A DNA stretch of 64,000 nucleotides, from contig JAPOHD010000027.1 of assembly GCA_026671195.1 (NCBI GenBank), positions 1 through 64,000 of the forward strand, written 5' to 3'. Position numbers and translations under genes: made by a program. The DNA comes from Draconibacterium aestuarii. GTDB lineage: Bacteria; Bacteroidota; Bacteroidia; Bacteroidales; Prolixibacteraceae. Of the stretch, positions 1 through 64,000 are shown one piece after another (within the stretch, counting starts at the first letter, position 1; the number at the start of each line of letters is the position of its first letter). The notes below the pieces were generated by a model. That model saw only the letters and a list, made by a program, of their open reading frames with translations. It was not told where the DNA came from and did not search any database.

Positions 1-111
1 CTTAGCATATCTCTACTCGACAAAACTCCTGTAAAAGAAGTGCTTACGAAATACGATTACAAAAATGTCAAAGAACTAAAAAATAAACAATTAATAATCA
101 GCGGGTTTTAA
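1..111 (+). CDS. 3' end of an unidentified gene (partial)
   Basis: The window opens inside a reading frame that stays open for 36 codons and ends at TAA 109-111. The tail is lysine-rich and contains KTPVKEVLTKYDYKNVKEL. Its general look (SISLLDKTP, then a KEL and QLII ending) recalls the C-terminus of IS4-type transposases of Bacteroidota, but the piece is too short to assign. It runs tail to tail into the transposase remnant on the other strand, and its stop codon lies in the loop of a small hairpin at 100-120. The gene body is outside the window. Confidence 0.4.
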   Translation, partial: LSISLLDKTPVKEVLTKYDYKNVKELKNKQLIISGF

Positions 112-455
112 GTGCCCGCTAATGATTGCTCTTGTATACGAACGAAGTAAAATCGAGATGGAATCGTTAATCGACCTCTCTTTAGTGAGTCTGGTGAGTT
201 GGTGACTGCGGCTCACCTGCTCACTTGAACCGGCAGAGTCGGGCAGTGAATGCTCTGAAATAGTAATTCGGTTGACATATACCATTAAGTGAAAATGATT
301 AGGCATTAAACACCATGCCAGCACATCGGCAAATGGGGTAATGTATGTCTGAAGCTTTTTTAGGAAAAATAAATAGTTATCTCGATTGAAAAAAATTTTT
401 GGGAGTTGTTTCCCCGGTTGTAAATATGGTAGATGTTATTGGGCTCGAGTTGCAT
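91..455 (-). pseudogene. REP-associated tyrosine transposase (RAYT, IS200-like) remnant
   Basis: From an ATG at 455-453 the minus strand reads NNIYHIYNRGNNSQK, the usual RAYT N-terminus. It then shifts frame in an A5T7 run (plus-strand positions about 389-400) and continues as FFNRDNYLFFLKKL and AWCLMPNHFHLMVYV. The last stretch holds the HxH metal-binding motif (HFH) of Y1 transposases. Adding one A to the run restores a single frame, so a one-base deletion is the simplest explanation. Homology appears to end at SYTRAI near base 124; the next ten codons before the stop at 91 look unrelated, so the C-terminal half with the catalytic Tyr helix is missing. RAYTs are domesticated single-strand transposases that mobilise REP palindromes, and several REP-like elements lie elsewhere in this window. 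The copy is dead by both frameshift and truncation. Confidence 0.8.
100..120. repeat. Small stem-loop at the transposase truncation point
   Basis: AGCGGG at 100-105 pairs with CCCGCT at 115-120 around a nine-base loop. It sits exactly where the RAYT similarity stops and contains the stop codon of the upstream partial gene. No T-run follows on either strand, so it is not a classical terminator. Confidence 0.5.
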
Positions 456-775
456 ATCGTAGGTATTTCGTATTAAAAATACGGTTTTCGTTTGTTTTTT
501 TTAACGGTTGCAACATATTATTGAGCAGGTGATCCGTCAGCTGACGGACTTCAGCTCAACTTTCTGGTTGTTCGGTTGGTGAATCAAACCAAAAATATGC
601 TCAACAACAGTTTGATTTGAATCTCTATTTTTCATAATTTGCATATCTGTTAGAACCAAAACACGATTTAACCCACGAAATGCTTCGTTTAAATCGTTTA
701 AATTTTAACAACGTTCCGTTCACATGCGCAAGGCGCGTATGTATGGCATGCCTTAAGGTTTGCCGGATATAAAGA

Positions 776-807
776 GGCCGCCCTTGCTTCGAAAACTACA
801 GGCGGCC
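776..807. repeat. GC-rich stem-loop upstream of the small helical protein gene
   Basis: GGCCGCC at 776-782 pairs with GGCGGCC at 801-807 around an 18-base loop. The stem is strikingly GC-rich in an AT-rich surrounding. No T-run follows it. Confidence 0.55.
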
Positions 808-814
808 CCGGGTT

Positions 815-836
815 AATAACGAATTACTTCGTTATT
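815..836. repeat. Perfect 9-bp stem-loop in the leader of the small helical protein gene
   Basis: AATAACGAA (815-823), TTAC loop, TTCGTTATT (828-836). It ends 23 bases before the ATG at 860, so it would lie in the 5' untranslated region if transcription starts upstream. It could affect translation or mRNA stability; no function is shown. Confidence 0.55.
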
Positions 837-859
837 GTAAATGCCAAAACTAATTAAAA

Positions 860-1183
860 ATGGCAACATTAAATGAAAAAGAAAGTCGCGATTTTGTATC
901 GCAGGTGATTGTAATGGTCAATCAGAATGCAAGTTTGCTTAGCGATGCCGGGTTTGATCCTACCAGTAGAGTTGGAACCTTGCAAGGCAAACTGCAAACT
1001 GCCGACGATGCCGAGGGTGAACAGCAGAAAGCCCAGGCTGCAGCACTCGATGCTACAAAACTGGCCAACAAAACACTTCAGTTGGCTTACGACGACGCTT
1101 CTGCTTTTGTAAACCTGATTGAAGGTTTGCTGGGAAAGGACCATAGTTTGGTGCATAAACTGCGCCAGCTAAGGAAAAAGTAA
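860..1183 (+). CDS. Small helical protein of unknown function (107 aa)
   Basis: Unknown function. There is no signal peptide and no membrane segment. The sequence is rich in Ala, Leu, Lys, Asp and Gln and looks almost wholly alpha-helical, probably a helical hairpin or bundle. Noticeable stretches are NASLLSDAGFDPTSRV (about residues 27-42), an Ala-rich helix with QKAQAAALDATKLANKTL (about 57-74), and a basic tail HKLRQLRKK. I recall similar short Bacteroidota proteins annotated only as hypothetical. The gene has its own stem-loop leader and a strong terminator directly behind it, so it is a self-contained unit among mobile debris and repeats. The ATG at 860 follows an A-rich stretch without a Shine-Dalgarno sequence, as is usual in this phylum. 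Confidence 0.75.
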   Translation: MATLNEKESRDFVSQVIVMVNQNASLLSDAGFDPTSRVGTLQGKLQTADDAEGEQQKAQAAALDATKLANKTLQLAYDDASAFVNLIEGLLGKDHSLVHKLRQLRKK

Positions 1184-1201
1184 TTTTTCGGTCTGTTAAA
1201 G

Positions 1202-1235
1202 ATTCCGTTTCTCCTTTGAAACGGAATTTTTTTTT
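1202..1235 (+). terminator. Rho-independent terminator of the small helical protein gene
   Basis: ATTCCGTTTC (1202-1211) pairs perfectly with GAAACGGAAT (1218-1227) around a six-base loop, and the 3' arm runs into nine T residues. It lies 18 bases after the stop at 1183. Confidence 0.85.
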
Positions 1236-1332
1236 GCTTCCACTTCTGCAAATCGCCACCTCAAACCCGGATTATGCATGAAGTAGTTTCAATGCACAAT
1301 AGACTTTTTAATGCATATTGCGGGTTAAAACC

Positions 1333-1640
1333 AGAAGATAATAATCCTCTTCCGTCAGCGAATCGTTCTACCCTGCCCGATAGAGATTATCTTATGGAAG
1401 AGAATCGTTCCAGCCCATCCGCTAGCGATGATCTTTCAGAAGATGATAACAATCTTGTATCCGACGGAGGCCATCTTTTACAAGATAGCGATGAAAAACC
1501 ATAAGATGGAGGCCATCTTTTAGAAGATAATGCTTCTACCCCGTCAGACAGCCTTGCGCTGACATAAGATCATGACCATAGGGTATAAGATGGCGACGAT
1601 CTTCCATAAGATAATCGTTCTCTGACGGAAGATGATGCTG
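1333..1640. repeat. Block of degenerate, partly palindromic repeats
   Basis: Short words recur at irregular spacing. A 22-base word starting GGAGGCCATCTTTTA occurs at 1466-1487 and 1508-1529 with one mismatch. Words like AGAAGATAAT(N)2-3TTCT recur near 1333, 1522 and 1607. CCGTCAGA at 1541-1548 has its reverse complement TCTGACGG at 1621-1628. AAGATGG-AGG-CCATCTT at 1503-1519 is a perfect 7-bp hairpin. The whole 1236-1775 stretch has no gene I can support; one open frame at 1274-1504 merely translates the repeats. Bases 1641-1775 show nothing recognisable apart from the 3' flank of the UDP-xylose synthase gene. Confidence 0.6.
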
Positions 1641-1775
1641 CTCTCCTTTAGTTGAAATCTGCTGTAGCCCTTTGTGGACGGGGAGTTTAGCTGGTAGGTC
1701 TAAAAGAGGAAGGCTTTCCGGATTATTTGTACTGTTTTTGTTTATAATCTGTGATATGATATAAGTTAGAAGAAG

Positions 1776-2711
1776 CTACAGGATACTTTTAAAGTATTCA
1801 ATGGTTTTACTTAATCCTTCTTTCAGATGAATTTTTGGTTCCCAACCATCCAGTTTTTCTTTGGCCAATGAAATATCCGGTTTTCTTTTCATCGGATCAT
1901 CCTGAGGCAGGGGGAGATGTATAATTTTTGATTTCGAGCCTGTCAATGCAATTACATTCTCAGCAAGTTCCAACATCGAAAACTCTACGGGATTACCAAT
2001 GTTAACAGGCCCGGTAAAGTCATCTCCGGTAGCCATCATTCTGATCATGCCTTCTACCAAATCGTCAACATATTGAAAACTTCTGGTTTGATTGCCATCT
2101 CCAAAAATGGTAATATCCTCTCCTTTTAGCGCCTGAACAATAAAATTAGATACCACCCGGCCATCATTTTTCTCCATTCGGGGACCATAGGTATTAAAAA
2201 TCCGGATGATTTTAACCCGTACCTGATTTTGGATATTGTAGTTCACAAATAACGATTCGGCACAACGTTTCCCTTCGTCGTAGCACGAACGATTCCCAAT
2301 GGGATTTACGTTTCCCCAATAATCTTCAGTTTGCGGGTGGATTGCAGGATCTCCATAAACTTCACTTGTGGAAGCTTGTAATATTTTGGCACCGGTTCTT
2401 TTGGCAATTCCCAGAACATTAATGGCACCCATTACCGATGTTTTAATGGTTTTTATGGCATTGTGCTGGTAGTGTACCGGCGATGCAGGACAAGCCAGGT
2501 TATAAATTTCGTCTACCTCAATAAAATAGGGCATGGTAACATCGTGACGAATCAGTTCGAAATTGTGATTGTCGAGTAAATGGATTACTTTTTGTTTCGA
2601 GCCGGTAAAGAAGTTATCCATACAAACAACCTCATTGCCTTCGTTTATAAGTCTTTCACAGAGGTGCGATCCAACAAATCCTGCTCCACCGGTTACTAAA
2701 ATTCTTTTCAT
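1776..2711 (-). CDS. UDP-glucuronate decarboxylase (UDP-xylose synthase)
   Basis: An extended short-chain dehydrogenase that converts UDP-glucuronate to UDP-xylose through a 4-keto intermediate with bound NAD+, in the cytosol, supplying a pentose donor for surface glycans. Visible features: Rossmann motif [10 protein letters not shown] at residues 7-16, the substrate-loop signature [12 protein letters not shown] at 71-82, the STSEVYGDP strand at 114-122, and the YxxxK catalytic pair Tyr144/Lys148 in SCYDEGKR. At 311 aa the length is normal for bacterial UXS. It is the last gene of a minus-strand group, 16 bases downstream of a methyltransferase gene. No UDP-glucose dehydrogenase is present in the window, so the UDP-glucuronate must come from elsewhere. 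Confidence 0.9.
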
Positions 2712-2727
2712 AAATCTAGCTTGTTGA

Positions 2728-3519
2728 TTAAACGCTGAAGTTTGGTTTTAAAATATAATAAGCACAGGTTGTAAAAAAGTTACTAACCCAGGGAATTGCA
2801 GCAATTAATTTGCTTTGTTGGCGTGGTTTGAGTTTAAATTTTATCTCATAATTGGGATTGATAAAGAACAATGTTTTATCAATTGTATCGAAATTATTCG
2901 CTTTTGTAATAGCTTCGAATCGTTCAATGGATATACCCGTTTCTTTTATTTCCAATAGATCATTAATACGACCTTCCGTTTCTCCAAAAAGTTTTAATAC
3001 ACCTTTATAGATTGAGAAGGGAAGAATATGAAAGTAAGGCAATTTCGATAATATCCTACTATGGCACATTTGCTGATGGCCTCCAAACGGATTCTGCCAG
3101 GGTGGGAACCCAAAATACACAATGCTTCTTTCGTGAAAGAAACATCTGAAATACTTCATAAAAAAATTCTGGTTAGGAATATGTTCGATAACATCGCGCA
3201 GGATGATTATATCAAAGGTTCCCAAATCAGAACGTTTGTAAATATCATCGGCAATTAAAGTCAGATTGTTTCTATTCTTATGATCACGAAAGAATTCGTT
3301 GCCATTGTTAATTTTAGTAACAGATAAATCAATTCCGGTAATCTTGCAGCCTAGTTCCATAAAAGGGATTAAATTACCTCCTTCGCCACATCCAATTTCC
3401 AAAACAGTGGAATCAGCTTTTACTTTAACATGCTGTTTGATATATGGGATAACATATTTTCTAGTGGTATATGCCTGCTCGTTGAAATATTTTTGTCTGT
3501 TGCTGTGTCTATCCTGCAT
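2728..3519 (-). CDS. Class I SAM-dependent methyltransferase
   Basis: The SAM-binding glycine loop [11 protein letters not shown] is at residues 39-49, an acidic strand end TGIDLS at 61-66, and a motif-IV-like segment [13 protein letters not shown] at 103-115. This is a Methyltransf_11/23-type Rossmann fold. The substrate is not predictable; between a YfhO-type membrane protein and a UDP-xylose synthase, a sugar or lipid-linked glycan intermediate is a reasonable inference. The C-terminal 60 residues ([18 protein letters not shown] onward) are basic and hydrophobic and could associate with the membrane. Its start overlaps the end of the upstream yfhO-like gene by 11 bases, indicating translational coupling. 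Confidence 0.8.
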
Positions 3520-6007
3520 TTTCTTTCTGTTTGTGTTGTAAGCTTAAGGATCTGTTTTTTTTTAACCATATAAAGAAGAGGCCAAAGCCAAGTAAAACAA
3601 AAATGAAAGAACTGATTTGTGAAATTCTGGTTCCAAGAAAGTAAGACCGGGGTTCAAATTTAAACTCGATGGTATGTTCCCCGGCCGGAACAGATAGGCC
3701 ACGCAGAATATAGTCGACTCTGAAATGAGGAACTTTATTTCCATCAATATAAGAATTCCAGCCTTTGTCGTAGTATACATCCGAAAAGACAGCTAGCTGT
3801 TCTGAATTGGAGTTATAAGTATACTTCAGGTAATTGGGTTGATATTCTGTTAGTTTAATTGATCCTTCTTTGGTATAAGTTTTACCTTTTACGAAATTTT
3901 CAAAACGCTGGTCAATAATTGCCGTTTCGGCAGGGGTAAATCCGGAAAGTGCAGCCATTTCGACATCGGCATTTTCCACGAGTTTAAATTGATCAACAAA
4001 CCAGGCATTGCCAATTGGATTTGGATCGTGCACCGGGGCACTGTTCGGATTTATGATCAGGTATTTTGTGTTGAGCATCTTTAGTACCGGAGCATCATCA
4101 AATAAATTCTGAATGTTGCTACCATTTAAGCCCTTATTTAGTACTGCTCCCATTTTCTGGATTTCGGGACTGATATGGTAAGTAATGAGTTCCTGGTAAC
4201 GACCCAGCTTTGCTGCGTGATATCCCCCAACTGACTTGTGGAAATAAGAAGTTGATGCATCAGTAAACGGACTAACCGTAAGGTTTAATACGCGATAATA
4301 GGGATCATTGTCCTGTTGAATCATCTGATCGGCTTTTGAAGCGGTAAAGGGAGTGGCCATTTTACGAGGAGCAACAAAACTGTCGTTGTTTAAGTATCTT
4401 TTATTAGCAGGCCACATATCGGCAAGAATCAATACCACCCAAAGTGCCAGAGCATATTCTGCTTTTAGTTTTCTTTTCCAGAAAGCCCACAAAACCCCTG
4501 CAGCAAGTGCTACAAAAACAAAAGTGCGGAATGCATCTTTTTGAACCACCATTTTACGATCGGCAATAAGAGCATCAATAAGCTGCTGTGGCCACCCCGA
4601 TTGTGCCAGCCGGGCATCAGATGCTGCTGTAAAATCGCCTGCCATGCCTGGGATAAGAGCAAATAGTAAAGCCAAACCTCCTGTTATTGCAAAAGAATAT
4701 AGTAAGCCTTTGTTAAATTCTTTTTCGTTTACTTCTCTTTTATAAATGGCAGAAACAGCCAAAACCCCCATAAAAGCCATGGCAAATTGCTGAATAACGA
4801 TAATATTCTTCACATCCCTGAATTTGTTGTACAAAGGGAAATAATCAATCATGAGGTTCGATAAGGAGGGGAAGTATTTTCCAAGCGAAAGAGCGAACGA
4901 AACAACCACGGTGGCTGCTATCCACCATTTGTCCTTCCCTTTTACTACAAACAATCCAAGAACAAAAAGAAAACAAAGCACGGCTCCATAATACATGGGG
5001 CCTCCTGAAATGGGTTGACTGCCCCAATACAAAGGCAGGTTGTTGGCGATTCGAAGCGCATTTGGTTTTCCCTGCGAGCCAACCAGCGTTTTATATACAT
5101 TCGAGTCCTCACCCAGTGGTTCGCGCATGCTACCACCTTTTAAACGGGGAATAAATGCTGTTAGGGCTTCACCAACATCGTAACTGTAATCCAGTATATA
5201 ATCCCTGTCCAGTCCCGATGAATGTTTTTCTTTTTCCTGTGAAAGCTCCGATTTTCCTCTTATGGTTTCTTTGCTGTATTCGTAAATGGGCCAAAGCGTA
5301 GAAATATTAAGGCTAAGTGCCAATGCTGCAGATGCCAGAAGTACGACCGAGCTTTTCATAAATGCGGGTACGGTCTTTTCTTTAAGGGCATAAATAAAAT
5401 AAACAATGGCAATAATAAGTACTAATATTCCGGCATAGTAAGTCATTTGCAGGTGGTTGGCCGATATCATCCAGGCTAATCCCAGCACCGATAGCAAAGT
5501 TCCTTCCAAAAGTTTGTTTTTATAGGCTACTATTACTCCGGCAACTAATAATGATATATAGGTAATGTTTAGACTTTTGGTAACATGTCCGGCCTCAAAT
5601 ACCACAAAAAAGAAAGAAGTAAATGCATAAGCGAGAGCACCGGCAAAACTCAGCCAGGGATTTATGCCAAGTACCAGGAACATCAGATAAAAAAGACCAA
5701 ATAAAAGCAAATGATAACTAATCGGGCGGGGTACTTTTAGGAAAAATCTAATTATTTTGGTTGTGATGCTGCCTTTGAAATTAGTCGAAATTAAATAGGC
5801 AGGCATTCCTCCAAACATCGAATTTGTCCACAGCGCTTCTTTTCCGCTTTCTTTTCCGTAGTCCAAAATTTCTTTCGACATACCTTTGTAATGAATCAAA
5901 TCCGATTGCTGGACAACTTTTCCTTCGAGTAAAGGGCTAAAATAAATTGTTGAAGCAATTAAGAACAAAATAACAGGAATGATGTATTGAACGAGTTTCT
6001 TTTTCAT
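3509..6007 (-). CDS. YfhO family multi-pass membrane protein
   Basis: About 832 aa with roughly 13-14 hydrophobic helices and a large non-membrane part between the last two (about residues 560-790). Length and layout fit the YfhO family, GT-C-like membrane proteins implicated in glycosylating cell-surface polymers; the Bacteroidota members are mostly uncharacterised. The start is taken at the ATG at 6007 (MKKKLVQYIIPVILF), because this gives the expected KKK-then-hydrophobic first helix. An in-frame extension to 6118 would add 37 residues with no family character. The gene leads a minus-strand group with the methyltransferase and UDP-xylose synthase genes, which suggests a shared role in making or decorating envelope glycans. 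Confidence 0.85.
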   Translation of the reverse strand: MKKKLVQYIIPVILFLIASTIYFSPLLEGKVVQQSDLIHYKGMSKEILDYGKESGKEALWTNSMFGGMPAYLISTNFKGSITTKIIRFFLKVPRPISYHLLLFGLFYLMFLVLGINPWLSFAGALAYAFTSFFFVVFEAGHVTKSLNITYISLLVAGVIVAYKNKLLEGTLLSVLGLAWMISANHLQMTYYAGILVLIIAIVYFIYALKEKTVPAFMKSSVVLLASAALALSLNISTLWPIYEYSKETIRGKSELSQEKEKHSSGLDRDYILDYSYDVGEALTAFIPRLKGGSMREPLGEDSNVYKTLVGSQGKPNALRIANNLPLYWGSQPISGGPMYYGAVLCFLFVLGLFVVKGKDKWWIAATVVVSFALSLGKYFPSLSNLMIDYFPLYNKFRDVKNIIVIQQFAMAFMGVLAVSAIYKREVNEKEFNKGLLYSFAITGGLALLFALIPGMAGDFTAASDARLAQSGWPQQLIDALIADRKMVVQKDAFRTFVFVALAAGVLWAFWKRKLKAEYALALWVVLILADMWPANKRYLNNDSFVAPRKMATPFTASKADQMIQQDNDPYYRVLNLTVSPFTDASTSYFHKSVGGYHAAKLGRYQELITYHISPEIQKMGAVLNKGLNGSNIQNLFDDAPVLKMLNTKYLIINPNSAPVHDPNPIGNAWFVDQFKLVENADVEMAALSGFTPAETAIIDQRFENFVKGKTYTKEGSIKLTEYQPNYLKYTYNSNSEQLAVFSDVYYDKGWNSYIDGNKVPHFRVDYILRGLSVPAGEHTIEFKFEPRSYFLGTRISQISSFIFVLLGFGLFFIWLKKNRSLSLQHKQKENAG

Positions 6008-6407
6008 AGTAAGGGAAATTTTGAAAACACGACAAATATAACTATTGATTAAAAATATGCCACCTATACATAGAATATTATTGGAATTGCTAAATTGGGT
6101 CGTGCAGTTTATAAGCAATGTTTTAAAAAACTTGAAACAGGAAACAAATCATCCCATCGATTTAAATAGTTCCTATGGCGTAAATTCTATTCGAAAATAG
6201 ATTGGTATATTTGCTCTGTTTTTAAAAAATAATCCAGTGAATTACTATTGGATTCAATACTCGGTATGATTGTCTCAACAGTATAGTTGGGCAGCACTTT
6301 TGTTTATTCATAGATATTGGATAAAAGTGTATGAAGTGAAAACAAAAAGAAGCTAACAAACCATTGAATATTAAAATTCAGAAACAGGTAATTAAATTTT
6401 AACGGAA
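6008..6407. other. Divergent intergenic region between two glycan operons
   Basis: This 400-base AT-rich stretch separates the minus-strand yfhO group from the plus-strand pseudaminic acid operon and must carry both promoters. Apart from one TAnnTTTG word I see no further structure, and no open frame in it looks like a gene. Confidence 0.5.
6206..6213 (+). promoter_or_regulatory. Candidate -7 element for the pseudaminic acid operon
   Basis: TATATTTG matches the Bacteroidota -7 consensus TAnnTTTG. It is about 195 bases before the first start codon, and no clear TTTG -33 box lies at the right distance, so this is only a candidate. Confidence 0.22.
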
Positions 6408-7916
6408 GTGAAGGTAATATTATTCGATACGTGTATACTCTGGATTCCACATTTTGAAACGGACTTGGAGATAATGGATTATCACATTGCAAAAGGGGAT
6501 GAAGTTGTTTGGATGGACTGCAATGGTGAACTTCCTTTTTGTCAGCCGAATCCTGATCACAAGAAAAGTAAGTGTAAAGAGTGTGTAAAACGTAAAAATA
6601 AGGGACTAAAGTTGCTTAACAGGAGCGTTAGAAGAATTCCTTTAGGAAGGATTGACAAGAATGTTAAAGTACTACCGGATGTTAAGAATATTGAGGAACT
6701 TAAAAAGCATAAGTTTGATCATCTGGAAGGTGGTTTAGGAACCGTTAGTTCTTTAATTTCTGTGGTAAGAGACCCAAGTCCGGATTTAGGAGTCTATGGG
6801 GATATTTGGAAAAGAGCTTATTTCTCTACGTATAATATTTATGTAAAAGCTCAAAATATTTTCAAAGAAGAATATTTTGATCGGGTTTATATTTTCAATG
6901 GGCGATATGCAAATGAAAAAGGAATATTGAATGCTTGTCAAAAGGCTAATCTGGAATATTTCATCCATGAAAGAGGCAGAGATAAGGACCATTACATGAT
7001 TTATGAAAATGCCATGCCACATAATATTGCTGCATTTAAAATGCGGATGGAAAAAATGTGGAGCGAAAGTGAGATTGCAGAAGAAGATAAATATAAGATA
7101 GGAGCACAATTTTATACTGAGCGCGAAAAAGGAAAAATTCAATCATGGGTATCTTTTACAAATGATCAAAATCCGGATGTGTTACCCGAAAATTGGGACA
7201 ATAAGAAGACTAATATTACCATCTATATGTCTTCTGAAGATGAGATGGCATCAATTTCGGATGAATGGAGAAGTCCTGTTTACAGCTCACAGCTTCAAGG
7301 AATAAAAATGATATTGAGTGACTGTTCGCAGGGAATAAACTTTTACCTGCGAATACACCCTAATCTTATGGGAGTTAAAAATAAAGAGCTGGATGAATTA
7401 TTAAGCTTATCCTATCCAAATCTAACCATTATTCCGGCAGCAAGTCCGGTTAGTTCCTATTCAATGATGAAGAACTCTACTAAAGTATTAACATTTGGTT
7501 CAACTGCCGGTATCGAAGCTACTTTTTGGGGCATACCAAGTATCTTAGCAGGTGTATCATTTTACCGGGGAATTGGTGCCACTTATGATGCGAATTCGCA
7601 TGAGGATGTTATTAAGTTAATAAAGGATGATTTACAGCCAAAAGATAAATTGACTGCCATAAAATATGGTTATTATCAAAAATCATTTGGTGAAAAATAC
7701 TTGAACTATAAAGCTCAGAATTTTTATTTTGGCACTTACAAAGGGAAATCGATATATGGCAACTGGTTTTATTCAAATGTTATTCGGACTTTGTCAACTT
7801 TAAAGATTTTACTTTATGTGAAAAGAAAAATTAAAAAATTCAGACACTTCTTAAACAACAGGAATAATCTGGGTAAAACACTGGTTTTAGTTGTCATATC
7901 CTCTGTTATACCGTGA
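6408..7916 (+). CDS. Putative GT-B-like surface polysaccharide biosynthesis protein
   Basis: Soluble 502-aa protein that begins with a beta-alpha unit (MKVILFDTCILWIPHFE). The C-terminal half has features of capsule-synthesis/CMP-sugar transferases: YLRIHPNL at 313-320, then FGSTAGIEATFWGIPS at 363-378, a glycine/serine loop followed by a Glu as in nucleotide-sugar binding sites. Four Cys (38, 45, 56, 59, including CKEC) cluster near the N-terminus and could bind a metal. The start is GTG at 6408; no better start lies in frame, and the beta-strand begins at this residue. It is 60 bases ahead of pseB on the same strand, so a role in transferring pseudaminic acid or making the glycan that carries it is an inference. 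The family is not recognised with certainty. Confidence 0.6.
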   Translation: MKVILFDTCILWIPHFETDLEIMDYHIAKGDEVVWMDCNGELPFCQPNPDHKKSKCKECVKRKNKGLKLLNRSVRRIPLGRIDKNVKVLPDVKNIEELKKHKFDHLEGGLGTVSSLISVVRDPSPDLGVYGDIWKRAYFSTYNIYVKAQNIFKEEYFDRVYIFNGRYANEKGILNACQKANLEYFIHERGRDKDHYMIYENAMPHNIAAFKMRMEKMWSESEIAEEDKYKIGAQFYTEREKGKIQSWVSFTNDQNPDVLPENWDNKKTNITIYMSSEDEMASISDEWRSPVYSSQLQGIKMILSDCSQGINFYLRIHPNLMGVKNKELDELLSLSYPNLTIIPAASPVSSYSMMKNSTKVLTFGSTAGIEATFWGIPSILAGVSFYRGIGATYDANSHEDVIKLIKDDLQPKDKLTAIKYGYYQKSFGEKYLNYKAQNFYFGTYKGKSIYGNWFYSNVIRTLSTLKILLYVKRKIKKFRHFLNNRNNLGKTLVLVVISSVIP

Positions 7917-7976
7917 ATTGTTGTTTATTTGTGGTTCAAAATAATTAATGATATACTATAAAGAAATACTTAAGAT

Positions 7977-8996
7977 ATGGCTTTGAACAGTAAAACCGTC
8001 CTAATTACCGGAGGAACAGGTTCATTTGGGAAAAAATTTGTTGAGACAATTTTAAACAGATACCCAGATGTAAAACGCATTGTTATTTACTCGCGGGATG
8101 AATTGAAACAATTCGAATTAAAACAAAAATACCCGGCATCGGATTACCCTCAGCTTCGCTTTTTTATTGGCGATGTACGCGATGGTGAACGGCTAAAGAG
8201 AGCCTGTGAAGGTATTGATGTTATTATACATGCAGCTGCAATTAAACAGGTCGATACGGCCGAGTATAATCCCGATGAATGTATAAAAACCAATGTTAAT
8301 GGTGCACAAAATGTTATTAATGCAGCCTTGGCAACAGGAGTTAAAGATGTTGTTGCCCTATCTACTGACAAAGCATGTGCTCCAATTAATTTGTATGGGG
8401 CTACAAAGTTGGTATCCGACAAATTGATTACTGCTGCAAACAATATGAAGGGAAAACGCGACATTAAATTCTCGGCTGTCCGATACGGAAATGTAATGGG
8501 TTCGAGGGGGTCGGTTATTCCATTTTTTATGAATAAGAGAAAAGAAGGGGTATTGCCCATCACGCACAGTGAAATGACTCGTTTTAATATTTCGTTACAA
8601 GCTGGTGTAGATATGGTATTGTATGCCATTGAGAATCATTTGGGAGGTGAAATATTTGTCCCAAAAATTCCTTCTTACAAGATCATGGATATTGCAGAAG
8701 CCATTGCTCCTTCCTGTAAAACTGTTGACGTTGGTATACGTCCGGGAGAAAAGTTGCATGAGGAAATGATAACAGAAACCGATGCATTGAATACCATTGA
8801 CCTGGGCAAGTATTACGCCATACTGCCTTCTGTTTCTTTTAGTCATACAGAGGAAGATTATTTAAAGCATCACAATGCAGAGAAGGTTCCGTTTGGTTTT
8901 AAATATAACTCAGGAACAAATGTGGATTGGGAAACGATTGATTCGCTACGTACAAAAATAGTGGAACACGTTGATCCTGACTTTAAACCTTTATAG
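7977..8996 (+). CDS. pseB: UDP-N-acetylglucosamine 4,6-dehydratase (inverting), PseB
   Basis: First step of CMP-pseudaminic acid synthesis: UDP-GlcNAc to UDP-2-acetamido-2,6-dideoxy-beta-L-arabino-hexos-4-ulose, using tightly bound NADP+. Rossmann motif ITGGTGSFGKKF is at 10-21, the strand LSTDKA at 128-133, and the catalytic YxxxK pair Tyr140/Lys144 in NLYGATK. The C-terminal substrate-binding part contains VGIRPGEKLHEEM, typical of the PseB/FlaA1 type. The soluble 339-aa length without N-terminal membrane helices fits PseB rather than the large membrane PglF/WbpM dehydratases. It is followed without a gap by pseC. Confidence 0.93.
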   Translation: MALNSKTVLITGGTGSFGKKFVETILNRYPDVKRIVIYSRDELKQFELKQKYPASDYPQLRFFIGDVRDGERLKRACEGIDVIIHAAAIKQVDTAEYNPDECIKTNVNGAQNVINAALATGVKDVVALSTDKACAPINLYGATKLVSDKLITAANNMKGKRDIKFSAVRYGNVMGSRGSVIPFFMNKRKEGVLPITHSEMTRFNISLQAGVDMVLYAIENHLGGEIFVPKIPSYKIMDIAEAIAPSCKTVDVGIRPGEKLHEEMITETDALNTIDLGKYYAILPSVSFSHTEEDYLKHHNAEKVPFGFKYNSGTNVDWETIDSLRTKIVEHVDPDFKPL

Positions 8997-10151
8997 ATGA
9001 TTAAACCAATCTCATACGGTAGGCAACATATTTCGGAAGAAGACATTCGTGCTGTAGTTGAGGTGCTTCAATCTGATTATCTTACGCAGGGTCCAAAAAT
9101 TGCTGAATTCGAAAAAGAATTTGCAAAATATGTTGATGCCAAATATGCTATTGCAGTTAGTAATGGCACTGCAGCCTTGCATTTATGTGCTATGGCCATG
9201 AATGTACAACCCGGGCAAAAGGTAATTACAACACCCCTCACGTTTGCGGCCAGTGCTAACTGTGTTCGTTATTGCGGCGGGGAAGTTGATTTTGTCGATA
9301 TTCACCCGGATACTTACCTAATGGATCTCGACAAATTGGAAGGAAAACTGAAAGCTGATCCGGCAGGAACCTATAACGGAATAATTCCCGTTGATTTTGC
9401 AGGTTATCCAACCGATGTAGAACGTTTGAGAGACATTGCAGAGAAATATAACCTTTGGATTATACAGGATTCATGTCATTCTCCGGGAGGCTTTTTTACG
9501 GACTCGAAAGGGAAGCAACAAAAATGTGGAAATGGTGTTTATTCCGACCTACAGGTTTTTTCCTTTCACCCTGTAAAACATATTGCAACCGGCGAAGGGG
9601 GTATGATTACAACCAACAATAAAAATCTTTACGATAAAATTTGTTTGTTACGAACGCATGGCATCACCAAAGATCCCGAACTGCTTATTGAAAATCATGG
9701 TGGTTGGTATTACGAGATGCAGGAACTGGGGTATAATTACCGGTTGACTGATATTCAGGCTGCTTTGGGAGTTTCGCAGCTTACAAATGCCAAAGAGAAG
9801 GTGGGTAGAAGAAACGAAATAGCGCAACTTTATAATAAGGCATTTCGCGATACGTCAATTAAAACACCATTTGCAGGTAAAAACATATTACATGCCTACC
9901 ATTTGTATGTAATACAAATTGAAGATAGAAAAGGACTTTACGAGCATTTACGGGAAAATAATATTTTTTCGCAGGTACTGTATTGTCCGGTGCATTTGCA
10001 GCCCTATTACCAAAAACTCGGCTGGAGAAATGGGGATTTACCGGTGGTTGAGAATTATTATAAACATTGCCTGGCATTACCAATGTTCCCAACATTAACC
10101 AGCGAGGAACAAGACTATGTGATTCAAAACGTTATTGAATTTGTAAAATGA
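8997..10151 (+). CDS. pseC: UDP-4-amino-4,6-dideoxy-N-acetyl-beta-L-altrosamine transaminase, PseC
   Basis: DegT/DnrJ/EryC1-type PLP aminotransferase that puts the 4-amino group on the PseB product, with glutamate as donor. The PLP Schiff-base lysine is Lys194 in SFHPVKHIATGEGGM. Asp158 in IIQDSCHS should contact the pyridine nitrogen, and SNGTAALHL at 55-63 is the phosphate-binding region. At 384 aa it matches PseC. The ATG at 8997 abuts the TAG of pseB (8994-8996), and its own stop overlaps the pseF start by four bases, so the genes are translationally coupled. Confidence 0.93.
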   Translation: MIKPISYGRQHISEEDIRAVVEVLQSDYLTQGPKIAEFEKEFAKYVDAKYAIAVSNGTAALHLCAMAMNVQPGQKVITTPLTFAASANCVRYCGGEVDFVDIHPDTYLMDLDKLEGKLKADPAGTYNGIIPVDFAGYPTDVERLRDIAEKYNLWIIQDSCHSPGGFFTDSKGKQQKCGNGVYSDLQVFSFHPVKHIATGEGGMITTNNKNLYDKICLLRTHGITKDPELLIENHGGWYYEMQELGYNYRLTDIQAALGVSQLTNAKEKVGRRNEIAQLYNKAFRDTSIKTPFAGKNILHAYHLYVIQIEDRKGLYEHLRENNIFSQVLYCPVHLQPYYQKLGWRNGDLPVVENYYKHCLALPMFPTLTSEEQDYVIQNVIEFVK

Positions 10152-10837
10152 GTACTATTGCAATAATACCGGCAAGAGGAGGAAGCAAGAGAATACCTCG
10201 AAAAAACATTAAATATTTTTTGGGCAAGCCGATAATTGCATATTCGATTGAAGCTGCCTTGCTATCTGAACTTTTTGATGAGGTAATGGTGTCGACCGAT
10301 GATGATGAAATTGCAGCTATTGCAAGACAATATGGAGCAAAAGTGCCTTTTCTAAGAAGTCCTGAAAAAGCAGACGATCATGCAACTTTATCCGATGTTC
10401 TTATGGAAGTAATTGAAACCTATCAGGATAAAGATGTTTTCTTTAATAATGTTTGTTGCATATTGCCAACTGCTCCTTTAACAAGTTCTGAAAAAATAAA
10501 AGAAGCTTTTAAAAAGTTTGCCAATGGCCATTATGATTCTTTGTGCCCAGTTGTTGCTTTCTCATACCCCATTTTAAGGGCACTTGAATTTTCGGGCGAT
10601 AACAAGTTACAGATGATTTGGCCGGAGTACCTGACCACTAGAAGTCAGGACTTAAAACCTGCCTATCATGACTCGGGTACTTTCTACTGGATTAAAACAG
10701 ATGCACTGAAAGATGAAAAGACTTTATTTTGTAAAAATGGCAGTGCAATAGAAATTCCTGAAAACGAAGTGCAGGATATTGATACTGAAACGGATTGGAA
10801 ACTGGCAGAAATAAAATTTCAGCTAATAAATGGGTAA
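10148..10837 (+). CDS. pseF: Pseudaminic acid cytidylyltransferase, PseF
   Basis: Activates pseudaminic acid with CTP to CMP-Pse. The N-terminus IIPARGGSKRIPRKNIK (residues 6-22) is the CTP-binding signature of acylneuraminate cytidylyltransferases, and PGEK-like acidic and TFYWIK-type segments follow near the C-terminus (GTFYWIKTDAL). At 229 aa it fits PseF rather than longer NeuA fusions. ATGA overlap with pseC, and an 8-base overlap with pseG downstream. Here the activating enzyme is encoded before the hydrolase, acetyltransferase and synthase. Confidence 0.9.
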   Translation: MSTIAIIPARGGSKRIPRKNIKYFLGKPIIAYSIEAALLSELFDEVMVSTDDDEIAAIARQYGAKVPFLRSPEKADDHATLSDVLMEVIETYQDKDVFFNNVCCILPTAPLTSSEKIKEAFKKFANGHYDSLCPVVAFSYPILRALEFSGDNKLQMIWPEYLTTRSQDLKPAYHDSGTFYWIKTDALKDEKTLFCKNGSAIEIPENEVQDIDTETDWKLAEIKFQLING

Positions 10838-11816
10838 ACGAACAGTTATATTTCGGGCTGATGGCGGGCCAACTATTGGCATGGGACATTTTATCCGAAC
10901 TTTGGCACTGGCAGAAATGTTAAACCAAGATTTTTATTGTGTTTTTGCAACATGTAGTCCAAACGAATTTCAGCGAAATGAAATAGTCAAGGTTTGTCAC
11001 AAGTGCATAGAATTGCCCTACGATGATAATTCACATTTTAATGTGTTTTTGGATCTCTTACTAGGGGATGAGATAGTCGTACTTGATAATTATTACTTTT
11101 CCACAGATTATCAAAGAGCAATTAAAAAAAAGGGGTGCAAATTAGTTTGTATCGATGATACACATGATAAACACTTTGTTTCAGACATTGTGATAAACCA
11201 CGGAGAAGGAATGAATCCGAAAGATTATTCTAGGGAAGGTTACACTAAATTATTGCTAGGTTATAAATATGCGCTGTTAAGGAAAGAGTACCTGGAACCA
11301 TCTAGACATGACAATCAAAAGAAATATGCATGCCTAGTAATGATGGGTGGAGCCGATCCGTTAAATATAACTTCTAAATTATTACTGTTTTTAAGCCGGT
11401 GCAATTTTGATAAGCCAATTGCGGTAGTGGTTGGGCCAACTAATAATGTATCTCTACCAGATGAAAGGTTTGAGCCTTTTAAAAACATTATTGCGCGACA
11501 GGTTCGTGATTTGATGCTTTCAGCGGAATTCGGGATTTTACCTGCCAGCACAGTTGCAATTGAAGCATGTGCCATGAGACTACCCTTTTTGTGCGGTTAT
11601 TTTATCGATAACCAGACGAGAGTTTATGGAAACATTCAGCGCCTGAAACTTGCGGAGTGCTTAGATAACTTTAACTCAGTAACTGAAAAGAATTTTCTTA
11701 ATGCATTGGAACAAATAGAAAAGCCTATCACAAAAGAAGCAATTAGGGAACAACAGGTAAAATACCTGGATAAAAAGTCAGCGATAAGATTAAAAGAAGA
11801 GATATTAAAACTATGA
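10830..11816 (+). CDS. pseG: UDP-2,4-diacetamido-2,4,6-trideoxy-beta-L-altropyranose hydrolase, PseG
   Basis: Inverting sugar-nucleotide hydrolase with a GT-B (MurG-like) fold that releases UDP from the fourth Pse intermediate. The N-terminal motif RADGGPTIGMGHFIRTLALA (residues 9-28) is diagnostic; His20 corresponds to the proposed catalytic histidine of PseG. The UDP-binding half begins at MMGGADPLN (171-179), and PASTVAIEACAM near 246-258 is the second nucleotide-binding element. At 328 aa it is slightly longer than the Campylobacter enzyme. It overlaps both neighbours, pseF by 8 bases and pseH by 4. Confidence 0.9.
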   Translation: MGKRTVIFRADGGPTIGMGHFIRTLALAEMLNQDFYCVFATCSPNEFQRNEIVKVCHKCIELPYDDNSHFNVFLDLLLGDEIVVLDNYYFSTDYQRAIKKKGCKLVCIDDTHDKHFVSDIVINHGEGMNPKDYSREGYTKLLLGYKYALLRKEYLEPSRHDNQKKYACLVMMGGADPLNITSKLLLFLSRCNFDKPIAVVVGPTNNVSLPDERFEPFKNIIARQVRDLMLSAEFGILPASTVAIEACAMRLPFLCGYFIDNQTRVYGNIQRLKLAECLDNFNSVTEKNFLNALEQIEKPITKEAIREQQVKYLDKKSAIRLKEEILKL

Positions 11817-12271
11817 CCATACTTCTAAGAAAAGTTGAGGCTAAGGACAGTCGTTATTTATTTGAATTAGCCAATGATGCGTTAACTCGAAGTAACTCGT
11901 TTAATACAAAGGAAATCACATGGGAGGAACATCAAATCTGGTTGGGAGCAAAACTAAATGACGCTAAAAGTTTCCTTTATATTTTTTCTGATGAAGACAT
12001 AAATATCGGAACCGTTAAAATTGAGAGAAAGGAGACCGAAACGATAATTGGAGTAACAGTTGATTCAACATTTCGTGGGAAAGGCTTGGGAAGTATTTTA
12101 ATTAAAATGGCTTGTTCTGAATTTTGGAAACAAAATAAGGACGACATTAAAGCTTACATAAAAAAAACGAATACGGGTTCGGTACGGACTTTTGAGAAAG
12201 CAGGCTTTTCTTCTTTTGGAGAGCTAAGAATAAACGATGAGGATTGTATAATACTAAATGCACTAAGATGA
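11813..12271 (+). CDS. pseH: UDP-4-amino-sugar N-acetyltransferase, PseH-type GNAT
   Basis: GNAT-fold acetyltransferase of 152 aa. Motif A, the acetyl-CoA pyrophosphate loop, is VTVDSTFRGKGLGSILIKM at 81-99 with the R/Q-x-x-G-x-G/A pattern RGKGLG. In the pathway it N-acetylates C4 of the PseC product using acetyl-CoA. GNATs cannot be assigned a substrate from sequence alone; the call rests on its place between pseG and pseI with four-base overlaps on both sides, and on the absence of any other acetyltransferase in the operon. Confidence 0.85.
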   Translation: MTILLRKVEAKDSRYLFELANDALTRSNSFNTKEITWEEHQIWLGAKLNDAKSFLYIFSDEDINIGTVKIERKETETIIGVTVDSTFRGKGLGSILIKMACSEFWKQNKDDIKAYIKKTNTGSVRTFEKAGFSSFGELRINDEDCIILNALR

Positions 12272-13329
12272 TTTTTGATACATTCAATACTAACAACAGT
12301 TGCTTCATAATAGCTGAGCTTTCAGCAAATCATGGGCATAAGAAAGAAATTGCGCTTGAAACAATTCGTGCAGCTAAAAGAGCCGGAGCAGATGCCATTA
12401 AGTTACAGACCTATACTGCCGACACTTTAACAATTGATTGTGACAATCCACATTTTACCGATGTAATGAGGGGAACTATATGGGAAGGGCGAAACCTTTA
12501 CGACCTATATAAAGAGGCATACACTCCCTGGGAATGGCACGAAGAATTATTTAGGGTTGCCAAAGAAGAAGGATTAATTTGTTTTTCAACCCCTTTTGAT
12601 AAAACGGCTGTCGACTTTTTAGAACAATTCAAACCACCTGCTTATAAAATTGCTTCTTTCGAGATTCAGGATATTCCTTTAATCGAATATGCAGCTTCAA
12701 AGGCACGCCCTATGATCCTATCAACCGGTATTGCAGAACTGGAAGATATTGAGTTGGCAGTAAAGACCTGTAGGGATACCGGAAACAATGATATTACACT
12801 GTTAAAGTGTACATCATCCTATCCTGCTCCAATCGAAGATGCTAACCTGGCAACGATTCAGGACTTAAAAGATCGTTTTGGAGTTGAAGTAGGTTTGTCG
12901 GATCACACATTGGGGATTGTTGCTCCTGTCGTGGCGGTTACACTGGGTGCACGGGTCATCGAAAAACACTTTATTCTGGATAAATCAATTGGGGGACCTG
13001 ACGCTTCTTTTTCTTTGGATGAAAAAGAATTTACGACTATGGTAAATGCTGTTCGTCAGGCGGAGAAGGCAGTAGGAGAGGTTTCGTATGAGTTAACAGA
13101 TAAAGTTAAAGCCAGCCGTAAATTTGCCCGTTCACTTTTTGTTGTAAAGGATATTAAAGCCGGAGAAAGATTTACTGAAGAAAATGTAAGATCTATTCGA
13201 CCTGGATTTGGTATGCATCCAAAATATTATAATGATGTTCTTGGGAAGAAAGCCAAAAATGATATTGAAAAGGGTACAGCTCTTCGTTTTGATGTGGTTG
13301 AAGAATTATCTAAAAAAAATAAAAAATGA
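12268..13329 (+). CDS. pseI: Pseudaminic acid synthase, PseI
   Basis: Condenses 2,4-diacetamido-2,4,6-trideoxy-L-altrose with phosphoenolpyruvate to pseudaminic acid. The N-terminal NeuB-type TIM barrel starts IIAELSANHGHKKEIALET (about 14-32), with AGADAIKLQTYTADT at 39-53 and LSDHTLGI further on. The C-terminal SAF/antifreeze-like domain (about 285-350) contains SLFVVKDIKAGERFT and IRPGFGMHP. The ATG at 12268 is preferred because it overlaps the pseH stop (ATGA) and starts right before the first strand; an in-frame ATG at 12244 would add eight residues. The stop overlaps the next gene by four bases. Confidence 0.92.
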   Translation: MIFDTFNTNNSCFIIAELSANHGHKKEIALETIRAAKRAGADAIKLQTYTADTLTIDCDNPHFTDVMRGTIWEGRNLYDLYKEAYTPWEWHEELFRVAKEEGLICFSTPFDKTAVDFLEQFKPPAYKIASFEIQDIPLIEYAASKARPMILSTGIAELEDIELAVKTCRDTGNNDITLLKCTSSYPAPIEDANLATIQDLKDRFGVEVGLSDHTLGIVAPVVAVTLGARVIEKHFILDKSIGGPDASFSLDEKEFTTMVNAVRQAEKAVGEVSYELTDKVKASRKFARSLFVVKDIKAGERFTEENVRSIRPGFGMHPKYYNDVLGKKAKNDIEKGTALRFDVVEELSKKNKK

Positions 13330-14792
13330 AGAATATCTTTCTTCACGATACAGGGCTAAGACTAGTAAAATCTATTGAGAGGTGTGGTGATGTGCAAATT
13401 CACACTTTATCAACACAAAATAAATATGTAAATGATCAAAGCTTAATAATTAAACAAAATTCATTTTTAAAAGATACTGTCTTTCTCGATAGTTCAACAG
13501 AAGTAGATTTTCCATATAACGAATTATCGTTAGATTATAAAATAATTGAAGACTTCAGACCTACTCAATACAGAGTTGAGCAATACATGGCTCGTTTAGG
13601 TATTGAACAATACAGGGTTCAGTACATATATTATAGGGTATTATCGTATTTCTATACTCTTTTTAAAAACGGCTGTATAGATCTTGTAATTACAGTTTTG
13701 CCGGTTCATGGTTCTCCGATGGAAATGATACCGATTGATATGGCGTTGTATTTTAAAAAACCGGCTTATACATTTAATATTATTTTTGGGAAGGCAGGAG
13801 GTTACTATCTATGGGGTATTTGGAATCATTTAAAACAGGAGTATACAAATCTTTCAACAATAAATGATACACCTGATCTATACGACTATTTGTACGATAA
13901 AATAGAAAAGGAGTTTATCAACGATGGCAAATCATTATATGAACCATCTATTTCGAAGTTATCATTAACACAAAAGGTTAGCTTTATTATAAGGAATCTG
14001 CATAAAGGAAATAAGAAAAGTGCAATAACCTCATTAATGGCTAAAATGCCGCGCGTGGGTTTTGCTTACTTATATTTAACGAATAATATATACCGTCGAA
14101 ATTATAAAGACTTAAAACAAACGATAAAATATTATAAGAAAAATAGTACTAAACGTATAGAAAACGGTACTAAGTATGTTTTTTATGCTTTGCATCAGGA
14201 TCCAGAAGCTCAGACTCTTGTATGGGAGAAGTTAAGTAGTCAGCTCACAATAATGAAAATACTGAATGATAGTTTACCTCAAGGTTGGAAACTCGTGGTT
14301 AAAGACCATCCCGTATATAATTCGTTTTTGAGACCCAAAAAACTAAGGGAAGCATGGTATTTCTTTTTTAGCATAAGAAATTATCGTTCGAAATCTTTTT
14401 TTGCGGAATTACTTAAGAATTCAAATGTGATGCTGGCAGATATTGATGTGCCTGCATCAAATCTAATAGATAATGCATGTGCCGTTGCTAGTATAAATGG
14501 AACAATTAGCCTGGAAGCAGCAAAAGCAAGAAAACCAATATTATTGTTCGGGAATAAGCAGGTTGTGTCTTACGCTGCTGATGTTTTCAGAATAACTTCA
14601 ACAGATGAATGTAAAAACGTATTGAGGATTATAGATGAAGGTTTTGTGCCTGATTATAAGGACATAAAAAGTTTAGGCAGCCTTACATTTGAAATGCATT
14701 CTACATGTAAGCCAGAGAAAAGTCCATTATTTGATATTGATTCAGCTATAAATAAAAAGCTAAGTGGGATAATGAATATCTTGACTAAATAA
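13326..14792 (+). CDS. Putative capsule-type glycosyltransferase, candidate pseudaminic acid transferase
   Basis: Soluble 488-aa protein. The C-terminal half has the pattern of Capsule_synth/Kdo-transferase-like GT-B proteins: YVFYALHQDPEAQT at 284-297, LVVKDHPVYN at 323-332, and ASINGTISLEAAKARKPILL at 388-407. In that fold the HP and the NGT-S-LEA segments line the CMP-sugar site. It overlaps pseI by four bases (ATGA), so it is made together with the CMP-Pse pathway and is the strongest candidate in the window for the Pse transferase. That assignment is inference. It is clearly distinct in sequence from the protein at 6408-7916, although both share the same general C-terminal logic. Confidence 0.65.
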   Translation: MKNIFLHDTGLRLVKSIERCGDVQIHTLSTQNKYVNDQSLIIKQNSFLKDTVFLDSSTEVDFPYNELSLDYKIIEDFRPTQYRVEQYMARLGIEQYRVQYIYYRVLSYFYTLFKNGCIDLVITVLPVHGSPMEMIPIDMALYFKKPAYTFNIIFGKAGGYYLWGIWNHLKQEYTNLSTINDTPDLYDYLYDKIEKEFINDGKSLYEPSISKLSLTQKVSFIIRNLHKGNKKSAITSLMAKMPRVGFAYLYLTNNIYRRNYKDLKQTIKYYKKNSTKRIENGTKYVFYALHQDPEAQTLVWEKLSSQLTIMKILNDSLPQGWKLVVKDHPVYNSFLRPKKLREAWYFFFSIRNYRSKSFFAELLKNSNVMLADIDVPASNLIDNACAVASINGTISLEAAKARKPILLFGNKQVVSYAADVFRITSTDECKNVLRIIDEGFVPDYKDIKSLGSLTFEMHSTCKPEKSPLFDIDSAINKKLSGIMNILTK

Positions 14793-14795
14793 AAG

Positions 14796-16262
14796 GTGGG
14801 GATAATAATAAAACAAAGCATAAGAAATACCATATATAGTTATGTGGGAATTTTGGTGGGTACAGTTTATACTTTATTTTTTGTGCCGAAGGTGTTCGAT
14901 TCCAATCCAGAAGAGTGGGGATTAATACAGTTGCTGTTATCTTATGTTATGCTTTTTATGCCATTTGCATTGGTCGGTGTACCAAACAGTATAATTAAAT
15001 TCTGGCCCGAATATTCGAATAAGTACAAACATGAGTTTAGTTTTTTTGTTCTAAGCCTTATAAGTATAGGCTTGATTGTTGTATCCGTTATTCTGTTTAT
15101 TTTCAGAGAATTTGTTTTCTTTTCGTCATCGAGCAGCAATACCCTGATGGAAAAATATTACCTGTATTTTTTTATCTGTTTTTTTGTACATACTGTTTTC
15201 TATTTCTTTTTAAACTTTGCCAGAGTTTATTACAAAACTTCGTTCCCCACATTTTTAAAAGATACTTTTATAAAAATATGGACCTTTTTGCTTCTTACTG
15301 TTTATTGGTTGGATTTAATTTCATTCGATTATTTTTTCAAAGCATATATATTAGGATTTCTACTGCAAATGTTCATTCTATACATTTATATAAAAAGGAA
15401 CACTAATCTGGTATTTACTGTTAATACGTCATTTTTAAAAAACAATGCTCATTCCAGAAAAATTCTCAATTACGGTTTTTATAGCTTGTTAACAGGGGGA
15501 GCAGCAGTATTGGTGTCACGTATCGACATTTTAATGATAAATAAATATATTGATCTGAGTAGTGTGGCGTTTTATAGTGTTGCCTTGTTTTTTATTACAG
15601 TGTTGCAAGTTCCTGTCCGGTCTTTAGCAACAATATCGGCTCCGATATTATCTGAACATTTGGGGAATAATAATATGTCCGGGGTAAATTCGATATATCG
15701 TAAAACAGCTCTTAATATGTTTTTAGTAAGTAGTTTTATACTCATTTCAATACTTTTAAATATTGATGAGTTTATGACTATTCTTGGCGAAAAGTTTGGG
15801 CAGGTTAAGTATGTTATTCTTATTCTTGGTATTGCACGATTATACGAAATTATAAATTCATCAAACGGAACAATTATAATTTTGTCAAAATATTATCGTT
15901 ACGATATGGTTTTCCAGGTAATATTATTAGCATTAACGGTAATTACTAATATTATTCTTATTCCTCTGTACGGAATTAACGGGGCCGCTTTGGCTACGGG
16001 TATTACCATCGTTCTAAGTTCCTCTATTAAAGGTCTGTTCGTTTATAGTAAATATCAACTGCATCCTTATAGCAAGGGTACCTTGAAAATATTGCTTGTA
16101 ATTTTAGTTTGCATTGCTTCAACACTTTTTATTCCCGAGATAATGAATGTTTATGTCACAATGGTAATAAAAACGAGTATAATTTCAGTAATATATTTAG
16201 TAGCACTTTTTGCTTTGGAAATTTCGGATGATTTAAAACAGCTAATTAAATCGTATTTGTAA
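14796..16262 (+). CDS. Wzx-like polysaccharide flippase (MOP/MATE superfamily)
   Basis: A 488-aa integral membrane protein with about 12-14 hydrophobic helices, no signal cleavage site, and the N-terminal pattern IRNTIYSYVGILVGTVYTLF typical of oligosaccharide flippases. A polysaccharide_C-like part covers the last third (GINGAALATGITIVLSSSIK). It probably flips undecaprenyl-linked glycan units across the inner membrane. The start is GTG at 14796, three bases after the upstream TAA, with the weak AAGG-like sequence immediately before it; the first helix needs this start. It is the last plus-strand gene of the Pse operon and converges with a minus-strand glycosyltransferase gene. No wzy polymerase is visible. 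Confidence 0.85.
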   Translation: MGIIIKQSIRNTIYSYVGILVGTVYTLFFVPKVFDSNPEEWGLIQLLLSYVMLFMPFALVGVPNSIIKFWPEYSNKYKHEFSFFVLSLISIGLIVVSVILFIFREFVFFSSSSSNTLMEKYYLYFFICFFVHTVFYFFLNFARVYYKTSFPTFLKDTFIKIWTFLLLTVYWLDLISFDYFFKAYILGFLLQMFILYIYIKRNTNLVFTVNTSFLKNNAHSRKILNYGFYSLLTGGAAVLVSRIDILMINKYIDLSSVAFYSVALFFITVLQVPVRSLATISAPILSEHLGNNNMSGVNSIYRKTALNMFLVSSFILISILLNIDEFMTILGEKFGQVKYVILILGIARLYEIINSSNGTIIILSKYYRYDMVFQVILLALTVITNIILIPLYGINGAALATGITIVLSSSIKGLFVYSKYQLHPYSKGTLKILLVILVCIASTLFIPEIMNVYVTMVIKTSIISVIYLVALFALEISDDLKQLIKSYL

Positions 16263-16294
16263 TACGATTTCTTGTAAAAAGTAGAGATTTTAGA

Positions 16295-17590
16295 CTATAG
16301 TATTATCTCATCCAAATATTCAGCGATGTTTTTTACCTGATTTCTAACGTTATACTTTTTATAATCTGATTCAGGTAAAGTGTTTTTATGCTCTTGGAAT
16401 AGTTTAAAACGCTCCGTTAAATAGCTTTTTATTTGATCATAATCATCATATTCAAATGAAACACCTGATTCTGTTTCATCAATGATTTTAGATACATCTG
16501 TTCCTAAAGTCCCTAAACAAAGGATTGGCTTTCTTGCTCGAATGCATTCGAATAATTTACCGGGAATCCTCCCTTTTACATTGTCGGCTTTATTTAAAGG
16601 CAATAGAAGAATCGCTGCCTTCCTGGTCATCTCAATAGCCTTGGCACGAACAACGTTCCCATGCTCAACGAAATTATCATTCAGCCCATTTTGTTGAATA
16701 AGGGTCTTAATAGAATAATCTACCTGCCCCGCAAAATCAAGCTTAAGATTAAGTGCAAATTCTGGAATCTCGGTGCATAAATCTTTCAATACTTTTAGGA
16801 ATACATCCGGTGATCGATCAAATCCAAGTAATCCCGCATGTACTATTGAAAAGGAGTCATTTTTCCCTTCAATACTATTTGCAAAGTCAGATTCGTCATA
16901 TCCCCAAAAGATAGGTGAGACATTTGAAGCACCTATTTCTTCAAGATCCTTTGCCCAGGATGGACTGGCAATGGTAATTTTTTTTGACTGCTCAAAGACT
17001 TGTCTCTCCATTCTTCGATGTCTCCAATCTGCCAATTTAGTCGTTTTTAGTAATTTGTAATAGTCAACTTGTGTCCATGGATCTTGAAAATCAGCCAGCC
17101 ATGGAATATTAAATTTTTTGGATAACAGATAACCGATTCGGGTATTTGTATGAGGAGGTCCATCTGTTAATATTGCATCGACCGAATTGTTATTCAGATA
17201 TTTGGAAAGATACTTAATTGATGGTCTAATCCAAAAACAACGCGCATCTGGAATGAAAAAGTTGCCGCGAAACCAAATTGAAAATTTATCAATAGAACTT
17301 TGCTTCTTATCACGCACATACATCGGATTTGCAGGTTCAGACGATTTTCGTCCTGAAACCTTTCGAAAGAGATTATACGGTTCCCAAATAGGATATTTTA
17401 ATACCTCTAGATTTTTTGGGATTTCTTTTTCATTTGTAGTATCATAGACAGGATACTGTGCATTCTCTGCTGTATAAATGATCGGTTCCCACCCAAAATC
17501 TCTCAAATATTTTGCAAACTTTAAACAACGATGTACTCCAACACCACCACTTGGCGGCCAATAATAGGTTATAATCAGTACTTTTTTCAT
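16295..17590 (-). CDS. GT4-type glycosyltransferase
   Basis: A 431-aa GT-B protein. The N-terminal acceptor domain starts KKVLIITYYWPPSGGVGVHR (residues 2-21), with the glycine loop of family 4. ILTDGPPHTNTRIG and WLADFQDPW are typical of this subgroup. The donor-domain element GRIPGKLFECIRARKPIL at 340-357 contains the E-x7-E-like region. It probably transfers a sugar from a nucleotide donor to a surface glycan or lipid acceptor at the cytoplasmic face of the inner membrane; donor unknown. It lies 14 bases behind a second GT4 gene, both downstream of glycyl-tRNA synthetase on the minus strand. Confidence 0.8.
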   Translation of the reverse strand: MKKVLIITYYWPPSGGVGVHRCLKFAKYLRDFGWEPIIYTAENAQYPVYDTTNEKEIPKNLEVLKYPIWEPYNLFRKVSGRKSSEPANPMYVRDKKQSSIDKFSIWFRGNFFIPDARCFWIRPSIKYLSKYLNNNSVDAILTDGPPHTNTRIGYLLSKKFNIPWLADFQDPWTQVDYYKLLKTTKLADWRHRRMERQVFEQSKKITIASPSWAKDLEEIGASNVSPIFWGYDESDFANSIEGKNDSFSIVHAGLLGFDRSPDVFLKVLKDLCTEIPEFALNLKLDFAGQVDYSIKTLIQQNGLNDNFVEHGNVVRAKAIEMTRKAAILLLPLNKADNVKGRIPGKLFECIRARKPILCLGTLGTDVSKIIDETESGVSFEYDDYDQIKSYLTERFKLFQEHKNTLPESDYKKYNVRNQVKNIAEYLDEIIL

Positions 17591-17604
17591 GAGTAGTTCG
17601 GTTT

Positions 17605-18756
17605 CTATATATCCAGTAAGGTCAGTAAATTTTCAACAAACACCTCCCACGAATACTTCTTCTTTTCTTCAGCAGCATTTGTGCTGAATTCCTGTTCTTT
17701 GTTCAGTGTATAAAATTTGTAAATCGCTTCTGTTATTTCCTCTTTGTCGGTGTTTACCACGTACCCCACTTTGTTGTCGGGAATCAATTCAGACAATCCT
17801 CCTACATTGGTTGTAATCATGGGTTTGTTAAAGTGGTAGGCCACCTGGGTAATTCCACTTTGCGTAGCCGATTTATAGGGTTGAACTACCACATCTGAGG
17901 CACAAAAATATTTGTGGACATCAGTATTGGCAATAAAATCAGTCCTCAGTTCGATGTGCTCTTCCAGATCATTCTTTTTAATAATCTCAAGGTATTTATC
18001 AGGTTTGGCATAAAATTCTCCTGCGACTAACAGTTTCACCGGAAGTTCACGAAGTTTGCGGTCAGCAAAAGCTTCTAACAGAATATCCAACCCTTTGTAA
18101 TCGCGAATAAAACCAAAAAACAGAATGTAATTTGTATTCTTGTCAAGATCAAGTTGTTCTTTTGCTGTTTCTTTGGGAATAATTGCTCCAAAGTTATCGT
18201 AAAGTGGATGAGGAGTATATTTGCGAGGTTTTTGCGTATCGAACTGACTCAAGTCATTCAAAACACTTTTGGACATTGTAATAAAAGCATCCACATTTTT
18301 TACGAAATACCTTGACAGCAATGTGTCTCCTGGTTTTTTCTCATGTGGAATCACATTATCGGTTATGGCAATTACCTTTGTTTTCTTATTTTTCCTTACA
18401 AATTTTGCAATCGTTCCCAGGCATGGAGCCATAAATGGTATCCAGTACCGCAGTATTACCAAATCAGGTGCCAGCTTTTTAAGGTATCGGCCAACTTTTA
18501 TCCAGTTAAAAGGATTTATAGAATTTACCAGTACTTCAATATCCAGTCCTTCGGGTGGAGCTTCATCCGAGTATTGGGTTTTCCCTGGGAATAGTATGGA
18601 AGGGTACTGCAGGCTAAATGTGTAAATTTTTACCTCATCACCATTATCAATAAACGCTTTTGCCATTCTTTCGTTGAAGGTAGCAATACCTCCTCCTCTG
18701 AGGGGATAAGCAGAACCAACGATGGCTATCTTTCTTGGTTTTGGTGAGTCAGTCAT
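17605..18756 (-). CDS. GT4-type glycosyltransferase
   Basis: A 383-aa GT-B protein. The N-terminal motif IAIVGSAYPLRGGGIATFNE (residues 9-28) is the family 4 glycine-rich loop, NYILFFGFIRDYKGLDILLE marks the start of the donor domain, and QSGITQVAYHFNKPMITTNV (about 299-318) is the conserved C-terminal donor-binding segment. Donor and acceptor are unknown. It is seven bases downstream of the glyS-type gene and fourteen upstream of the other GT4 gene, so all three are probably co-transcribed; the tRNA synthetase link is likely incidental. Confidence 0.85.
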   Translation of the reverse strand: MTDSPKPRKIAIVGSAYPLRGGGIATFNERMAKAFIDNGDEVKIYTFSLQYPSILFPGKTQYSDEAPPEGLDIEVLVNSINPFNWIKVGRYLKKLAPDLVILRYWIPFMAPCLGTIAKFVRKNKKTKVIAITDNVIPHEKKPGDTLLSRYFVKNVDAFITMSKSVLNDLSQFDTQKPRKYTPHPLYDNFGAIIPKETAKEQLDLDKNTNYILFFGFIRDYKGLDILLEAFADRKLRELPVKLLVAGEFYAKPDKYLEIIKKNDLEEHIELRTDFIANTDVHKYFCASDVVVQPYKSATQSGITQVAYHFNKPMITTNVGGLSELIPDNKVGYVVNTDKEEITEAIYKFYTLNKEQEFSTNAAEEKKKYSWEVFVENLLTLLDI

Positions 18757-18763
18757 ATTGTTT

Positions 18764-20302
18764 TTAGTTCAATTTCCCAAACAATCCCTTAAAATTAACC
18801 TGTCCGCCAATAATATTTCCAAGGTCTGAAATCGCCACACGTTCCTGTTTCATGGTGTCGCGGTAACGGATGGTTACCGTGTTGTCTTCGGCCGACTGGT
18901 GATCAACCGTAACGCAGAACGGAGTACCTATGGCATCCTGTCGACGGTAACGTTTACCAATCGAATCTTTTTCGTCGTACTGGCAGTTGAAATCAAATTT
19001 CAGGCTGTCGATAATCTCGCGTGCTTTTTCAGGCAGACCGTCTTTTTTAACCAATGGAAGCACTGCGAGCTTAATCGGAGCCAATGGTGCCGGTAATTTT
19101 AATACAACGCGCGAATCTTTCTCCAGTTGTTCTTCGCAATACGAAGCTGCAACTACCTGTAAGAACATGCGGTCGACCCCGATTGAAGTCTCCACAACGT
19201 ATGGTACGTATGATTCATTCAGTTCCGGATCGAAATAACGGATTTTCTTACCTGAGTATTCTTCGTGTTGCGAAAGGTCGAAATCAGTACGCGAGTGAAT
19301 ACCCTCCACCTCTTTAAATCCAAACGGGAATTTGTATTCCACATCAACAGCAGCATTGGCGTAGTGCGCCAGTTTTTCGTGCTCGTGGAAACGGTAGTTT
19401 TCGTCGCCAAAACCAAGTGCACGGTGCCAGGCGATACGTGTGTCTTTCCATTTGTTGAACCAGTCTAACTCGGTGCCGGGACGAACAAAAAATTGCATTT
19501 CCATTTGTTCGAACTCGCGCATGCGGAAAATAAACTGACGGGCAACAATTTCGTTACGGAAGGCTTTCCCAATTTGTGCAATTCCAAAAGGAATTTTCAT
19601 ACGACCGGTTTTCTGCACATTCAGGTAGTTTACAAAAATACCTTGCGCAGTTTCAGGGCGAAGGAAAATTTTTGAAGCACCATCCGCAGTTGATCCCATT
19701 TCGGTAGAAAACATCAGGTTAAACTGACGAACATCGGTCCAGTTGCGTGAACCCGAAATAGGACACACAATTTCCTGGTCGATTATAATTTGTTTTAATT
19801 CTTCCAGATTGCTGTCGTTAAGCGCTTTTGCAAAACGGGCATGCAATTCGTCGTATTTTTGTTTGTTTGCTAAAACACGTGGATTGGTTTCTCTGAATTG
19901 TTGTTCGTCGAAGGCATCGCCAAAACGTTTTTTTGCTTTGGCCACTTCCTTATTCATTTTCTCCTCGAATTTGCCTAGCTGGTCTTCTATTAGTACATCG
20001 GCACGGTAGCGTTTTTTCGAGTCTTTGTTATCGATTAACGGATCGTTAAAAGCATCAACGTGGCCCGAAGCTTTCCAAATGGTTGGGTGCATAAATATGG
20101 CAGAGTCTAATCCAACCACATTTTCGTGAAGCAGAACCATGCTGTCCCACCAGTATTTTTTTATGTTGTTTTTGAGTTCAACACCCATTTGACCGTAGTC
20201 ATACACTGCTCCAAGCCCGTCGTAAATTTCGCTCGATTGAAAAACAAAACCATATTCTTTGCAATGCGCTACCAGTTTCTTGAAAATATCTTCTTGTGCC
20301 AT
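18764..20302 (-). CDS. Glycyl-tRNA synthetase (single-chain, eukaryote/archaeal type)
   Basis: Class II aminoacyl-tRNA synthetase that charges tRNA-Gly. All class II signatures are visible: motif 1 around MHPTIWKASGHVDAF (71-85), LRPETAQGIFVNY (214-226), motif 2 FRNEIVARQFIFRMREFEQM (248-267), and motif 3 ETSIGVDRMFLQ (371-382). The anticodon-binding domain occupies about 410-512 (PIKLAVLPLVKK onward). At 512 aa it is the homodimeric form usual in Bacteroidota, not the alpha2beta2 GlyQ/GlyS type. The start at 20302 is the only sensible ATG. It heads the minus-strand group with the two glycosyltransferases. Confidence 0.95.
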   Translation of the reverse strand: MAQEDIFKKLVAHCKEYGFVFQSSEIYDGLGAVYDYGQMGVELKNNIKKYWWDSMVLLHENVVGLDSAIFMHPTIWKASGHVDAFNDPLIDNKDSKKRYRADVLIEDQLGKFEEKMNKEVAKAKKRFGDAFDEQQFRETNPRVLANKQKYDELHARFAKALNDSNLEELKQIIIDQEIVCPISGSRNWTDVRQFNLMFSTEMGSTADGASKIFLRPETAQGIFVNYLNVQKTGRMKIPFGIAQIGKAFRNEIVARQFIFRMREFEQMEMQFFVRPGTELDWFNKWKDTRIAWHRALGFGDENYRFHEHEKLAHYANAAVDVEYKFPFGFKEVEGIHSRTDFDLSQHEEYSGKKIRYFDPELNESYVPYVVETSIGVDRMFLQVVAASYCEEQLEKDSRVVLKLPAPLAPIKLAVLPLVKKDGLPEKAREIIDSLKFDFNCQYDEKDSIGKRYRRQDAIGTPFCVTVDHQSAEDNTVTIRYRDTMKQERVAISDLGNIIGGQVNFKGLFGKLN

Positions 20303-20603
20303 CTGTAATTAATTATCTAAATTGAATGAAGCACAAATGTACATGATTTTTTTTTATTTGAAATTTGACGTTTTGAAATAAAAGAAAATCATGGGAAAGC
20401 GCAGCGGTTCTTAACTTTTGAATAAATTTTACATTCTGATTTTTGTAAAATTTATTCAATCTGTATAAAAAAATAGGATAAAATTCTAAAGTTCAGGGAT
20501 GAGAGTTCAAAGTTTAAAGTAAGGCGTTCAAAGTTTAAGGTTTACGTTATTAAGGTAATGAGTTTTTTGCCGATGAGTAATAAAAGATTAGTAGTTCCCG
20601 TAT

Positions 20604-20818
20604 CACTGTTGTCCGGTAAAAAAAGTATTGATTATGAACAGATCCTTCGCTTCATTTCATTACGCTCAGGATGACAGGGGGTTACTATTGGCCGGGCTTT
20701 TGGGATGGGTTGGTTTGCGGCAAAACCGCAAACCAACCCATCCCAAAGGTTAAAGTCCGCAAAAGCTTGTCATCCCGAGTAAAGCGAGGGATCTTTTTGA
20801 TGTTAACCGGACACCAAT
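20604..20818. repeat. Nested inverted repeat, REP/REPIN- or MITE-like element
   Basis: The centre is a perfect 22-bp stem: 20699-20720 (TTTGGGATGGGTTGG...) pairs with 20726-20747 around the five-base loop CAAAA. Outside it a second imperfect pair is formed by GATCCTTCGCTTC...CTCAGGATGACAG (20641-20677) and GTCATCCCGAGTAAAGCGAG...GATC (20769-20793). The outermost pair is TTGTCCGGTAA (20609-20619) against TTAACCGGACACCAA (20803-20817). The middle arms are of a type widely scattered between genes in many bacterial genomes (prior knowledge). It encodes nothing. The transposase remnant at the left of the window is of the class that moves such elements. Confidence 0.75.
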
Positions 20819-20862
20819 GTTTCCTTATATGAATATACGTATTCGGTCATATCCTTTATTTA

Positions 20863-20890
20863 CACGTCATGCTGAAACAAGTTCAGGGTG
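20863..20890. repeat. REP-like palindrome, second type
   Basis: CACGTCATGCTGAAACAAG followed by TTCAGGGTG. The core CTGAAaCaaGTTCAG is a near-palindrome. CGTCATGCTGAA...TTCAG words are frequent as intergenic repeats in Bacteroidota (prior knowledge). It lies 45 bases to the right of the larger nested repeat. Confidence 0.5.
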
Positions 20891-20989
20891 CCGTTCTTTA
20901 TGATGCATAACGGACATTCAATTCCGCAGTAAGGATGGTGGAATTTGAGGGGCAATCTTCTAACTTCTGACTTCGTGCTTCCCACTTGT

Positions 20990-21265
20990 TTAATCCACTT
21001 CTTCAAAATCAACGTATTCTTCATTGTTTTGAGATGAAGAATTGTTGTTTTTTCGATTTTTCTCAATAGTAACTTCTCCTTCAGGCCGTTTAGGGTGTTG
21101 TTGCCTTTGCTGTTCTTGCATTTTTTGTTGCATGTTTTTTATTCCCTTATCAATAAGCAAGGGCATAATATAACGCGAAATAAATTTGATGCCGAAATAG
21201 ATGATTGCAATAATAACGAGGGTTCGCAAAAATCCAACAATATAGAGTGTAATAAATAATGTCAT
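20990..21265 (-). CDS. DUF4834 family small membrane protein
   Basis: About 91 aa from the ATG at 21265: one N-terminal hydrophobic helix (TLYIVGFLRTLVIIAIIYFG), a short amphipathic part, a Gln/Arg-rich linker (MQQKMQEQQRQQ) and an acidic end EYVDFEEVD. This is the pattern of DUF4834, a Bacteroidota family of unknown function, where the C-terminal Y-[IV]-D-[FY]-E-E is the most conserved part. The upstream ATG at 21313 would place charged residues and part of the neighbouring coding sequence before the helix and is less likely. It starts five bases after the DUF5723 gene ends, so the two are likely co-transcribed. Confidence 0.75.
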   Translation of the reverse strand: MTLFITLYIVGFLRTLVIIAIIYFGIKFISRYIMPLLIDKGIKNMQQKMQEQQRQQHPKRPEGEVTIEKNRKNNNSSSQNNEEYVDFEEVD

Positions 21266-21270
21266 GTTTT

Positions 21271-22635
21271 CTAGTTTTCTGCGGTGGAAAATAAAAAGTT
21301 CACACCAAAGCACAAATTTAAATTTTTTGCTGAAGATGGTTGCACAAGCTCTAAAAAATTATTGGTTGTTAAAAAGTACTGTACGGATTTACCTGTATAA
21401 CTTGCTCCTATTCCCGGAAACATTTGCTTAAAATTATAAAAATTAAGCGTGCCTGCCACTTCAAAATTTTGTGCGGGTTTGTAGTATATAAATCCGCTTA
21501 AAAAACCTGCGCTTTGGCTTTTATAATACGTGAAGTGGTTCGATATTCCCATTTGTAACCGATTGGGGAGCTTGTATCTCAGCATAACGTTAACCTGAAG
21601 GGGAAGGGTTGTTACAAGTCCGTTCTGTAAATTGTTAACCGTTGTAATATGGGGAACGGAATCAGAAAATGCCGCTAAGGCTTCAGCCGGTGACCAATAA
21701 TCTGGTTCGTCGGGATTGCTTGACTGGTACAAATCCTTTTCTTTAAAATGCATGGATCCGGTGTATTCTACGTTGTAGGTTTTATGCCTGAGCCTTGTAA
21801 AGCCGATGTCGAGGATTGATACCGCAAATTCGGTTGCTTTGTTTGGATTATAGACCAGTCCAAGGTCAATACCGGCTCCCATATTTCTGAAATTAAGAAA
21901 ATAATCAGTGGGTTTAATATCGGGTTTTATTGTTTCAGTTTCATTTTCTTCGTCGATTACTACTTTTAACGGGCCTGAAACTGTATAGTTTCCTTTGGGA
22001 TTGATTACAAGCATTTCCGATTCAGCAAGCGTTTCAACTTTATAGTAGGCTTTTTCAATGCCGTAATAAAATTTGCTGAAGAGTATTTTGGGACGAACAC
22101 CAACCTGTAAATTCTTTATAATCTGCGTTGAATAGCCCAGGGTTATTTCACGATAATACTGTGAGGAAAACGAAAGTGGACCAAGATCCTCATTTTTGCC
22201 ATAATAGGGTCTTAGGCCCTGGGCGATGAAATTTACTATTTCATTATCGAAGTTTATCTCTCCAATAGTTTTTTCTGAAACAGAGAAGCTAAATGTGCCT
22301 GAATTATTTTTGAAGCCCAGATAAAAGAATGGAATATGGGCGGCAAAAAATGCGTTGCCCGGTTCGTTTAATGTATTGTAAAAATCGTTTGTAAAATTGT
22401 CGGTGGTAAGATTACTAATGGAGAAATTTGATTCCCAATTAACAGTTGTCCCCGCCAAAATGGGCAAGCCAACAATTAGTTTATTGCTAGTGTTTTGAAA
22501 CGCCGGGTTAATTCGCGATGATTGACTGACATCTGATAAAAATTGCAGCGGATTTCCATCCTGGGGAAGTGCCGGTACAACTAAGGACGTAAATACCAGC
22601 CAAAGGCCTAATTTTTTGAAAATAAAATCCTGCAT
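21271..22635 (-). CDS. DUF5723-like outer-membrane protein
   Basis: A 454-aa protein with a signal peptide (FKKLGLWLVFTSLVVPALPQ, cleavage near residue 25), then alternating polar/hydrophobic strands. It has NPAF and SRINPAFQN near the N-terminus, VGVRPKILF in the middle, and IYYKPAQNFEVAGTLNFYNF near the end. NPA(F/Y) after the signal peptide and the length match the DUF5723/PorP-type outer-membrane barrels of Bacteroidota. The function is unknown. It precedes the DUF4834 gene by five bases. Confidence 0.7.
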   Translation of the reverse strand: MQDFIFKKLGLWLVFTSLVVPALPQDGNPLQFLSDVSQSSRINPAFQNTSNKLIVGLPILAGTTVNWESNFSISNLTTDNFTNDFYNTLNEPGNAFFAAHIPFFYLGFKNNSGTFSFSVSEKTIGEINFDNEIVNFIAQGLRPYYGKNEDLGPLSFSSQYYREITLGYSTQIIKNLQVGVRPKILFSKFYYGIEKAYYKVETLAESEMLVINPKGNYTVSGPLKVVIDEENETETIKPDIKPTDYFLNFRNMGAGIDLGLVYNPNKATEFAVSILDIGFTRLRHKTYNVEYTGSMHFKEKDLYQSSNPDEPDYWSPAEALAAFSDSVPHITTVNNLQNGLVTTLPLQVNVMLRYKLPNRLQMGISNHFTYYKSQSAGFLSGFIYYKPAQNFEVAGTLNFYNFKQMFPGIGASYTGKSVQYFLTTNNFLELVQPSSAKNLNLCFGVNFLFSTAEN

Positions 22636-22690
22636 ACGGTGCTAGTAAGCACAAATTTACATTTTATAATGAATTGATATTAACCGGGTA

Positions 22691-22718
22691 CAAAAAAAGG
22701 CGGTGAAAACCGCCTTAA
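22691..22718 (-). terminator. Rho-independent terminator after the first GIN-domain gene
   Basis: On the minus strand AAGGCGG, loop TTTTCA, CCGCCTT runs directly into seven T residues. It lies 16 bases after the stop of the gene ending at 22734. Confidence 0.85.
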
Positions 22719-22733
22719 TCGAAAAAATAAAAT

Positions 22734-23444
22734 CTATTTATGACGAACATCGCCACCGCTCGATTCGTCGGTGTCGCGAATTTGTGGATTTCCATAATAT
22801 TTGATGTCTGATCCGCTGCTGGCACGGGCGTAAAGCTCGTCTGTAATGGTTGCTGTAATGTCTGATCCGCTACTGGCACTGAGTTTGCCAATTTTTGCTT
22901 CAAGATCTTTTGCCTTAATATCGGAGCCGCTGCTGCTCTCTGCTTTAAACGTTTTCGCTTTCCCGCTAATTGTTGCATCGGAGCCACTGCTTGTGTCTAC
23001 CGACAGGTTTTTGTAAAAAATATCGAGCACTACATCGCTGCCGCTGCTGGCTTTTACTGCGAGACTTTCTCCTTTAATTGTGTTTTCTGTTCTTACATCA
23101 GCGCCCGAAGAGGCATGTAAAGCCACCAGTTCATTAACGGTAACATAGGCTTTTCGTGTTTGGTTGCCACCCCAGTTAAACCAGTTATTTTTTTTCATAT
23201 AAATATGAAGTGTTCCGTCTTTAACTTCGGTTTTTAAGTTGTCAATAATGTCGTCGTCGGCAACAATTTTTACTTCTTCCGAACTTCCCATTTTTAAGTA
23301 CAGATCAATTCCTGTTGAAACCTTAATGGCGTTAAAACCTTCAACTTTTCTTACTTGTGTTTCGTCGCTGTTTCCGGCAATTGCGTTATTTACTCCAACT
23401 ATTAGTGCCAGAGTTAGAATAATCAGGCTTTTAAATGTTTTCAT
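22734..23444 (-). CDS. Secreted GIN-domain (DUF2807) protein
   Basis: A 236-aa protein with a signal peptide (residues 1-23, ...VGVNNAIA) and a head-GIN domain over the rest. The start of the mature part (VRKVEGFNAIKVSTGIDLYL) is the family signature. The C-terminal half shows six or seven copies of a [S/A]-S-S-G-[S/A]-D turn at about 20-residue spacing (ASSGADV, ASSGSDV, TSSGSDA, SSSGSDI, ASSGSDI, ASSGSDI, ESSGGDV), as expected for a right-handed beta-helix with Ser/Gly/Asp turns. Function is unproven; adhesion or cell-surface binding is speculation. A paralogue lies 200 bases upstream in the same orientation. Confidence 0.85.
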   Translation of the reverse strand: MKTFKSLIILTLALIVGVNNAIAGNSDETQVRKVEGFNAIKVSTGIDLYLKMGSSEEVKIVADDDIIDNLKTEVKDGTLHIYMKKNNWFNWGGNQTRKAYVTVNELVALHASSGADVRTENTIKGESLAVKASSGSDVVLDIFYKNLSVDTSSGSDATISGKAKTFKAESSSGSDIKAKDLEAKIGKLSASSGSDITATITDELYARASSGSDIKYYGNPQIRDTDESSGGDVRHK

Positions 23445-23644
23445 TTGTTTGTATTTTTTTATTTAAGTGGTCACTCATTCAGCTTCACGTGGGCGTAATC
23501 AATTTTGAGTATGATTGCCTTGTGCAGGCTCGCTTTGTTTCTCCATGGCTATTTTTAATTCTTTGTAATGACGAAAGAATTATACGGAAGTTACAATTGG
23601 TCATTGCTAAATTTAGTTTCTGCAACGTTTAACCGTTGAGTTTC

Positions 23645-24361
23645 TCAGTTTTTATTAATCACATTTCCACCCGAAGATTTCTCAATTTCTGTATTTTCTG
23701 GTTTTCCATAGTAAAAAATGTTACCTCCGCTACTTGCATGAGCGTTCAGGCTATTTTCTGTTGTAAGCCAGATGTTTGCACCACTGCTGGCTTTTGCCTT
23801 GCCGTTTTGCGTGGTAAGTTTGGTGGCTTTAATATTCGATCCCGAGCTTACTTTGCCCTCAAAACTTTTAGCCTCTCCGTACAATGATATATTGGATCCT
23901 GCATTTGCTGATACAACTAACTTTTTTGTGTTGATGTCTAGTGAGATATTGCTGCCTGCCGACGCGGAAATCTCCAGCTCGTCGGTATTAATAGTGGTTT
24001 CCGAATAAATATTACTTCCTGCAAACGATTTCAGCATAACCAAATTTGGAGTTGTTATATACACTTTTTTCTCAGTTGCATTACGAATAGTGCTTTTGGT
24101 CGTAATTTCCAGAACTCCTCCGTTAGTATCTGTTTCTATAACTTCCAAAAGATTTTCATCGGCTTTTACTGTAATTTTGGTTGGTTCGCCTTGCGAAATG
24201 TAAACGTTCATTCCGCGGCTTACCTTTATTTCGTCGAAATCTCCCACGTTTCGTATTTCCTGAACAACATTCCCGTTTCCTTTTATCGAAGGCGAAAAAA
24301 TGCACGAAGTGGAAAAAAAGGCCAGAAGAATGGCGGATAGAATGATAGCGCTTTGTTTCAT
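23645..24361 (-). CDS. GIN-domain (DUF2807) lipoprotein
   Basis: A 238-aa paralogue of the next gene downstream. The start is the ATG at 24361, because MKQSAIILSAILLAFFSTSC gives a proper lipobox with Cys20; the longer frame from 24415 would bury it. The GIN domain opens with VVQEIRNVGDFDEIKVSRGM, and the beta-helix turns here read SFAGSNI, ASAGSNI, ANAGSNI, VSSGSNI, ASSGANI, ASSGGNI, so Asn replaces most Asp of the paralogue. It is probably exported to the outer membrane. The 200-base gap to the paralogue holds a weak hairpin (23556-23582) without a T-run. Confidence 0.85.
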   Translation of the reverse strand: MKQSAIILSAILLAFFSTSCIFSPSIKGNGNVVQEIRNVGDFDEIKVSRGMNVYISQGEPTKITVKADENLLEVIETDTNGGVLEITTKSTIRNATEKKVYITTPNLVMLKSFAGSNIYSETTINTDELEISASAGSNISLDINTKKLVVSANAGSNISLYGEAKSFEGKVSSGSNIKATKLTTQNGKAKASSGANIWLTTENSLNAHASSGGNIFYYGKPENTEIEKSSGGNVINKN

Positions 24362-24472
24362 GATAACTGTATTAATTGTTTGGCTTATAATTTGGATACA
24401 AAGTATTGGAAACAATGTGGGGAATTAAAATTATTTCGTTAAAAGGCGGATATTCATCGGTGAATTGGCCAT

Positions 24473-24505
24473 AAAAAAGCCGGCAAAATGTTTTTGCCGG
24501 CTTTT
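24473..24505 (-). terminator. Terminator after the Spy/CpxP-like gene
   Basis: AAAAGCCGGCAAAA (24475-24488) pairs with TTTTTGCCGGCTTTT (24491-24505); on the minus strand the stem runs into a T-run. It lies 25 bases after the stop at 24530. Confidence 0.85.
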
Positions 24506-24529
24506 AGTTTTCTGTCTTTTAACAAATAT

Positions 24530-25039
24530 TTATGACCTTCCTCCCGAATAGTTTTTGTTTTCTCTTTCCATTCCCCTTCTGCCAAAATCACCATTTCTGT
24601 TTCCTTTTTTATTTCGCATGGCATCAAATTTTATAAGCTGTTCTTCGCTTAGCATCGAGCGTATTTCCTGGTGCTGCTTTGCCATTACTTTTTCAAGGTC
24701 AGCTTTTACTTTCGACATTTTATCAATGTTGTTGTTAATTGCTTTCATGTCGGCATTGTCGGCAGTAGTTAATGTTTGCTGTTTGGCCTTTAGCTCATTC
24801 AGCTCATTCCGTAAGGGTTTAATTTGTTTGGCTGTTTCCAAACGCAGTTCCTTCACTTTTGTAAGTTGCTCTTCTGTAAAGAAATTTTCGAAGCGGTCTT
24901 GCTTTGGAGTATTTTGTTTTTTCATCGCCAAATCTTTTTGCTCCGGATTATGTTGTACTGGCTTATGATTTTGTGCCATTGTTGTTGTCGAAATTGCCAA
25001 TGCTGCAATTAATACGATACTTAAAAATCTTGTTTTCAT
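24530..25039 (-). CDS. Spy/CpxP-like periplasmic protein
   Basis: A 169-aa protein with a signal peptide (MKTRFLSIVLIAALAISTTTMAQ, cleavage near residue 22). The mature part is a charged helical protein with two LTxxQ-like motifs, FTEEQLTKVKEL (about 54-65) and LSEEQLIKFDAM (about 129-140). LTxxQ motifs define the Spy/CpxP family of periplasmic stress chaperones and regulators. The C-terminus is Gly/Arg/Asn-rich (GNRNGDFGRRGMERENKN). It is monocistronic with its own terminator. A chaperone role is inferred from family; no two-component system is adjacent. Confidence 0.7.
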   Translation of the reverse strand: MKTRFLSIVLIAALAISTTTMAQNHKPVQHNPEQKDLAMKKQNTPKQDRFENFFTEEQLTKVKELRLETAKQIKPLRNELNELKAKQQTLTTADNADMKAINNNIDKMSKVKADLEKVMAKQHQEIRSMLSEEQLIKFDAMRNKKGNRNGDFGRRGMERENKNYSGGRS

Positions 25040-25247
25040 CTTTCTGTTGTTTTAATTGTTACTAAACTGAGGTTTTGACTGTGTGGAAAATTTAAGGTTT
25101 AATCGATTTTTACTTTTAACCTCCGTTAACTTTTTGCAATTTGGGTTCGAACAAATCAACATCGTATTATGTATTAAAATGGCGGGTTTAATATAAATTA
25201 ACGTAATGGATTTCGTTTGTGGGTGACATATATCAGGTAACTTTTTA

Positions 25248-25255
25248 TACTTTTG
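25248..25255 (+). promoter_or_regulatory. Candidate -7 promoter element of the S41 protease gene
   Basis: TACTTTTG fits TAnnTTTG, 50 bases before the ATG at 25305. The nearest TTTG (25216-25219) is 28 bases upstream of it, farther than the usual 19-21, so the -33 box is not convincing. Confidence 0.35.
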
Positions 25256-25304
25256 GCATTTCAAACTGATAGTTGTCAGAGAATTAATAAAGAAAAACAA
25301 GACA

Positions 25305-27029
25305 ATGATGAAGAGGAGAATTTGGATCGGGATAACAATAGTAGCGGTGGTTGGAATAACATTCTTCAGCTTTACACGCGATCAGAAAAATTTTGAAGTA
25401 GCGAAAAATCTGGATATTTATCATACCCTGTTCAGAGAGCTGAATATGTTTTATGTAGATGAGGTTAATCCAAACAAACTGGTAAAAACCAGTATCGATC
25501 AAATGTTGGAATCGCTCGATCCGTATACAAATTATATTTCGGAAGACGAGATGGAGGATTTCCGTTTTATGACCACCGGAGAGTATGCCGGAATTGGGGC
25601 TTTAATCAGCAAACAAAATGATAAAATAGTGATTGCTGAACCTTACGAAGGTTTTCCGGCACAAAAATCGGGAATTAAAGCGGGTGACCAGATTCTTGAA
25701 GTTTCGGGAAAAGAGACAAAGGATATGAGTACCGAAGATGTGAGTAACTTGTTAAAAGGGCCGGCCCACAAACCTGTAAAAATTAAACTGCAGCGATTGG
25801 GCATAAAAAAGCCATTTGCAATTGATGTGATTCGTGAGAAAATTTCAATTAACGCTGTTCCTTATTACGGAATGTTGGATAACAAAACGGCTTATATCCG
25901 CTTATCTCAATTTACAGCTAATTGTAGCCAGGATGTGCAAAAGGCCTATTTGGATTTGAAAGAGAATAACCCGGAATCGCTTGTTCTTGATCTTAGGGGA
26001 AATCCGGGAGGCTTGTTAATGGAAGCTGTAAAGATTGTCAACTTTTTTGTGCCACAAGGAGAAGAAATTGTGAGTACCCGAGGAAAAGTAAAACAGTGGG
26101 ACCAGGTGTATAAAGCAACTGCAGCACCAATGGATACAATAATAAAACTTGCTGTTTTGGTAAATCGTGGTTCGGCTTCGGCTTCCGAAATTGTGGCAGG
26201 AGCAATTCAGGATTTAGACCGTGGAGTTGTGGTTGGTTCGCGTACGTTCGGAAAAGGATTAGTACAAACAACCCGCGACCTGAGCTATAATACAAAACTT
26301 AAAGTTACCACTGCTAAATATTATATCCCCAGTGGACGCTGTATTCAGGCCCTGGATTATTCGCATCGTAACGAAGATGGCAGCGTGGGACATGTTCCCG
26401 ACTCACTGATTTCGGAATTTACCACCAAAAAAGGACGCAAAGTTTATGATGGGGGAGGTGTTGTTCCGGATATAAAAATAGATGTTGACAAATTAAGTAC
26501 TTTGAGTATTGAACTGGTAACCCGGTTTATGATTTTTGATTTTGCCACAAAATATTCGAGTGAGAACGAGTCGATTCCGCAACCCGAAGAGTTTAAAGTT
26601 ACCGATGATATTTACAATCAATTTACCGATTTTGTAAAAGGCAGCGATTTTAAATACGAATCGCAGTCGCAAGATGATTTTGACAAATTAATGGAAACTG
26701 CTAAAAGGGAAAAATATTTTGGTATTGCAGAAGCCGAGTTTGAGGCTTTAAAAGCAAAACTTGAACCGAACCTGAATAAAGACCTACGTGAGTTTAAGAG
26801 CGAAGTAAGCGAAATGTTAAAGGACGAAATTGTTACACGTTATTACTATCAAAAAGGCGCAATCCGTTCGTCTATTAACGACGATAAAGGAATAAAAATA
26901 GCCATCGAAGAGTTAAACTCAGAAACAGCATATAATTCTTATTTCGAACCGGGGAAAGTGATTGCATCAATTCGTCCGCCAAGAGCAATTGGTCAGTACT
27001 ATGAAGTAGAGAGTGTTGTTGCCAATTAA
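25305..27029 (+). CDS. S41 family C-terminal processing protease (CtpA/Tsp type)
   Basis: A 574-aa serine protease anchored by an N-terminal membrane segment (residues 4-23) and facing the periplasm. Domains in order: helical N-terminal region, PDZ (about 90-165, with AGIGALISKQND and SGIKAGDQILEVSG), then the S41 core. The catalytic pair is Ser292 in GSASASEIVAGA and Lys317 in GSRTFGKGLVQT, 25 residues apart as in Tsp. LDLRGNPGG at 229-237 is the conserved oxyanion-side strand. The C-terminal 150 residues are charged and helical. Such proteases trim or degrade periplasmic proteins by their C-termini. Two ATG codons stand in tandem (25305, 25308). Confidence 0.93.
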   Translation: MMKRRIWIGITIVAVVGITFFSFTRDQKNFEVAKNLDIYHTLFRELNMFYVDEVNPNKLVKTSIDQMLESLDPYTNYISEDEMEDFRFMTTGEYAGIGALISKQNDKIVIAEPYEGFPAQKSGIKAGDQILEVSGKETKDMSTEDVSNLLKGPAHKPVKIKLQRLGIKKPFAIDVIREKISINAVPYYGMLDNKTAYIRLSQFTANCSQDVQKAYLDLKENNPESLVLDLRGNPGGLLMEAVKIVNFFVPQGEEIVSTRGKVKQWDQVYKATAAPMDTIIKLAVLVNRGSASASEIVAGAIQDLDRGVVVGSRTFGKGLVQTTRDLSYNTKLKVTTAKYYIPSGRCIQALDYSHRNEDGSVGHVPDSLISEFTTKKGRKVYDGGGVVPDIKIDVDKLSTLSIELVTRFMIFDFATKYSSENESIPQPEEFKVTDDIYNQFTDFVKGSDFKYESQSQDDFDKLMETAKREKYFGIAEAEFEALKAKLEPNLNKDLREFKSEVSEMLKDEIVTRYYYQKGAIRSSINDDKGIKIAIEELNSETAYNSYFEPGKVIASIRPPRAIGQYYEVESVVAN

Positions 27030-27046
27030 TCTGGATGAAATGTAAA

Positions 27047-27101
27047 AGTTCAGAGTTTAGAGTTAACCGTTTATGGTACTTTAAGCTCTGAACTCTAAAC
27101 T
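27047..27101. repeat. Palindromic repeat just upstream of the DNPH1-like gene
   Basis: AGTTCAGAGTTTAGAGTT (27047-27064) pairs with AGCTCTGAACTCTAAACT (27084-27101): 18 positions, one mismatch and two G-U pairs. The loop is 19 bases. The left arm belongs to the same word family as the direct repeat GTTCAAAGTTTAAAGT at 20505. It ends seven bases before the ATG at 27109, so in mRNA it would occupy the ribosome-binding region. Confidence 0.7.
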
Positions 27102-27108
27102 AACAGGT

Positions 27109-27519
27109 ATGAAAATCTATTTTGCAGGGTCCATTCGTGGAGGCAGAGAAGATGCAGCACTTTATTTCCAAATTATTGAATTCCTGAAATCTTATGGCGA
27201 GGTACTTACCGAGCATGTTGGCGACCCGGCTCTAACAAACGTTGGCGACGATGGTCCTACAGATAAATTTATTCACGATCGTGACCTGGAATGGCTTAAC
27301 GCTTCTGATGTAATTGTTGCAGAAGTAACAACCGTTTCAATGGGTGTTGGTTACGAAATTGGCCGTGCTTTGGCCACTGGGAAAAAGGTACTTTGTTTGT
27401 TTCGGCCGGCATCGGGAAATAACCTTTCTGCAATGATTTTGGGTTGCGATGAACTTAGCCTTGTTTACTACTCTGACTTGGCAGAGGCTAAAAAAGCAAT
27501 TGTAGAATTTCTTAACTAA
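27109..27519 (+). CDS. DNPH1/Rcl-like 2'-deoxynucleoside 5'-phosphate N-hydrolase
   Basis: A 136-aa protein of the nucleoside deoxyribosyltransferase superfamily, very similar in pattern to mammalian DNPH1 (Rcl), which hydrolyses the N-glycosidic bond of deoxynucleoside monophosphates. FAGSIRGGRED (5-15), IHDRDLEWL (55-63), VAEVTTVSMGVGYEIGRA (70-87) and CLFRPASGNNLSAMI (96-110) align with the animal protein. Asp59 and Glu83 are 24 residues apart, like the catalytic Asp69/Glu93 of rat Rcl, and Ser77 and Ser107 match its two phosphate-binding serines. These 5'-phosphate ligands argue for monophosphate hydrolysis rather than base exchange between nucleosides. It probably cleans damaged or excess dNMPs in the cytosol. 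No functional partner is adjacent. Confidence 0.85.
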   Translation: MKIYFAGSIRGGREDAALYFQIIEFLKSYGEVLTEHVGDPALTNVGDDGPTDKFIHDRDLEWLNASDVIVAEVTTVSMGVGYEIGRALATGKKVLCLFRPASGNNLSAMILGCDELSLVYYSDLAEAKKAIVEFLN

Positions 27520-27617
27520 TTCAGCTTAGTATCTGTTGAATTTCATTGGTGCTGTTATGCATATATTCAAAACTTAACGATACATCTCAATCTCGATATG
27601 TACATTTAAGCTGAATT
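27518..27617. repeat. Inverted repeat downstream of the DNPH1-like gene
   Basis: AATTCAGCTTA (27518-27528, including the end of the stop codon) and TAAGCTGAATT (27607-27617) form a perfect 11-bp pair 78 bases apart. A shorter pair, GTTGAAT near 27534 and ATTCAAAAC near 27566, is nested inside. No T-run follows. Confidence 0.4.
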
Positions 27618-27691
27618 TAAATAGCTTTTGTGGTCAACATACGCTATTTTAAACTGTTGGGATAGTAGAAGACTATTTCATAAAACAGAAA

Positions 27692-28657
27692 ATGAAGAAA
27701 AATATGCCACATTTAAAACGATTTATTTTACCAATATTCATTTTATTCCTTTCTGTCTTTTTAAAATATTTTGTTGGGAATTATCAGCTTTTGGATGTTG
27801 ATTTTGTTGACTATTTGGGCAGGGCAGGGTCGGTGCTGTTAATTGTGAGTTTAGCCTGGATGTTCATCGCCGGGATTCGAACGTTCAAACGCATTTTTAT
27901 GGAACGTTTTTATATCAGCAAAGAAGATAATCTCAGATCGCGAAAGTTTCAAACGCAATTTAATATTCTGGAAAGAATTATTGTTTTCCTGATCATTATT
28001 GTGTCTTCCGGATTGGTTTTAATGTTGTTTGATGATGTTAAAAAAATCGGGATAAGTTTGTTTGCATCGGCAGGGATTGCCAGTGTTATAATTGGATTTG
28101 CAGCACAACGAATTATTGCAACGGTAATTGCAGGTTTGCAAATTGCAATTACACAACCTATTCGTATTGATGATGTAGTTATTATTGAAAACGAATGGGG
28201 GCGTATCGAGGAAATTACCTTAACATATGTTGTTGTCAAAATCTGGGACTTGCGCAGATTGATTGTTCCGTCGACTTACTTTTTTGAGAAACCGTTCCAA
28301 AACTGGACCCGTACTTCGGCCGAAATTTTGGGAACTGTTTTTATTTATACTGATTATCAGGTATCGTTCGATGCACTTCGAATAGAACTTACCCGTTTGC
28401 TTGAAAGTACACCCTTATGGGATAAAAAAGTAAATGTTTTGCAGGTAACCGATGCCAAACAAAATGGAATTGAAGTACGTGCATTAATGAGTGCCAAAGA
28501 TTCTCCAACTGCATGGGATTTACGTGTATATGTAAGGGAGAAACTAATTGAGTTTCTGCAAAAAAAATATCCCGAAAGTTTACCCCGTACAAGAATTTTG
28601 ATTGAAGGTGAGGTCTCAAAACCAAAAAGCCAGATGGAATTTATGGAAGATAGTTAG
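27692..28657 (+). CDS. MscS-type mechanosensitive channel
   Basis: A 321-aa inner-membrane protein. Two N-terminal helices (about 11-27 and 43-66), a third at about 92-110, then the glycine/alanine-rich pore helix in IGISLFASAGIASVIIGFAA (about 120-139). After it comes the MscS beta domain, starting QPIRIDDVVIIENEWGRIEE and containing VPSTYFFEKPFQNW, and an alpha/beta C-terminal domain. It opens under membrane tension to release solutes during hypo-osmotic shock. It is a single gene; the ATG at 27692 has GAAAATG context and no Shine-Dalgarno sequence. Confidence 0.9.
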   Translation: MKKNMPHLKRFILPIFILFLSVFLKYFVGNYQLLDVDFVDYLGRAGSVLLIVSLAWMFIAGIRTFKRIFMERFYISKEDNLRSRKFQTQFNILERIIVFLIIIVSSGLVLMLFDDVKKIGISLFASAGIASVIIGFAAQRIIATVIAGLQIAITQPIRIDDVVIIENEWGRIEEITLTYVVVKIWDLRRLIVPSTYFFEKPFQNWTRTSAEILGTVFIYTDYQVSFDALRIELTRLLESTPLWDKKVNVLQVTDAKQNGIEVRALMSAKDSPTAWDLRVYVREKLIEFLQKKYPESLPRTRILIEGEVSKPKSQMEFMEDS

Positions 28658-28821
28658 ATTACAGCTGTTTTTGAGAGGTAACAATCAAAATCGGATAAGG
28701 ATAAATTGAGAATTACTAATTTGTTCAGAGAGTAAAGAATGAAGCTGTCGCATGTGCGAAGGGCTTATTTTATTGCATTCGAAAAATAATGTTATTTTAG
28801 TTTCTAAATTACTAAACAAGA

Positions 28822-31686
28822 ATGCTCAAATCTGCTATCATACTTCTTTTGTTGCTTCCGTTTTGTGCATTTGCACAGGTAAAAACTATTGGTACACCAA
28901 ATGTTCAGAACTATCCCAAAACAGTTTACAAAGCCGGTACTCAGAATTGGGATATTGCCGAAGATAAAAAAGGGTTTATGTATTTTGCCAATAACGATGG
29001 TGTCCTAATATTCGACGGTTTTCATTGGGAGTTGATAGAAGTACCACTTTCGTTGGTGCGCACTATTCTGGTCGATTCGCAAGATCGGATTTTCGTGGGA
29101 CTCTTGTACGATTTTGGAATGTTAAAGAAAACACCCTCGGGTAAGTACGTTTACCAGAGTCTGGTCAATTTGGTTCCGAAAGACAGCCGGGAATTCAATG
29201 ATGTTTGGAAGATTCATGAAATCAACGGAAATATCGTATTTCAGTCGTACGAAAAACTCTTTATTTACGACGGAACACAAATAAAAGTGTTGAATCCGGT
29301 AAATAAATTTCACTTCTCATTTAATGTAAATGGGCGTTTGTTAATTCAGGAACCCGGAATTGGGTTATTTGAATTGTTTAATGGCTTTATTGAAAAAGTG
29401 CCCTGGGCCGACCGGTTAAAAGATTTTCAGATATTATCGATTTTAGAAATTAACGAAAATCATTTATTAATTGGCACTGCGCAAGATGGTTTATATTATT
29501 ACGAACACGGGAAGCTAGAACCCTGGGAAACCGAGGTCAATAAGGCAGTTAAAAACAGCAAACTTTTTAGTGCAACCACAGTCTTGGGAAATCATTTGGC
29601 CTTTGGAACTATTTTAGACGGATTGTATATTTCAGATCAGGATGGACGGATTATACAACGCATAAATAAAAGCAATGAACTACTAAACAATACTATTTTA
29701 AGTGTATTCTCCGATCAGGAAAAGAACCTGTGGTTAGGACTGGATAACGGTATCGGATATGTTGAAGTTAATTCTCCCGTAAGTTACATCACTGCCCGTG
29801 GTGGGTTAGGAACCGGTTATTGTTGTCAGATTTTTGATAATAAATTGTACATGGGAACCAATCAGGGGTTATTTGTAAAACCCTTTACCGATATTGGGCA
29901 AAACACCGAATATTTTGAATTGGTTGAAAATTCCGAAGGTCAGGTTTGGTCGTTGGGAGTTTTTGACGGACAACTGATTTGCGGGCACAATTTCGGAACA
30001 TACGCAGTTGAAGATAATGTCGCAACTAAAATCTCGGAGGTGCCTGGAGGGTGGATTTATATTCCTTTAAAAAATTACCCCGATTATTTGTTGGGGGGCC
30101 ATTACAATGGTTTGATATTGCTTGAGAAAAAGGCGTCAGGGTGGGAATTTAAAAATAAACTAAAAGGATTCGACGTTTCTTCACGGTTTTTGTTTCAGGA
30201 TAAATCAGGAGAAATATGGATGAGCCATGGAGGTAAGGGGATTTATCGTTTGTCGATTAATGAAGCGTTAGATAGTGTTGTAAACATTAAGTTATATAAC
30301 GATCGCAACGGTCTTCCTTCTGCTGCACAGAATATATTATTCGATCTCTACGGTGAAAAATATGTTTCTACCGTTGATGGGGTTTACGAATTTAATGCAT
30401 CTGCTGATGCTTTTAAACCTGCTGAAGAGATAAATAAGTTGTTTGGATTAAGAGAGCGAATTAAAAAAGTAGTGACCGATGACAGTGAAAATATTTGGTA
30501 CATTTCAGAAGGAGAGTCAGGGGTTCTTCGGAAAAATGAAGATCTGACTTATACAAAAATATCCAGTCCTTTCGAGTCGCTGAATGAACATTATGTAAGC
30601 GAATTTGAGTTTGTTTATCCGCGTAACAACGATCATGTCTTTTTTGGAATAGACGACGGTTTTGCCCACTATTCATCAAAGTTTCCCAAATCATTTGTAC
30701 AGGAGTTTCGTTCGTTTATTACAAAAGTTGAATTGAGTTATCTGGACTCTGTAATCTATCCACAACAATTTGACGGCGTGCGGTATGAATTTCCCTTTCG
30801 TAAAAACTCATTCAGATTCCATTACACCTCCCCGTTTTTTGAAAACCTGCTTGATTTAAGGTTTAGCTATTTTCTGGAAAACTATTCCGAGGACTGGTCG
30901 GTTTGGACTACCGATATATACAAAGATTTTACCAATCTTCCGTTTGGGGAATATTCATTTAAAATTAAAGCGCTGAATAATTATGGTATCGAAAGCGATA
31001 TACATGAGCTTAATTTTGTTGTTTTGCCTCCCTGGTACCATACTTCTTTGGCCTATACCTTATATATTATCCTTTTACTTGTTACAATAATACTTGCCAT
31101 TTTATTTGTTCAATATCGCATTAATCGGTCGAAAGAGCTTGAAAAACAGAAGCATCGGAAGGAACTGCATGCGAAAGAAGAAGCTTTTCAGCATCAGGCT
31201 GTTGTAGCTGAAAAGGAAATAATTAAACTTCGTAACGAAAGGCTAAGGGCCGATATGATTTACCGTGACAAAGAACTGGCGAATCAAACTAATGCCATAA
31301 TTCAAAAAAATAAGTTTCTTCGGAAATTAAATGACGAACTCAAACTTTTGCAAAATTCTACCGACGACGCTTCGGTTAGAACAAAAATAGCCGTAATTAA
31401 ACAGAGGATAAGTAAGGAAACCGAAAATAAGCAGCAGAAAGTTTTTGAAACTTATTTTGATGAAGTTCATGAGGCATTTTTCGACAGACTCAAAAAAAGA
31501 TTTCCACAATTATCGCCAAGAGATTTGCGATTATGTGCCTACATCAGAATGAATATTTCCACGAAAGAAATTGCTACACTTTTAAATATTTCAGATCGTG
31601 GTGTCGAAATTACACGTTATCGGTTACGGAAAAAACTCGAACTCCCACGGGAAATTAATCTTTCAATTTTTTTATCAGGAATTTAG
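28822..31686 (+). CDS. SusR-like membrane regulator: propeller, triple-tyrosine, HTH
   Basis: A 954-aa protein. Signal peptide 1-19 (ends AFAQ); beta-propeller repeats of the two-component-regulator type over about 30-640 (recurring GLFELFNG, GLYYYEHG, GLDNGIGYV, GIYRLS); Y_Y_Y domain about 656-735 (FSYFLENYSEDWSVWT, FPFGEYSFKIKA-like end); one membrane helix about 742-765; a charged coiled coil with KEAFQHQAVVAEKEIIKLRN; and a C-terminal LuxR/GerE-like helix-turn-helix (about 897-954, LSPRDLRLCAYIRMNISTKE). There is no histidine kinase or receiver domain, so it should sense a ligand in the periplasm and bind DNA directly from the membrane, like SusR-type regulators. It stands directly before susC in the same direction, so laminarin oligosaccharides are the inferred inducer. 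Confidence 0.85.
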   Translation: MLKSAIILLLLLPFCAFAQVKTIGTPNVQNYPKTVYKAGTQNWDIAEDKKGFMYFANNDGVLIFDGFHWELIEVPLSLVRTILVDSQDRIFVGLLYDFGMLKKTPSGKYVYQSLVNLVPKDSREFNDVWKIHEINGNIVFQSYEKLFIYDGTQIKVLNPVNKFHFSFNVNGRLLIQEPGIGLFELFNGFIEKVPWADRLKDFQILSILEINENHLLIGTAQDGLYYYEHGKLEPWETEVNKAVKNSKLFSATTVLGNHLAFGTILDGLYISDQDGRIIQRINKSNELLNNTILSVFSDQEKNLWLGLDNGIGYVEVNSPVSYITARGGLGTGYCCQIFDNKLYMGTNQGLFVKPFTDIGQNTEYFELVENSEGQVWSLGVFDGQLICGHNFGTYAVEDNVATKISEVPGGWIYIPLKNYPDYLLGGHYNGLILLEKKASGWEFKNKLKGFDVSSRFLFQDKSGEIWMSHGGKGIYRLSINEALDSVVNIKLYNDRNGLPSAAQNILFDLYGEKYVSTVDGVYEFNASADAFKPAEEINKLFGLRERIKKVVTDDSENIWYISEGESGVLRKNEDLTYTKISSPFESLNEHYVSEFEFVYPRNNDHVFFGIDDGFAHYSSKFPKSFVQEFRSFITKVELSYLDSVIYPQQFDGVRYEFPFRKNSFRFHYTSPFFENLLDLRFSYFLENYSEDWSVWTTDIYKDFTNLPFGEYSFKIKALNNYGIESDIHELNFVVLPPWYHTSLAYTLYIILLLVTIILAILFVQYRINRSKELEKQKHRKELHAKEEAFQHQAVVAEKEIIKLRNERLRADMIYRDKELANQTNAIIQKNKFLRKLNDELKLLQNSTDDASVRTKIAVIKQRISKETENKQQKVFETYFDEVHEAFFDRLKKRFPQLSPRDLRLCAYIRMNISTKEIATLLNISDRGVEITRYRLRKKLELPREINLSIFLSGI

Positions 31687-31736
31687 CATTTTTAACACTT
31701 TGTGTTGTATAGCATGTATTTTAAAGTAGTAGTTAA

Positions 31737-31764
31737 AACATGTTTTCGGTAAAGTTAACATGTT
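31737..31764. promoter_or_regulatory. Candidate operator: two AACATGTT palindromes upstream of susC
   Basis: AACATGTT occurs at 31737-31744 and again at 31757-31764, exactly 20 bases apart (two helical turns), each preceded by AGTTAA-type sequence. A weaker GCATGTAT is at 31712-31719. Spacing and symmetry suit a dimeric or tandem helix-turn-helix protein, and the encoded regulator is immediately upstream. Confidence 0.45.
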
Positions 31765-31861
31765 GAAATATAGTGCGTAAAAATATGTGTGATGTGTTTT
31801 TGATGTAATTATTAGGTGGCATTGTAGTATTTTAGTAGGGACATATTTTTAGGAAATAGGA

Positions 31862-31891
31862 TTTGATAAGGATTATTTCGTGTTAAAATTT
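31862..31891 (+). promoter_or_regulatory. Candidate promoter of the susC operon
   Basis: TTTG at 31862-31865 and TAAAATTT at 31884-31891 are 18 bases apart, close to the Bacteroidota -33/-7 layout, but the -7 box matches the consensus only partly. It would place the start site about 30 bases before the ATG and about 100 bases downstream of the AACATGTT pair. Confidence 0.25.
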
Positions 31892-31926
31892 TATAGACAT
31901 TGTTATAAAACGTTAAATCAAATCTT

Positions 31927-34900
31927 ATGAAAAAATTTCTTCTAATGATTTTTTGTACTGTACTAACACTTGGTGTCTTTGCGCAAACAACTACCATAAA
32001 AGGAGTAGTTACAGCAGCAAGCGACGGACAACCATTGCCGGGAGTAACAGTAGTTGTAAAAGGTACTACAAACGGTACAATTACCAATTTCGATGGTATT
32101 TATGAAATCAAGGTTCCAACAGATGCAGTATTAGCATACTCTTTTATTGGAATGAAAACGCAGGAGATTGCTGTATCAGGACTAACTGAAATTAATGTTC
32201 AGCTTGAGAGTGCTGCTTTTGATGTAGATGAAGTGGTGGTTGTGGGTTATGGAACTCAGAAAAAGAGTTTGGTAACCGGAGCCATTTCCAAAGTGGGTGG
32301 CGAAGATCTTCAAAAATCTTCTGATATGAGAGTGACTCAGGCATTGCAGGGAAAAACTGCAGGTGTTGTAATATCGGGTAATTCCGGACAACCTGGCGAT
32401 CAGGTTTCAGTTCGAATCAGAGGTATTGGTACTAACGGGGATGCAGAACCACTTTACATTATTGACGGTTTGCCAATGAGCAGTGCAGGAACAGATTTCC
32501 TTTCTTCCAGCGATGTTGAATCGATTGAAGTATTAAAGGATGCTGCTTCGTGCGCAATTTATGGTGCGCGTGGTGCAAATGGTGTAATTATTATTACAAC
32601 AAAAAGTGGTAAAACAAATGAAAAATTTACGGTAAGCTACGATGGCTACTATGGTATTCAGAATCCCTGGAAAAAAGTTAATCTTTTAAATGCACAGGAA
32701 TATGTAATGCTAACCAATGAAGCTTCGGTAAACGGAAACGGAAGTTTATTTTTCAGCAATGAAGATATTGCCGGATTTACGGCGGATACCGATTGGCAAG
32801 ACGAAATGTTTAACTACGATGCTCCAAAACAGAACCATTCCTTTTCGTTTAACGGGGGTACAGAAACAACTGCTTACTCTTCTTCTTTAAACTATTTTAA
32901 ACAGGAAGGTATTGTTGCCAAGGGAAAATCTGAATACGAAAGATTTACTTACCGATTGAATACAGTTTCAGAATTTGGTTTTTTTAAATTGGGAACCAAT
33001 CTTAACCTTGTTCGGGTTTCAAGTAAAGGTATTGATACCAACAGTCACTTCGGAAATGGTTTGGCCCAGGCGATCAACATGCCTCCAATTATTCCGGTAA
33101 CAAATGAGGATGGTTCATGGGCAACTCCGGAACAATTTGGAATTGGTTTGCAAGAGATTACCAACCCTATTGCACAACTTAGCTATATAAATTCGGAAAC
33201 TATAACAAGTAAATTTATTGGCGGTATGACAGGTGAAATTGACTTTGGTGATATTTTAGAGTCATTAAAAGGTTTAACCGTTAGAACATCAATTAGTGGA
33301 GAATATGCTTCAGTTGATACAAGAGGCTATACGCCGCTTTATTACCTTGATGCCATGCATTTTACTGTTGACGATGAAGCTTCGAGAAGCCATGATTTAT
33401 ATACCCGCTGGAATTTCGAGAATGTTGTAACATATGATAAAACAATTGACGAACACCATTTCACCATAATGGCGGGTACTACTGCATTTAAAGATCAGTA
33501 TGAAAATGTAGGTGGGTCTAAAAAGAATGTAATTTTTGATGATTTTGAACATTCATATCTTGATAATGCTACAGATCCTGAAAGTGCAAATGTATACGGT
33601 GGTTTCAGCGAGCACACTGTTTCTTCACTCTTTAGTCGTGTTAATTACGATTTAAAAGACCGTTATATGTTTGCTGCAACCATACGACGCGATGGTTCAT
33701 CTCGTTTTGGGGCGGAAAATAAATATGGTTACTTTCCTTCTGCTTCAGCAGGTTGGGTGCTTTCGCGTGAAGATTTTATGAGCGGTATGTCTGCCAATAT
33801 TGACCTGTTGAAGATCAGGGCAAGTTGGGGACAAAACGGTAGTGAAAACATTGGTGATTTTGGATACACTTCAATTATTGGGAACCAGAATATCTACTAT
33901 TTTGGCGATTCTAAAACCCAATACAACGGAACACAACCAACACGAATTGCCAACCCATCGTTAAAATGGGAAACTTCTGAGCAAACCAACATTGGTATTG
34001 ACTTGGCAACTTTGGAAAGTAGTTTAAGAGTTTCGCTTGATTATTACAAAAAAACCACAAAAGACTGGTTGGTAACTGCACCGGTTCCGATGTTGGTTGG
34101 TAACTCCGCACCAATTATCAATGGTGGCGAAGTTCAAAACTCAGGTTTTGAAGCAGAAGTAAGCTACAAAAAGCAAATTGGGAAAGTATATGCAAGCGCT
34201 TCTATAAACGGTGCATACAATAAAAACGAAGTTCTTGATATTCAAAATGCAGAACAACGTCTTCAGGGTGGAGACGGTGGTTTTGGTCAGTCGGGCGTTT
34301 TATATGCAGGTGTTGGAACTCCAATGGGAATTTTCTGGGGAGTTGAAACCAACGGAATTTTCCAAACGGAAGAGGAAGTTGCAGCTTACACAAATTCTGA
34401 GGGTGGTTTAATTCAGCCAAATGCAAAACCAGGTGATATTATTTTTATTGATGCAAACGGAGATGGTTCAATAACCGACGACGACCGTATTGATTTAGGT
34501 TCTCCTTATCCTGATTTTACCGGAGGTTTTAACCTTGATCTGGAATATGCAGGTTTCGACTTTAGTATGTTTATTTATGCTGCGTTGGGACAGGAAGTGT
34601 ACGATGCAACACGCAGATACGATATGAACGGAACCAATTACAGAGGCGACTGGTTAAACCGCTGGACCGGCCCCGGTACATCAAACGATTATCCTCGTGT
34701 AACTTTTGTCGACGATAACCAAAACATGAAAACAGTAAGCGATTTCTTCGTTCACGATGCAAGTTTTGTTCGACTCCGGAATATCACACTTGGATATACA
34801 CTCCCTAAAAACATTACCGATTATATCAAAATCAACAGGGTGAGATTTTATGTAACTGCAGAAAACCTGCTCACATTCACTGCTTACAAAGGTTACGATC

Positions 34901-34995
34901 CTGAAATTGGTGGTGGAGTATTTAGTAACGGGATTGACCATGGTATTTATCCACAGGCCCGTACCGTACTTGGAGGTGTAAATATTACTTTTTAA
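31927..34995 (+). CDS. SusC/RagA-type TonB-dependent transporter
   Basis: A 1022-aa outer-membrane barrel that imports oligosaccharides with TonB energy. Signal peptide 1-20; CarboxypepD_reg-like beta-sandwich about 23-95; the SusC signature DVDEVVVVGYG at 99-109; plug domain about 112-230 with VRIRGIGTNGDAEPLYIIDG and AIYGARGANGVIIITTK; then the 22-strand barrel, ending in a beta-strand VNITF with a terminal Phe for BAM recognition. Pairs with the SusD-like protein encoded 25 bases downstream. From the flanking enzymes the substrate is inferred to be laminarin-type beta-1,3-glucan oligosaccharides. Confidence 0.95.
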   Translation: MKKFLLMIFCTVLTLGVFAQTTTIKGVVTAASDGQPLPGVTVVVKGTTNGTITNFDGIYEIKVPTDAVLAYSFIGMKTQEIAVSGLTEINVQLESAAFDVDEVVVVGYGTQKKSLVTGAISKVGGEDLQKSSDMRVTQALQGKTAGVVISGNSGQPGDQVSVRIRGIGTNGDAEPLYIIDGLPMSSAGTDFLSSSDVESIEVLKDAASCAIYGARGANGVIIITTKSGKTNEKFTVSYDGYYGIQNPWKKVNLLNAQEYVMLTNEASVNGNGSLFFSNEDIAGFTADTDWQDEMFNYDAPKQNHSFSFNGGTETTAYSSSLNYFKQEGIVAKGKSEYERFTYRLNTVSEFGFFKLGTNLNLVRVSSKGIDTNSHFGNGLAQAINMPPIIPVTNEDGSWATPEQFGIGLQEITNPIAQLSYINSETITSKFIGGMTGEIDFGDILESLKGLTVRTSISGEYASVDTRGYTPLYYLDAMHFTVDDEASRSHDLYTRWNFENVVTYDKTIDEHHFTIMAGTTAFKDQYENVGGSKKNVIFDDFEHSYLDNATDPESANVYGGFSEHTVSSLFSRVNYDLKDRYMFAATIRRDGSSRFGAENKYGYFPSASAGWVLSREDFMSGMSANIDLLKIRASWGQNGSENIGDFGYTSIIGNQNIYYFGDSKTQYNGTQPTRIANPSLKWETSEQTNIGIDLATLESSLRVSLDYYKKTTKDWLVTAPVPMLVGNSAPIINGGEVQNSGFEAEVSYKKQIGKVYASASINGAYNKNEVLDIQNAEQRLQGGDGGFGQSGVLYAGVGTPMGIFWGVETNGIFQTEEEVAAYTNSEGGLIQPNAKPGDIIFIDANGDGSITDDDRIDLGSPYPDFTGGFNLDLEYAGFDFSMFIYAALGQEVYDATRRYDMNGTNYRGDWLNRWTGPGTSNDYPRVTFVDDNQNMKTVSDFFVHDASFVRLRNITLGYTLPKNITDYIKINRVRFYVTAENLLTFTAYKGYDPEIGGGVFSNGIDHGIYPQARTVLGGVNITF

Positions 34996-35020
34996 TGAAA
35001 ACGTTTAAAAAATTAAGAAA

Positions 35021-36616
35021 ATGAAGAATAAAGCAATATATATTTTCAGCTTCATCGCCCTGTTGTTTATGCAGGTTTCATGTTCCGAGGACTTTTTGGA
35101 ATTAAGCCCAAAAACAGGTCAGGTAGAAGCGAACTATTATCAAAATGAAGAACAGGCATTCCTGGCAGTTACAGCTGTGTACGATGCTTATTCTGTGCAG
35201 AACTGGCAATTTGTTCCAACAATGTCTGATATTTTTTCGGATGATGCATTTTGTGGTGGCTCTAACGTAAGCGATATGAGTCAGTTTCAGGAAATGGAAA
35301 TGTTTAACATGACTGCAGAAAACAATGCAGCTGCTGATTTGTGGAACCGTTGTTATTCGGGTATTTACCGTGCAAACCTGTATTTGCAAAAGCAGGAAGA
35401 AGTAACATGGGCAACTGATGGTTTAAAAGAAAGACTGGAAGCTGAAACTTTGTTTTTGCGGGCGTATTTTTACTGGGATCTTGTACGTCATTACGGATAT
35501 ACTCCATTAATTACCGAAGTATTACCATCGGTTGAAGAGTATAAAACACTTCCTCAAAATTCTCCGGATGAGTTATTTACTCAAATTGCAACTGACCTGT
35601 TAAAAGCCGAATCGGTATTGCCGGTTAGTTTAACAGCCGATGAAAAAGGACGTATTTCGAAAGGTGCTGTACAGGCTTTAATCGCGCGAATTTATTTGTA
35701 TCACGAAGGATTTGCAAAACCGGTTCTTGGCGTTTCTTCATGGAGCAACGGAAGCACTACAATCGATAAGGCTTATGCACAATCTGCTCTTGAATCAATC
35801 ATATCGAGCAACGAATATGAGTTGGTATCTGATTACGCAGACCTTTGGGATTGGGAAAATCAAAATAACGAAGAGTCAATTCTTGAAATTCAGTATTCAG
35901 ATAAAGCCAAATCGGGCGACTGGGGAGGCTGGAATATAAACGGAAACTTTTCGAGCGTATGGATTGGTATTCGTAATCCGGAAGGAGATGATGGACGAAT
36001 TTTTCCTGGATGGTCGTTTGCGACTGCTACCTGGAGTCTGGCTAACGAATTTGAAGCTGGCGATCCAAGAAAAGATGTGACCTTGTACGATGCAGAAATT
36101 CGCCTGGACAACTATACCCGAGCCTATATGAATACCGGGTATTTTAACGGAAAATACATGGCTTTAAATGACTACATTGGTTCTGGTGGTGATGCTGCGC
36201 ATAACTTTCCGCGTAACCATATGGATATTCGTTACGCCGATGTATTGTTAATGGCTGCCGAGTTAACGCTGGATAATAATGCAAAAGCAACTGGTTATTT
36301 GAATCTGGTTAGAACCCGTTCTTTAGGTTCTGCAGCAGCACTTTCAAGCATTACTATAGACGATATTTACCACGAACGCAGGGTTGAGTTTGGCGGAGAA
36401 GGATTACGTAAGTGGGATTTATTAAGAAGAGGTAACGATTACGCAGCTGAAAAAATTAACGATAGTTTTAATGTCCCAGCTGATGTTACGAATCCATCGC
36501 ACTTTGCACCTCGTACTTTTAAAGCCAATACCTGGGGAATGTTCCCAATTCCGGCAAGCGAAATCAGAAATACAAACGACGGTGTATTAAAACAAATGGT
36601 TCCTGCATATCAGTAG
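35021..36616 (+). CDS. SusD/RagB-type glycan-binding lipoprotein
   Basis: A 531-aa surface lipoprotein forming the lid of the SusC channel. Lipobox ...MQVSC with Cys21; the N-terminal SusD domain begins SEDFLELSPKTGQVE. TPR-like helices include AETLFLRAYFYWDLVRHYG (about 142-160), the strongest family signature, and the C-terminal HERRVEFGGEGLRKWDLLRR is the usual SusD ending. Expected to bind beta-1,3-glucan chains at the cell surface. 31 bases separate it from the next lipoprotein gene. Confidence 0.95.
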   Translation: MKNKAIYIFSFIALLFMQVSCSEDFLELSPKTGQVEANYYQNEEQAFLAVTAVYDAYSVQNWQFVPTMSDIFSDDAFCGGSNVSDMSQFQEMEMFNMTAENNAAADLWNRCYSGIYRANLYLQKQEEVTWATDGLKERLEAETLFLRAYFYWDLVRHYGYTPLITEVLPSVEEYKTLPQNSPDELFTQIATDLLKAESVLPVSLTADEKGRISKGAVQALIARIYLYHEGFAKPVLGVSSWSNGSTTIDKAYAQSALESIISSNEYELVSDYADLWDWENQNNEESILEIQYSDKAKSGDWGGWNINGNFSSVWIGIRNPEGDDGRIFPGWSFATATWSLANEFEAGDPRKDVTLYDAEIRLDNYTRAYMNTGYFNGKYMALNDYIGSGGDAAHNFPRNHMDIRYADVLLMAAELTLDNNAKATGYLNLVRTRSLGSAAALSSITIDDIYHERRVEFGGEGLRKWDLLRRGNDYAAEKINDSFNVPADVTNPSHFAPRTFKANTWGMFPIPASEIRNTNDGVLKQMVPAYQ

Positions 36617-36647
36617 GTGTATATTTTAATCAATAAAAAAGAGTAAA

Positions 36648-38408
36648 ATGAAAAACAAAATATATTTCAAATTACTGAGTGTGTTTACGCTGCTTGTTTT
36701 ATTTAGCTGCGAACCATTCATGGACGAAAATCCGGAATCGAGTATTAATTTGCCGCCTGATGCAAGTGAAATGGACTTTTCCATTACACTGGGTGATGAT
36801 GACTACCATTATAAAGTTGAGCTGGTGAGCCCCAATGTGTCAGGTGTTTATGTCGTAACGTTCGATCTGGGGAACGGTTCGGTTGTAAAAGAAGAATCAG
36901 CAACTGCTTATTATCCAATGCCTGGAGATTACAACATTACCATGACCATTACAACCAATGGGGGAAGTACTTCTATATCAAAAATACACACAACTACTGC
37001 GACCGATTATTCCATCTTTACTGATGAGAAATATGTTGCACTTAGCGGAGGAGCTACTGCTTCTCAAGGAAAAACATGGGTAGTTGATAGTTTAACCTTA
37101 GGTCATTTTGGAATTGGTCCTGCGGGTGGTAACTGGCCTGAGTGGTGGGCGGCTTCTGCATTGCAAAAAACAAATTCGGGAGCTTACGATGATGAGTTTG
37201 TTTTTAATATTAACGGTTTTAGTTTTGAATTTAATAACAACGGAGATTCCTATGTGAAAGATTATCGTAAGGATAATCCGAATTATTCTAACCCTGTAGA
37301 ATTATATGGAGAACCGGATTGCAAGGTTGATTATACTCCTGCTTCGGCTACTTGGTCCATTGTTACTAAAGATGATGGTGACTATATTGTTATAACCTCT
37401 GAAACACCGGCGTTTTTTGGTTTCGATTATGGAGCTGTGGGCGGAGAATATAGAATTGAAGAACTTAGTGAGAACTTTCTTCATTTAAGTTGTATTGGCG
37501 GCGACGGAAACAGATGGTATAATAAGTTGATTCCTGCAGGTTATGAAAGACCAAGTATTGAATGGGAATTTGCTGTAACCGAAGGAGCTGAAGTAAACTC
37601 ATACGACGTATCATTGAATATAGTCAACGTACCGGTTGGAGAGTCAATTGAAAAGTTTGTTGTTGATTTTGGAGATGGGAATGTTGTTGAAACAGCTGAT
37701 GCCAACGAGGTAATCTCTGTTACATACATGCGGGCAGGAACTTATGTAGTTACCGTAACCGCGACAACTTCTTTAGGCGATTTGGTTAAAACCACATCTG
37801 TGGTTGTGGCAAATCATCATCCTGATTATGAGGAGTTCATACTGAATGAAATTATAATGTATGCCGACTTTAGTGAAGTAACACTTGCACCTGTAAATGG
37901 CGAAAATTGTTCTGTTGCAGTGGTTGATAATCCCGACAGAACGTATCCAAACAAGAGCGCCAAAGTTGGATTCTATTCAAAAACAGATAACGAGTGGGCG
38001 AATGCAAACATGAAATTACCATCAGGTTACCGGTTTGATTTACGCCAGAAAAGTGTAATAAAACTGAAAGTTTTCGGTAAAGCCGGAGATGTTGTGTTAC
38101 TTAAGTTTGAAAACACCGACAGAGGTGGAAATGCATGGCAAACCGGTGCCGAGCTTACTTACACTATCCAGCAAGATAATACCTGGGAAGTTGTAGAATA
38201 CGATTTCGCCGGTGTTGGCGCAGGATGGGATTGGACAGGTGACCAATTTACAAGCGATATTACAACCGACGACAGATTTAACAACGGATTTTATGATATT
38301 ATACGTATCATGTTAAATCCCGGGAATGGTAGTGGTACTCATGAATTTTATTTCGACGAATTGGCAGGTCCTCACGTTGAGGGAATAAAATCTGCTTCCA
38401 TAAAGTAA
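36648..38408 (+). CDS. PKD-domain surface lipoprotein, probable laminarin-binding protein
   Basis: A 586-aa lipoprotein (lipobox VLFSC, Cys21). After a short linker a PKD-like beta-sandwich spans about 40-118. A middle domain (about 130-290) is rich in aromatic residues (GGNWPEWWAAS, FFGFDYG). A second PKD (about 295-375) includes KFVVDFGDGN and VSVTYMRAGTYVVTVTATTS-like sequence. A C-terminal galactose-binding-like module (about 385-580) follows. It holds no catalytic motif I can see. Third after SusC and SusD, it occupies the SusE/SusF (surface glycan-binding protein) position; binding of the glucan is inferred from place and architecture. A terminator follows it. Confidence 0.75.
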   Translation: MKNKIYFKLLSVFTLLVLFSCEPFMDENPESSINLPPDASEMDFSITLGDDDYHYKVELVSPNVSGVYVVTFDLGNGSVVKEESATAYYPMPGDYNITMTITTNGGSTSISKIHTTTATDYSIFTDEKYVALSGGATASQGKTWVVDSLTLGHFGIGPAGGNWPEWWAASALQKTNSGAYDDEFVFNINGFSFEFNNNGDSYVKDYRKDNPNYSNPVELYGEPDCKVDYTPASATWSIVTKDDGDYIVITSETPAFFGFDYGAVGGEYRIEELSENFLHLSCIGGDGNRWYNKLIPAGYERPSIEWEFAVTEGAEVNSYDVSLNIVNVPVGESIEKFVVDFGDGNVVETADANEVISVTYMRAGTYVVTVTATTSLGDLVKTTSVVVANHHPDYEEFILNEIIMYADFSEVTLAPVNGENCSVAVVDNPDRTYPNKSAKVGFYSKTDNEWANANMKLPSGYRFDLRQKSVIKLKVFGKAGDVVLLKFENTDRGGNAWQTGAELTYTIQQDNTWEVVEYDFAGVGAGWDWTGDQFTSDITTDDRFNNGFYDIIRIMLNPGNGSGTHEFYFDELAGPHVEGIKSASIK

Positions 38409-38422
38409 TAGTTTAGTTTGAT

Positions 38423-38453
38423 AAAAAAGGGGAGACTTCTCTCCCCTTTTTTA
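38423..38453 (+). terminator. Strong hairpin between the susCD part and the enzyme part of the locus
   Basis: AAAAAAGGGGAGA (38423-38435), CTTC loop, TCTCCCCTTTTTT (38440-38452). Perfect 13-bp pairing with a T-run on the plus strand, 14 bases after the stop at 38408. It probably ends or attenuates the upstream transcript. Confidence 0.85.
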
Positions 38454-38552
38454 TCTTGGTAGATTAAAAAAAACGAATAAACTCTTCGGAACAGGATTGG
38501 CATGTTCTTTATAATTCCGGTAAAATAACTTCACTAAAAAAGAATTGAAATA

Positions 38553-39890
38553 ATGTTGGCCGCGATTAAAATATTAATGAATAAGTGGTTCCCCTTCTTC
38601 CTCATAATTATTGTAACGTTACCAATAATATGTGCATGTGGTAAAGAAGATGCCGGACCGGTTTTTAAAGTCGATTTCAGTTTCGAGTTTATAGACGAGA
38701 ACAATGTGCGTTTTACCAATCAATCGGAAGGGGAATATTACCTTTTAGATTGGGACTTTGGAAATGGAGAAACCGCATCGAATACCGAAAAAAACAGGGT
38801 GTATGATATGTATTATCCACAGTCAGGAGCCTATTCAGCGAGCCTTACAGTTATTGATTTTGATGGTAATCGCGAAACCGTATCAAAAGATGTAAGCATT
38901 ACAAATGATGATTTGGTTGTTTCGTTTACTGCTACCGTCAATGTCACAAATCCAAATAAAGTCAACCTCGTAAATACTTCAGTTGGCGAGTTTTCTTCTT
39001 TTAAATGGATTTACCGAAACAAGGTGATTGAGAATGAAACAAATGCAGAAGCCTATTTCCCTTTTTCGGGTACCTATGAAATTGAATTGCAGGTCACCAA
39101 AGGAACCGATGTGTTTTCACAAAAGCAATCGGTAAACATATCGACCGACGATCCTGAGTATGTAAACAATTTTACATTAAGCTGGGCCGATGAATTTGAA
39201 AGTACAGCAGTAAACACCTCGGACTGGACTTTTGAAACAGGAGCATCTGGCTGGGGAAATAACGAACTTCAGAATTATACAAATGGCGCCAATGCTGAAA
39301 TTAAAGATGGAATATTAATTCTTACTGCAAAAAAAGTCAATGACAATACTTCTGTGGGATCGTATACCTCAACACGATTGATTACCAAAGGGGAACAGGA
39401 ATTTACCTACGGAAAAATGGAAATTTGTGCAAAACTTCCGGCAGGGAGAGGAATTTGGCCGGCAATCTGGATGCTTGGAGCCGATATTGGCTCGGTTAGC
39501 TGGCCGGCTTGTGGCGAAATAGATATTATGGAGTATGTCGGTTACGAGCCAAATACCGTGCATGCAACTGTTCATACAACCGCCGGTTCAGGTTCAAATG
39601 GCGATGGAAACAGTAAAACGCTGGAAACTGCTGAAGAAGAATTTCATATTTACGGGCTTATATGGACCGAAAAAGAACTGGTTTTTTACACCGATTCGCC
39701 CGAAAATATAACTCACAGATATGCACCATCAAACAAAACAGATGATAACTGGCCTTTCAACAAACCTCAGTTTTTTATACTGAATATAGCGGTTGGAGGT
39801 AACTGGGGTGGAGCCCAGGGAATTGATAATTCAATTTTTCCACAGAGTATGGAAATTGATTATGTGCGGGTTTATCAACCGCTTGAATAG
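38553..39890 (+). CDS. GH16 endo-beta-1,3-glucanase with two PKD-like domains
   Basis: A 445-aa lipoprotein: hydrophobic leader with lipobox IICAC (Cys29), two PKD-like sandwiches (about 38-116 and 120-198; DWDFGNGE and FPFSGTYEIELQ mark them), then a GH16 catalytic domain (about 205-445). The active-site strand CGEIDIMEYVG at 320-330 gives nucleophile Glu322, helper Asp324 and acid/base Glu327. The W-P-A-I-W-M-L segment and AVGGNWGGAQGID near the end are typical of laminarinases (GH16_3). It should cut beta-1,3-glucan internally at the cell surface. Start uncertain: ATG 38553 is used, but ATG 38580 (MNKWFPFF) gives an equally good lipoprotein leader. Confidence 0.9.
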   Translation: MLAAIKILMNKWFPFFLIIIVTLPIICACGKEDAGPVFKVDFSFEFIDENNVRFTNQSEGEYYLLDWDFGNGETASNTEKNRVYDMYYPQSGAYSASLTVIDFDGNRETVSKDVSITNDDLVVSFTATVNVTNPNKVNLVNTSVGEFSSFKWIYRNKVIENETNAEAYFPFSGTYEIELQVTKGTDVFSQKQSVNISTDDPEYVNNFTLSWADEFESTAVNTSDWTFETGASGWGNNELQNYTNGANAEIKDGILILTAKKVNDNTSVGSYTSTRLITKGEQEFTYGKMEICAKLPAGRGIWPAIWMLGADIGSVSWPACGEIDIMEYVGYEPNTVHATVHTTAGSGSNGDGNSKTLETAEEEFHIYGLIWTEKELVFYTDSPENITHRYAPSNKTDDNWPFNKPQFFILNIAVGGNWGGAQGIDNSIFPQSMEIDYVRVYQPLE

Positions 39891-39916
39891 GATAGGAAAG
39901 TTCTAAAATTAAGCTT

Positions 39917-40789
39917 ATGGGAGATTCAAAATTTATAATATTCCTTTTTGTAATAGTTGTTTTTATGTCTTGCAATCAGAACAAGACAAATACAACAAAA
40001 GGCAGTTCCGAAATTGTTTCTGATGCAGATTACAAGCTCGTTTGGCAGGATGAATTCGATTATTCGGGTTTACCTGATTCAACAAAGTGGTGGTATGATA
40101 CAGAAGGAAACGATGCCGGTTGGGGAAATAACGAGGCGCAATTTTATACCGTAAATCGTTTGGAAAATGCCAAAGTTGAAAACGGAATTTTAAATATAAT
40201 TGCTCAAAAGGAGGATTACAAAGGCAAAAAATATACTTCGGCAAGGTTGGTTTCAAAAGTCGACTGGAAATACGGAAGAATAGAAATACGGGCAAAATTG
40301 CCTTCCGGAAGAGGAACATGGGCAGCCATTTGGATGATGCCAGGAGGATGGACCTTTAATTCGGGGAACTGGCCCGATATAGGCGAATTCGATATAATGG
40401 AACATGTTGGTTACGATGCCGGAGTAATTCATGCATCAGCCCACTCGCGTGATTATCAGTGGCAAATTGGAACACAAAAAACCGATACAATTCATATTGC
40501 TGATGCAACAGAAAAGTATCATTCATATATATGGGAATGGACACCTGAAGTTGTGAAAGCCTATGCTGATGATCGACTTTATTTTGAATATGAAAATGAG
40601 GGTTTGGGCGAAACAAAATGGCCTTACGATAAACCTTTTTATTTGATATTAAATGTCGCCGTTGGTGGTGCCTGGGGGAGTGTAGAGGGAATTGATGACG
40701 CTGCTTTCCCTCAAACAATGGAAGTAGATTATGTTAGAATCTATCAAAAAAATAGTAGCGATTTTGAATCTTATAACGTAGAAAAATGA
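39917..40789 (+). CDS. GH16 endo-beta-1,3-glucanase, single domain
   Basis: A 290-aa lipoprotein (lipobox VFMSC, Cys19) consisting only of a GH16 domain. DIGEFDIMEHVGYD contains nucleophile Glu157, Asp159 and acid/base Glu162; GRGTWAAIWMMPGG and NVAVGGAWGSVEGID are the substrate-cleft segments of laminarinase-type GH16. Compared with the preceding gene it lacks PKD modules and carries Phe instead of Ile inside the ExDxxE motif. Its stop overlaps the GH3 start by four bases (ATGA). It presumably shortens glucan in the periplasm or on the surface before GH3 action. Confidence 0.92.
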   Translation: MGDSKFIIFLFVIVVFMSCNQNKTNTTKGSSEIVSDADYKLVWQDEFDYSGLPDSTKWWYDTEGNDAGWGNNEAQFYTVNRLENAKVENGILNIIAQKEDYKGKKYTSARLVSKVDWKYGRIEIRAKLPSGRGTWAAIWMMPGGWTFNSGNWPDIGEFDIMEHVGYDAGVIHASAHSRDYQWQIGTQKTDTIHIADATEKYHSYIWEWTPEVVKAYADDRLYFEYENEGLGETKWPYDKPFYLILNVAVGGAWGSVEGIDDAAFPQTMEVDYVRIYQKNSSDFESYNVEK

Positions 40790-43038
40790 AGCATTTATTT
40801 GGTCTTTTAACAATTGGAGTAGTACTAGGTTTAGCAGGATGTTTGAACCAGAATGAGCATAATCCGTGGATGAATGATAAAGAAATACTTGACCTGATTC
40901 AGCAAATGACCCTGGAAGAGAAAATAGGGCAAATGCAGCAAATAAATGGTTTTGGAGGTGAGATACCGGAGCACCTTAAACAAGATGTTATCGATGGCAA
41001 AATTGGTTCGATACTGAATGAAGTAAATGTTAAAACCATTAATGAAATTCAACGAATTGCACTGGAAGAAAGTCGTTTGGGCATTCCGGTTATTATTGGC
41101 CGCGATGTAATTCATGGTTTTAAAACGGTATTTCCAATTCCTTTGGGGCAGGCGGCAACCTGGAATCCCGAAGTGGTGAAAGCCGGTGCACGCGTAGCCG
41201 CAAAAGAGGCCTGGTCGTCGGGTGTAAACTGGACTTTCGCACCAATGATTGACATCAGCCGCGATGCACGATGGGGACGAATTGCAGAAAGTTGCGGCGA
41301 AGATCCGTACCTGACTTCCGTAATGGGCGTGGCAATGGTGGAAGGATTTCAGGGAGATGATTTAAGCGCCGACGGTTCAATTCTGGCATGTGCCAAACAT
41401 TTTGCAGGTTATGGAGCAGCCGAAGGGGGTCGCGATTACAATACAACTCTTATTCCAGAAGGTGAGTTAAGAAATATTTACCTAAAATCGTTTCAGGCAG
41501 TTGAAGAAGCAGGCGCAGGTAGTTTTATGTCGGGATTTAACGATTTAAATGGTGTGCCTGCCTCGGGAAACGAGTTTTTACTTCGAAAAGTTTTACGCAA
41601 CGAATGGAATTTTGAGGGTTTTGTGGTGAGCGATTGGGCATCGATTACCGAAATGATAACTCATGGATATGTTGCAGATGAAAAAAATGCAGCTGAAAAA
41701 GCAATTAAGGCCGGCGTTGATATGGAAATGGCTACCACTTCCTATAAAACGTATTTACAAGAACTTATTGATGAGGGGAGAATTGATGAGGAATTATTGG
41801 ACGAAGCCGTTTATCGGATTTTAAAAATTAAATTCGATTTGGGCTTGTTCAATAATCCTTATGTAAAAGAAGAAGACCAAAACCAATTTGCATTGCCCGA
41901 ATATCTGGAGACAGCAAAAGAGGCTGCCATTCAAAGTATGGTTCTATTAAAAAATGAGAAAAGTATTCTACCACTTACAAACGAGGTGGGGAAAGTTGCT
42001 TTAATTGGTCCAATGGCAAATCAGAAATACGAACAGTTGGGAACTTGGATATTTGATGGTGATAGCGATTTAAGCATTACACCACTCGAAGCTCTTCAAT
42101 TGGAATTAGGTGATAATAAAGTTTTGTTTGCAGAAGGTTTAAGTTACACTCGTTCAAAAGATAAAGCAGGTTTTGCACAAGCTGTTACTGCAGCAAAACA
42201 AGCCGATGTTGTAGTAATGTGTTTGGGCGAAGAATCAATTTTGTCGGGAGAGGCACATTGTAGGGCATCGCTCGATTTGCCGGGAGCACAAAACGAATTG
42301 ATTGAAGAAGTTGCTAAGGCCGGAAAACCAATTGTATTGGTTGTAATGGCTGGCCGACCACTTGCCATTGGAGCCGTGAGCAAACATGTGGATGCGGTTT
42401 TGTATTCATTTCATCCGGGAACAATGGGAGGGCCAGCTTTGGCTGAACTGCTGCTGGGAGTTTCGAATCCTTCGGGCAAACTACCTGTTACTTTTCCTAA
42501 ATCAGCAGGTCAAATACCAATTTATTACAACCACAAAAACACCGGGCGCCCGGTTGATAAAGCCAGCTGGACTTGCATCGATGATATTCCGTTAAATACA
42601 TTTCAAACTTCACTCGGAAATACATCGCATTATCTCGATTTGGGTTTTGATCCGCTTTATCCCTTTGGATTTGGATTATCGTATACCACCTTTGAGTATA
42701 AAGACTTAAAAATTGAAACGCCAAAAGTGAAATTGGATGATGATGTTATTGCCTCGGTAACGCTTGAGAATACCGGGAATTTTATAGGTGAAGAAGTTGT
42801 CCAGCTTTATGTCCGTGATTTGGTAGGATCGGTTACTCGTCCCGTAAAAGAATTGAAAGCATTTCAAAGAGTTCAGTTAAAACCCGGCGAATCAAAAAAA
42901 ATAACTTTTAAAATAAACACTTCTGAGCTGGCATTTTTCAACAACGAAATGAAGGAAGTTACCGAGCCAGGCGAATTTCATTTATGGATTGGTGGCAGTT
43001 CAAATGCTGACTTACAGGCATCGTTTATTATTGAATAA
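40786..43038 (+). CDS. GH3 beta-glucosidase (BglX-like)
   Basis: A 750-aa lipoprotein (LAGC, Cys19) that removes terminal glucose from beta-glucan oligosaccharides. The TIM-barrel domain holds the KHFAGYG substrate-binding segment (204-210) and the nucleophile Asp283 in GFVVSDWASI. The alpha/beta sandwich domain follows (about 390-600; GEESILSGEAHCRASLDLPG carries candidate acid/base glutamates), and a C-terminal fibronectin-III-like domain (about 650-745) contains VTLENTGNFIGEEVVQLYVR. Length and order match BglX-type periplasmic enzymes. Co-translated with the GH16 gene before it. Confidence 0.94.
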   Translation: MKHLFGLLTIGVVLGLAGCLNQNEHNPWMNDKEILDLIQQMTLEEKIGQMQQINGFGGEIPEHLKQDVIDGKIGSILNEVNVKTINEIQRIALEESRLGIPVIIGRDVIHGFKTVFPIPLGQAATWNPEVVKAGARVAAKEAWSSGVNWTFAPMIDISRDARWGRIAESCGEDPYLTSVMGVAMVEGFQGDDLSADGSILACAKHFAGYGAAEGGRDYNTTLIPEGELRNIYLKSFQAVEEAGAGSFMSGFNDLNGVPASGNEFLLRKVLRNEWNFEGFVVSDWASITEMITHGYVADEKNAAEKAIKAGVDMEMATTSYKTYLQELIDEGRIDEELLDEAVYRILKIKFDLGLFNNPYVKEEDQNQFALPEYLETAKEAAIQSMVLLKNEKSILPLTNEVGKVALIGPMANQKYEQLGTWIFDGDSDLSITPLEALQLELGDNKVLFAEGLSYTRSKDKAGFAQAVTAAKQADVVVMCLGEESILSGEAHCRASLDLPGAQNELIEEVAKAGKPIVLVVMAGRPLAIGAVSKHVDAVLYSFHPGTMGGPALAELLLGVSNPSGKLPVTFPKSAGQIPIYYNHKNTGRPVDKASWTCIDDIPLNTFQTSLGNTSHYLDLGFDPLYPFGFGLSYTTFEYKDLKIETPKVKLDDDVIASVTLENTGNFIGEEVVQLYVRDLVGSVTRPVKELKAFQRVQLKPGESKKITFKINTSELAFFNNEMKEVTEPGEFHLWIGGSSNADLQASFIIE

Positions 43039-43056
43039 TTTAGGAATAGGGATAAA

Positions 43057-46000
43057 ATGAAGAATTTATATTTAGGCAATACTGAGCTGAAAAAGTTAGA
43101 GAATAAAGTTAAAGGACAATTTGTTGAAATTGGCGGAGAAAAGTTTTACAAAATCAGCAATTGCAATCAAATGCCCGATTTTTTTATGACCATTGTAAGC
43201 GACTCCGACCACTGGATGTACCTGTCGAGTAATGGTTCGCTTACGGCCGGCAGAAAAAACCGTGACAATGCACTTTTCCCCTATTATACCGATGATAAAA
43301 TACACGATTACCAAGGCAAAACCGGTAGTAAAACTATTTGCCTGGTCGATAAAAACAATAAAACATTTTTGTGGGAACCGTTTACCGATGAGGCTGAAAA
43401 AGCATATCGCATTGAACGAAATTTGTACAAAAGTATTTATGGGAACAAAATAATTTTTGAAGAACGTAACACCGATTTGGAAATTGGGTTTCAATACGGG
43501 TGGTACAACAGCGAAAAATTTGGCTGGGTTAAAAAATCGACTGTTCAAAATCATGGCGATTCTGATGTAAAAGTTGAACTTATCGATGGCATCTGCAATC
43601 TTCTTCCTTATGGTGTCGATTATGCTTTTCAAAATGAATACAGCAACCTGTTGGATGCTTATAAAAAGAACGAACTATTAGCTGATAGTAAACTCGGTTT
43701 GTTTATGCTTAGCTCGATTCCTGTTGACCGAGCCGAACCCAGCGAAGCATTAAAAACTACCAGTATTTGGTCGGTTTTGCCTACTGAAAACGTAAATTAT
43801 CTGGTTTCCGAGAGACAAATAGAAGCATTTAAATGCGGACAGCCAGTTCAAACAGAACTGGATATTCGGGCTGCACGTGGTGCCTATTTTATAAATGCCG
43901 CATTTAATCTGAAAAAAGAAGAAAAGCAGCAATGGTACCTGGTAGCAGAAGTAAACCAGGATGCAGGCGATGTGGCCAATCTTTCCAACTTCGTTTTAAC
44001 TGAAAAAGATATTGTTGGGCAGCTGGAAAACGATATTAATGTTGGAACACAAAACCTAATAAAGATTGTTGCCAATGCCGATGGTTTGCAACTTGGAAAC
44101 GAGGATTTAGGTTGTGCAAGGCATTTTACAAATACGCTTTTTAACGCCATGCGTGGCGGTATTTTCACAAACAGCTACACCCTAAACACCAACGATTTTA
44201 ACTTATTTGTTGGTCAAATTAATAAGAGAGTAAAAGAACAATATAAAGCTGAATTAGATCGACTTCCTCAGGCAATAGAACTCAAGAATTTGTTGAGTTG
44301 GGCAAAGGAATTAGAGAACCCAGAACTGGAGCGAATTTGTTACGAATATTTGCCCTTAACATTTAGTCGCCGGCATGGCGATCCTAGTCGGCCATGGAAC
44401 CAGTTTTCCATTGAAACAAAAAACGACGACGGCTCCGATAAATTAAATTACCAGGGTAACTGGCGCGATATTTTTCAGAACTGGGAAGCATTGTGCCTGT
44501 CGTTTCCGGAATACATTGAAGGTATAATTGCAAAATTTGTAAATGCGTCAACCCCCGATGGTTATAATCCTTACCGTGTAACACGCGAAGGTCTGGATTG
44601 GGAATGTCCCGACCCGGAAGATCCATGGGCATACATTGGTTACTGGGGCGATCATCAGATAATTTATCTGCAGAAGTTTCTGGAGCAATCGGAACAGTTT
44701 CATCCGGGAAAACTGGATGAGTTGCTGAGCAAAGAGATCTTTGTTTATGCCAATGTTCCTTATCGTATTAAATCGTTTGCTGAGATCGTTAAGAATCCAA
44801 AAGATACTATTGTTTTCGATTCGGAACTAAACAACCAAATTGAGGTTTTAACCCAAAAAACCGGTGCCGATGGTAAATTGTTGCGCGACACGGATGGAGA
44901 GATTGTTCGCACAAATCTTTTGGAAAAGGTATTAACAACTTTACTGGCCAAACTCAGCAATTTTATTCCGGAAGCCGGAATTTGGCTGAATACGCAACGT
45001 CCCGAATGGAACGATGCAAACAATGCACTTGTTGGTAATGGGGTTTCAATGGTTACTTTGTACTACATCCGTCGTTTTCTGGAGTTCTGGGAAAATAAAT
45101 TCAATACGATAGAAACCGAATCATTTGAAATTTCGGAAGAATTAAAACGGCAATTTGATAAAACATTCTCTATTTTCGAGACAAATATAAAATTGCTTGA
45201 TAAGGGATTTTCTGATGCCGACCGTTACGATATTACTTCAGAATTGGGAAAAGCCGGAGCTGAGTTCAGAGAAGCCATTTATGGTAATTCTTTCTCGGGT
45301 AAAAAATCAGGATTAAAGAAAAAAGCAGTTAGCGATTTTATTCAAATCTCCTTAAAATACATCAATCAATCCATTCATAAAAATAAAAGGGAAGACGGGC
45401 TTTTCCATGCCTACAACCTTGTTTCATTTAATGGGGAAAGTATTTCAGTGCGTTATTTATACGAAATGCTCGAAGGACAAGTGGCTGTGCTAAGTTCGGG
45501 GGCTTTGTCAACAACTGAAAGTCTGGAAGTATTGGATGCCTTAAAAAAAAGCGCCTTGTTCCGCGAAGACCAATACAGCTACATCCTTTATCCCAACCGC
45601 GAATTACCCCGTTTTGTGGAAAAGAATAGTATCCCGGCAGATCAATTTGAACAGTCGGATTTATTAAAGGCCTTACTGGCCGATGGTTGTACTTCAATTT
45701 TAAAGAAAGACGAATTAGGCAATTGCCACTTCAACGGAATCTTCCGAAATGGGGAAGTATTAAGCCAGTCTCTGGAAAATCTTGATGGCGAAAAATATGG
45801 CAAACTCGTTCAGCAAGAGAAAAAGCAGGTGCTTGATATTTATGAAAATATGTTCGACCACCAGTCGTTTACCGGGCGTTCGGGAACCTTTTACGGCTAC
45901 GAAGGGCTGGGCAGCATATACTGGCACATGGTTTCCAAATTATTGCTGGCAACTCAGGAATGCTATTTTAAAGGGATAAACGAGGGGGCAACTGAAAACA

Positions 46001-46509
46001 CGCTTGGATGCATTAAAGCACACTATTACGAAATAAAAGCCGGTATTGGTTTGTATAAATCACCCGAATTGTATGGTGCTTTTCCAACCGATGCTTACTC
46101 GCACACACCTGCAAATTCAGGAGCAAAACAACCCGGCTTAACCGGTCAGGTGAAAGAGGATGTAATTTCCCGTTTTGGAGAATTGGGAATTCATATACAC
46201 AGCGGAGAAATCACTTTCGACCTTTCTCTGCTAAATAAGAACGAAATTCTGGTTGAAAAACAATTGTTTAGTTATTTCGACCTACAAGGTAACAAGCAGG
46301 AATTGAAACTAAGTGCCAACCAATTGGGATTTACTTTTTGTCAGGTTCCGGTTGTTTATACTTTAGGTGGAGAAGAAAAACTAATCATTAAGTTTTCCGA
46401 TGGTAGTAGCAAATTTCTTACAGGGCGTGCAATTGACCGCGATACAAGTAGAAAAATTTTCACACGAAACGGAGAGGTTCGGGTTATCGAATTTAGTTTT
46501 CAATTATAA
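43057..46509 (+). CDS. GH149-like beta-1,3-oligoglucan phosphorylase
   Basis: A 1150-aa protein without signal peptide, so cytosolic. The N-terminal beta-sandwich with SDSDHWMYLSSNGSLTAGRK and the (alpha/alpha)6 barrel resemble the GH94/GH149/GH161 phosphorylase clan. RPEWNDANNALVG (648-660) matches the catalytic W-N-D segment of that clan, giving Asp653 as the general acid. Length near 1100 aa, sequence style and the beta-1,3-glucan setting favour GH149 over GH94 (about 800 aa, cellobiose type) or GH161. It should cleave beta-1,3-gluco-oligosaccharides with phosphate to glucose-1-phosphate, saving ATP. It starts 18 bases after the GH3 gene and 11 before a leaderless GH17. Family call from memory of the group, not from an alignment. 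Confidence 0.75.
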   Translation: MKNLYLGNTELKKLENKVKGQFVEIGGEKFYKISNCNQMPDFFMTIVSDSDHWMYLSSNGSLTAGRKNRDNALFPYYTDDKIHDYQGKTGSKTICLVDKNNKTFLWEPFTDEAEKAYRIERNLYKSIYGNKIIFEERNTDLEIGFQYGWYNSEKFGWVKKSTVQNHGDSDVKVELIDGICNLLPYGVDYAFQNEYSNLLDAYKKNELLADSKLGLFMLSSIPVDRAEPSEALKTTSIWSVLPTENVNYLVSERQIEAFKCGQPVQTELDIRAARGAYFINAAFNLKKEEKQQWYLVAEVNQDAGDVANLSNFVLTEKDIVGQLENDINVGTQNLIKIVANADGLQLGNEDLGCARHFTNTLFNAMRGGIFTNSYTLNTNDFNLFVGQINKRVKEQYKAELDRLPQAIELKNLLSWAKELENPELERICYEYLPLTFSRRHGDPSRPWNQFSIETKNDDGSDKLNYQGNWRDIFQNWEALCLSFPEYIEGIIAKFVNASTPDGYNPYRVTREGLDWECPDPEDPWAYIGYWGDHQIIYLQKFLEQSEQFHPGKLDELLSKEIFVYANVPYRIKSFAEIVKNPKDTIVFDSELNNQIEVLTQKTGADGKLLRDTDGEIVRTNLLEKVLTTLLAKLSNFIPEAGIWLNTQRPEWNDANNALVGNGVSMVTLYYIRRFLEFWENKFNTIETESFEISEELKRQFDKTFSIFETNIKLLDKGFSDADRYDITSELGKAGAEFREAIYGNSFSGKKSGLKKKAVSDFIQISLKYINQSIHKNKREDGLFHAYNLVSFNGESISVRYLYEMLEGQVAVLSSGALSTTESLEVLDALKKSALFREDQYSYILYPNRELPRFVEKNSIPADQFEQSDLLKALLADGCTSILKKDELGNCHFNGIFRNGEVLSQSLENLDGEKYGKLVQQEKKQVLDIYENMFDHQSFTGRSGTFYGYEGLGSIYWHMVSKLLLATQECYFKGINEGATENTLGCIKAHYYEIKAGIGLYKSPELYGAFPTDAYSHTPANSGAKQPGLTGQVKEDVISRFGELGIHIHSGEITFDLSLLNKNEILVEKQLFSYFDLQGNKQELKLSANQLGFTFCQVPVVYTLGGEEKLIIKFSDGSSKFLTGRAIDRDTSRKIFTRNGEVRVIEFSFQL

Positions 46510-46520
46510 AAATCAGAATC

Positions 46521-47411
46521 ATGTCATTTAGAAGCGAAAAAATATTGTCGTTAGCCGGTGTAGATTTTAATCATTCGAAAGAAGACGATTTAATTGCGCA
46601 GTTTAACAAATATCTCAAAAACGGAATGCACGGAATTTGTTTCAGCTCCTACCTCGACGGTCAGGAACCAGGTTCGATAATTACCGCAGAACAAATTCAG
46701 GAAAGGATTGAAATTATAAAACCTTACACTAAATGGATACGCACCTTTTCATGTACTGATGGGAATGAATTGATTCCGGTAATAGCGAAAGAAAATGGCT
46801 TAAAAGTTATGGTTGGAGCATGGTTAAGCGATGACAAAGAGCTAAATGAAAAGGAGGTTGTAAACCTGATTAAAGTAGCAAAAGCCGGCGATGCCGATTT
46901 GGTTGCTGTTGGAAACGAAGTATTGTATCGCGAAGAGTTAAATGAAGAGGAATTGTTGGGATACATCAGGCAAGTAAAAAAAGCGCTCCCCGGAATTGAA
47001 GTCGGATATGTTGATGCGTATTACGAGTTTGTAAACCGTCCGGCAATAACCGAAGCCTGCGATGTAATTTTTGCCAATTGTTATTCTTTCTGGGAAGGTT
47101 GCCACATTGATTACTCGCACGTTTACATGCAAAACATGTACTTTCAGGCTGTACGGGCTGCTAACGGGAAACGAGTGATAATAAGTGAAACGGGTTGGCC
47201 TAATGTTGGTACTGCTTTCGAAGGTGCGGAGCCAAATACCGAAAATGCTTTACGCTATTTTATAAATACGCAAAAGTGGAGCAGGGAAGAAAATATTGAG
47301 TTGATGTATTTTTCCAGTTTCGACGAAAGCTGGAAAGTAGGAGCGGAAGGAGATGTTGGTGCTTACTGGGGGCTTTGGGACAAGCACGGAAAACTGAAGT
47401 ATCAGAAATAA
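46521..47411 (+). CDS. GH17 family protein without signal peptide
   Basis: A 296-aa TIM-barrel protein of GH17 (clan GH-A). Acid/base Glu133 in AVGNEVLYREE and nucleophile Glu223 in VIISETGWPNVG fit the two conserved GH17 motifs; NCYSFWEG and the W at the end of the barrel (FDESWKVG) complete the active site. No signal peptide or lipobox is present (MSFRSEKILSLAGVDF), so it should act in the cytosol next to the GH149-like phosphorylase encoded 11 bases upstream. It may be an exo-glucosidase or a transglucosylase that remodels imported beta-1,3-oligosaccharides. Confidence 0.88.
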   Translation: MSFRSEKILSLAGVDFNHSKEDDLIAQFNKYLKNGMHGICFSSYLDGQEPGSIITAEQIQERIEIIKPYTKWIRTFSCTDGNELIPVIAKENGLKVMVGAWLSDDKELNEKEVVNLIKVAKAGDADLVAVGNEVLYREELNEEELLGYIRQVKKALPGIEVGYVDAYYEFVNRPAITEACDVIFANCYSFWEGCHIDYSHVYMQNMYFQAVRAANGKRVIISETGWPNVGTAFEGAEPNTENALRYFINTQKWSREENIELMYFSSFDESWKVGAEGDVGAYWGLWDKHGKLKYQK

Positions 47412-47438
47412 TCGATTTAGCGAACAAACCAAAACGGA

Positions 47439-48515
47439 ATGATGATTAGAAGATATAATGGATTTACATTTTTGGCAATAGTATTTCTTGCAGTAGCATT
47501 CATTGCGACTTCTGCTCAGAAAAGTAAAAAAAGTAAAGAAACTGTAAACATGAATAATGCAGCTACACATTCAATTCAGCAGGAAAAAGAAGATTTATTA
47601 GCCGGAGTTTCGAGAGCGGTTTGTTACTCCGGTTTTCGTTCCGGACAACATCCCGACCGCGGAGACGGCGCCAATAACCCAACAAAAGAACAAGTGTTGG
47701 AAGACCTGCAAATAATACAAAAAAATATGGGATTTAATCTCATTCGCTTGTACGATTCGGGAGTGAATTCAGAGATGGTGCTCCAAATTATTCAGGAAAA
47801 TAATCTGGATATAAAAGTTTTACTTGGAATGTGGATGAATGCTGAGCTTAGCGCCCACGAAACCTGTGCCTGGCTTACCGAACCTATTCCGCAAGAAGAA
47901 CTGGATGCCAACAAAGTAGTAAATCTGAAGGAATTAGAACGAGGCATAAATCTGGCCAATAAATATCCTGAAATAGTTGCAGCAGTAAATGTGGGTAACG
48001 AAGCTCTTGTTGATTGGAACGATCATAAAATGCATGTTGATACTGTAATTGCCTATTGTCAAAAAGTAGGAAATGCCATTCAGCAACCGGTAACTGTTGC
48101 CGATAATTACGAATGGTGGGCTGCACATGGCGAAAAATTAGCAGCAGCCATCGACTTTATTTCCGTTCATGTGTATCCGGTTTGGGAAGGAAAAGACATT
48201 AACCAAGGATTATCGTATTCCATCGAAAATATTCAAAAAGTACGCGATGCATTGCTCGATGCAAAAATTGTAATTAGCGAGGCCGGTTGGGCATCGGTGG
48301 CTTCTGAATTTGGCGAAAGGGCAAACGAGGAAAAACAACTTCAGTATTACAATGAGTTTATGAAGTGGTCGGAGGAAATGAATATTACCACCTTCTTTTT
48401 TGAAGCATTTGATGAAGACTGGAAAGGAAATCCGACTGACCCCTGGGGAGCCGAAAAGCATTGGGGACTATACACGGTAGATCGCCAACCGAAAAAGGCG
48501 ATGCAACTAAACTAA
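47439..48515 (+). CDS. Secreted GH17 beta-1,3-glucanase
   Basis: A 358-aa GH17 enzyme with an export signal (RRYNGFTFLAIVFLAVAFIA, residues 4-23). Acid/base Glu188 lies in AAVNVGNEALVDW and nucleophile Glu281 in KIVISEAGWASV; HVYPVWEG and FFFEAFDEDWKG follow the family pattern. It is longer than the cytosolic paralogue and differs in the N-terminal loop VCYSGFRSGQHPDRGDG. Probably periplasmic, acting on laminarin oligosaccharides (endo or exo not predictable). 27 bases separate the two GH17 genes. Confidence 0.9.
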   Translation: MMIRRYNGFTFLAIVFLAVAFIATSAQKSKKSKETVNMNNAATHSIQQEKEDLLAGVSRAVCYSGFRSGQHPDRGDGANNPTKEQVLEDLQIIQKNMGFNLIRLYDSGVNSEMVLQIIQENNLDIKVLLGMWMNAELSAHETCAWLTEPIPQEELDANKVVNLKELERGINLANKYPEIVAAVNVGNEALVDWNDHKMHVDTVIAYCQKVGNAIQQPVTVADNYEWWAAHGEKLAAAIDFISVHVYPVWEGKDINQGLSYSIENIQKVRDALLDAKIVISEAGWASVASEFGERANEEKQLQYYNEFMKWSEEMNITTFFFEAFDEDWKGNPTDPWGAEKHWGLYTVDRQPKKAMQLN

Positions 48516-48553
48516 AGCGGAACAAACTAATTTACCAATAACAATCAAAACTT

Positions 48554-50002
48554 ATGGCACATTACAAAACTGCAAAGGAAGATATAGTTCCCTTTGGACA
48601 GAAATTGGCTTTTGGATCAGGACATTTGGCAAACCAATTATTCCCGGCAGCGCTTGGAGTTTTTATGGTTGTGTTGGTTATGTCGTTAAATATGAATCCT
48701 GTTCTTGCAGGTTTGTTAGGAGCCCTGCCGCGGCTTATTGATGCGTTGTCGGACCCAATTATGGGATTTATCTCGGATAACACAAAATCGAAATGGGGAC
48801 GCAGAAAACCGTATATTTTACTGGGAAGTGTAATTACAGGTGTGGCATTTATGGTCATGTGGCAATTGAATCCTGAAAATTCGCAAACCTATAATTTTGT
48901 TTATTTTTTAATTGTATCCATATTTTTCTACATCGGATATACCATTTTTGCCACTCCCTTAATCGGATTGGGGTATGAAATGACACCCGATTACAACGAG
49001 CGGACACGGTTAATGGCTGTTTCGCAATGGATGGGCCAAATTGCCTGGATGATAGCACCCTGGTTTTGGGTAATTATTTACGAACCTGCCATTTTTGAAT
49101 CGGCTCCTGAAGGGGCAAAAACACTTTCTATTTGGGTAGGGGCTCTCTGTATGGTACTGGGCATTTTTCCTGCTCTGTTTAACAAAGAGATGATTGTTCC
49201 TGACAAAGATAAAATGGCAGATTTATCGATGAAACAGCTTGCGGCAAACACAAAAGAATTTGTTAGGGGTATTAAACTTACTCTAAAGAATAAACCATTT
49301 ATAAAACTTTGTGGTGCTACTTTCTTTATTTTTAATGGTTTCCAAACCATTGCCCAATTTGCTATGTTTATAATCGTTTATTATCTTTTTAATGGCGATA
49401 AAGTTGCTGCCGGAACATGGCCTGCATGGTTTGGTACGGTGAGTGCAATGGCTACTGCATTTGTTGTTATTCCTGTAGTTACCAAACTATCGGAAAAGGT
49501 AGGTAAGAAAAATGCTTTTATTATCGCAACGCTAATCTCAATTATTGGGTATGTGCTAAAATGGTGGGGATTTAATCCGGCCAACCCTTGGTTAATGTTT
49601 ATTCCTATTCCTTTTCTTTCGTTCGGAATTGGTGGATTGTTTACCCTGATGATGTCGATGACTGCCGATGTTTGTGATCTGGACGAGTTAAATAACGAAG
49701 AACGACGTGAAGGTATGTTTGGAGCCGTTTACTGGTGGATGGTAAAACTGGGTACGGCATTGGCATTACTCACAAGTGGAGTAGTTCTGTCTCTTGTGGG
49801 ATTCGACCAGTCAGTAGATGTTCAAACTGTAGAAACGTTGACTAACTTGCGAGTTGCTGATATTGTAATTCCTGTATTTACTGCATTATTGGCCATTGTA
49901 TTGGTTTGGAAATATGATATAACAGAAACAAAAGCCCACGAAATTCGTGAAGCTCTGATTGCTCGTCGAGGCAAAGTAAAACATAATGGCGATAAAGCAT
50001 AA
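48554..50002 (+). CDS. GPH-family sugar:cation symporter (MFS)
   Basis: A 482-aa inner-membrane protein with about 12 helices. The GPH/MelB signature appears as RLIDALSDPIMGFISDNTKS (residues 61-80), followed by KWGRRKPYILLG. A large cytosolic loop lies around 220-250. It should carry glucose or short beta-glucosides into the cytosol with H+ or Na+. It lies between the secreted GH17 and an unclassified clan GH-A lipoprotein gene. Its substrate may be the oligosaccharides used by the leaderless phosphorylase; this is inference. Confidence 0.9.
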   Translation: MAHYKTAKEDIVPFGQKLAFGSGHLANQLFPAALGVFMVVLVMSLNMNPVLAGLLGALPRLIDALSDPIMGFISDNTKSKWGRRKPYILLGSVITGVAFMVMWQLNPENSQTYNFVYFLIVSIFFYIGYTIFATPLIGLGYEMTPDYNERTRLMAVSQWMGQIAWMIAPWFWVIIYEPAIFESAPEGAKTLSIWVGALCMVLGIFPALFNKEMIVPDKDKMADLSMKQLAANTKEFVRGIKLTLKNKPFIKLCGATFFIFNGFQTIAQFAMFIIVYYLFNGDKVAAGTWPAWFGTVSAMATAFVVIPVVTKLSEKVGKKNAFIIATLISIIGYVLKWWGFNPANPWLMFIPIPFLSFGIGGLFTLMMSMTADVCDLDELNNEERREGMFGAVYWWMVKLGTALALLTSGVVLSLVGFDQSVDVQTVETLTNLRVADIVIPVFTALLAIVLVWKYDITETKAHEIREALIARRGKVKHNGDKA

Positions 50003-50026
50003 TTGAAACGCTTGAAAATTAAGAAT

Positions 50027-51028
50027 ATGAGAGCAATACTACTTTTGCTGGTCTCTGTCATCCTTTTTTCATGTACTAGCAGTACTAAACCGGATGTTGT
50101 AAGTATCTCCGGAAGAAAAGTATTGGTAAATGATGTTCCCTGTTTAATCAAAGGAATCTGTTATCACCCCGTTCCAAAGGGAAGTGACAAAAGGGATTTT
50201 AGCAACTTAACTGAAGATTTGGCCTTAATGGTTGAAGCTGGGATAAACACAATTCGGGTTTACGAACCCATTTCTCAAAAGGTAGTTTTAGATGAAATTA
50301 ATGCTGCCGGATTAAAAGTTATTATTGGATTTGGATACAATCAGGGTGGAAGTTTTGATATTCTTTCGGGAACATTCATCGATTATGTAAATGCCTTTAA
50401 AAATCACAATGCAATTTTGATGTGGGAACTCGGTAACGAATACAATTATCATCCCGAGTGGTTCGATGGGGACATAAAAAACTGGTATGCTGCGCTAAAC
50501 AATGCGTCAGAGCTGATTCATCAAAACGACCCTTCTCGTCCGGTTACAACTGCGCATGGCGAGTTGCCCGATTCCCTGGCACTCTCATCTTGCCCAAATA
50601 TTGATATTTGGGGAATGAACGTTTACCGCTGGGATAACCCGGAATCTATTTTTGCACAGTGGAAAGCCATAAGTAACAAACCCATGTACCTTTCCGAAGC
50701 CGGAGCCGATAGTTATATGACTATCGCAAAAGATGGTTACCCAATGGGGATAAATGAAAATGCCCAGGCCGATGCCATTGCAAATATTTTGGATGATATC
50801 TTCAAAAATCAGGAAAATTGTTCGGGTGTTACTCTTTTCGCCTTTGTAGATGAATTGTGGAAAGCAGGCAATAACGATCGCCTCGACCCGGGAGGTTGGG
50901 CTCCCAATAGTAGTGGTGTACCCTACGATGGAGCTCCCAACGAAGAATATTGGGGGATAGTAAAAATCGACAGGAGCAAAAAGCAGGCTTTCGAAGTCGT
51001 GAAGAAGAAATATTTGGAGTTGAAATAA
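50027..51028 (+). CDS. Unclassified clan GH-A glycoside hydrolase lipoprotein
   Basis: A 333-aa lipoprotein (MRAILLLLVSVILFSC, Cys16). One TIM barrel with acid/base Glu138 in LMWELGNEYNYH and nucleophile Glu224 in MYLSEAGADSY; NIDIWGMNVYRWD on strand 6 is typical of clan GH-A. The N-terminal KVLVNDVPCLIKGICYHP recalls the start of a GH2 TIM domain and of GH72-type transglucosylases. I cannot place it in one family with confidence; GH2-C-only, GH5-like or GH72-related are alternatives. The ATG at 50027 is chosen over a TTG at 50003 because it yields a clean lipoprotein leader. Place in the locus suggests action on beta-1,3-glucan. Confidence 0.75.
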   Translation: MRAILLLLVSVILFSCTSSTKPDVVSISGRKVLVNDVPCLIKGICYHPVPKGSDKRDFSNLTEDLALMVEAGINTIRVYEPISQKVVLDEINAAGLKVIIGFGYNQGGSFDILSGTFIDYVNAFKNHNAILMWELGNEYNYHPEWFDGDIKNWYAALNNASELIHQNDPSRPVTTAHGELPDSLALSSCPNIDIWGMNVYRWDNPESIFAQWKAISNKPMYLSEAGADSYMTIAKDGYPMGINENAQADAIANILDDIFKNQENCSGVTLFAFVDELWKAGNNDRLDPGGWAPNSSGVPYDGAPNEEYWGIVKIDRSKKQAFEVVKKKYLELK

Positions 51029-51051
51029 AAAATTACAGATGGTTAAAGAAA

Positions 51052-51131
51052 AGATTGCTTCAGTCGTTCCTTTTTCCTTCTCTTATTACAAGAACGTCAT
51101 TTCGAACCGATCGTGAGAGGTGAAGCAATCT
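51052..51131. repeat. REP-like palindromic element between two PUL genes
   Basis: AGATTGCTTCA (51052-51062) and TGAAGCAATCT (51121-51131) are a perfect 11-bp inverted repeat. The interior has CGTCATTTCGAACC and GTGAGAGG, the style of widespread intergenic REP elements. It fills most of the 147-base gap between the clan GH-A gene and the second symporter gene. Confidence 0.65.
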
Positions 51132-51175
51132 GATCGTAAAATCAAAGCAATTAATAAAAACTAAAACCAACAAAA

Positions 51176-52537
51176 ATGAACGTACAGGCAACAAAACTTT
51201 CGCTAAAGGAAAAAATAGGTTACAGTTTGGGTGATACCGCTTCACACTTTGTGTGGGATATGGTTGGTTTTTGGATTCTTATTTTTTATACCGATACTTT
51301 TGGAATTTCGGCCGCAGCTGCAGGTACAATAATGTTGATTGCTCGTTTTTGGGACATGGCAAGCGACCCGATTATGGGAATTATTGCCGATCGCACAAAA
51401 ACAAGATGGGGGAAATTTCGCCCGTATATCTTATGGATGGCTCTTCCATATAGTATTTTAGCTGTTTTGGCTTTCTCAACACCTGACTTTGGGAATACCG
51501 GGAAAGTAGTTTATGCCGGAGTTACTTATATTTTGCTTATGACCGTTTTTACAGCAATCAATTTGCCGTATTCTTCCCTGGGTGCAGTAATGACTTCCGA
51601 TTCGTATGAACGTGCCGGCTTAAATTCATATCGTTTTATTTTTGCCTTTGTGGGGCAGTTTATTGTTTCCGGTACTGCTCTTTATCTGGCTAATTATTTT
51701 GGAAAAGGCGATTCTGCAAAAGGTTATCAGTATACGCTGATACTGTTTTCTATTGTCAGTTTTATTTTGTTTATGATTACTTTTAAAACCACCAGAGAAC
51801 GGGTGCAGCCACCTAAAAAACAAAAAGAAAATTTAAAGGAAGATTTCCGAAACCTCTTCAAAAACAAACCCTGGGTAATTCTGTTTTTTGTGGGAATTAT
51901 TTCTTTTATCATGTTTGCCATGCAAAACCTGTCAGTTGCTTATTACTTCAAATATTATATTGGTAAGGAAGAAAGTGTTCAGTTGTTTAATGTAATCGGA
52001 ACGGTTGCATTAATTGTTGCCATTCCTTTTTCAAAACCATTAGCAAAACGATTCGGGAAACGGAATGTTTTTCTGGCCAGTTCGCTGCTTTCCGGTTTCT
52101 TTTTTATTTTGTTATACCTGCCTGGTGTAAACGATATTTATATGATTTATACCTTCAATATTTTGGCAAAAATGGCTTATGCCCCGGCAGTTCCGTTGTT
52201 GTGGACCATGTTGGCCGATACTGCAGATTATTCGGAATGGAAAACCGGAAGACGTGCAACCGGATTAACTTTTTCGGCTGCTACCTTTGCACAAAAAGCA
52301 GGATGGGGAATTGGTGGAGCTTTGGCAGGTTGGATGTTAGCCATTTTTAAATTTACCCCAAATGTGGAGCAAACCGAAATAGCAATTACCGGCATTAAGT
52401 TGATGATTTCTGTCTTTCCCGGAATTCTCTATATGTCATGTGCAATTCTGCTGTTTTTTTACAGTATCGACCATCAAACTTGTGTTGTAATGCAGGAAGA
52501 ATTGGATGCGCGCAGAAAAAAAGAGGAAACTGAATAA
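51176..52537 (+). CDS. GPH-family sugar:cation symporter (MFS), second copy
   Basis: A 453-aa, 12-helix inner-membrane protein. The GPH signature is FWDMASDPIMGIIADRTKTR (residues 60-79), followed by WGKFRPYILWM; the second half has LWTMLADTADYSEWKTGRRA, a cytosolic-loop motif of this family. It differs clearly from the other symporter (48554-50002), so the two probably take different products, for example glucose versus oligosaccharides. It directly precedes the GH30 gene (11-base gap). Confidence 0.9.
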   Translation: MNVQATKLSLKEKIGYSLGDTASHFVWDMVGFWILIFYTDTFGISAAAAGTIMLIARFWDMASDPIMGIIADRTKTRWGKFRPYILWMALPYSILAVLAFSTPDFGNTGKVVYAGVTYILLMTVFTAINLPYSSLGAVMTSDSYERAGLNSYRFIFAFVGQFIVSGTALYLANYFGKGDSAKGYQYTLILFSIVSFILFMITFKTTRERVQPPKKQKENLKEDFRNLFKNKPWVILFFVGIISFIMFAMQNLSVAYYFKYYIGKEESVQLFNVIGTVALIVAIPFSKPLAKRFGKRNVFLASSLLSGFFFILLYLPGVNDIYMIYTFNILAKMAYAPAVPLLWTMLADTADYSEWKTGRRATGLTFSAATFAQKAGWGIGGALAGWMLAIFKFTPNVEQTEIAITGIKLMISVFPGILYMSCAILLFFYSIDHQTCVVMQEELDARRKKEETE

Positions 52538-52548
52538 TAAATTTAGGT

Positions 52549-53949
52549 ATGAATCGATTTCAAACACTTTGTCTTGTTTTCAGCATGGCATTAATGTCCG
52601 CTTGCAATACCGGAAACACAAGAATGGACAGTGTTTCATTTTATTTGTCAACACCCGATAAAAAAGCTCTGTTTGCAAAACAAGATACGGGAGTAACATT
52701 TGCCGAAACAGATAATTCTCCTGTAATTGAAGTGAATGAGCATGTCGTTTTTCAGGAAATGGATGGTTTTGGTTTTTCGCTAACCGGAGGCAGCGCCTAT
52801 CATATTTATAATATGTCGGAAGATACGCGAAAGCAGTTACTGAATGAACTGTTTCGTTTGGATGGGAATAATATTGGGATTAGTTATCTGCGTATTAGCT
52901 TGGGCGCTTCTGATTTAGATGCTGAAGTATGTTCGTATGACGACTTGCCTGAAGGAGAAACTGACGAGAATATGGATAAGTTTTCCTTGGCGCCGGATAA
53001 AAAATTCCTTATTCCGGTTTTAAAGGAGATTCTTGCAATTTATCCGGAACTTAAGATAATGGCCTCGCCATGGTCTCCCCCAAGCTGGATGAAAACAAAT
53101 AATTCTTCAAAAGGAGGAAGTTTAATCCCGGAATACTATCCGGCTTACGCAAAGTATTTTGTAAAATATGTTCAGGGTATGGCCAAAGAAGGAATTACAA
53201 TCGATGCTATAACCGTGCAGAATGAGCCTTTGCATCCAGGAAATAATCCAAGTTTGTTAATGCTGCCAGAAGATCAGGCGAAGTTTATAAAAAACCAACT
53301 TGGCCCGGCATTCAAGCAAGCCAATATTTCTACAAAAATTGTTATTTACGACCACAATGCTGATCGAATAGATTATCCGATTTCCATAATGGATGATCCG
53401 AATGCAAAACAATATATTGATGGTTCGGCATTTCATTTATATGGTGGTTCTATTCATGATTTAACCAAAGTATACAACGCGCACCCCGATAAGAATTTAT
53501 ACTTTACCGAACAGTGGATTGGGGCTCCTGGTGATTTCCCCGAAAATCTTAAATGGCATGTTGAGAATTTAATTGTAGGTGCTTCACGAAACTGGTGCAA
53601 AACCGTTTTGGAATGGAATCTTGCTGCTGATCCAGATATGAAGCCACATACGCCTGGTGGATGTACAAGATGTTTGGGGGCAATTACAATCGACGGAGAT
53701 ATGGTAACACGCAATCCGGCCTATTACATTATTGCACATGCATCAAAATTTGTTCGTCCTGGTTCGAAACGTATTGGTTCAAATAGTATACCTGAGTTGG
53801 CTAATGTTGCATTTAAAACACCGGGCGGTTCCGTGGTTGTAATTGTTTTAAACAAAAGCGAGACGACACAAAAGTTCACTATTAAAATTCGAGGTAAACT
53901 ATATACTACTAGTTTGGCAAGCGGTGCCGTTGGTACTTATTTCAAATAA
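52549..53949 (+). CDS. GH30 beta-glucanase, probably beta-1,6-specific debranching enzyme
   Basis: A 466-aa lipoprotein (LMSAC, Cys19). TIM barrel with acid/base Glu226 in TVQNEPLHPGNN and nucleophile Glu321 in LYFTEQWIGAPG, preceded by a beta-strand that returns at the C-terminus (VVVIVLNKSETTQKFTIKIR) to form the GH30 side sandwich. MDGFGFSLTGGSAY near 71-84 and ASPWSPPSWMKTN are typical of GH30 subfamilies 1 and 3. Laminarin carries beta-1,6-glucosyl branches, and GH30_3 enzymes in Bacteroidota remove them; that specificity is inferred from the locus. Last glycosidase gene of the cluster. Confidence 0.9.
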   Translation: MNRFQTLCLVFSMALMSACNTGNTRMDSVSFYLSTPDKKALFAKQDTGVTFAETDNSPVIEVNEHVVFQEMDGFGFSLTGGSAYHIYNMSEDTRKQLLNELFRLDGNNIGISYLRISLGASDLDAEVCSYDDLPEGETDENMDKFSLAPDKKFLIPVLKEILAIYPELKIMASPWSPPSWMKTNNSSKGGSLIPEYYPAYAKYFVKYVQGMAKEGITIDAITVQNEPLHPGNNPSLLMLPEDQAKFIKNQLGPAFKQANISTKIVIYDHNADRIDYPISIMDDPNAKQYIDGSAFHLYGGSIHDLTKVYNAHPDKNLYFTEQWIGAPGDFPENLKWHVENLIVGASRNWCKTVLEWNLAADPDMKPHTPGGCTRCLGAITIDGDMVTRNPAYYIIAHASKFVRPGSKRIGSNSIPELANVAFKTPGGSVVVIVLNKSETTQKFTIKIRGKLYTTSLASGAVGTYFK

Positions 53950-54118
53950 TGGGTTCCAGTACTGATTTATAAGCTTCTTACTATTTTTAGTTCATAAACA
54001 TATGATTTCTAATTTTTTTTTTGCAAAATGATTGTGTCATTTCAACACATACATGTCGTGGTGTAATTTTTTTTTATTAAAATTGTTCTCCAATGAATAA
54101 TTAATTAAATCTGAACCA

Positions 54119-55525
54119 ATGAGTCAAAAAGAATCAAATCAATTAAACCGAAGGAAATTTTTGGGACTTTCGGCTTTGGGATTAACTGGTTTAACAGTTT
54201 TACCAAGCTGGGTAATTGATGGAGTTAAAATTGCTCCAAGTGATAGAGTTACAATGGGTTTTATCGGCCTTGGTCAACAAGGTATGAACGATTTTGCAAG
54301 TTTTTCATCAGTACCGGGGCTGCAAGTTGCGGCCTGTTGCGATGTTGATACCATGAAAACAGAACGTTTTAAACGTCGTGTTGAAGAATGGCAGAAGTCG
54401 AAAAATGTAGCCGCACGCTGTGATAAGTACGAACGGTACGAAGAATTGCTGGAACGTAAAGATATTGATGCCGTGGAGGTTTGTACTCCCGATCACTGGC
54501 ATGCTTTGCAAACTATTCATGCTTGCCAGGCCGGTAAAGATGTGTATGTACAAAAACCACTTTCGTTTACCATAACCGAAGCACAAACGATGGTTCGCGT
54601 TGCAAACGACAACAAGCGCGTTGTTCAGGTAGGTAGCCAACAACGTTCGAGTGCCGAATTCCAGAAAGCTATCGAATTGGTTCAGGCGGGTGCTATTGGC
54701 CATATCGATAAAATCTACGCCAAAGTTGGTGAGCCTCCAAAACCACTTGATTTACCTGAAGAAGCTATTCCGGGTAATTTGAATTTCAATTTGTGGATGG
54801 GGCCGTTAAATGATCCTAAAATTCATTATCATCCTGACTTGTGTCCTCCTATTTCTCTTGATCCAATGGAAAAAGAAAAACTTTGGGGAGCGTGGCGTTG
54901 GTATAGAGAAACAGGAAACGGGTTTACAGCCGACTGGGGGGCGCATATGTTCGACATTGCACAGGCTGCAATTGGTATGGACGGTTCCGGTCCTTCAGAA
55001 ATTATTCCTAAAGGATATAACGGACAGGATTATCTTACATTTAAATACCAGAGTGGTGTGGTAATGACAGAACAGCCTTATCTTGAAGATATGCCTAATG
55101 CCCAGGGTATTAAATTTGTTGGAGATAAAGGATGGATTGAAGTGGCCCGTGGTTATTTGGCCTGTTCCGATTCTTCTTTGGTTCCGGAAAAACTGGCTGG
55201 TCGCCGACCAAGAAATCTGACTCCTGAAGAAAGGAAAAAAATGTTTGAAGAGATGCAAAAAGCACAGGCCAAAGGAGGCGGTAGTTTTGAAATTAGTTCG
55301 CCACACATGGAAAACTTTATCGATTGTGTACGTTCAAGAGAAAAGACGATTGCTCCGATTGAAGTAGGTGCAAGTACAGCTGCATTGTGTTGTCTTGGAA
55401 ATATGGCTACCGAATTACAGCGTCCGGTGAGATGGAATCCGGCTACTGAAAGTTTTGGTAAGGATAAAGAGGCATGGGAACACCGCTTGTATCATTATAA
55501 TTACAGAGGTTCATATAAACTATAA
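54119..55525 (+). CDS. Secreted Gfo/Idh/MocA family oxidoreductase
   Basis: A 468-aa NAD(P)-dependent sugar oxidoreductase with a Tat-type leader (LNRRKFLGLSALGLTGLT, residues 9-26). Rossmann loop MGFIGLGQQGMND at 46-58; PDHWHALQTIHACQAGKDVY at 124-143; the catalytic-region lysine in VQKPLSF (Lys146; QKP instead of the usual EKP, as is common in exported members). The C-terminal alpha/beta domain includes WRWYRETGNGFTADWGAHMF with a candidate catalytic His. Tat export implies folding with cofactor before transport. It is paired with an exported TIM-barrel protein (gap 19). A 169-base gap separates it from GH30, so it may have its own promoter. Oxidation of a glucoside at C3 is inferred from characterised pairs, not shown. 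Confidence 0.85.
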   Translation: MSQKESNQLNRRKFLGLSALGLTGLTVLPSWVIDGVKIAPSDRVTMGFIGLGQQGMNDFASFSSVPGLQVAACCDVDTMKTERFKRRVEEWQKSKNVAARCDKYERYEELLERKDIDAVEVCTPDHWHALQTIHACQAGKDVYVQKPLSFTITEAQTMVRVANDNKRVVQVGSQQRSSAEFQKAIELVQAGAIGHIDKIYAKVGEPPKPLDLPEEAIPGNLNFNLWMGPLNDPKIHYHPDLCPPISLDPMEKEKLWGAWRWYRETGNGFTADWGAHMFDIAQAAIGMDGSGPSEIIPKGYNGQDYLTFKYQSGVVMTEQPYLEDMPNAQGIKFVGDKGWIEVARGYLACSDSSLVPEKLAGRRPRNLTPEERKKMFEEMQKAQAKGGGSFEISSPHMENFIDCVRSREKTIAPIEVGASTAALCCLGNMATELQRPVRWNPATESFGKDKEAWEHRLYHYNYRGSYKL

Positions 55526-55544
55526 TCAACCAATTTTAAAACCA

Positions 55545-56483
55545 ATGAACAAAAGAGAATTTGTAAAAAGACTTGGACTGGTTACCGCCGCAGGAATGGT
55601 GACCAGTGCCATAAATCCCATATCAGCTGCGTCGATGGTTGGCAATATGCCGGCAAAAAAGCAAATTGGACTGCAGTTGTATTCGCTTGGAAAAGAGCTG
55701 ACTGACGATGTGCCCGGAGGTTTGAAAAAACTTGTAAAAATTGGATATACCAATGCTGAAGCTGCAGGTTACCGAGACAGAAAAATGTATGGTTACGATG
55801 TTGGTGAATTTAAAAAGATAGCCAACGACGCCGGACTAAAAATAACCGGATCGCATGTTAATCCTCCTATTCGTAAATATACCAAAGAAAACAAAAGTGA
55901 AATTTCGGATTTCTGGAAAGCGACTGTTGAAGATCATGCAAAGCTTGGTGTAACTACACTTGTTCAACCGGGTATGCCACAGGTGGAAACTCATGAAGAT
56001 GTTGCCCTGGTTTGCGAGGTATTTAACAATGCAGGTGAAATAGCAAAAGCGGCAGGTATTAAATGGGGGTATCACAATCACAGCCACGAATTTGAGCGTA
56101 TTGTTACCGAAGAAGATAAAAAGAAACAAAAAAATCCATGGATGCCTGTGGGCGATGTGATTTATGATTTGTTCCTGGAAGGAACCGATCCTAAACTGGT
56201 ATTTTTTGAAATGGATGTGTACTGGACTGTAATGGGAAGTAACGATCCGTTGGAGTATTTCGAAAAATATGCCGGTCGTTTCCCTGTTCTTCACATTAAA
56301 GATCGTTCAGTACTTGGACAATCAGGTATGATGAACTTTAAAAACATATTCACAAAAGCCTATGAAAATGGATTGGACGAATTTTTTGTAGAGCTCGAAG
56401 GAATAAGGAAAGACGATAAAACGCAATTTGAAGGTGTGGCTGAATGTTATGATTATTTAGCGAAAGCTTCGTTTGTAAAATAA
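55545..56483 (+). CDS. Secreted xylose-isomerase-like TIM-barrel protein
   Basis: About 312 aa from the ATG at 55545, giving a leader KREFVKRLGLVTAAGMVTSA (residues 3-22) with export character; the open frame begins upstream at 55455 inside the preceding gene. Sugar phosphate isomerase/epimerase (AP endonuclease 2) fold: IGLQLYSLGKELTDD at the first strand, WGYHNHSHEFE, VFFEMDVYWTV and LHIKDRS supply the metal-binding His/Glu/Asp ligands, and EFFVELEGI the last Glu. Exported proteins of this type accompany Gfo/Idh/MocA oxidoreductases and act on 3-keto sugars or epimerise sugars; the exact reaction is unknown. A terminator follows. Confidence 0.85.
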   Translation: MNKREFVKRLGLVTAAGMVTSAINPISAASMVGNMPAKKQIGLQLYSLGKELTDDVPGGLKKLVKIGYTNAEAAGYRDRKMYGYDVGEFKKIANDAGLKITGSHVNPPIRKYTKENKSEISDFWKATVEDHAKLGVTTLVQPGMPQVETHEDVALVCEVFNNAGEIAKAAGIKWGYHNHSHEFERIVTEEDKKKQKNPWMPVGDVIYDLFLEGTDPKLVFFEMDVYWTVMGSNDPLEYFEKYAGRFPVLHIKDRSVLGQSGMMNFKNIFTKAYENGLDEFFVELEGIRKDDKTQFEGVAECYDYLAKASFVK

Positions 56484-56500
56484 ACAAAACGAGATATTGT

Positions 56501-56534
56501 AAAAACGGGAGTGAATTTTCACTCCCGTTTTTTA
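56501..56534. terminator. Bidirectional terminator closing the glucan locus
   Basis: AAAAACGGGAGTGAA (56501-56515) pairs with TTCACTCCCGTTTTT (56518-56532), followed by T on the plus strand and, read the other way, also by a T-run. It serves the TIM-barrel gene ending at 56483 and the convergent minus-strand operon ending at 56556. Confidence 0.88.
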
Positions 56535-56555
56535 TGCGTATTTTTTCAAATTAGC

Positions 56556-57293
56556 TTATAAAGCAGTGGTTTTTTTATCAACTATCACGGCATTCTCCAT
56601 AATAACATCGTAAGCATAGCCCGCTCCAAAGTCTTTGTTAAGGAATATGGTTCCCTTAAAAGTCACCTCGTCGTTTACCGATGGAAGATCCTGGCTGGTT
56701 ATCGTAAGATCGAAGTTGTTGTTAAAGGACGATCCATCCTGAATGTGAATCCAGTTCTTTCCCATTATTTGTTTGTTCACCTTTACCACAATTCCTCTGA
56801 TTTCAATTTCCTTATTGCTGTAGTTCTCAGGATTTTCAAAAATTTGGGCAATTGTAATTTCGTTTCCGGCTTTTTCAAAAGAAACGGCACCGTCTTGTTT
56901 TGTCTCCGTTTTGCCCGAGTGTCCGGCAATTGTATTGTCGGCAGGGGGTGTTGAATGCCCCGCTATGGGATTTGTACTCACTGTGTTAATAAAATAAATC
57001 GTTTCAAAATCACGATCCAGTTCCTTACTGTGGAAATTGGTCATTTGCAGTTCGCTGTCGTAGTAATATGTATTGCCCACGGTTGCATCCATTTTTGAAA
57101 CAGCCACCCAACGCTCGGCAGAATTCTCGGAAACCCGAAGATAGGTGTATTGCGATGTTTGGATAACTTCATTTACCTCAAACGATTTCAGGTTTGAAAT
57201 AGATGGATTGCTTGCCGGTTGTCCGCTTTTATTTTTTACACAAGCACTCGAAAATAAAATTAGTACGATAAGTAATATTTGCTGTAATTTCAT
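56556..57293 (-). CDS. OB-fold lipoprotein at the end of the cytochrome operon
   Basis: A 245-aa lipoprotein (LFSSAC, Cys18). The first half (about 40-115) contains SQYTYLRVSENSAERWVAVS and TYYYDSELQMTNFHSKELDR, a small beta domain seen in lipoproteins of redox clusters. The linker (about 118-145) is polar with HSTPP and AGHS. The second half (about 150-240) is an OB-fold of the tRNA_anti-like type: VSFEKAGNEITIAQIFENPE, IEIRGIVVKVN, WIHIQDGS, VTFKGTIF. I do not know its function. Last gene of the five-gene minus-strand operon, 17 bases after the barrel gene; it may be a structural or cofactor-binding accessory. Confidence 0.65.
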   Translation of the reverse strand: MKLQQILLIVLILFSSACVKNKSGQPASNPSISNLKSFEVNEVIQTSQYTYLRVSENSAERWVAVSKMDATVGNTYYYDSELQMTNFHSKELDRDFETIYFINTVSTNPIAGHSTPPADNTIAGHSGKTETKQDGAVSFEKAGNEITIAQIFENPENYSNKEIEIRGIVVKVNKQIMGKNWIHIQDGSSFNNNFDLTITSQDLPSVNDEVTFKGTIFLNKDFGAGYAYDVIMENAVIVDKKTTAL

Positions 57294-57310
57294 TGAAAAT
57301 AATTTATGGT

Positions 57311-58936
57311 TTAAAATTTTCTTCTCAGGGTTAAATATAATCTATTATACATGTTTTCCTCCTGAAATGTAGCTTCAAAGTTAACAGATACATATAGCTT
57401 TTTGTTGAACCGGTAAGATAAATCGATCTCAGAAATGTGTTGTTTTAATTTTGAAGACGTATTTACATAGTTAAAATTAACCATTCGATAGTTCAGCATG
57501 GTAAATAGTTTGCCTTGAAAAAGGTCTTTTGACAGGCGTGCGCCATATACCTGCCCGTCGAGGTAGCTGGTTTGCATTAGATTTGCCGAAAGTGTAAGCG
57601 ATGCTTCTATTCCGGGAACCCGGGTGTAAGTTGTATAACCACGTAAAGTGTTGGTGTGACGGGCGTCTCCTTCCCGAAAACGCGTGCCGCCATCTACTCC
57701 GAGGTTTAGATATTTTACAGGACGGAAAGTTATCCGTCCCCGAAAACCCTGCCGGCTGGCCTGTTGAAGTATTTCATCGGTATAATTCCGGAATGTTTCG
57801 TAATAGATTACATTTTTGCGGTTGTCGTACGATCCAAAAAGTGATAGTTGACGCGATACCCGGTAACGAAGAGAAAGATACAATCCGGTTAAACTCAGCG
57901 TGTTTTGTGCCTCTCCGTTTTCAAGTGCATACAAATCGAGTTCGAAGGAAGAAAAAAACGATACATTTTTAAGTAAAGTATTGCTGTGCTGAAAATAAAC
58001 AAACCGGCGATCGGTATTTCCGTTATTTCGCTGCTCGAAAAAGGCCAGCGACGATTGCGCAAAACCATTTCCTGATTTTGTGTTGTGCCCGATGTAGGCT
58101 CCGTATTCAAGTAAATCAGGATTAAATCCGTAATCCATATAATCGGGGCGGGTGCCAACTACTGCTCCGGCGTAAAAATCGTTCCAGCTTTTTTGAAACT
58201 GCAGGCCGTCAACCGCGCCAACGTTTGCAATTCGCGGGTTGATTTTCCGGCCTGCCCACAACGATGTGTTCTTATTAAAATCGTATTGCAAAGCCAGGCT
58301 GTAAATTTTTAAAGCATTGTTCAGGTTTTCCTGAACTACGTCCCACTCATTTAATTTGTGTGAAAACGAAATATAGGTTTCGGCCGACAGTTTTGAGTTG
58401 GAAATGTTTTGTGACTGCATGGAAAATGTGTATCGAAACCGATGGTAATCAATATCGGTGGCATTCGAGAAGTTGGAGTACGAGGAGAGCGCTAATCGCC
58501 CGGTGACTTTACTTTTTAATTCAGGCCGGGTTTGCTCCGGTATTGTTGTTTTTAAAACCTGCTCATTCAGATCTTCATCAATGGTGGTTTGTTCTTGTGT
58601 TGGCGTGAGAATGGTATGTTCTGGGGATTGAATCCTGCCGATAATTTTATCGCCCACTTTAAATGTTAAATCCCCAATCGGATTACAAAGACACGAAATG
58701 GAAGAATGGTGTGTAACCAGCAAAGTAGGTATTAATGCGCTGTTTTGTTGAATAAAAAGCGTATCTCCGTTTTCAATTCCCTGGGTGGAGCTGAACTTCA
58801 CATAAATATTTTGTCCGCTTATATACGAAACCTCACCGCTTAATATATTGGTTACCTGTGCATTTAACTGAATAAATCCGAAGATCAACATTAATGACAG
58901 CAACAGTATCCTGCTATTTTGAATAGAGCTAGTCAT
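57311..58936 (-). CDS. Outer-membrane beta-barrel protein of the multihaem operon
   Basis: A 541-aa protein. Signal peptide (RILLLSLMLIFGFIQLNAQ, residues 9-27); a small N-terminal beta domain (about 28-112) with GQNIYVKFSSTQGIENGDTL and a CxC (Cys82, Cys84); a variable linker; and from about 140 a beta-barrel of alternating strands rich in Tyr, Arg and Asn (SLWAGRKINPRIANVGAVDG, YLSLRYRVSRQLSLFGSYDN), ending in LYLTLRRKF with the terminal Phe recognised by BAM. Its start overlaps the end of the 28-haem cytochrome gene by eight bases, so the two are translationally coupled. Not recognisably MtrB; a porin sheath for a cytochrome is an inference. Confidence 0.75.
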   Translation of the reverse strand: MTSSIQNSRILLLSLMLIFGFIQLNAQVTNILSGEVSYISGQNIYVKFSSTQGIENGDTLFIQQNSALIPTLLVTHHSSISCLCNPIGDLTFKVGDKIIGRIQSPEHTILTPTQEQTTIDEDLNEQVLKTTIPEQTRPELKSKVTGRLALSSYSNFSNATDIDYHRFRYTFSMQSQNISNSKLSAETYISFSHKLNEWDVVQENLNNALKIYSLALQYDFNKNTSLWAGRKINPRIANVGAVDGLQFQKSWNDFYAGAVVGTRPDYMDYGFNPDLLEYGAYIGHNTKSGNGFAQSSLAFFEQRNNGNTDRRFVYFQHSNTLLKNVSFFSSFELDLYALENGEAQNTLSLTGLYLSLRYRVSRQLSLFGSYDNRKNVIYYETFRNYTDEILQQASRQGFRGRITFRPVKYLNLGVDGGTRFREGDARHTNTLRGYTTYTRVPGIEASLTLSANLMQTSYLDGQVYGARLSKDLFQGKLFTMLNYRMVNFNYVNTSSKLKQHISEIDLSYRFNKKLYVSVNFEATFQEENMYNRLYLTLRRKF

Positions 58937-61052
58937 CTGCTATTCCCGTTGGGTGACAAGCCAGACAACTGGTACTGCTATAAATATAGTCTGCTACTTC
59001 GTTGTGTTTCGTATTCATATCGGTTTGATTATGCTCATGACAGGTTGTACAAGAGAATACGGAGTAGTTGCTTGGTTCTGTGTGGCATTCCGAACACGAA
59101 TTCCATCTGTCGAGATGTTTTCCTGAATATATCGGGAAATACTGGCTATCGTGGTCAAAAGTAGAAGGAGACCACGCACTTTCGTTGTGGCAGGTTTCGC
59201 AATCGGTTGAAAATTGAGCCACGGCATGGCTCGGATTTGTCGTATTGTTGTAATCGTTCGTATGGCATGCAAAGCAAGTATTGGAAGTGCCGGTATAATT
59301 TCCTGAATGACAGAGATAGCAATTGGCAGCAACTGCGGCATGGGCTCCGTTTAAAGCATAGTAATCGTTATGATTTGGGAATAACGCCGGGTCCCATTCC
59401 GGGCCGGTTGTGTGGCAATCCTCGCATTGAACTGCTATGCCAATGGCCGTATGGTTGGGATTGGTAGTGTTGTTGTATTGCGTTTTATGACATTCGGAGC
59501 ATAAGGTGGTAGTACCTGAATAACCCGAAGAATGGCAACCTGCACAGTCGGTGGAAGTATGAGCTCCTGTAAGTGCAAAATTGGTAGTGTTATGATCGAA
59601 GTTAGCAGCATCCCAGCTGTTAACCGTATGGCATTGCAGGCAATTGGTTGGAAATCCTTGTGCAACATGGTCTTTTGCTTCGTTATAGTTGGTTTGGTGG
59701 CAACTCAAACAATCCGGGTTGGCTGCCGAAGTTGTTCCCTGGTGGCAATCGGCGCATTGTCTGCCTGCATGTCCGCCATTCAACTCAAATCCGCTGCTTA
59801 CTGTGTGGTCAAAACTCGACGGGGCCCATTCGTTTTCAGTATGACAGGTTGTGCAATCGGTTGAAATACCTGCACTTACATGGTTGGGATGTGCAGCCTG
59901 GTTAAAATTAGTTGTATGGCAATAGTTGCAATCGGTGGAGGTTCCGGTATAGCCGTTTGTATGACAAGCCACGCATTCCGTTGCGATGTGGGCACCTTTT
60001 AAAGGAAAACCTGTGGTATTGTGGTTAAAAGCAGATTCTTCATTTCCGGTTGGGTGACAAACAAAACACGCGGTGCTGTTGTAAGAATAACCGGGAATTT
60101 CTTTATGGTGATCATCGGTTTCTGATTTATTGTGTTCGTGACAATCGGTACAACTAAATACCGAATAATTCCCGGGTTGGGTGTGGCAATCGGTGCACTT
60201 GTCCCATTCTCCATTGTGTTTCCCCGAGTAAATTGGGAACAGATTATCGTGGGTTCTGAAATCTGCCGGATTCCATCCTGGGTTGGTGGTGTGGCATTCC
60301 AGACAATTTGTTGAGAAAGCCGAATTTTGATGCGATGGATTTCTGGCCGTCAAATAATCATTTTGATGGCAGCTGTAACAATCGGCAGATAAAGGATCGG
60401 AAATACCCGATGTGTGACAAGCCGAACATTCATTTATTTTGTGACCCAAGGTTAAAGGGAAAAAATCGTGGTTTATTCCGGTGGCCGACCATTCATGGGC
60501 ATCAATTTTATGGCATTCAATACAGTCTGTTGAGAACCCGGTTTGTTGGTGATTCGGATTGGTTGTTGCAAGGTAGTCCTGGCGATGACAATCATTACAA
60601 TCCACTCCAAGAGGTTCAAATTCCAAACGCGATGCTGAAGTGTGGCAGGAATAGCAGTCGGCGTTGGCATGAGCTCCCAGCAATGGGAAACGGCCCATTT
60701 GGTGTAGCTCGGTAATGTTCGAAACGATCCATGATTTGGAATCGTGGCAACGTGCGCAATCCATTCCCACCGTTGTGTTGTGCATATCGGTATGACAATC
60801 GATACAACCGGTTTTGGCTTCCGAAAAAACCAACGAAGTGTGACAAGCTGTGCAGTTAGTGATCTCGTGCTCCCCTTCCAGTGCAAAATTGGTAGTGCTG
60901 TGGTTAAATTTTTCGGTTTTTACAAAATCCCATCCTGCGGTGGTGTGGCAATCCGAGCAATCCGGTTTCAGTTGTTCGCCATGTGGGTTTTCCTGTGCTG
61001 CTGCAACAAATACCAATATCAGAAATACAATATTTAATGGCAGGCTGCGCAT
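58929..61052 (-). CDS. 28-haem c-type cytochrome
   Basis: A 707-aa exported protein (signal peptide 1-20, ...LVFVAAAQ) with 28 CxxCH haem-binding motifs counted by eye from CSDCH at 32 to CLACH at 696, one per 24 residues on average. Many further His residues (HNTTNF, HPNH, GAH) could serve as distal ligands. Repeat units follow the pattern FDHNTT-NFALTGAHTSTDCAGCH. A cassette PIYSGKH...NYSVFSC...CHPTG occurs twice, at 273-336 and 640-703, showing internal duplication. It should work as an electron wire in the periplasm or at the outer membrane. It overlaps the 20-haem gene by 19 bases and the barrel gene by eight. Cytochrome maturation genes must lie elsewhere. Confidence 0.92.
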   Translation of the reverse strand: MRSLPLNIVFLILVFVAAAQENPHGEQLKPDCSDCHTTAGWDFVKTEKFNHSTTNFALEGEHEITNCTACHTSLVFSEAKTGCIDCHTDMHNTTVGMDCARCHDSKSWIVSNITELHQMGRFPLLGAHANADCYSCHTSASRLEFEPLGVDCNDCHRQDYLATTNPNHQQTGFSTDCIECHKIDAHEWSATGINHDFFPLTLGHKINECSACHTSGISDPLSADCYSCHQNDYLTARNPSHQNSAFSTNCLECHTTNPGWNPADFRTHDNLFPIYSGKHNGEWDKCTDCHTQPGNYSVFSCTDCHEHNKSETDDHHKEIPGYSYNSTACFVCHPTGNEESAFNHNTTGFPLKGAHIATECVACHTNGYTGTSTDCNYCHTTNFNQAAHPNHVSAGISTDCTTCHTENEWAPSSFDHTVSSGFELNGGHAGRQCADCHQGTTSAANPDCLSCHQTNYNEAKDHVAQGFPTNCLQCHTVNSWDAANFDHNTTNFALTGAHTSTDCAGCHSSGYSGTTTLCSECHKTQYNNTTNPNHTAIGIAVQCEDCHTTGPEWDPALFPNHNDYYALNGAHAAVAANCYLCHSGNYTGTSNTCFACHTNDYNNTTNPSHAVAQFSTDCETCHNESAWSPSTFDHDSQYFPIYSGKHLDRWNSCSECHTEPSNYSVFSCTTCHEHNQTDMNTKHNEVADYIYSSTSCLACHPTGIADD

Positions 61053-62620
61053 GTAATATCTTCAAATTTGTAAATGATATAGTTATGAATCAAACCGTCG
61101 GTTGGCTTGTGGCATTGTACGCAATCCAATCCAACATGTTCACCATCTAACTTAAAACGGGCATTGCTGTGATTAAATTCTTCAGGCTTCCAGTTGCTTG
61201 AAGTGTGGCAACGGCGGCATTCGGTTCTTTTGTTCACTTCAAATTGCTTAAAATGAGTGTCTTCATGACAGTCTTCACACGATGGTGAAAGGTTTGTGAA
61301 CTGTTGCGTCAGTGTTTGGTTTTGATCTGAAAAATGACAATTCCGGCAATTTATTTCTTTGTGTTTTCCCTCTAATTTAAACTTAGTCTGATTATGATCA
61401 AACTGAATTTCGCTCCAAACCGAGGTTGAATGACAACTTTTGCAATCATTTTCAGGAAGGTATTTTACAGCTAAAACATCTTTGTGAAAATTTTCGTGGC
61501 AATCGATACAACGTGTTCCTTTATTGGCAAAATTCCATCTGTTTTCTGTTTTGTGGCAAACAAAACAAGGCGTTGCCGTGTGCGAACCTTCCAGTGGAAA
61601 ATGTGTTCGCTTGTGTTCTTCGATTGTAAAGTTCGATGGAGAAAATCCCTTTACCGTGTGGCACTCCTTACAATCGGGCGAAATTCCTTTTTTCACAAAT
61701 TGTTGTTCATGATAATCCGAGTGACAATCGGTGCATCGTGTGTGTTTTAATGCTTTGGTCAAACTTGTTTTGTGGCAAGTTTTGCAATTTACGGACTGAT
61801 GTTTACCTAGCAGCGGAAAATCAGTTTGGTTATGGTTAAATCTGCTGATACTTTTTACCTCGTTAAACGAGAATTCGTTGTGACATTTCCGGCAATCGTT
61901 ACCAAATTTATTTTCATGTACATCTTTGTGGCAGCTGGTACAGCTCTCAAATTCAATTCCGGCAAACTGCTGAAATTCCTTCCCCGTCTTTTGAGAGGTT
62001 TTATGACAGGCAGCGCATTCGAGAGCTTTGTGTTTTCCGATTAATGCGAATTTGGTTGTACTGTGATTAAATCCTGTAGCCGGGCGGAAGGTATTCTGAT
62101 TGTGACAGGAAGTACAATTTGCCGAAAGTGTATTTTGGTGAAAATCAGTGTGACAAGCCAAACATTCAGTTCCAAGGCCTAAAAATGTTTCACCTTTTTT
62201 CTGCGAAATCTTTTCCTGAATCAAGGCTGATTTATGGCAATCAACACATGTTATTTTCCGGTGTTTTCCTTCCAGTTGATAGCCTGTTAAATTGTGGTCG
62301 AAACTTTCTTTGTCGAAACGGGTAATCTGAAAATCGCGTCCAAAATGTTCTCCATGGCATTCGGCGCATTTTTTCCCGTTTACTTCCGTCGATGCATGGT
62401 AACCTTCTTTTTTGTTGATGAGCTGCTGTATTTCGGTATGACACTCCAGGCATTTCGAAGTGGTTTCTTTTTCGCCCAGAATATGGCAACTGGTGCAGTT
62501 TTTCATCCCCTCCAAATGGGCGTGTGCACTGGATAATTCGCCGGGCGAAAGTTGCGAAAATACCTGAAGTGTGCTTATCAGGAATAAAACGAAAAGACAA
62601 TATCTTAGTCCCTTTCTCAA
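61034..62620 (-). CDS. 20-haem c-type cytochrome
   Basis: A 528-aa exported protein (signal peptide 1-23, ...STLQVFSQ) with 20 CxxCH motifs from CTSCH at 42 to CAACH at 524-528. The repeat of roughly 45-50 residues reads FDHNLTGYQLEGKHRKITC, FNHSTTKFALIGKHKALEC, FDHNQTKFKLEGKHKEINC, each followed by one or two CxxCH, i.e. a tandemly amplified cytochrome c3-like module. Lys-rich, in contrast to the more neutral and acidic 28-haem partner. The protein ends exactly at the last haem-binding His, and that stretch of DNA also encodes the first residues of the 28-haem cytochrome. The gene follows the ferredoxin-FAD gene by seven bases. Confidence 0.92.
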   Translation of the reverse strand: MRKGLRYCLFVLFLISTLQVFSQLSPGELSSAHAHLEGMKNCTSCHILGEKETTSKCLECHTEIQQLINKKEGYHASTEVNGKKCAECHGEHFGRDFQITRFDKESFDHNLTGYQLEGKHRKITCVDCHKSALIQEKISQKKGETFLGLGTECLACHTDFHQNTLSANCTSCHNQNTFRPATGFNHSTTKFALIGKHKALECAACHKTSQKTGKEFQQFAGIEFESCTSCHKDVHENKFGNDCRKCHNEFSFNEVKSISRFNHNQTDFPLLGKHQSVNCKTCHKTSLTKALKHTRCTDCHSDYHEQQFVKKGISPDCKECHTVKGFSPSNFTIEEHKRTHFPLEGSHTATPCFVCHKTENRWNFANKGTRCIDCHENFHKDVLAVKYLPENDCKSCHSTSVWSEIQFDHNQTKFKLEGKHKEINCRNCHFSDQNQTLTQQFTNLSPSCEDCHEDTHFKQFEVNKRTECRRCHTSSNWKPEEFNHSNARFKLDGEHVGLDCVQCHKPTDGLIHNYIIYKFEDITCAACH

Positions 62621-62627
62621 ATTATTT

Positions 62628-63980
62628 TTATTTTTTATGCGTTAAAATCGCTTCGCCAAATTTGGTGCTGATCTTTATTCCTGCTTTTTGGAGAAAGTCG
62701 GTAGGCAACTCACCTCCGGCAAAAATATACACCAAATCGTTTCCCAGTTTTAAATCACCTCCTGCTGCATTCAGTTGTAGCGTGATGCTGTTTTCTTCAA
62801 TCGAAATCAGGTTGGAATTAAGTACTACGCTAATTTTATTTTTCGAAATAGCTTCAATGATCTTTTCATTGTTTTTAGGTTTTAACCTCGAAAACTTATC
62901 CTTGCGGTAGGAGAGTGTTACTTCATTCTCATGCATTAGAAGCAGGGCAGATTCAATGGCAGAATCGCCGCCGCCAACCACAACGATTTTTTTGTTATGA
63001 ATAAGTTCCGGCTCCAGTAAACGATAGGCCACTTTTTCAGAATCTTCACGCGGAATTCCCAGTTTACGGGGAGTTCCGCGTCGGCCAATGGCAAGCAAAA
63101 CTTTCTGTGCTGAAAGCGTTTCGCCTGTTTTTATTTTAACGATAAAACCTCCGTCGGTAACTGTAATCTCTTCTGCTTTTTTCTTTTCCCGAATTTCAAT
63201 CTTATTTTTTTCCAGCACTTCAGTCCAAAGATCGAGTAGTTCTTTTTTATTGGTTTCGTACAATTTTGCTTTTCCGTGCAGCGGCAAATCCATGGGAGAG
63301 GTCATTACAATTTTTTGGCGGGGGAAGGTGTAAACCGTTCCTCCCAAAGTATCCTGTTCAAGGGTTATCGTTTTTAATCCCATTTTACGGGCTTGCAAGC
63401 TGGCCGAAATTCCTGCCGGTCCGGCGCCGATCACTACTAAATCGTATTCCGACTGATGTTTTGATTTTATTCCTTTTGCCAGATTTACAATGGCTTGTTT
63501 CCCCTGTTCAACGGCATTTTTTATGAGGCCCATTCCACCCATTTCGCCGGCAATAAAAATTCCGGGAACATTGCTTTCAAAATTCTGGTTGACATGTGGC
63601 AGATCAACACCTCGTTTTTCGGTGCCCATAAACAGCGAAATAGCCTGAGTAGGGCAGGCATGAAAACAGGCGCCATGACCAACACAGCGACTTGCATTTA
63701 TTACGGTGGCTTTTCCGTTCCGGATTCCAAGAATATCATGCTCGGGGCAAGCCAATATACAGGCGCCGCTTTTTATACACGAGTTTACATCCACCACAGG
63801 ATGAAGAGAAACCGGTTCGAACAGTCCCTCTTCTTTAGCCACTTTAATTTTCTCGTCAACTTGTTTTGATTCCTTTCTTTGTTTTCGGATATAAATCCAG
63901 AATACAACGAAAAGCAACAATCCAACGCTGCCGTAAATCATTATTTTATCGAGTTCAGCTCCCATATTTAAAATATCCAT
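62628..63980 (-). CDS. Membrane-anchored ferredoxin-FAD/NAD(P) oxidoreductase
   Basis: A 450-aa protein, first gene of the operon. One N-terminal membrane helix (about 14-30, YGSVGLLLFVVFWIYI) with a basic stretch after it, so the rest faces the cytosol. Two ferredoxin-like motifs follow, CIKSGACILACP (68-79) and CVGHGACFHACP (99-110). Then NVPGIFIAGEMGGMGLIKNA (137-156), a flavoprotein element, and a thioredoxin-reductase-like two-dinucleotide-fold part: FAD loop VVIGAGPAGIS (182-192) and NAD(P) loop IVVVGGGDSAIES (about 335-347). In each ferredoxin motif the second Cys is replaced (Ser71, His102). It could move electrons between NAD(P)H and a low-potential carrier feeding the cytochromes. 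The direction is unknown. Confidence 0.8.
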   Translation of the reverse strand: MDILNMGAELDKIMIYGSVGLLLFVVFWIYIRKQRKESKQVDEKIKVAKEEGLFEPVSLHPVVDVNSCIKSGACILACPEHDILGIRNGKATVINASRCVGHGACFHACPTQAISLFMGTEKRGVDLPHVNQNFESNVPGIFIAGEMGGMGLIKNAVEQGKQAIVNLAKGIKSKHQSEYDLVVIGAGPAGISASLQARKMGLKTITLEQDTLGGTVYTFPRQKIVMTSPMDLPLHGKAKLYETNKKELLDLWTEVLEKNKIEIREKKKAEEITVTDGGFIVKIKTGETLSAQKVLLAIGRRGTPRKLGIPREDSEKVAYRLLEPELIHNKKIVVVGGGDSAIESALLLMHENEVTLSYRKDKFSRLKPKNNEKIIEAISKNKISVVLNSNLISIEENSITLQLNAAGGDLKLGNDLVYIFAGGELPTDFLQKAGIKISTKFGEAILTHKK

Positions 63981-64000
63981 GTTGATCCGAAAAGTAATGC

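Follow-up and report, generated by a model that had tools for sequence, protein, structure and literature searches.

A conserved multihaem cytochrome block of Bacteroidota and Ignavibacteria as a candidate trans-envelope electron conduit

Six minus-strand genes of Draconibacterium aestuarii, identified by reading of open reading frames (ORFs) as cytB, FeSFAD, cyt20, cytN, an outer-membrane beta-barrel and OBlip, probably form a trans-envelope electron conduit that works much as PCC3 does and is hard-wired to a cytosolic flavoprotein of the NAD(P)H type. The observed basis is the gene block, its conservation, its motifs, the haem-motif counts, modular differences in length and a predicted barrel. 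With this set, such bacteria could have a way of delivering electrons to targets beyond the cell. We tentatively put forward a more detailed version: a quinone-independent, NAD(P)H-fed conduit, also plasmid-borne, that begins with an NADPH-oxidase-like pair, crosses the periplasm on a 20-haem ruler and has its outer reach, at most 70 haems, set genetically as triheme or hexahaem modules are gained or lost in tandem. An earlier note on this DNA had already read the genes as an electron conduit; the conserved block is fit for that purpose, but the note missed the inner-membrane part and its suggestion of metal surfaces as acceptor is weakened by the results below.

Gene content and recurrence of the block

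The window, the 64,000-nucleotide stretch analysed, contains five minus-strand ORFs (each taken from the first ATG, GTG or TTG following a stop) that had been described as a five-gene operon. Their strand, coordinates, gaps (7 and 17 nt) and overlaps (19 and 8 nt) were confirmed, but a sixth gene crosses the window edge. This first gene, cytB (63968..64837 of contig C20; L025:3969-4838 in locus coordinates; 289 aa), has only its last 33 nt (63968..64000) within the window, and overlaps FeSFAD by 13 nt when the FeSFAD start of the earlier note is used; an inner-membrane component, previously reported as absent from the window, thus exists just beyond its edge. It is followed by FeSFAD (62628..63980; 450 aa), a membrane-anchored ferredoxin-like and FAD/NAD(P) oxidoreductase, cyt20 (61034..62620; 528 aa, TTG start), a cytochrome of near-constant size, cytN (58929..61052; 707 aa), a cytochrome of variable size, the barrel (57311..58936; 541 aa) and the accessory OBlip (56556..57293; 245 aa), a small lipoprotein-like protein. 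Motif counting confirmed 20 CxxCH in cyt20 and 28 in cytN, and these 48 are not due to chance, because the remaining four frames, read over the full 64 kb, yield a single CxxCH in total. The OB fold assigned to the lipoprotein found only weak Pfam matches, to tRNA_anti-like (E=0.0084) and GW (E=0.0056), both below cut-offs; a homologue on an Emticicia plasmid is annotated 'GW dipeptide domain-containing protein'.

A glycosidase gene adjoins the operon, and upstream of it lie metal-type genes that we called by eye as an RND efflux set, a cation-efflux protein and a heavy-metal-type small protein. The genome also contains two CcsA-family genes, and a second cluster, on C65, together with four NapC/NrfH-family matches rules out that the operon is its sole multihaem system.

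Synteny was strong: cytB, the FeS-FAD protein, the 20-haem cytochrome, the long cytochrome and the barrel recur as a block in Bacteroidota and Ignavibacteria. Of the 41 barrel-found loci that include 9.5 kb of upstream DNA, 39 have the block, cytB being absent from the other two (L082, L104); so do 24 of 28 cytB-found loci, where it has two layouts; the two sets share some genomes. In the cytB-found set L153 was scored as a full block though its cyt20 is split over two ORFs, L152 and L173 end at contig ends and were scored as not full, and cytB stands without the block in two loci (L154, L164). OBlip homologues accompany 27 of the 73 barrels having at least 1 kb downstream. No barrel was found in 14 of 37 genomes of the genus, and pairwise identities of the four other genes correlate only moderately (Spearman 0.51-0.68); both observations tell against the conduit reading.

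The two cytochromes and the barrel

The two cytochromes differ sharply in how their length behaves. After removal of identical proteins (unique-protein set A, with 61 cyt20 and 74 cytN sequences that are related to one another), 20 haem motifs were counted in 56 of the 61 cyt20 ORFs, whereas cytN ranged from 12 to 70, with 68 of the 74 ORFs equal to 1 modulo 3. This contrast between a fixed cyt20 and a cytN that varies in threes was unexpected. The six exceptions (L029, L052, L077, L111 and two overlapping ORFs of L035) were kept in the count, and a binomial probability for the threes was disregarded in view of the relatedness of the sequences. Set B was left out, as its cyt20 were chosen by haem number and it holds a split cyt20 piece (L153) and an opposite-strand ORF (L158). 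Both cytochromes were assigned by best phmmer hit, and a few loci thus give a second cytN-like gene. The two ORFs overlap by 19-25 nt in all 53 measurable loci.

In an alignment of 48 cyt20 rows there are 20 conserved non-motif His columns, equal in number to the 20 motif His, which fits the need of bis-His haems. The predicted structure of cyt20 is weak (pTM 0.42), and a fold search with it gave one match at E 3.9; its sequence matches PDB 3ov0 (E 1.2e-4), which we take to be the Geobacter GSU1996 nanowire cytochrome, presumably a triheme c7-type repeat protein with 12 haems, for which we know of no linked barrel or flavoprotein. The searches run assigned neither cytochrome to a soluble pathway. 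We suggest that cyt20, loaded with haem, acts in the periplasm as a wire of fixed length that spans it.

A 10-haem N-terminal part, triheme modules and a 3-haem C-terminal cap make up cytN, with 24.3-28.8 residues per haem. Two relatives whose barrels are 92% identical have 13 and 52 haems in cytN, and the difference is one 939-residue block. Short-read assembly may collapse or misjoin repeats in cytN; the 13-haem L027 and the 28-haem L031 come from single-contig genomes, and the 52-haem L039, like L060, L065 and L072, from MAG records or draft contigs. A recent expansion of the 28-haem gene in the D. aestuarii genome was rejected, as identity between its triheme units does not exceed 54% and a tandem-repeat finder showed only a 7-nt repeat there. 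No lipobox was seen by eye in either cytochrome, and domain searches gave no export-tail family; cytN may nevertheless thread the barrel and extend outward to an extracellular location.

The AlphaFold2 model of the barrel (pTM 0.66) has an N-terminal beta domain (residues 30-102), a low-confidence linker (106-136) and strands at 143-540, 22 by our own count from the strand list. By formula, with an assumed shear, its backbone diameter would be ~40 Å, not obviously too narrow. The protein ends in Phe, as had been noticed, and of 70 rows at least 90% share this last residue. It had also been judged not recognisably MtrB. Pfam, which presumably includes an MtrB_PioB model, gave no such match in the 70 members at E 0.1, and a search of PDB sequences gave no match at all and no MtrB chain at E 1, so an MtrB assignment was rejected. 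The best 50 of 926 fold matches are generic barrels (query TM at most 0.42, target TM at most 0.53).

The pair of cytochromes amounts to a natural experiment on what determines how long a cytochrome wire is. We would expect the 20-haem protein to be held to its length by the periplasm, and the outer wire to be under no such constraint. Close relatives that have 13, 28 and 52 haems but resemble one another in their other parts provide the material for relating wire length to current or reach.

Entry, direction and use of the electrons

As far as its sequence tells, cytB is a di-haem-b-type inner-membrane protein bearing the signature published for PCC3 and PCC4. The D. aestuarii protein contains two WxxxHx13H motifs, SGxxG and five hydrophobic regions after overlapping peaks were merged by eye; the automatic segment count over-splits, and the five-helix reading comes from this protein alone. 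H95, H109, H262 and H276 are invariant in 49 rows, both motifs and SGxxG are present in 48 of these, and two such motifs arose in none of 20,000 composition shuffles. A wider, more divergent set retains both full WxxxHx13H motifs in 22 of 29 rows and two HX13H in 28. A PDB profile search with cytB gave no match at E 1. Mean net loop charges of +5.4 (loop 2) and +9.4 (loop 4) put these loops on the cytosolic side. A homologue of CcsA, of cytochrome c maturation, immediately precedes cytB in four loci (L029, L064, L066, L143).

The one membrane helix described for FeSFAD was recovered as a single hydrophobic segment (residues 13-31). Profile positions 174-439 match 7a7b (E 1.1e-41), of the YpdA/thioredoxin-reductase type, and six Cys and His102 are kept in 58 of 58 rows. 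In the proposed pathway, electrons would pass from NAD(P)H, the presumed donor, to the FAD of FeSFAD and on through two FeS sites of this protein, each unusual in having three Cys, to cytB. There they would be taken up by the haem b on the cytosolic side (H95/H262) and cross the membrane to the one on the periplasmic side (H109/H276). From there they would enter cyt20 and be handed to cytN, which would sit in the 22-strand barrel and lead them outward along its triheme modules. Haem loading, subunit contacts, the location of both cytochromes, outward direction and the NAD(P)H donor are what we infer from this arrangement; the acceptors may be Fe(III)/Mn(IV) minerals, humics, electrodes or partner cells, and the cell would probably benefit by shedding surplus reductant. 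An electrode-biofilm paper names Prolixibacteraceae, but as a part of the sludge inoculum.

The same conduit could instead be fed by menaquinol, with cytB as the quinol oxidase and FeSFAD as an additional entry point, an outlet to NAD(P)+ or a regulator. He et al. 2017 propose this role for the PCC3 inner-membrane protein in the parts of the paper available (PMC5566968), and cytB may hold a quinone site. In layout II FeSFAD is located after the barrel, away from cytB (13 of 28 cytB-found loci), which suits such a scheme. However, FeSFAD is retained in both layouts and in layout I lies a median of 3 nt after cytB in the 47 loci measured, and we consider menaquinol feeding rather unlikely. Barrel-less modules also argue against it. 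On five plasmids, of Alteromonas, Methylophaga, Bradyrhizobium, Spirosoma and Rhizorhabdus (L144, L145, L184-L186), a cytB homologue (44-78 bits), annotated 'iron reductase', is flanked by a 2Fe-2S protein on one side and a 7-CxxCH cytochrome on the other. Four of the 2Fe-2S proteins are full-length, and these are FAD/NAD-binding reductases from another family than FeSFAD; in L184 the protein is just 211 aa and adjoins a transposase. The module shares with the operon a cytB-family protein in a flavoprotein-cytB-cytochrome arrangement, but differs in its FAD_binding_6, NAD_binding_1 and Fer2 flavoprotein, its small cytochrome and the lack of a barrel annotated alongside. Two unrelated NAD(P)H-type flavoproteins accompany one cytB family, which points to flow from flavoprotein to cytB. 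Copper or other metal genes occur near these modules in some plasmid records.

The block occurs in both Prolixibacter bellariivorans (L064) and P. denitrificans (L066), yet among six Prolixibacter strains Fe(0) was corroded by nitrate reducers only and not by P. bellariivorans, according to the available text of PMC8368055. This weakens metal surfaces as an acceptor, and Fe(0) corrosion was rejected as the role of the block. The set is plasmid-borne in Emticicia, an aerobe, and this agrees poorly with anaerobic electron disposal. Passing Fe(II)-level electrons to NAD(P)+ is uphill and opposes the membrane potential. That, together with the presence of the block in corroding and non-corroding Prolixibacter alike, makes improbable an inward conduit that takes up electrons at the barrel, whether from Fe(II), Fe(0), a cathode or a partner cell, and uses them to reduce cytosolic NAD(P)+, even though the Emticicia plasmid might suit it and the portions available describe PCC3 in Fe(II) oxidisers (PMC5566968) and such pathways as capable of running both ways (PMC8258643). 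That the haems form an array for charge storage or metal detoxification and not a respiratory wire is very improbable: the metal-type genes, called by eye, upstream of the glycosidase and those near some plasmid modules favour it, but storage requires no barrel, no di-haem b inner-membrane protein and no fixed 20-haem partner.

The best-known Gram-negative conduits begin at quinol. CymA is the quinol-level start of the Mtr pathway in the text available (PMC6295460). If the NAD(P)H start we prefer is true, many Bacteroidota and Ignavibacteria could rebalance their redox state by exporting electrons with no quinone step.

Comparison with known systems

MtrCAB, MtoAB and PioAB resemble the present set in pairing a barrel with a multihaem cytochrome. 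MtrAB, PioAB and MtoAB use a decahaem cytochrome, in contrast to the 28 and 20 haem motifs found here, and cytN (31 bits) and cyt20 (42 bits) match the DmsE-type decahaem model weakly, well below its cut-off of 192. The operon also has no CymA-type gene, and its barrel no MtrB-type Pfam match. The Geobacter OmbB-OmaB-OmcB system has octahaem and dodecahaem cytochromes as against 20 and 28 haem motifs. NAD(P)H oxidases and ferric reductases would work similarly at the entry, as they join a flavoprotein to an HX13H di-haem-b core; both modules are co-conserved here, with a flavoprotein of the YpdA/TrxR type.

Published systems are compared below as described in the parts of each paper available. 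Duplication of whole small cytochromes is described in a paper on Geobacter cytochrome evolution, and a Geobacter-like porin has been reported from Ignavibacterium and Melioribacter (PMC6137239). In Bacteroidota, 'Bacteroidetes_1' from an anode consists of seven genes, six for multihaem cytochromes and one for a barrel, with best hits in Bacteroidetes and Ignavibacteriae (PMC8258643), and lake MAGs carry novel PCCs in Bacteroidetes (PMC6344600); by description, these share multihaem cytochromes and a barrel or porin with our set. The parts available of PMC6295460 and PMC8478452, which mention Bacteroidetes or Ignavibacteria, do not name this gene set. PCC4 shares the inner-membrane signature, and its subgroup II carries an Fe-S protein gene next to the signature gene, but PCC4 has three periplasmic cytochromes and none extracellular, and the Fe-S gene is pfam13247, not described there as FAD/NAD(P) (PMC5566968).

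The earlier note knew of no described system with these genes. As far as the literature searched, the full set is indeed undescribed, but PCC3 overlaps with it. PCC3, of Fe(II) oxidisers and further Proteobacteria, groups a porin, two giant cytochromes and an inner-membrane protein of the cytB-type signature, of ~300 aa with five TM helices, SGXXG on TM4 and WX3HX13H on TM3 and TM5 (PMC5566968); cytB of the window operon shows SGxxG, two WX3HX13H and five predicted helices. The set here likewise groups a barrel, a variable giant cytochrome, a steadier one of ~20 haems and an inner-membrane protein. In PCC3 the variable cytochrome has a median of 34 haems and the steadier, periplasmic one 21, at 22-39 residues per haem (PMC5566968), and in Gallionellaceae the ranges are 10-35 and 21, 24 or 27 (PMC10734462). 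Many haems, internal repeats and few residues per haem liken cytN to the extracellular PCC3 cytochrome. Unlike PCC3, its haem number shifts in threes, the hosts are Bacteroidota and Ignavibacteria, and the predicted barrel has 22 strands against up to 42 predicted, the porins being set side by side by strand count. By analogy, resting on the cytB signature and the kinds of genes, with porins compared by description, the set would work like PCC3; the set adds to it an FeS-FAD-NAD(P) subunit as a new element, and sometimes a lipoprotein.

The operon and its conservation

The earlier note described five open reading frames on the minus strand, and all five are present as it placed them: FeSFAD, a ferredoxin-like and FAD/NAD(P) oxidoreductase (62628-63980), the multihaem cytochromes cyt20 (61034-62620) and cytN (58929-61052), the barrel (57311-58936) and the lipoprotein-like OBlip (56556-57293). 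Its 20 and 28 CxxCH motifs, its gaps of 7 and 17 nt and its overlaps of 19 and 8 nt also agree with our count. A sixth frame, cytB, which encodes a di-haem-b-type inner-membrane protein, lies past 64000 at 63968-64837 and overlaps FeSFAD by 13 nt, given a FeSFAD start at 63980. Because a family-31 glycosidase gene follows 257 nt beyond cytB and the next gene downstream of the operon is convergent, we read the operon as cytB-FeSFAD-cyt20-cytN-barrel-OBlip. The genome is 6.37 Mb in size and the window is its contig C20:1-64000. Upstream of the operon, beyond the glycosidase gene, a stretch of the extracted locus (L025:7338-17587, C20 ~67.3-77.6 kb) appears by eye to encode an RND efflux-like system with a membrane-fusion protein, a cation-efflux-like protein and a heavy-metal-type small protein.

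The barrel occurs in 26 of 61 relatives and is thus accessory; it is present in 23 of 37 genomes of the genus, the window's own counted, versus 3 of 24 from different families within the order. Public genomes were scanned as well, giving 84 relatives, of which 80 loci were kept, including records from Draconibacterium, Maribellus, Mariniphaga, Prolixibacter, Labilibaculum, Lutibacter, Saprospiraceae, Melioribacteraceae and Ignavibacteria. The genes recur together: cytB, FeSFAD, cyt20 and cytN lie on the barrel strand in 39 of the 41 barrel loci that have 9.5 kb or more of upstream sequence, cytB being absent from the other two (L082 and L104). A cytB profile search of 296 genomes of the phylum gave 32 matches, the window's own among them. 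The surroundings of cytB were taken from 28 of the other 31, leaving out the weak matches G157, G170 and G217; these genomes are partly shared with the 80 barrel-found loci. FeSFAD, cyt20 and the barrel are near cytB in 24 of the 28, either in the window order (layout I, n=11) or with FeSFAD after the barrel (layout II, n=13), while two loci end at contig ends and two are without the block. Layout II barrels score down to 35 bits, so some are remote. The cyt20 and cytN frames overlap by 19-25 nt in all 53 measurable loci, and pairwise identities among the block genes are moderately correlated (Spearman 0.51-0.68). Of the 73 barrels whose downstream DNA is available, 27 have an OBlip homologue, and OBlip is therefore optional. 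Strong cytB homologues without the remainder of the block were seen in L154 and L164; the latter has a barrel fragment of 94 aa and ends within cytB, which gives it the look of a decaying locus.

A fixed and a modular cytochrome

Counting haems as CxxCH motifs, cyt20 is nearly constant, with 20 in 56 of 61 unique frames and 23 (n=3), 18 (n=1) or 10 (n=1) in the others. Set against its 20 motif histidines, exactly 20 other His columns are conserved at 90% or more (48 rows), the number that 20 bis-His haems need. Free histidines are at least as many as the motifs in all 75 cytN frames examined. Unique cytN frames hold 12 to 70 motifs, and 68 of 74 counts equal 1 modulo 3. The protein starts with a 10-haem N-terminal part, whose motif spacing follows one pattern exactly in 48 of 75; triheme units, each of ~73 aa, come next, and a C-terminal cap adds 3 haems. 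The cytN proteins of L027 (from a single-contig genome) and L039 (from a metagenome-assembled genome) have 13 and 52 haems, respectively; they are 91.5% identical across 343 shared residues and differ by a single 939-residue block; identity elsewhere is 92% for the barrel, 90% for cytB, 92% for FeSFAD and 85% for cyt20. Those of L060 and L065 are one 73-aa, 3-haem unit apart at 92% identity. Units within long forms are up to 99% identical, those two apart being more similar than adjacent ones in six of eight long proteins examined, and the cytN DNA of L072 has periods of 216 and 426 nt. The one-block length differences, the near-identical units and these periods argue that cytN varies in length by tandem steps of three or six haems. 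In the window's cytN the triheme units are old. Its third unit (~271-340) is closest to the C-terminal cap (~630-707), at 54% identity; it looks as though further units and a second cap had been added to a 13-haem protein that already ended in a cap. Variable haem number has been noted for the large cytochromes of PCC3 (PMC5566968), Gallionellaceae (PMC10734462), and Burkholderiales and Chloroflexi; for the last two groups it was suggested that haems come and go in pairs or multiples (PMC7399161).

An AlphaFold2 model of the barrel (70 sequences; pLDDT 86.9, pTM 0.66) predicts an N-terminal beta domain, a linker of low confidence and 22 strands. For 22 strands the barrel formula gives a backbone diameter of ~40 Å when the shear is taken as 24, against 47 Å for 26 strands. 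Among 926 Foldseek matches, the best 50 are barrels of a generic kind, including ushers and the AlgE and OprD types. The 10-haem part of cytN equals MtrA in haem count and may be the section seated in the barrel. In L160 and L161 (layout II) a 10-CxxCH cytochrome, equal in count to this part, precedes the barrel, and a long cytochrome was not found within the extracted stretch. In Gallionellaceae 21-27 haems were suggested to be enough to span the periplasm (PMC10734462); a fixed 20-haem cyt20 and an open-ended cytN would fit a ruler inside and free reach outside.

Proposed electron entry and haem attachment

Pfam and NCBIfam place cytB in no family above cut-off. Of the window protein's hydrophobic regions, the third contains H95 and H109 and the fourth SG131-G135, with H262 and H276 at the fifth. 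Mean loop charges are -0.65 for loop 1, +5.4 for loop 2 and +9.4 for loop 4, and the positive values place loops 2 and 4 inside; H95/H262 would therefore ligate the inner haem, and H109/H276 its outer counterpart.

The C-terminal two-thirds of FeSFAD are of the YpdA/thioredoxin-reductase type, and a single helix (residues 13-31) with basic residues behind it suggests a cytosolic body. The ferredoxin part has six invariant cysteines, both of its CxxCxxCxxxCP motifs (residues 68-110) being without the second Cys: position 71 has Ser (42 rows) or Thr (16 rows) instead, and position 102 an invariant His (58 of 58). Such Cys-deficient sites have precedent as 3Fe-4S or His-ligated clusters, and the altered sites might hold either. 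The genome has no second full-length FeSFAD (own copy 789 bits, next match 76 bits).

Plasmids of Alteromonas, Methylophaga, Bradyrhizobium, Spirosoma and Rhizorhabdus carry a 2Fe-2S protein, a cytB homologue (44-78 bits) and a 7-CxxCH cytochrome in this order, and no barrel is annotated beside these five modules. The Bradyrhizobium 2Fe-2S protein is short (211 aa); the four full-length ones, to which the domain scan applies, contain FAD_binding_6, NAD_binding_1 and Fer2, a family unlike FeSFAD. On the Alteromonas macleodii plasmid (L144) the module stands just before hydrogenase and hydrogenase-maturation genes. Mainly because unrelated NAD(P)H-type flavoproteins of two kinds accompany the same cytB family, we propose that cytosolic NAD(P)H would be the electron donor to cytB through the flavoprotein.

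For haem attachment, the genome has two CcsA-family genes with frames of ~1040 aa. The non-mobilizable (PLSDB) 100-kb plasmid pEMTOL02 of Emticicia oligotrophica (L143, NC_018749.1) carries ccsA together with the complete six-gene set, as consecutive genes. With its CcsA as query, homologues were found in five other scanned loci. In L029, L064 and L066 the homologue sits immediately ahead of cytB; in L111 it comes after the block, and in L155 it is on the opposite strand.

Relation to known porin-cytochrome clusters

A second multihaem cluster of the genome (L199; contig C65:162000-178500) contains a CcsA-family gene and 4-, 6-, 19- and 7-CxxCH proteins, the 6-CxxCH protein matching the NapC/NrfH family. 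It also encodes a cytochrome b-like protein (by eye), a possible outer-membrane protein of 304 aa, and lipoprotein-like proteins with 1 and 6 CxxCH. L199 may be akin to the cluster of six cytochromes and a barrel in a Bacteroidetes metagenome-assembled genome from an anode (PMC8258643).

The accessible portions of the open-access literature yielded no description of this gene set with an FeS-FAD subunit or of haem numbers stepping in threes. Putative novel porin-cytochrome clusters in Bacteroidetes (He et al. 2019, PMC6344600) and the different-looking anode cluster (PMC8258643) could each include relatives. In the inner-membrane protein of PCC3 and PCC4, SGxxG and the His pairs are arranged as in the window's cytB, and He et al. 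(2017, PMC5566968) compare that protein with the di-haem b core found in ferric reductases, in NAD(P)H oxidases and in the bc1 complex. The block is real and conserved, and most likely works like PCC3; new relative to PCC3 are its input module, FeSFAD, and a wire that is strikingly modular.
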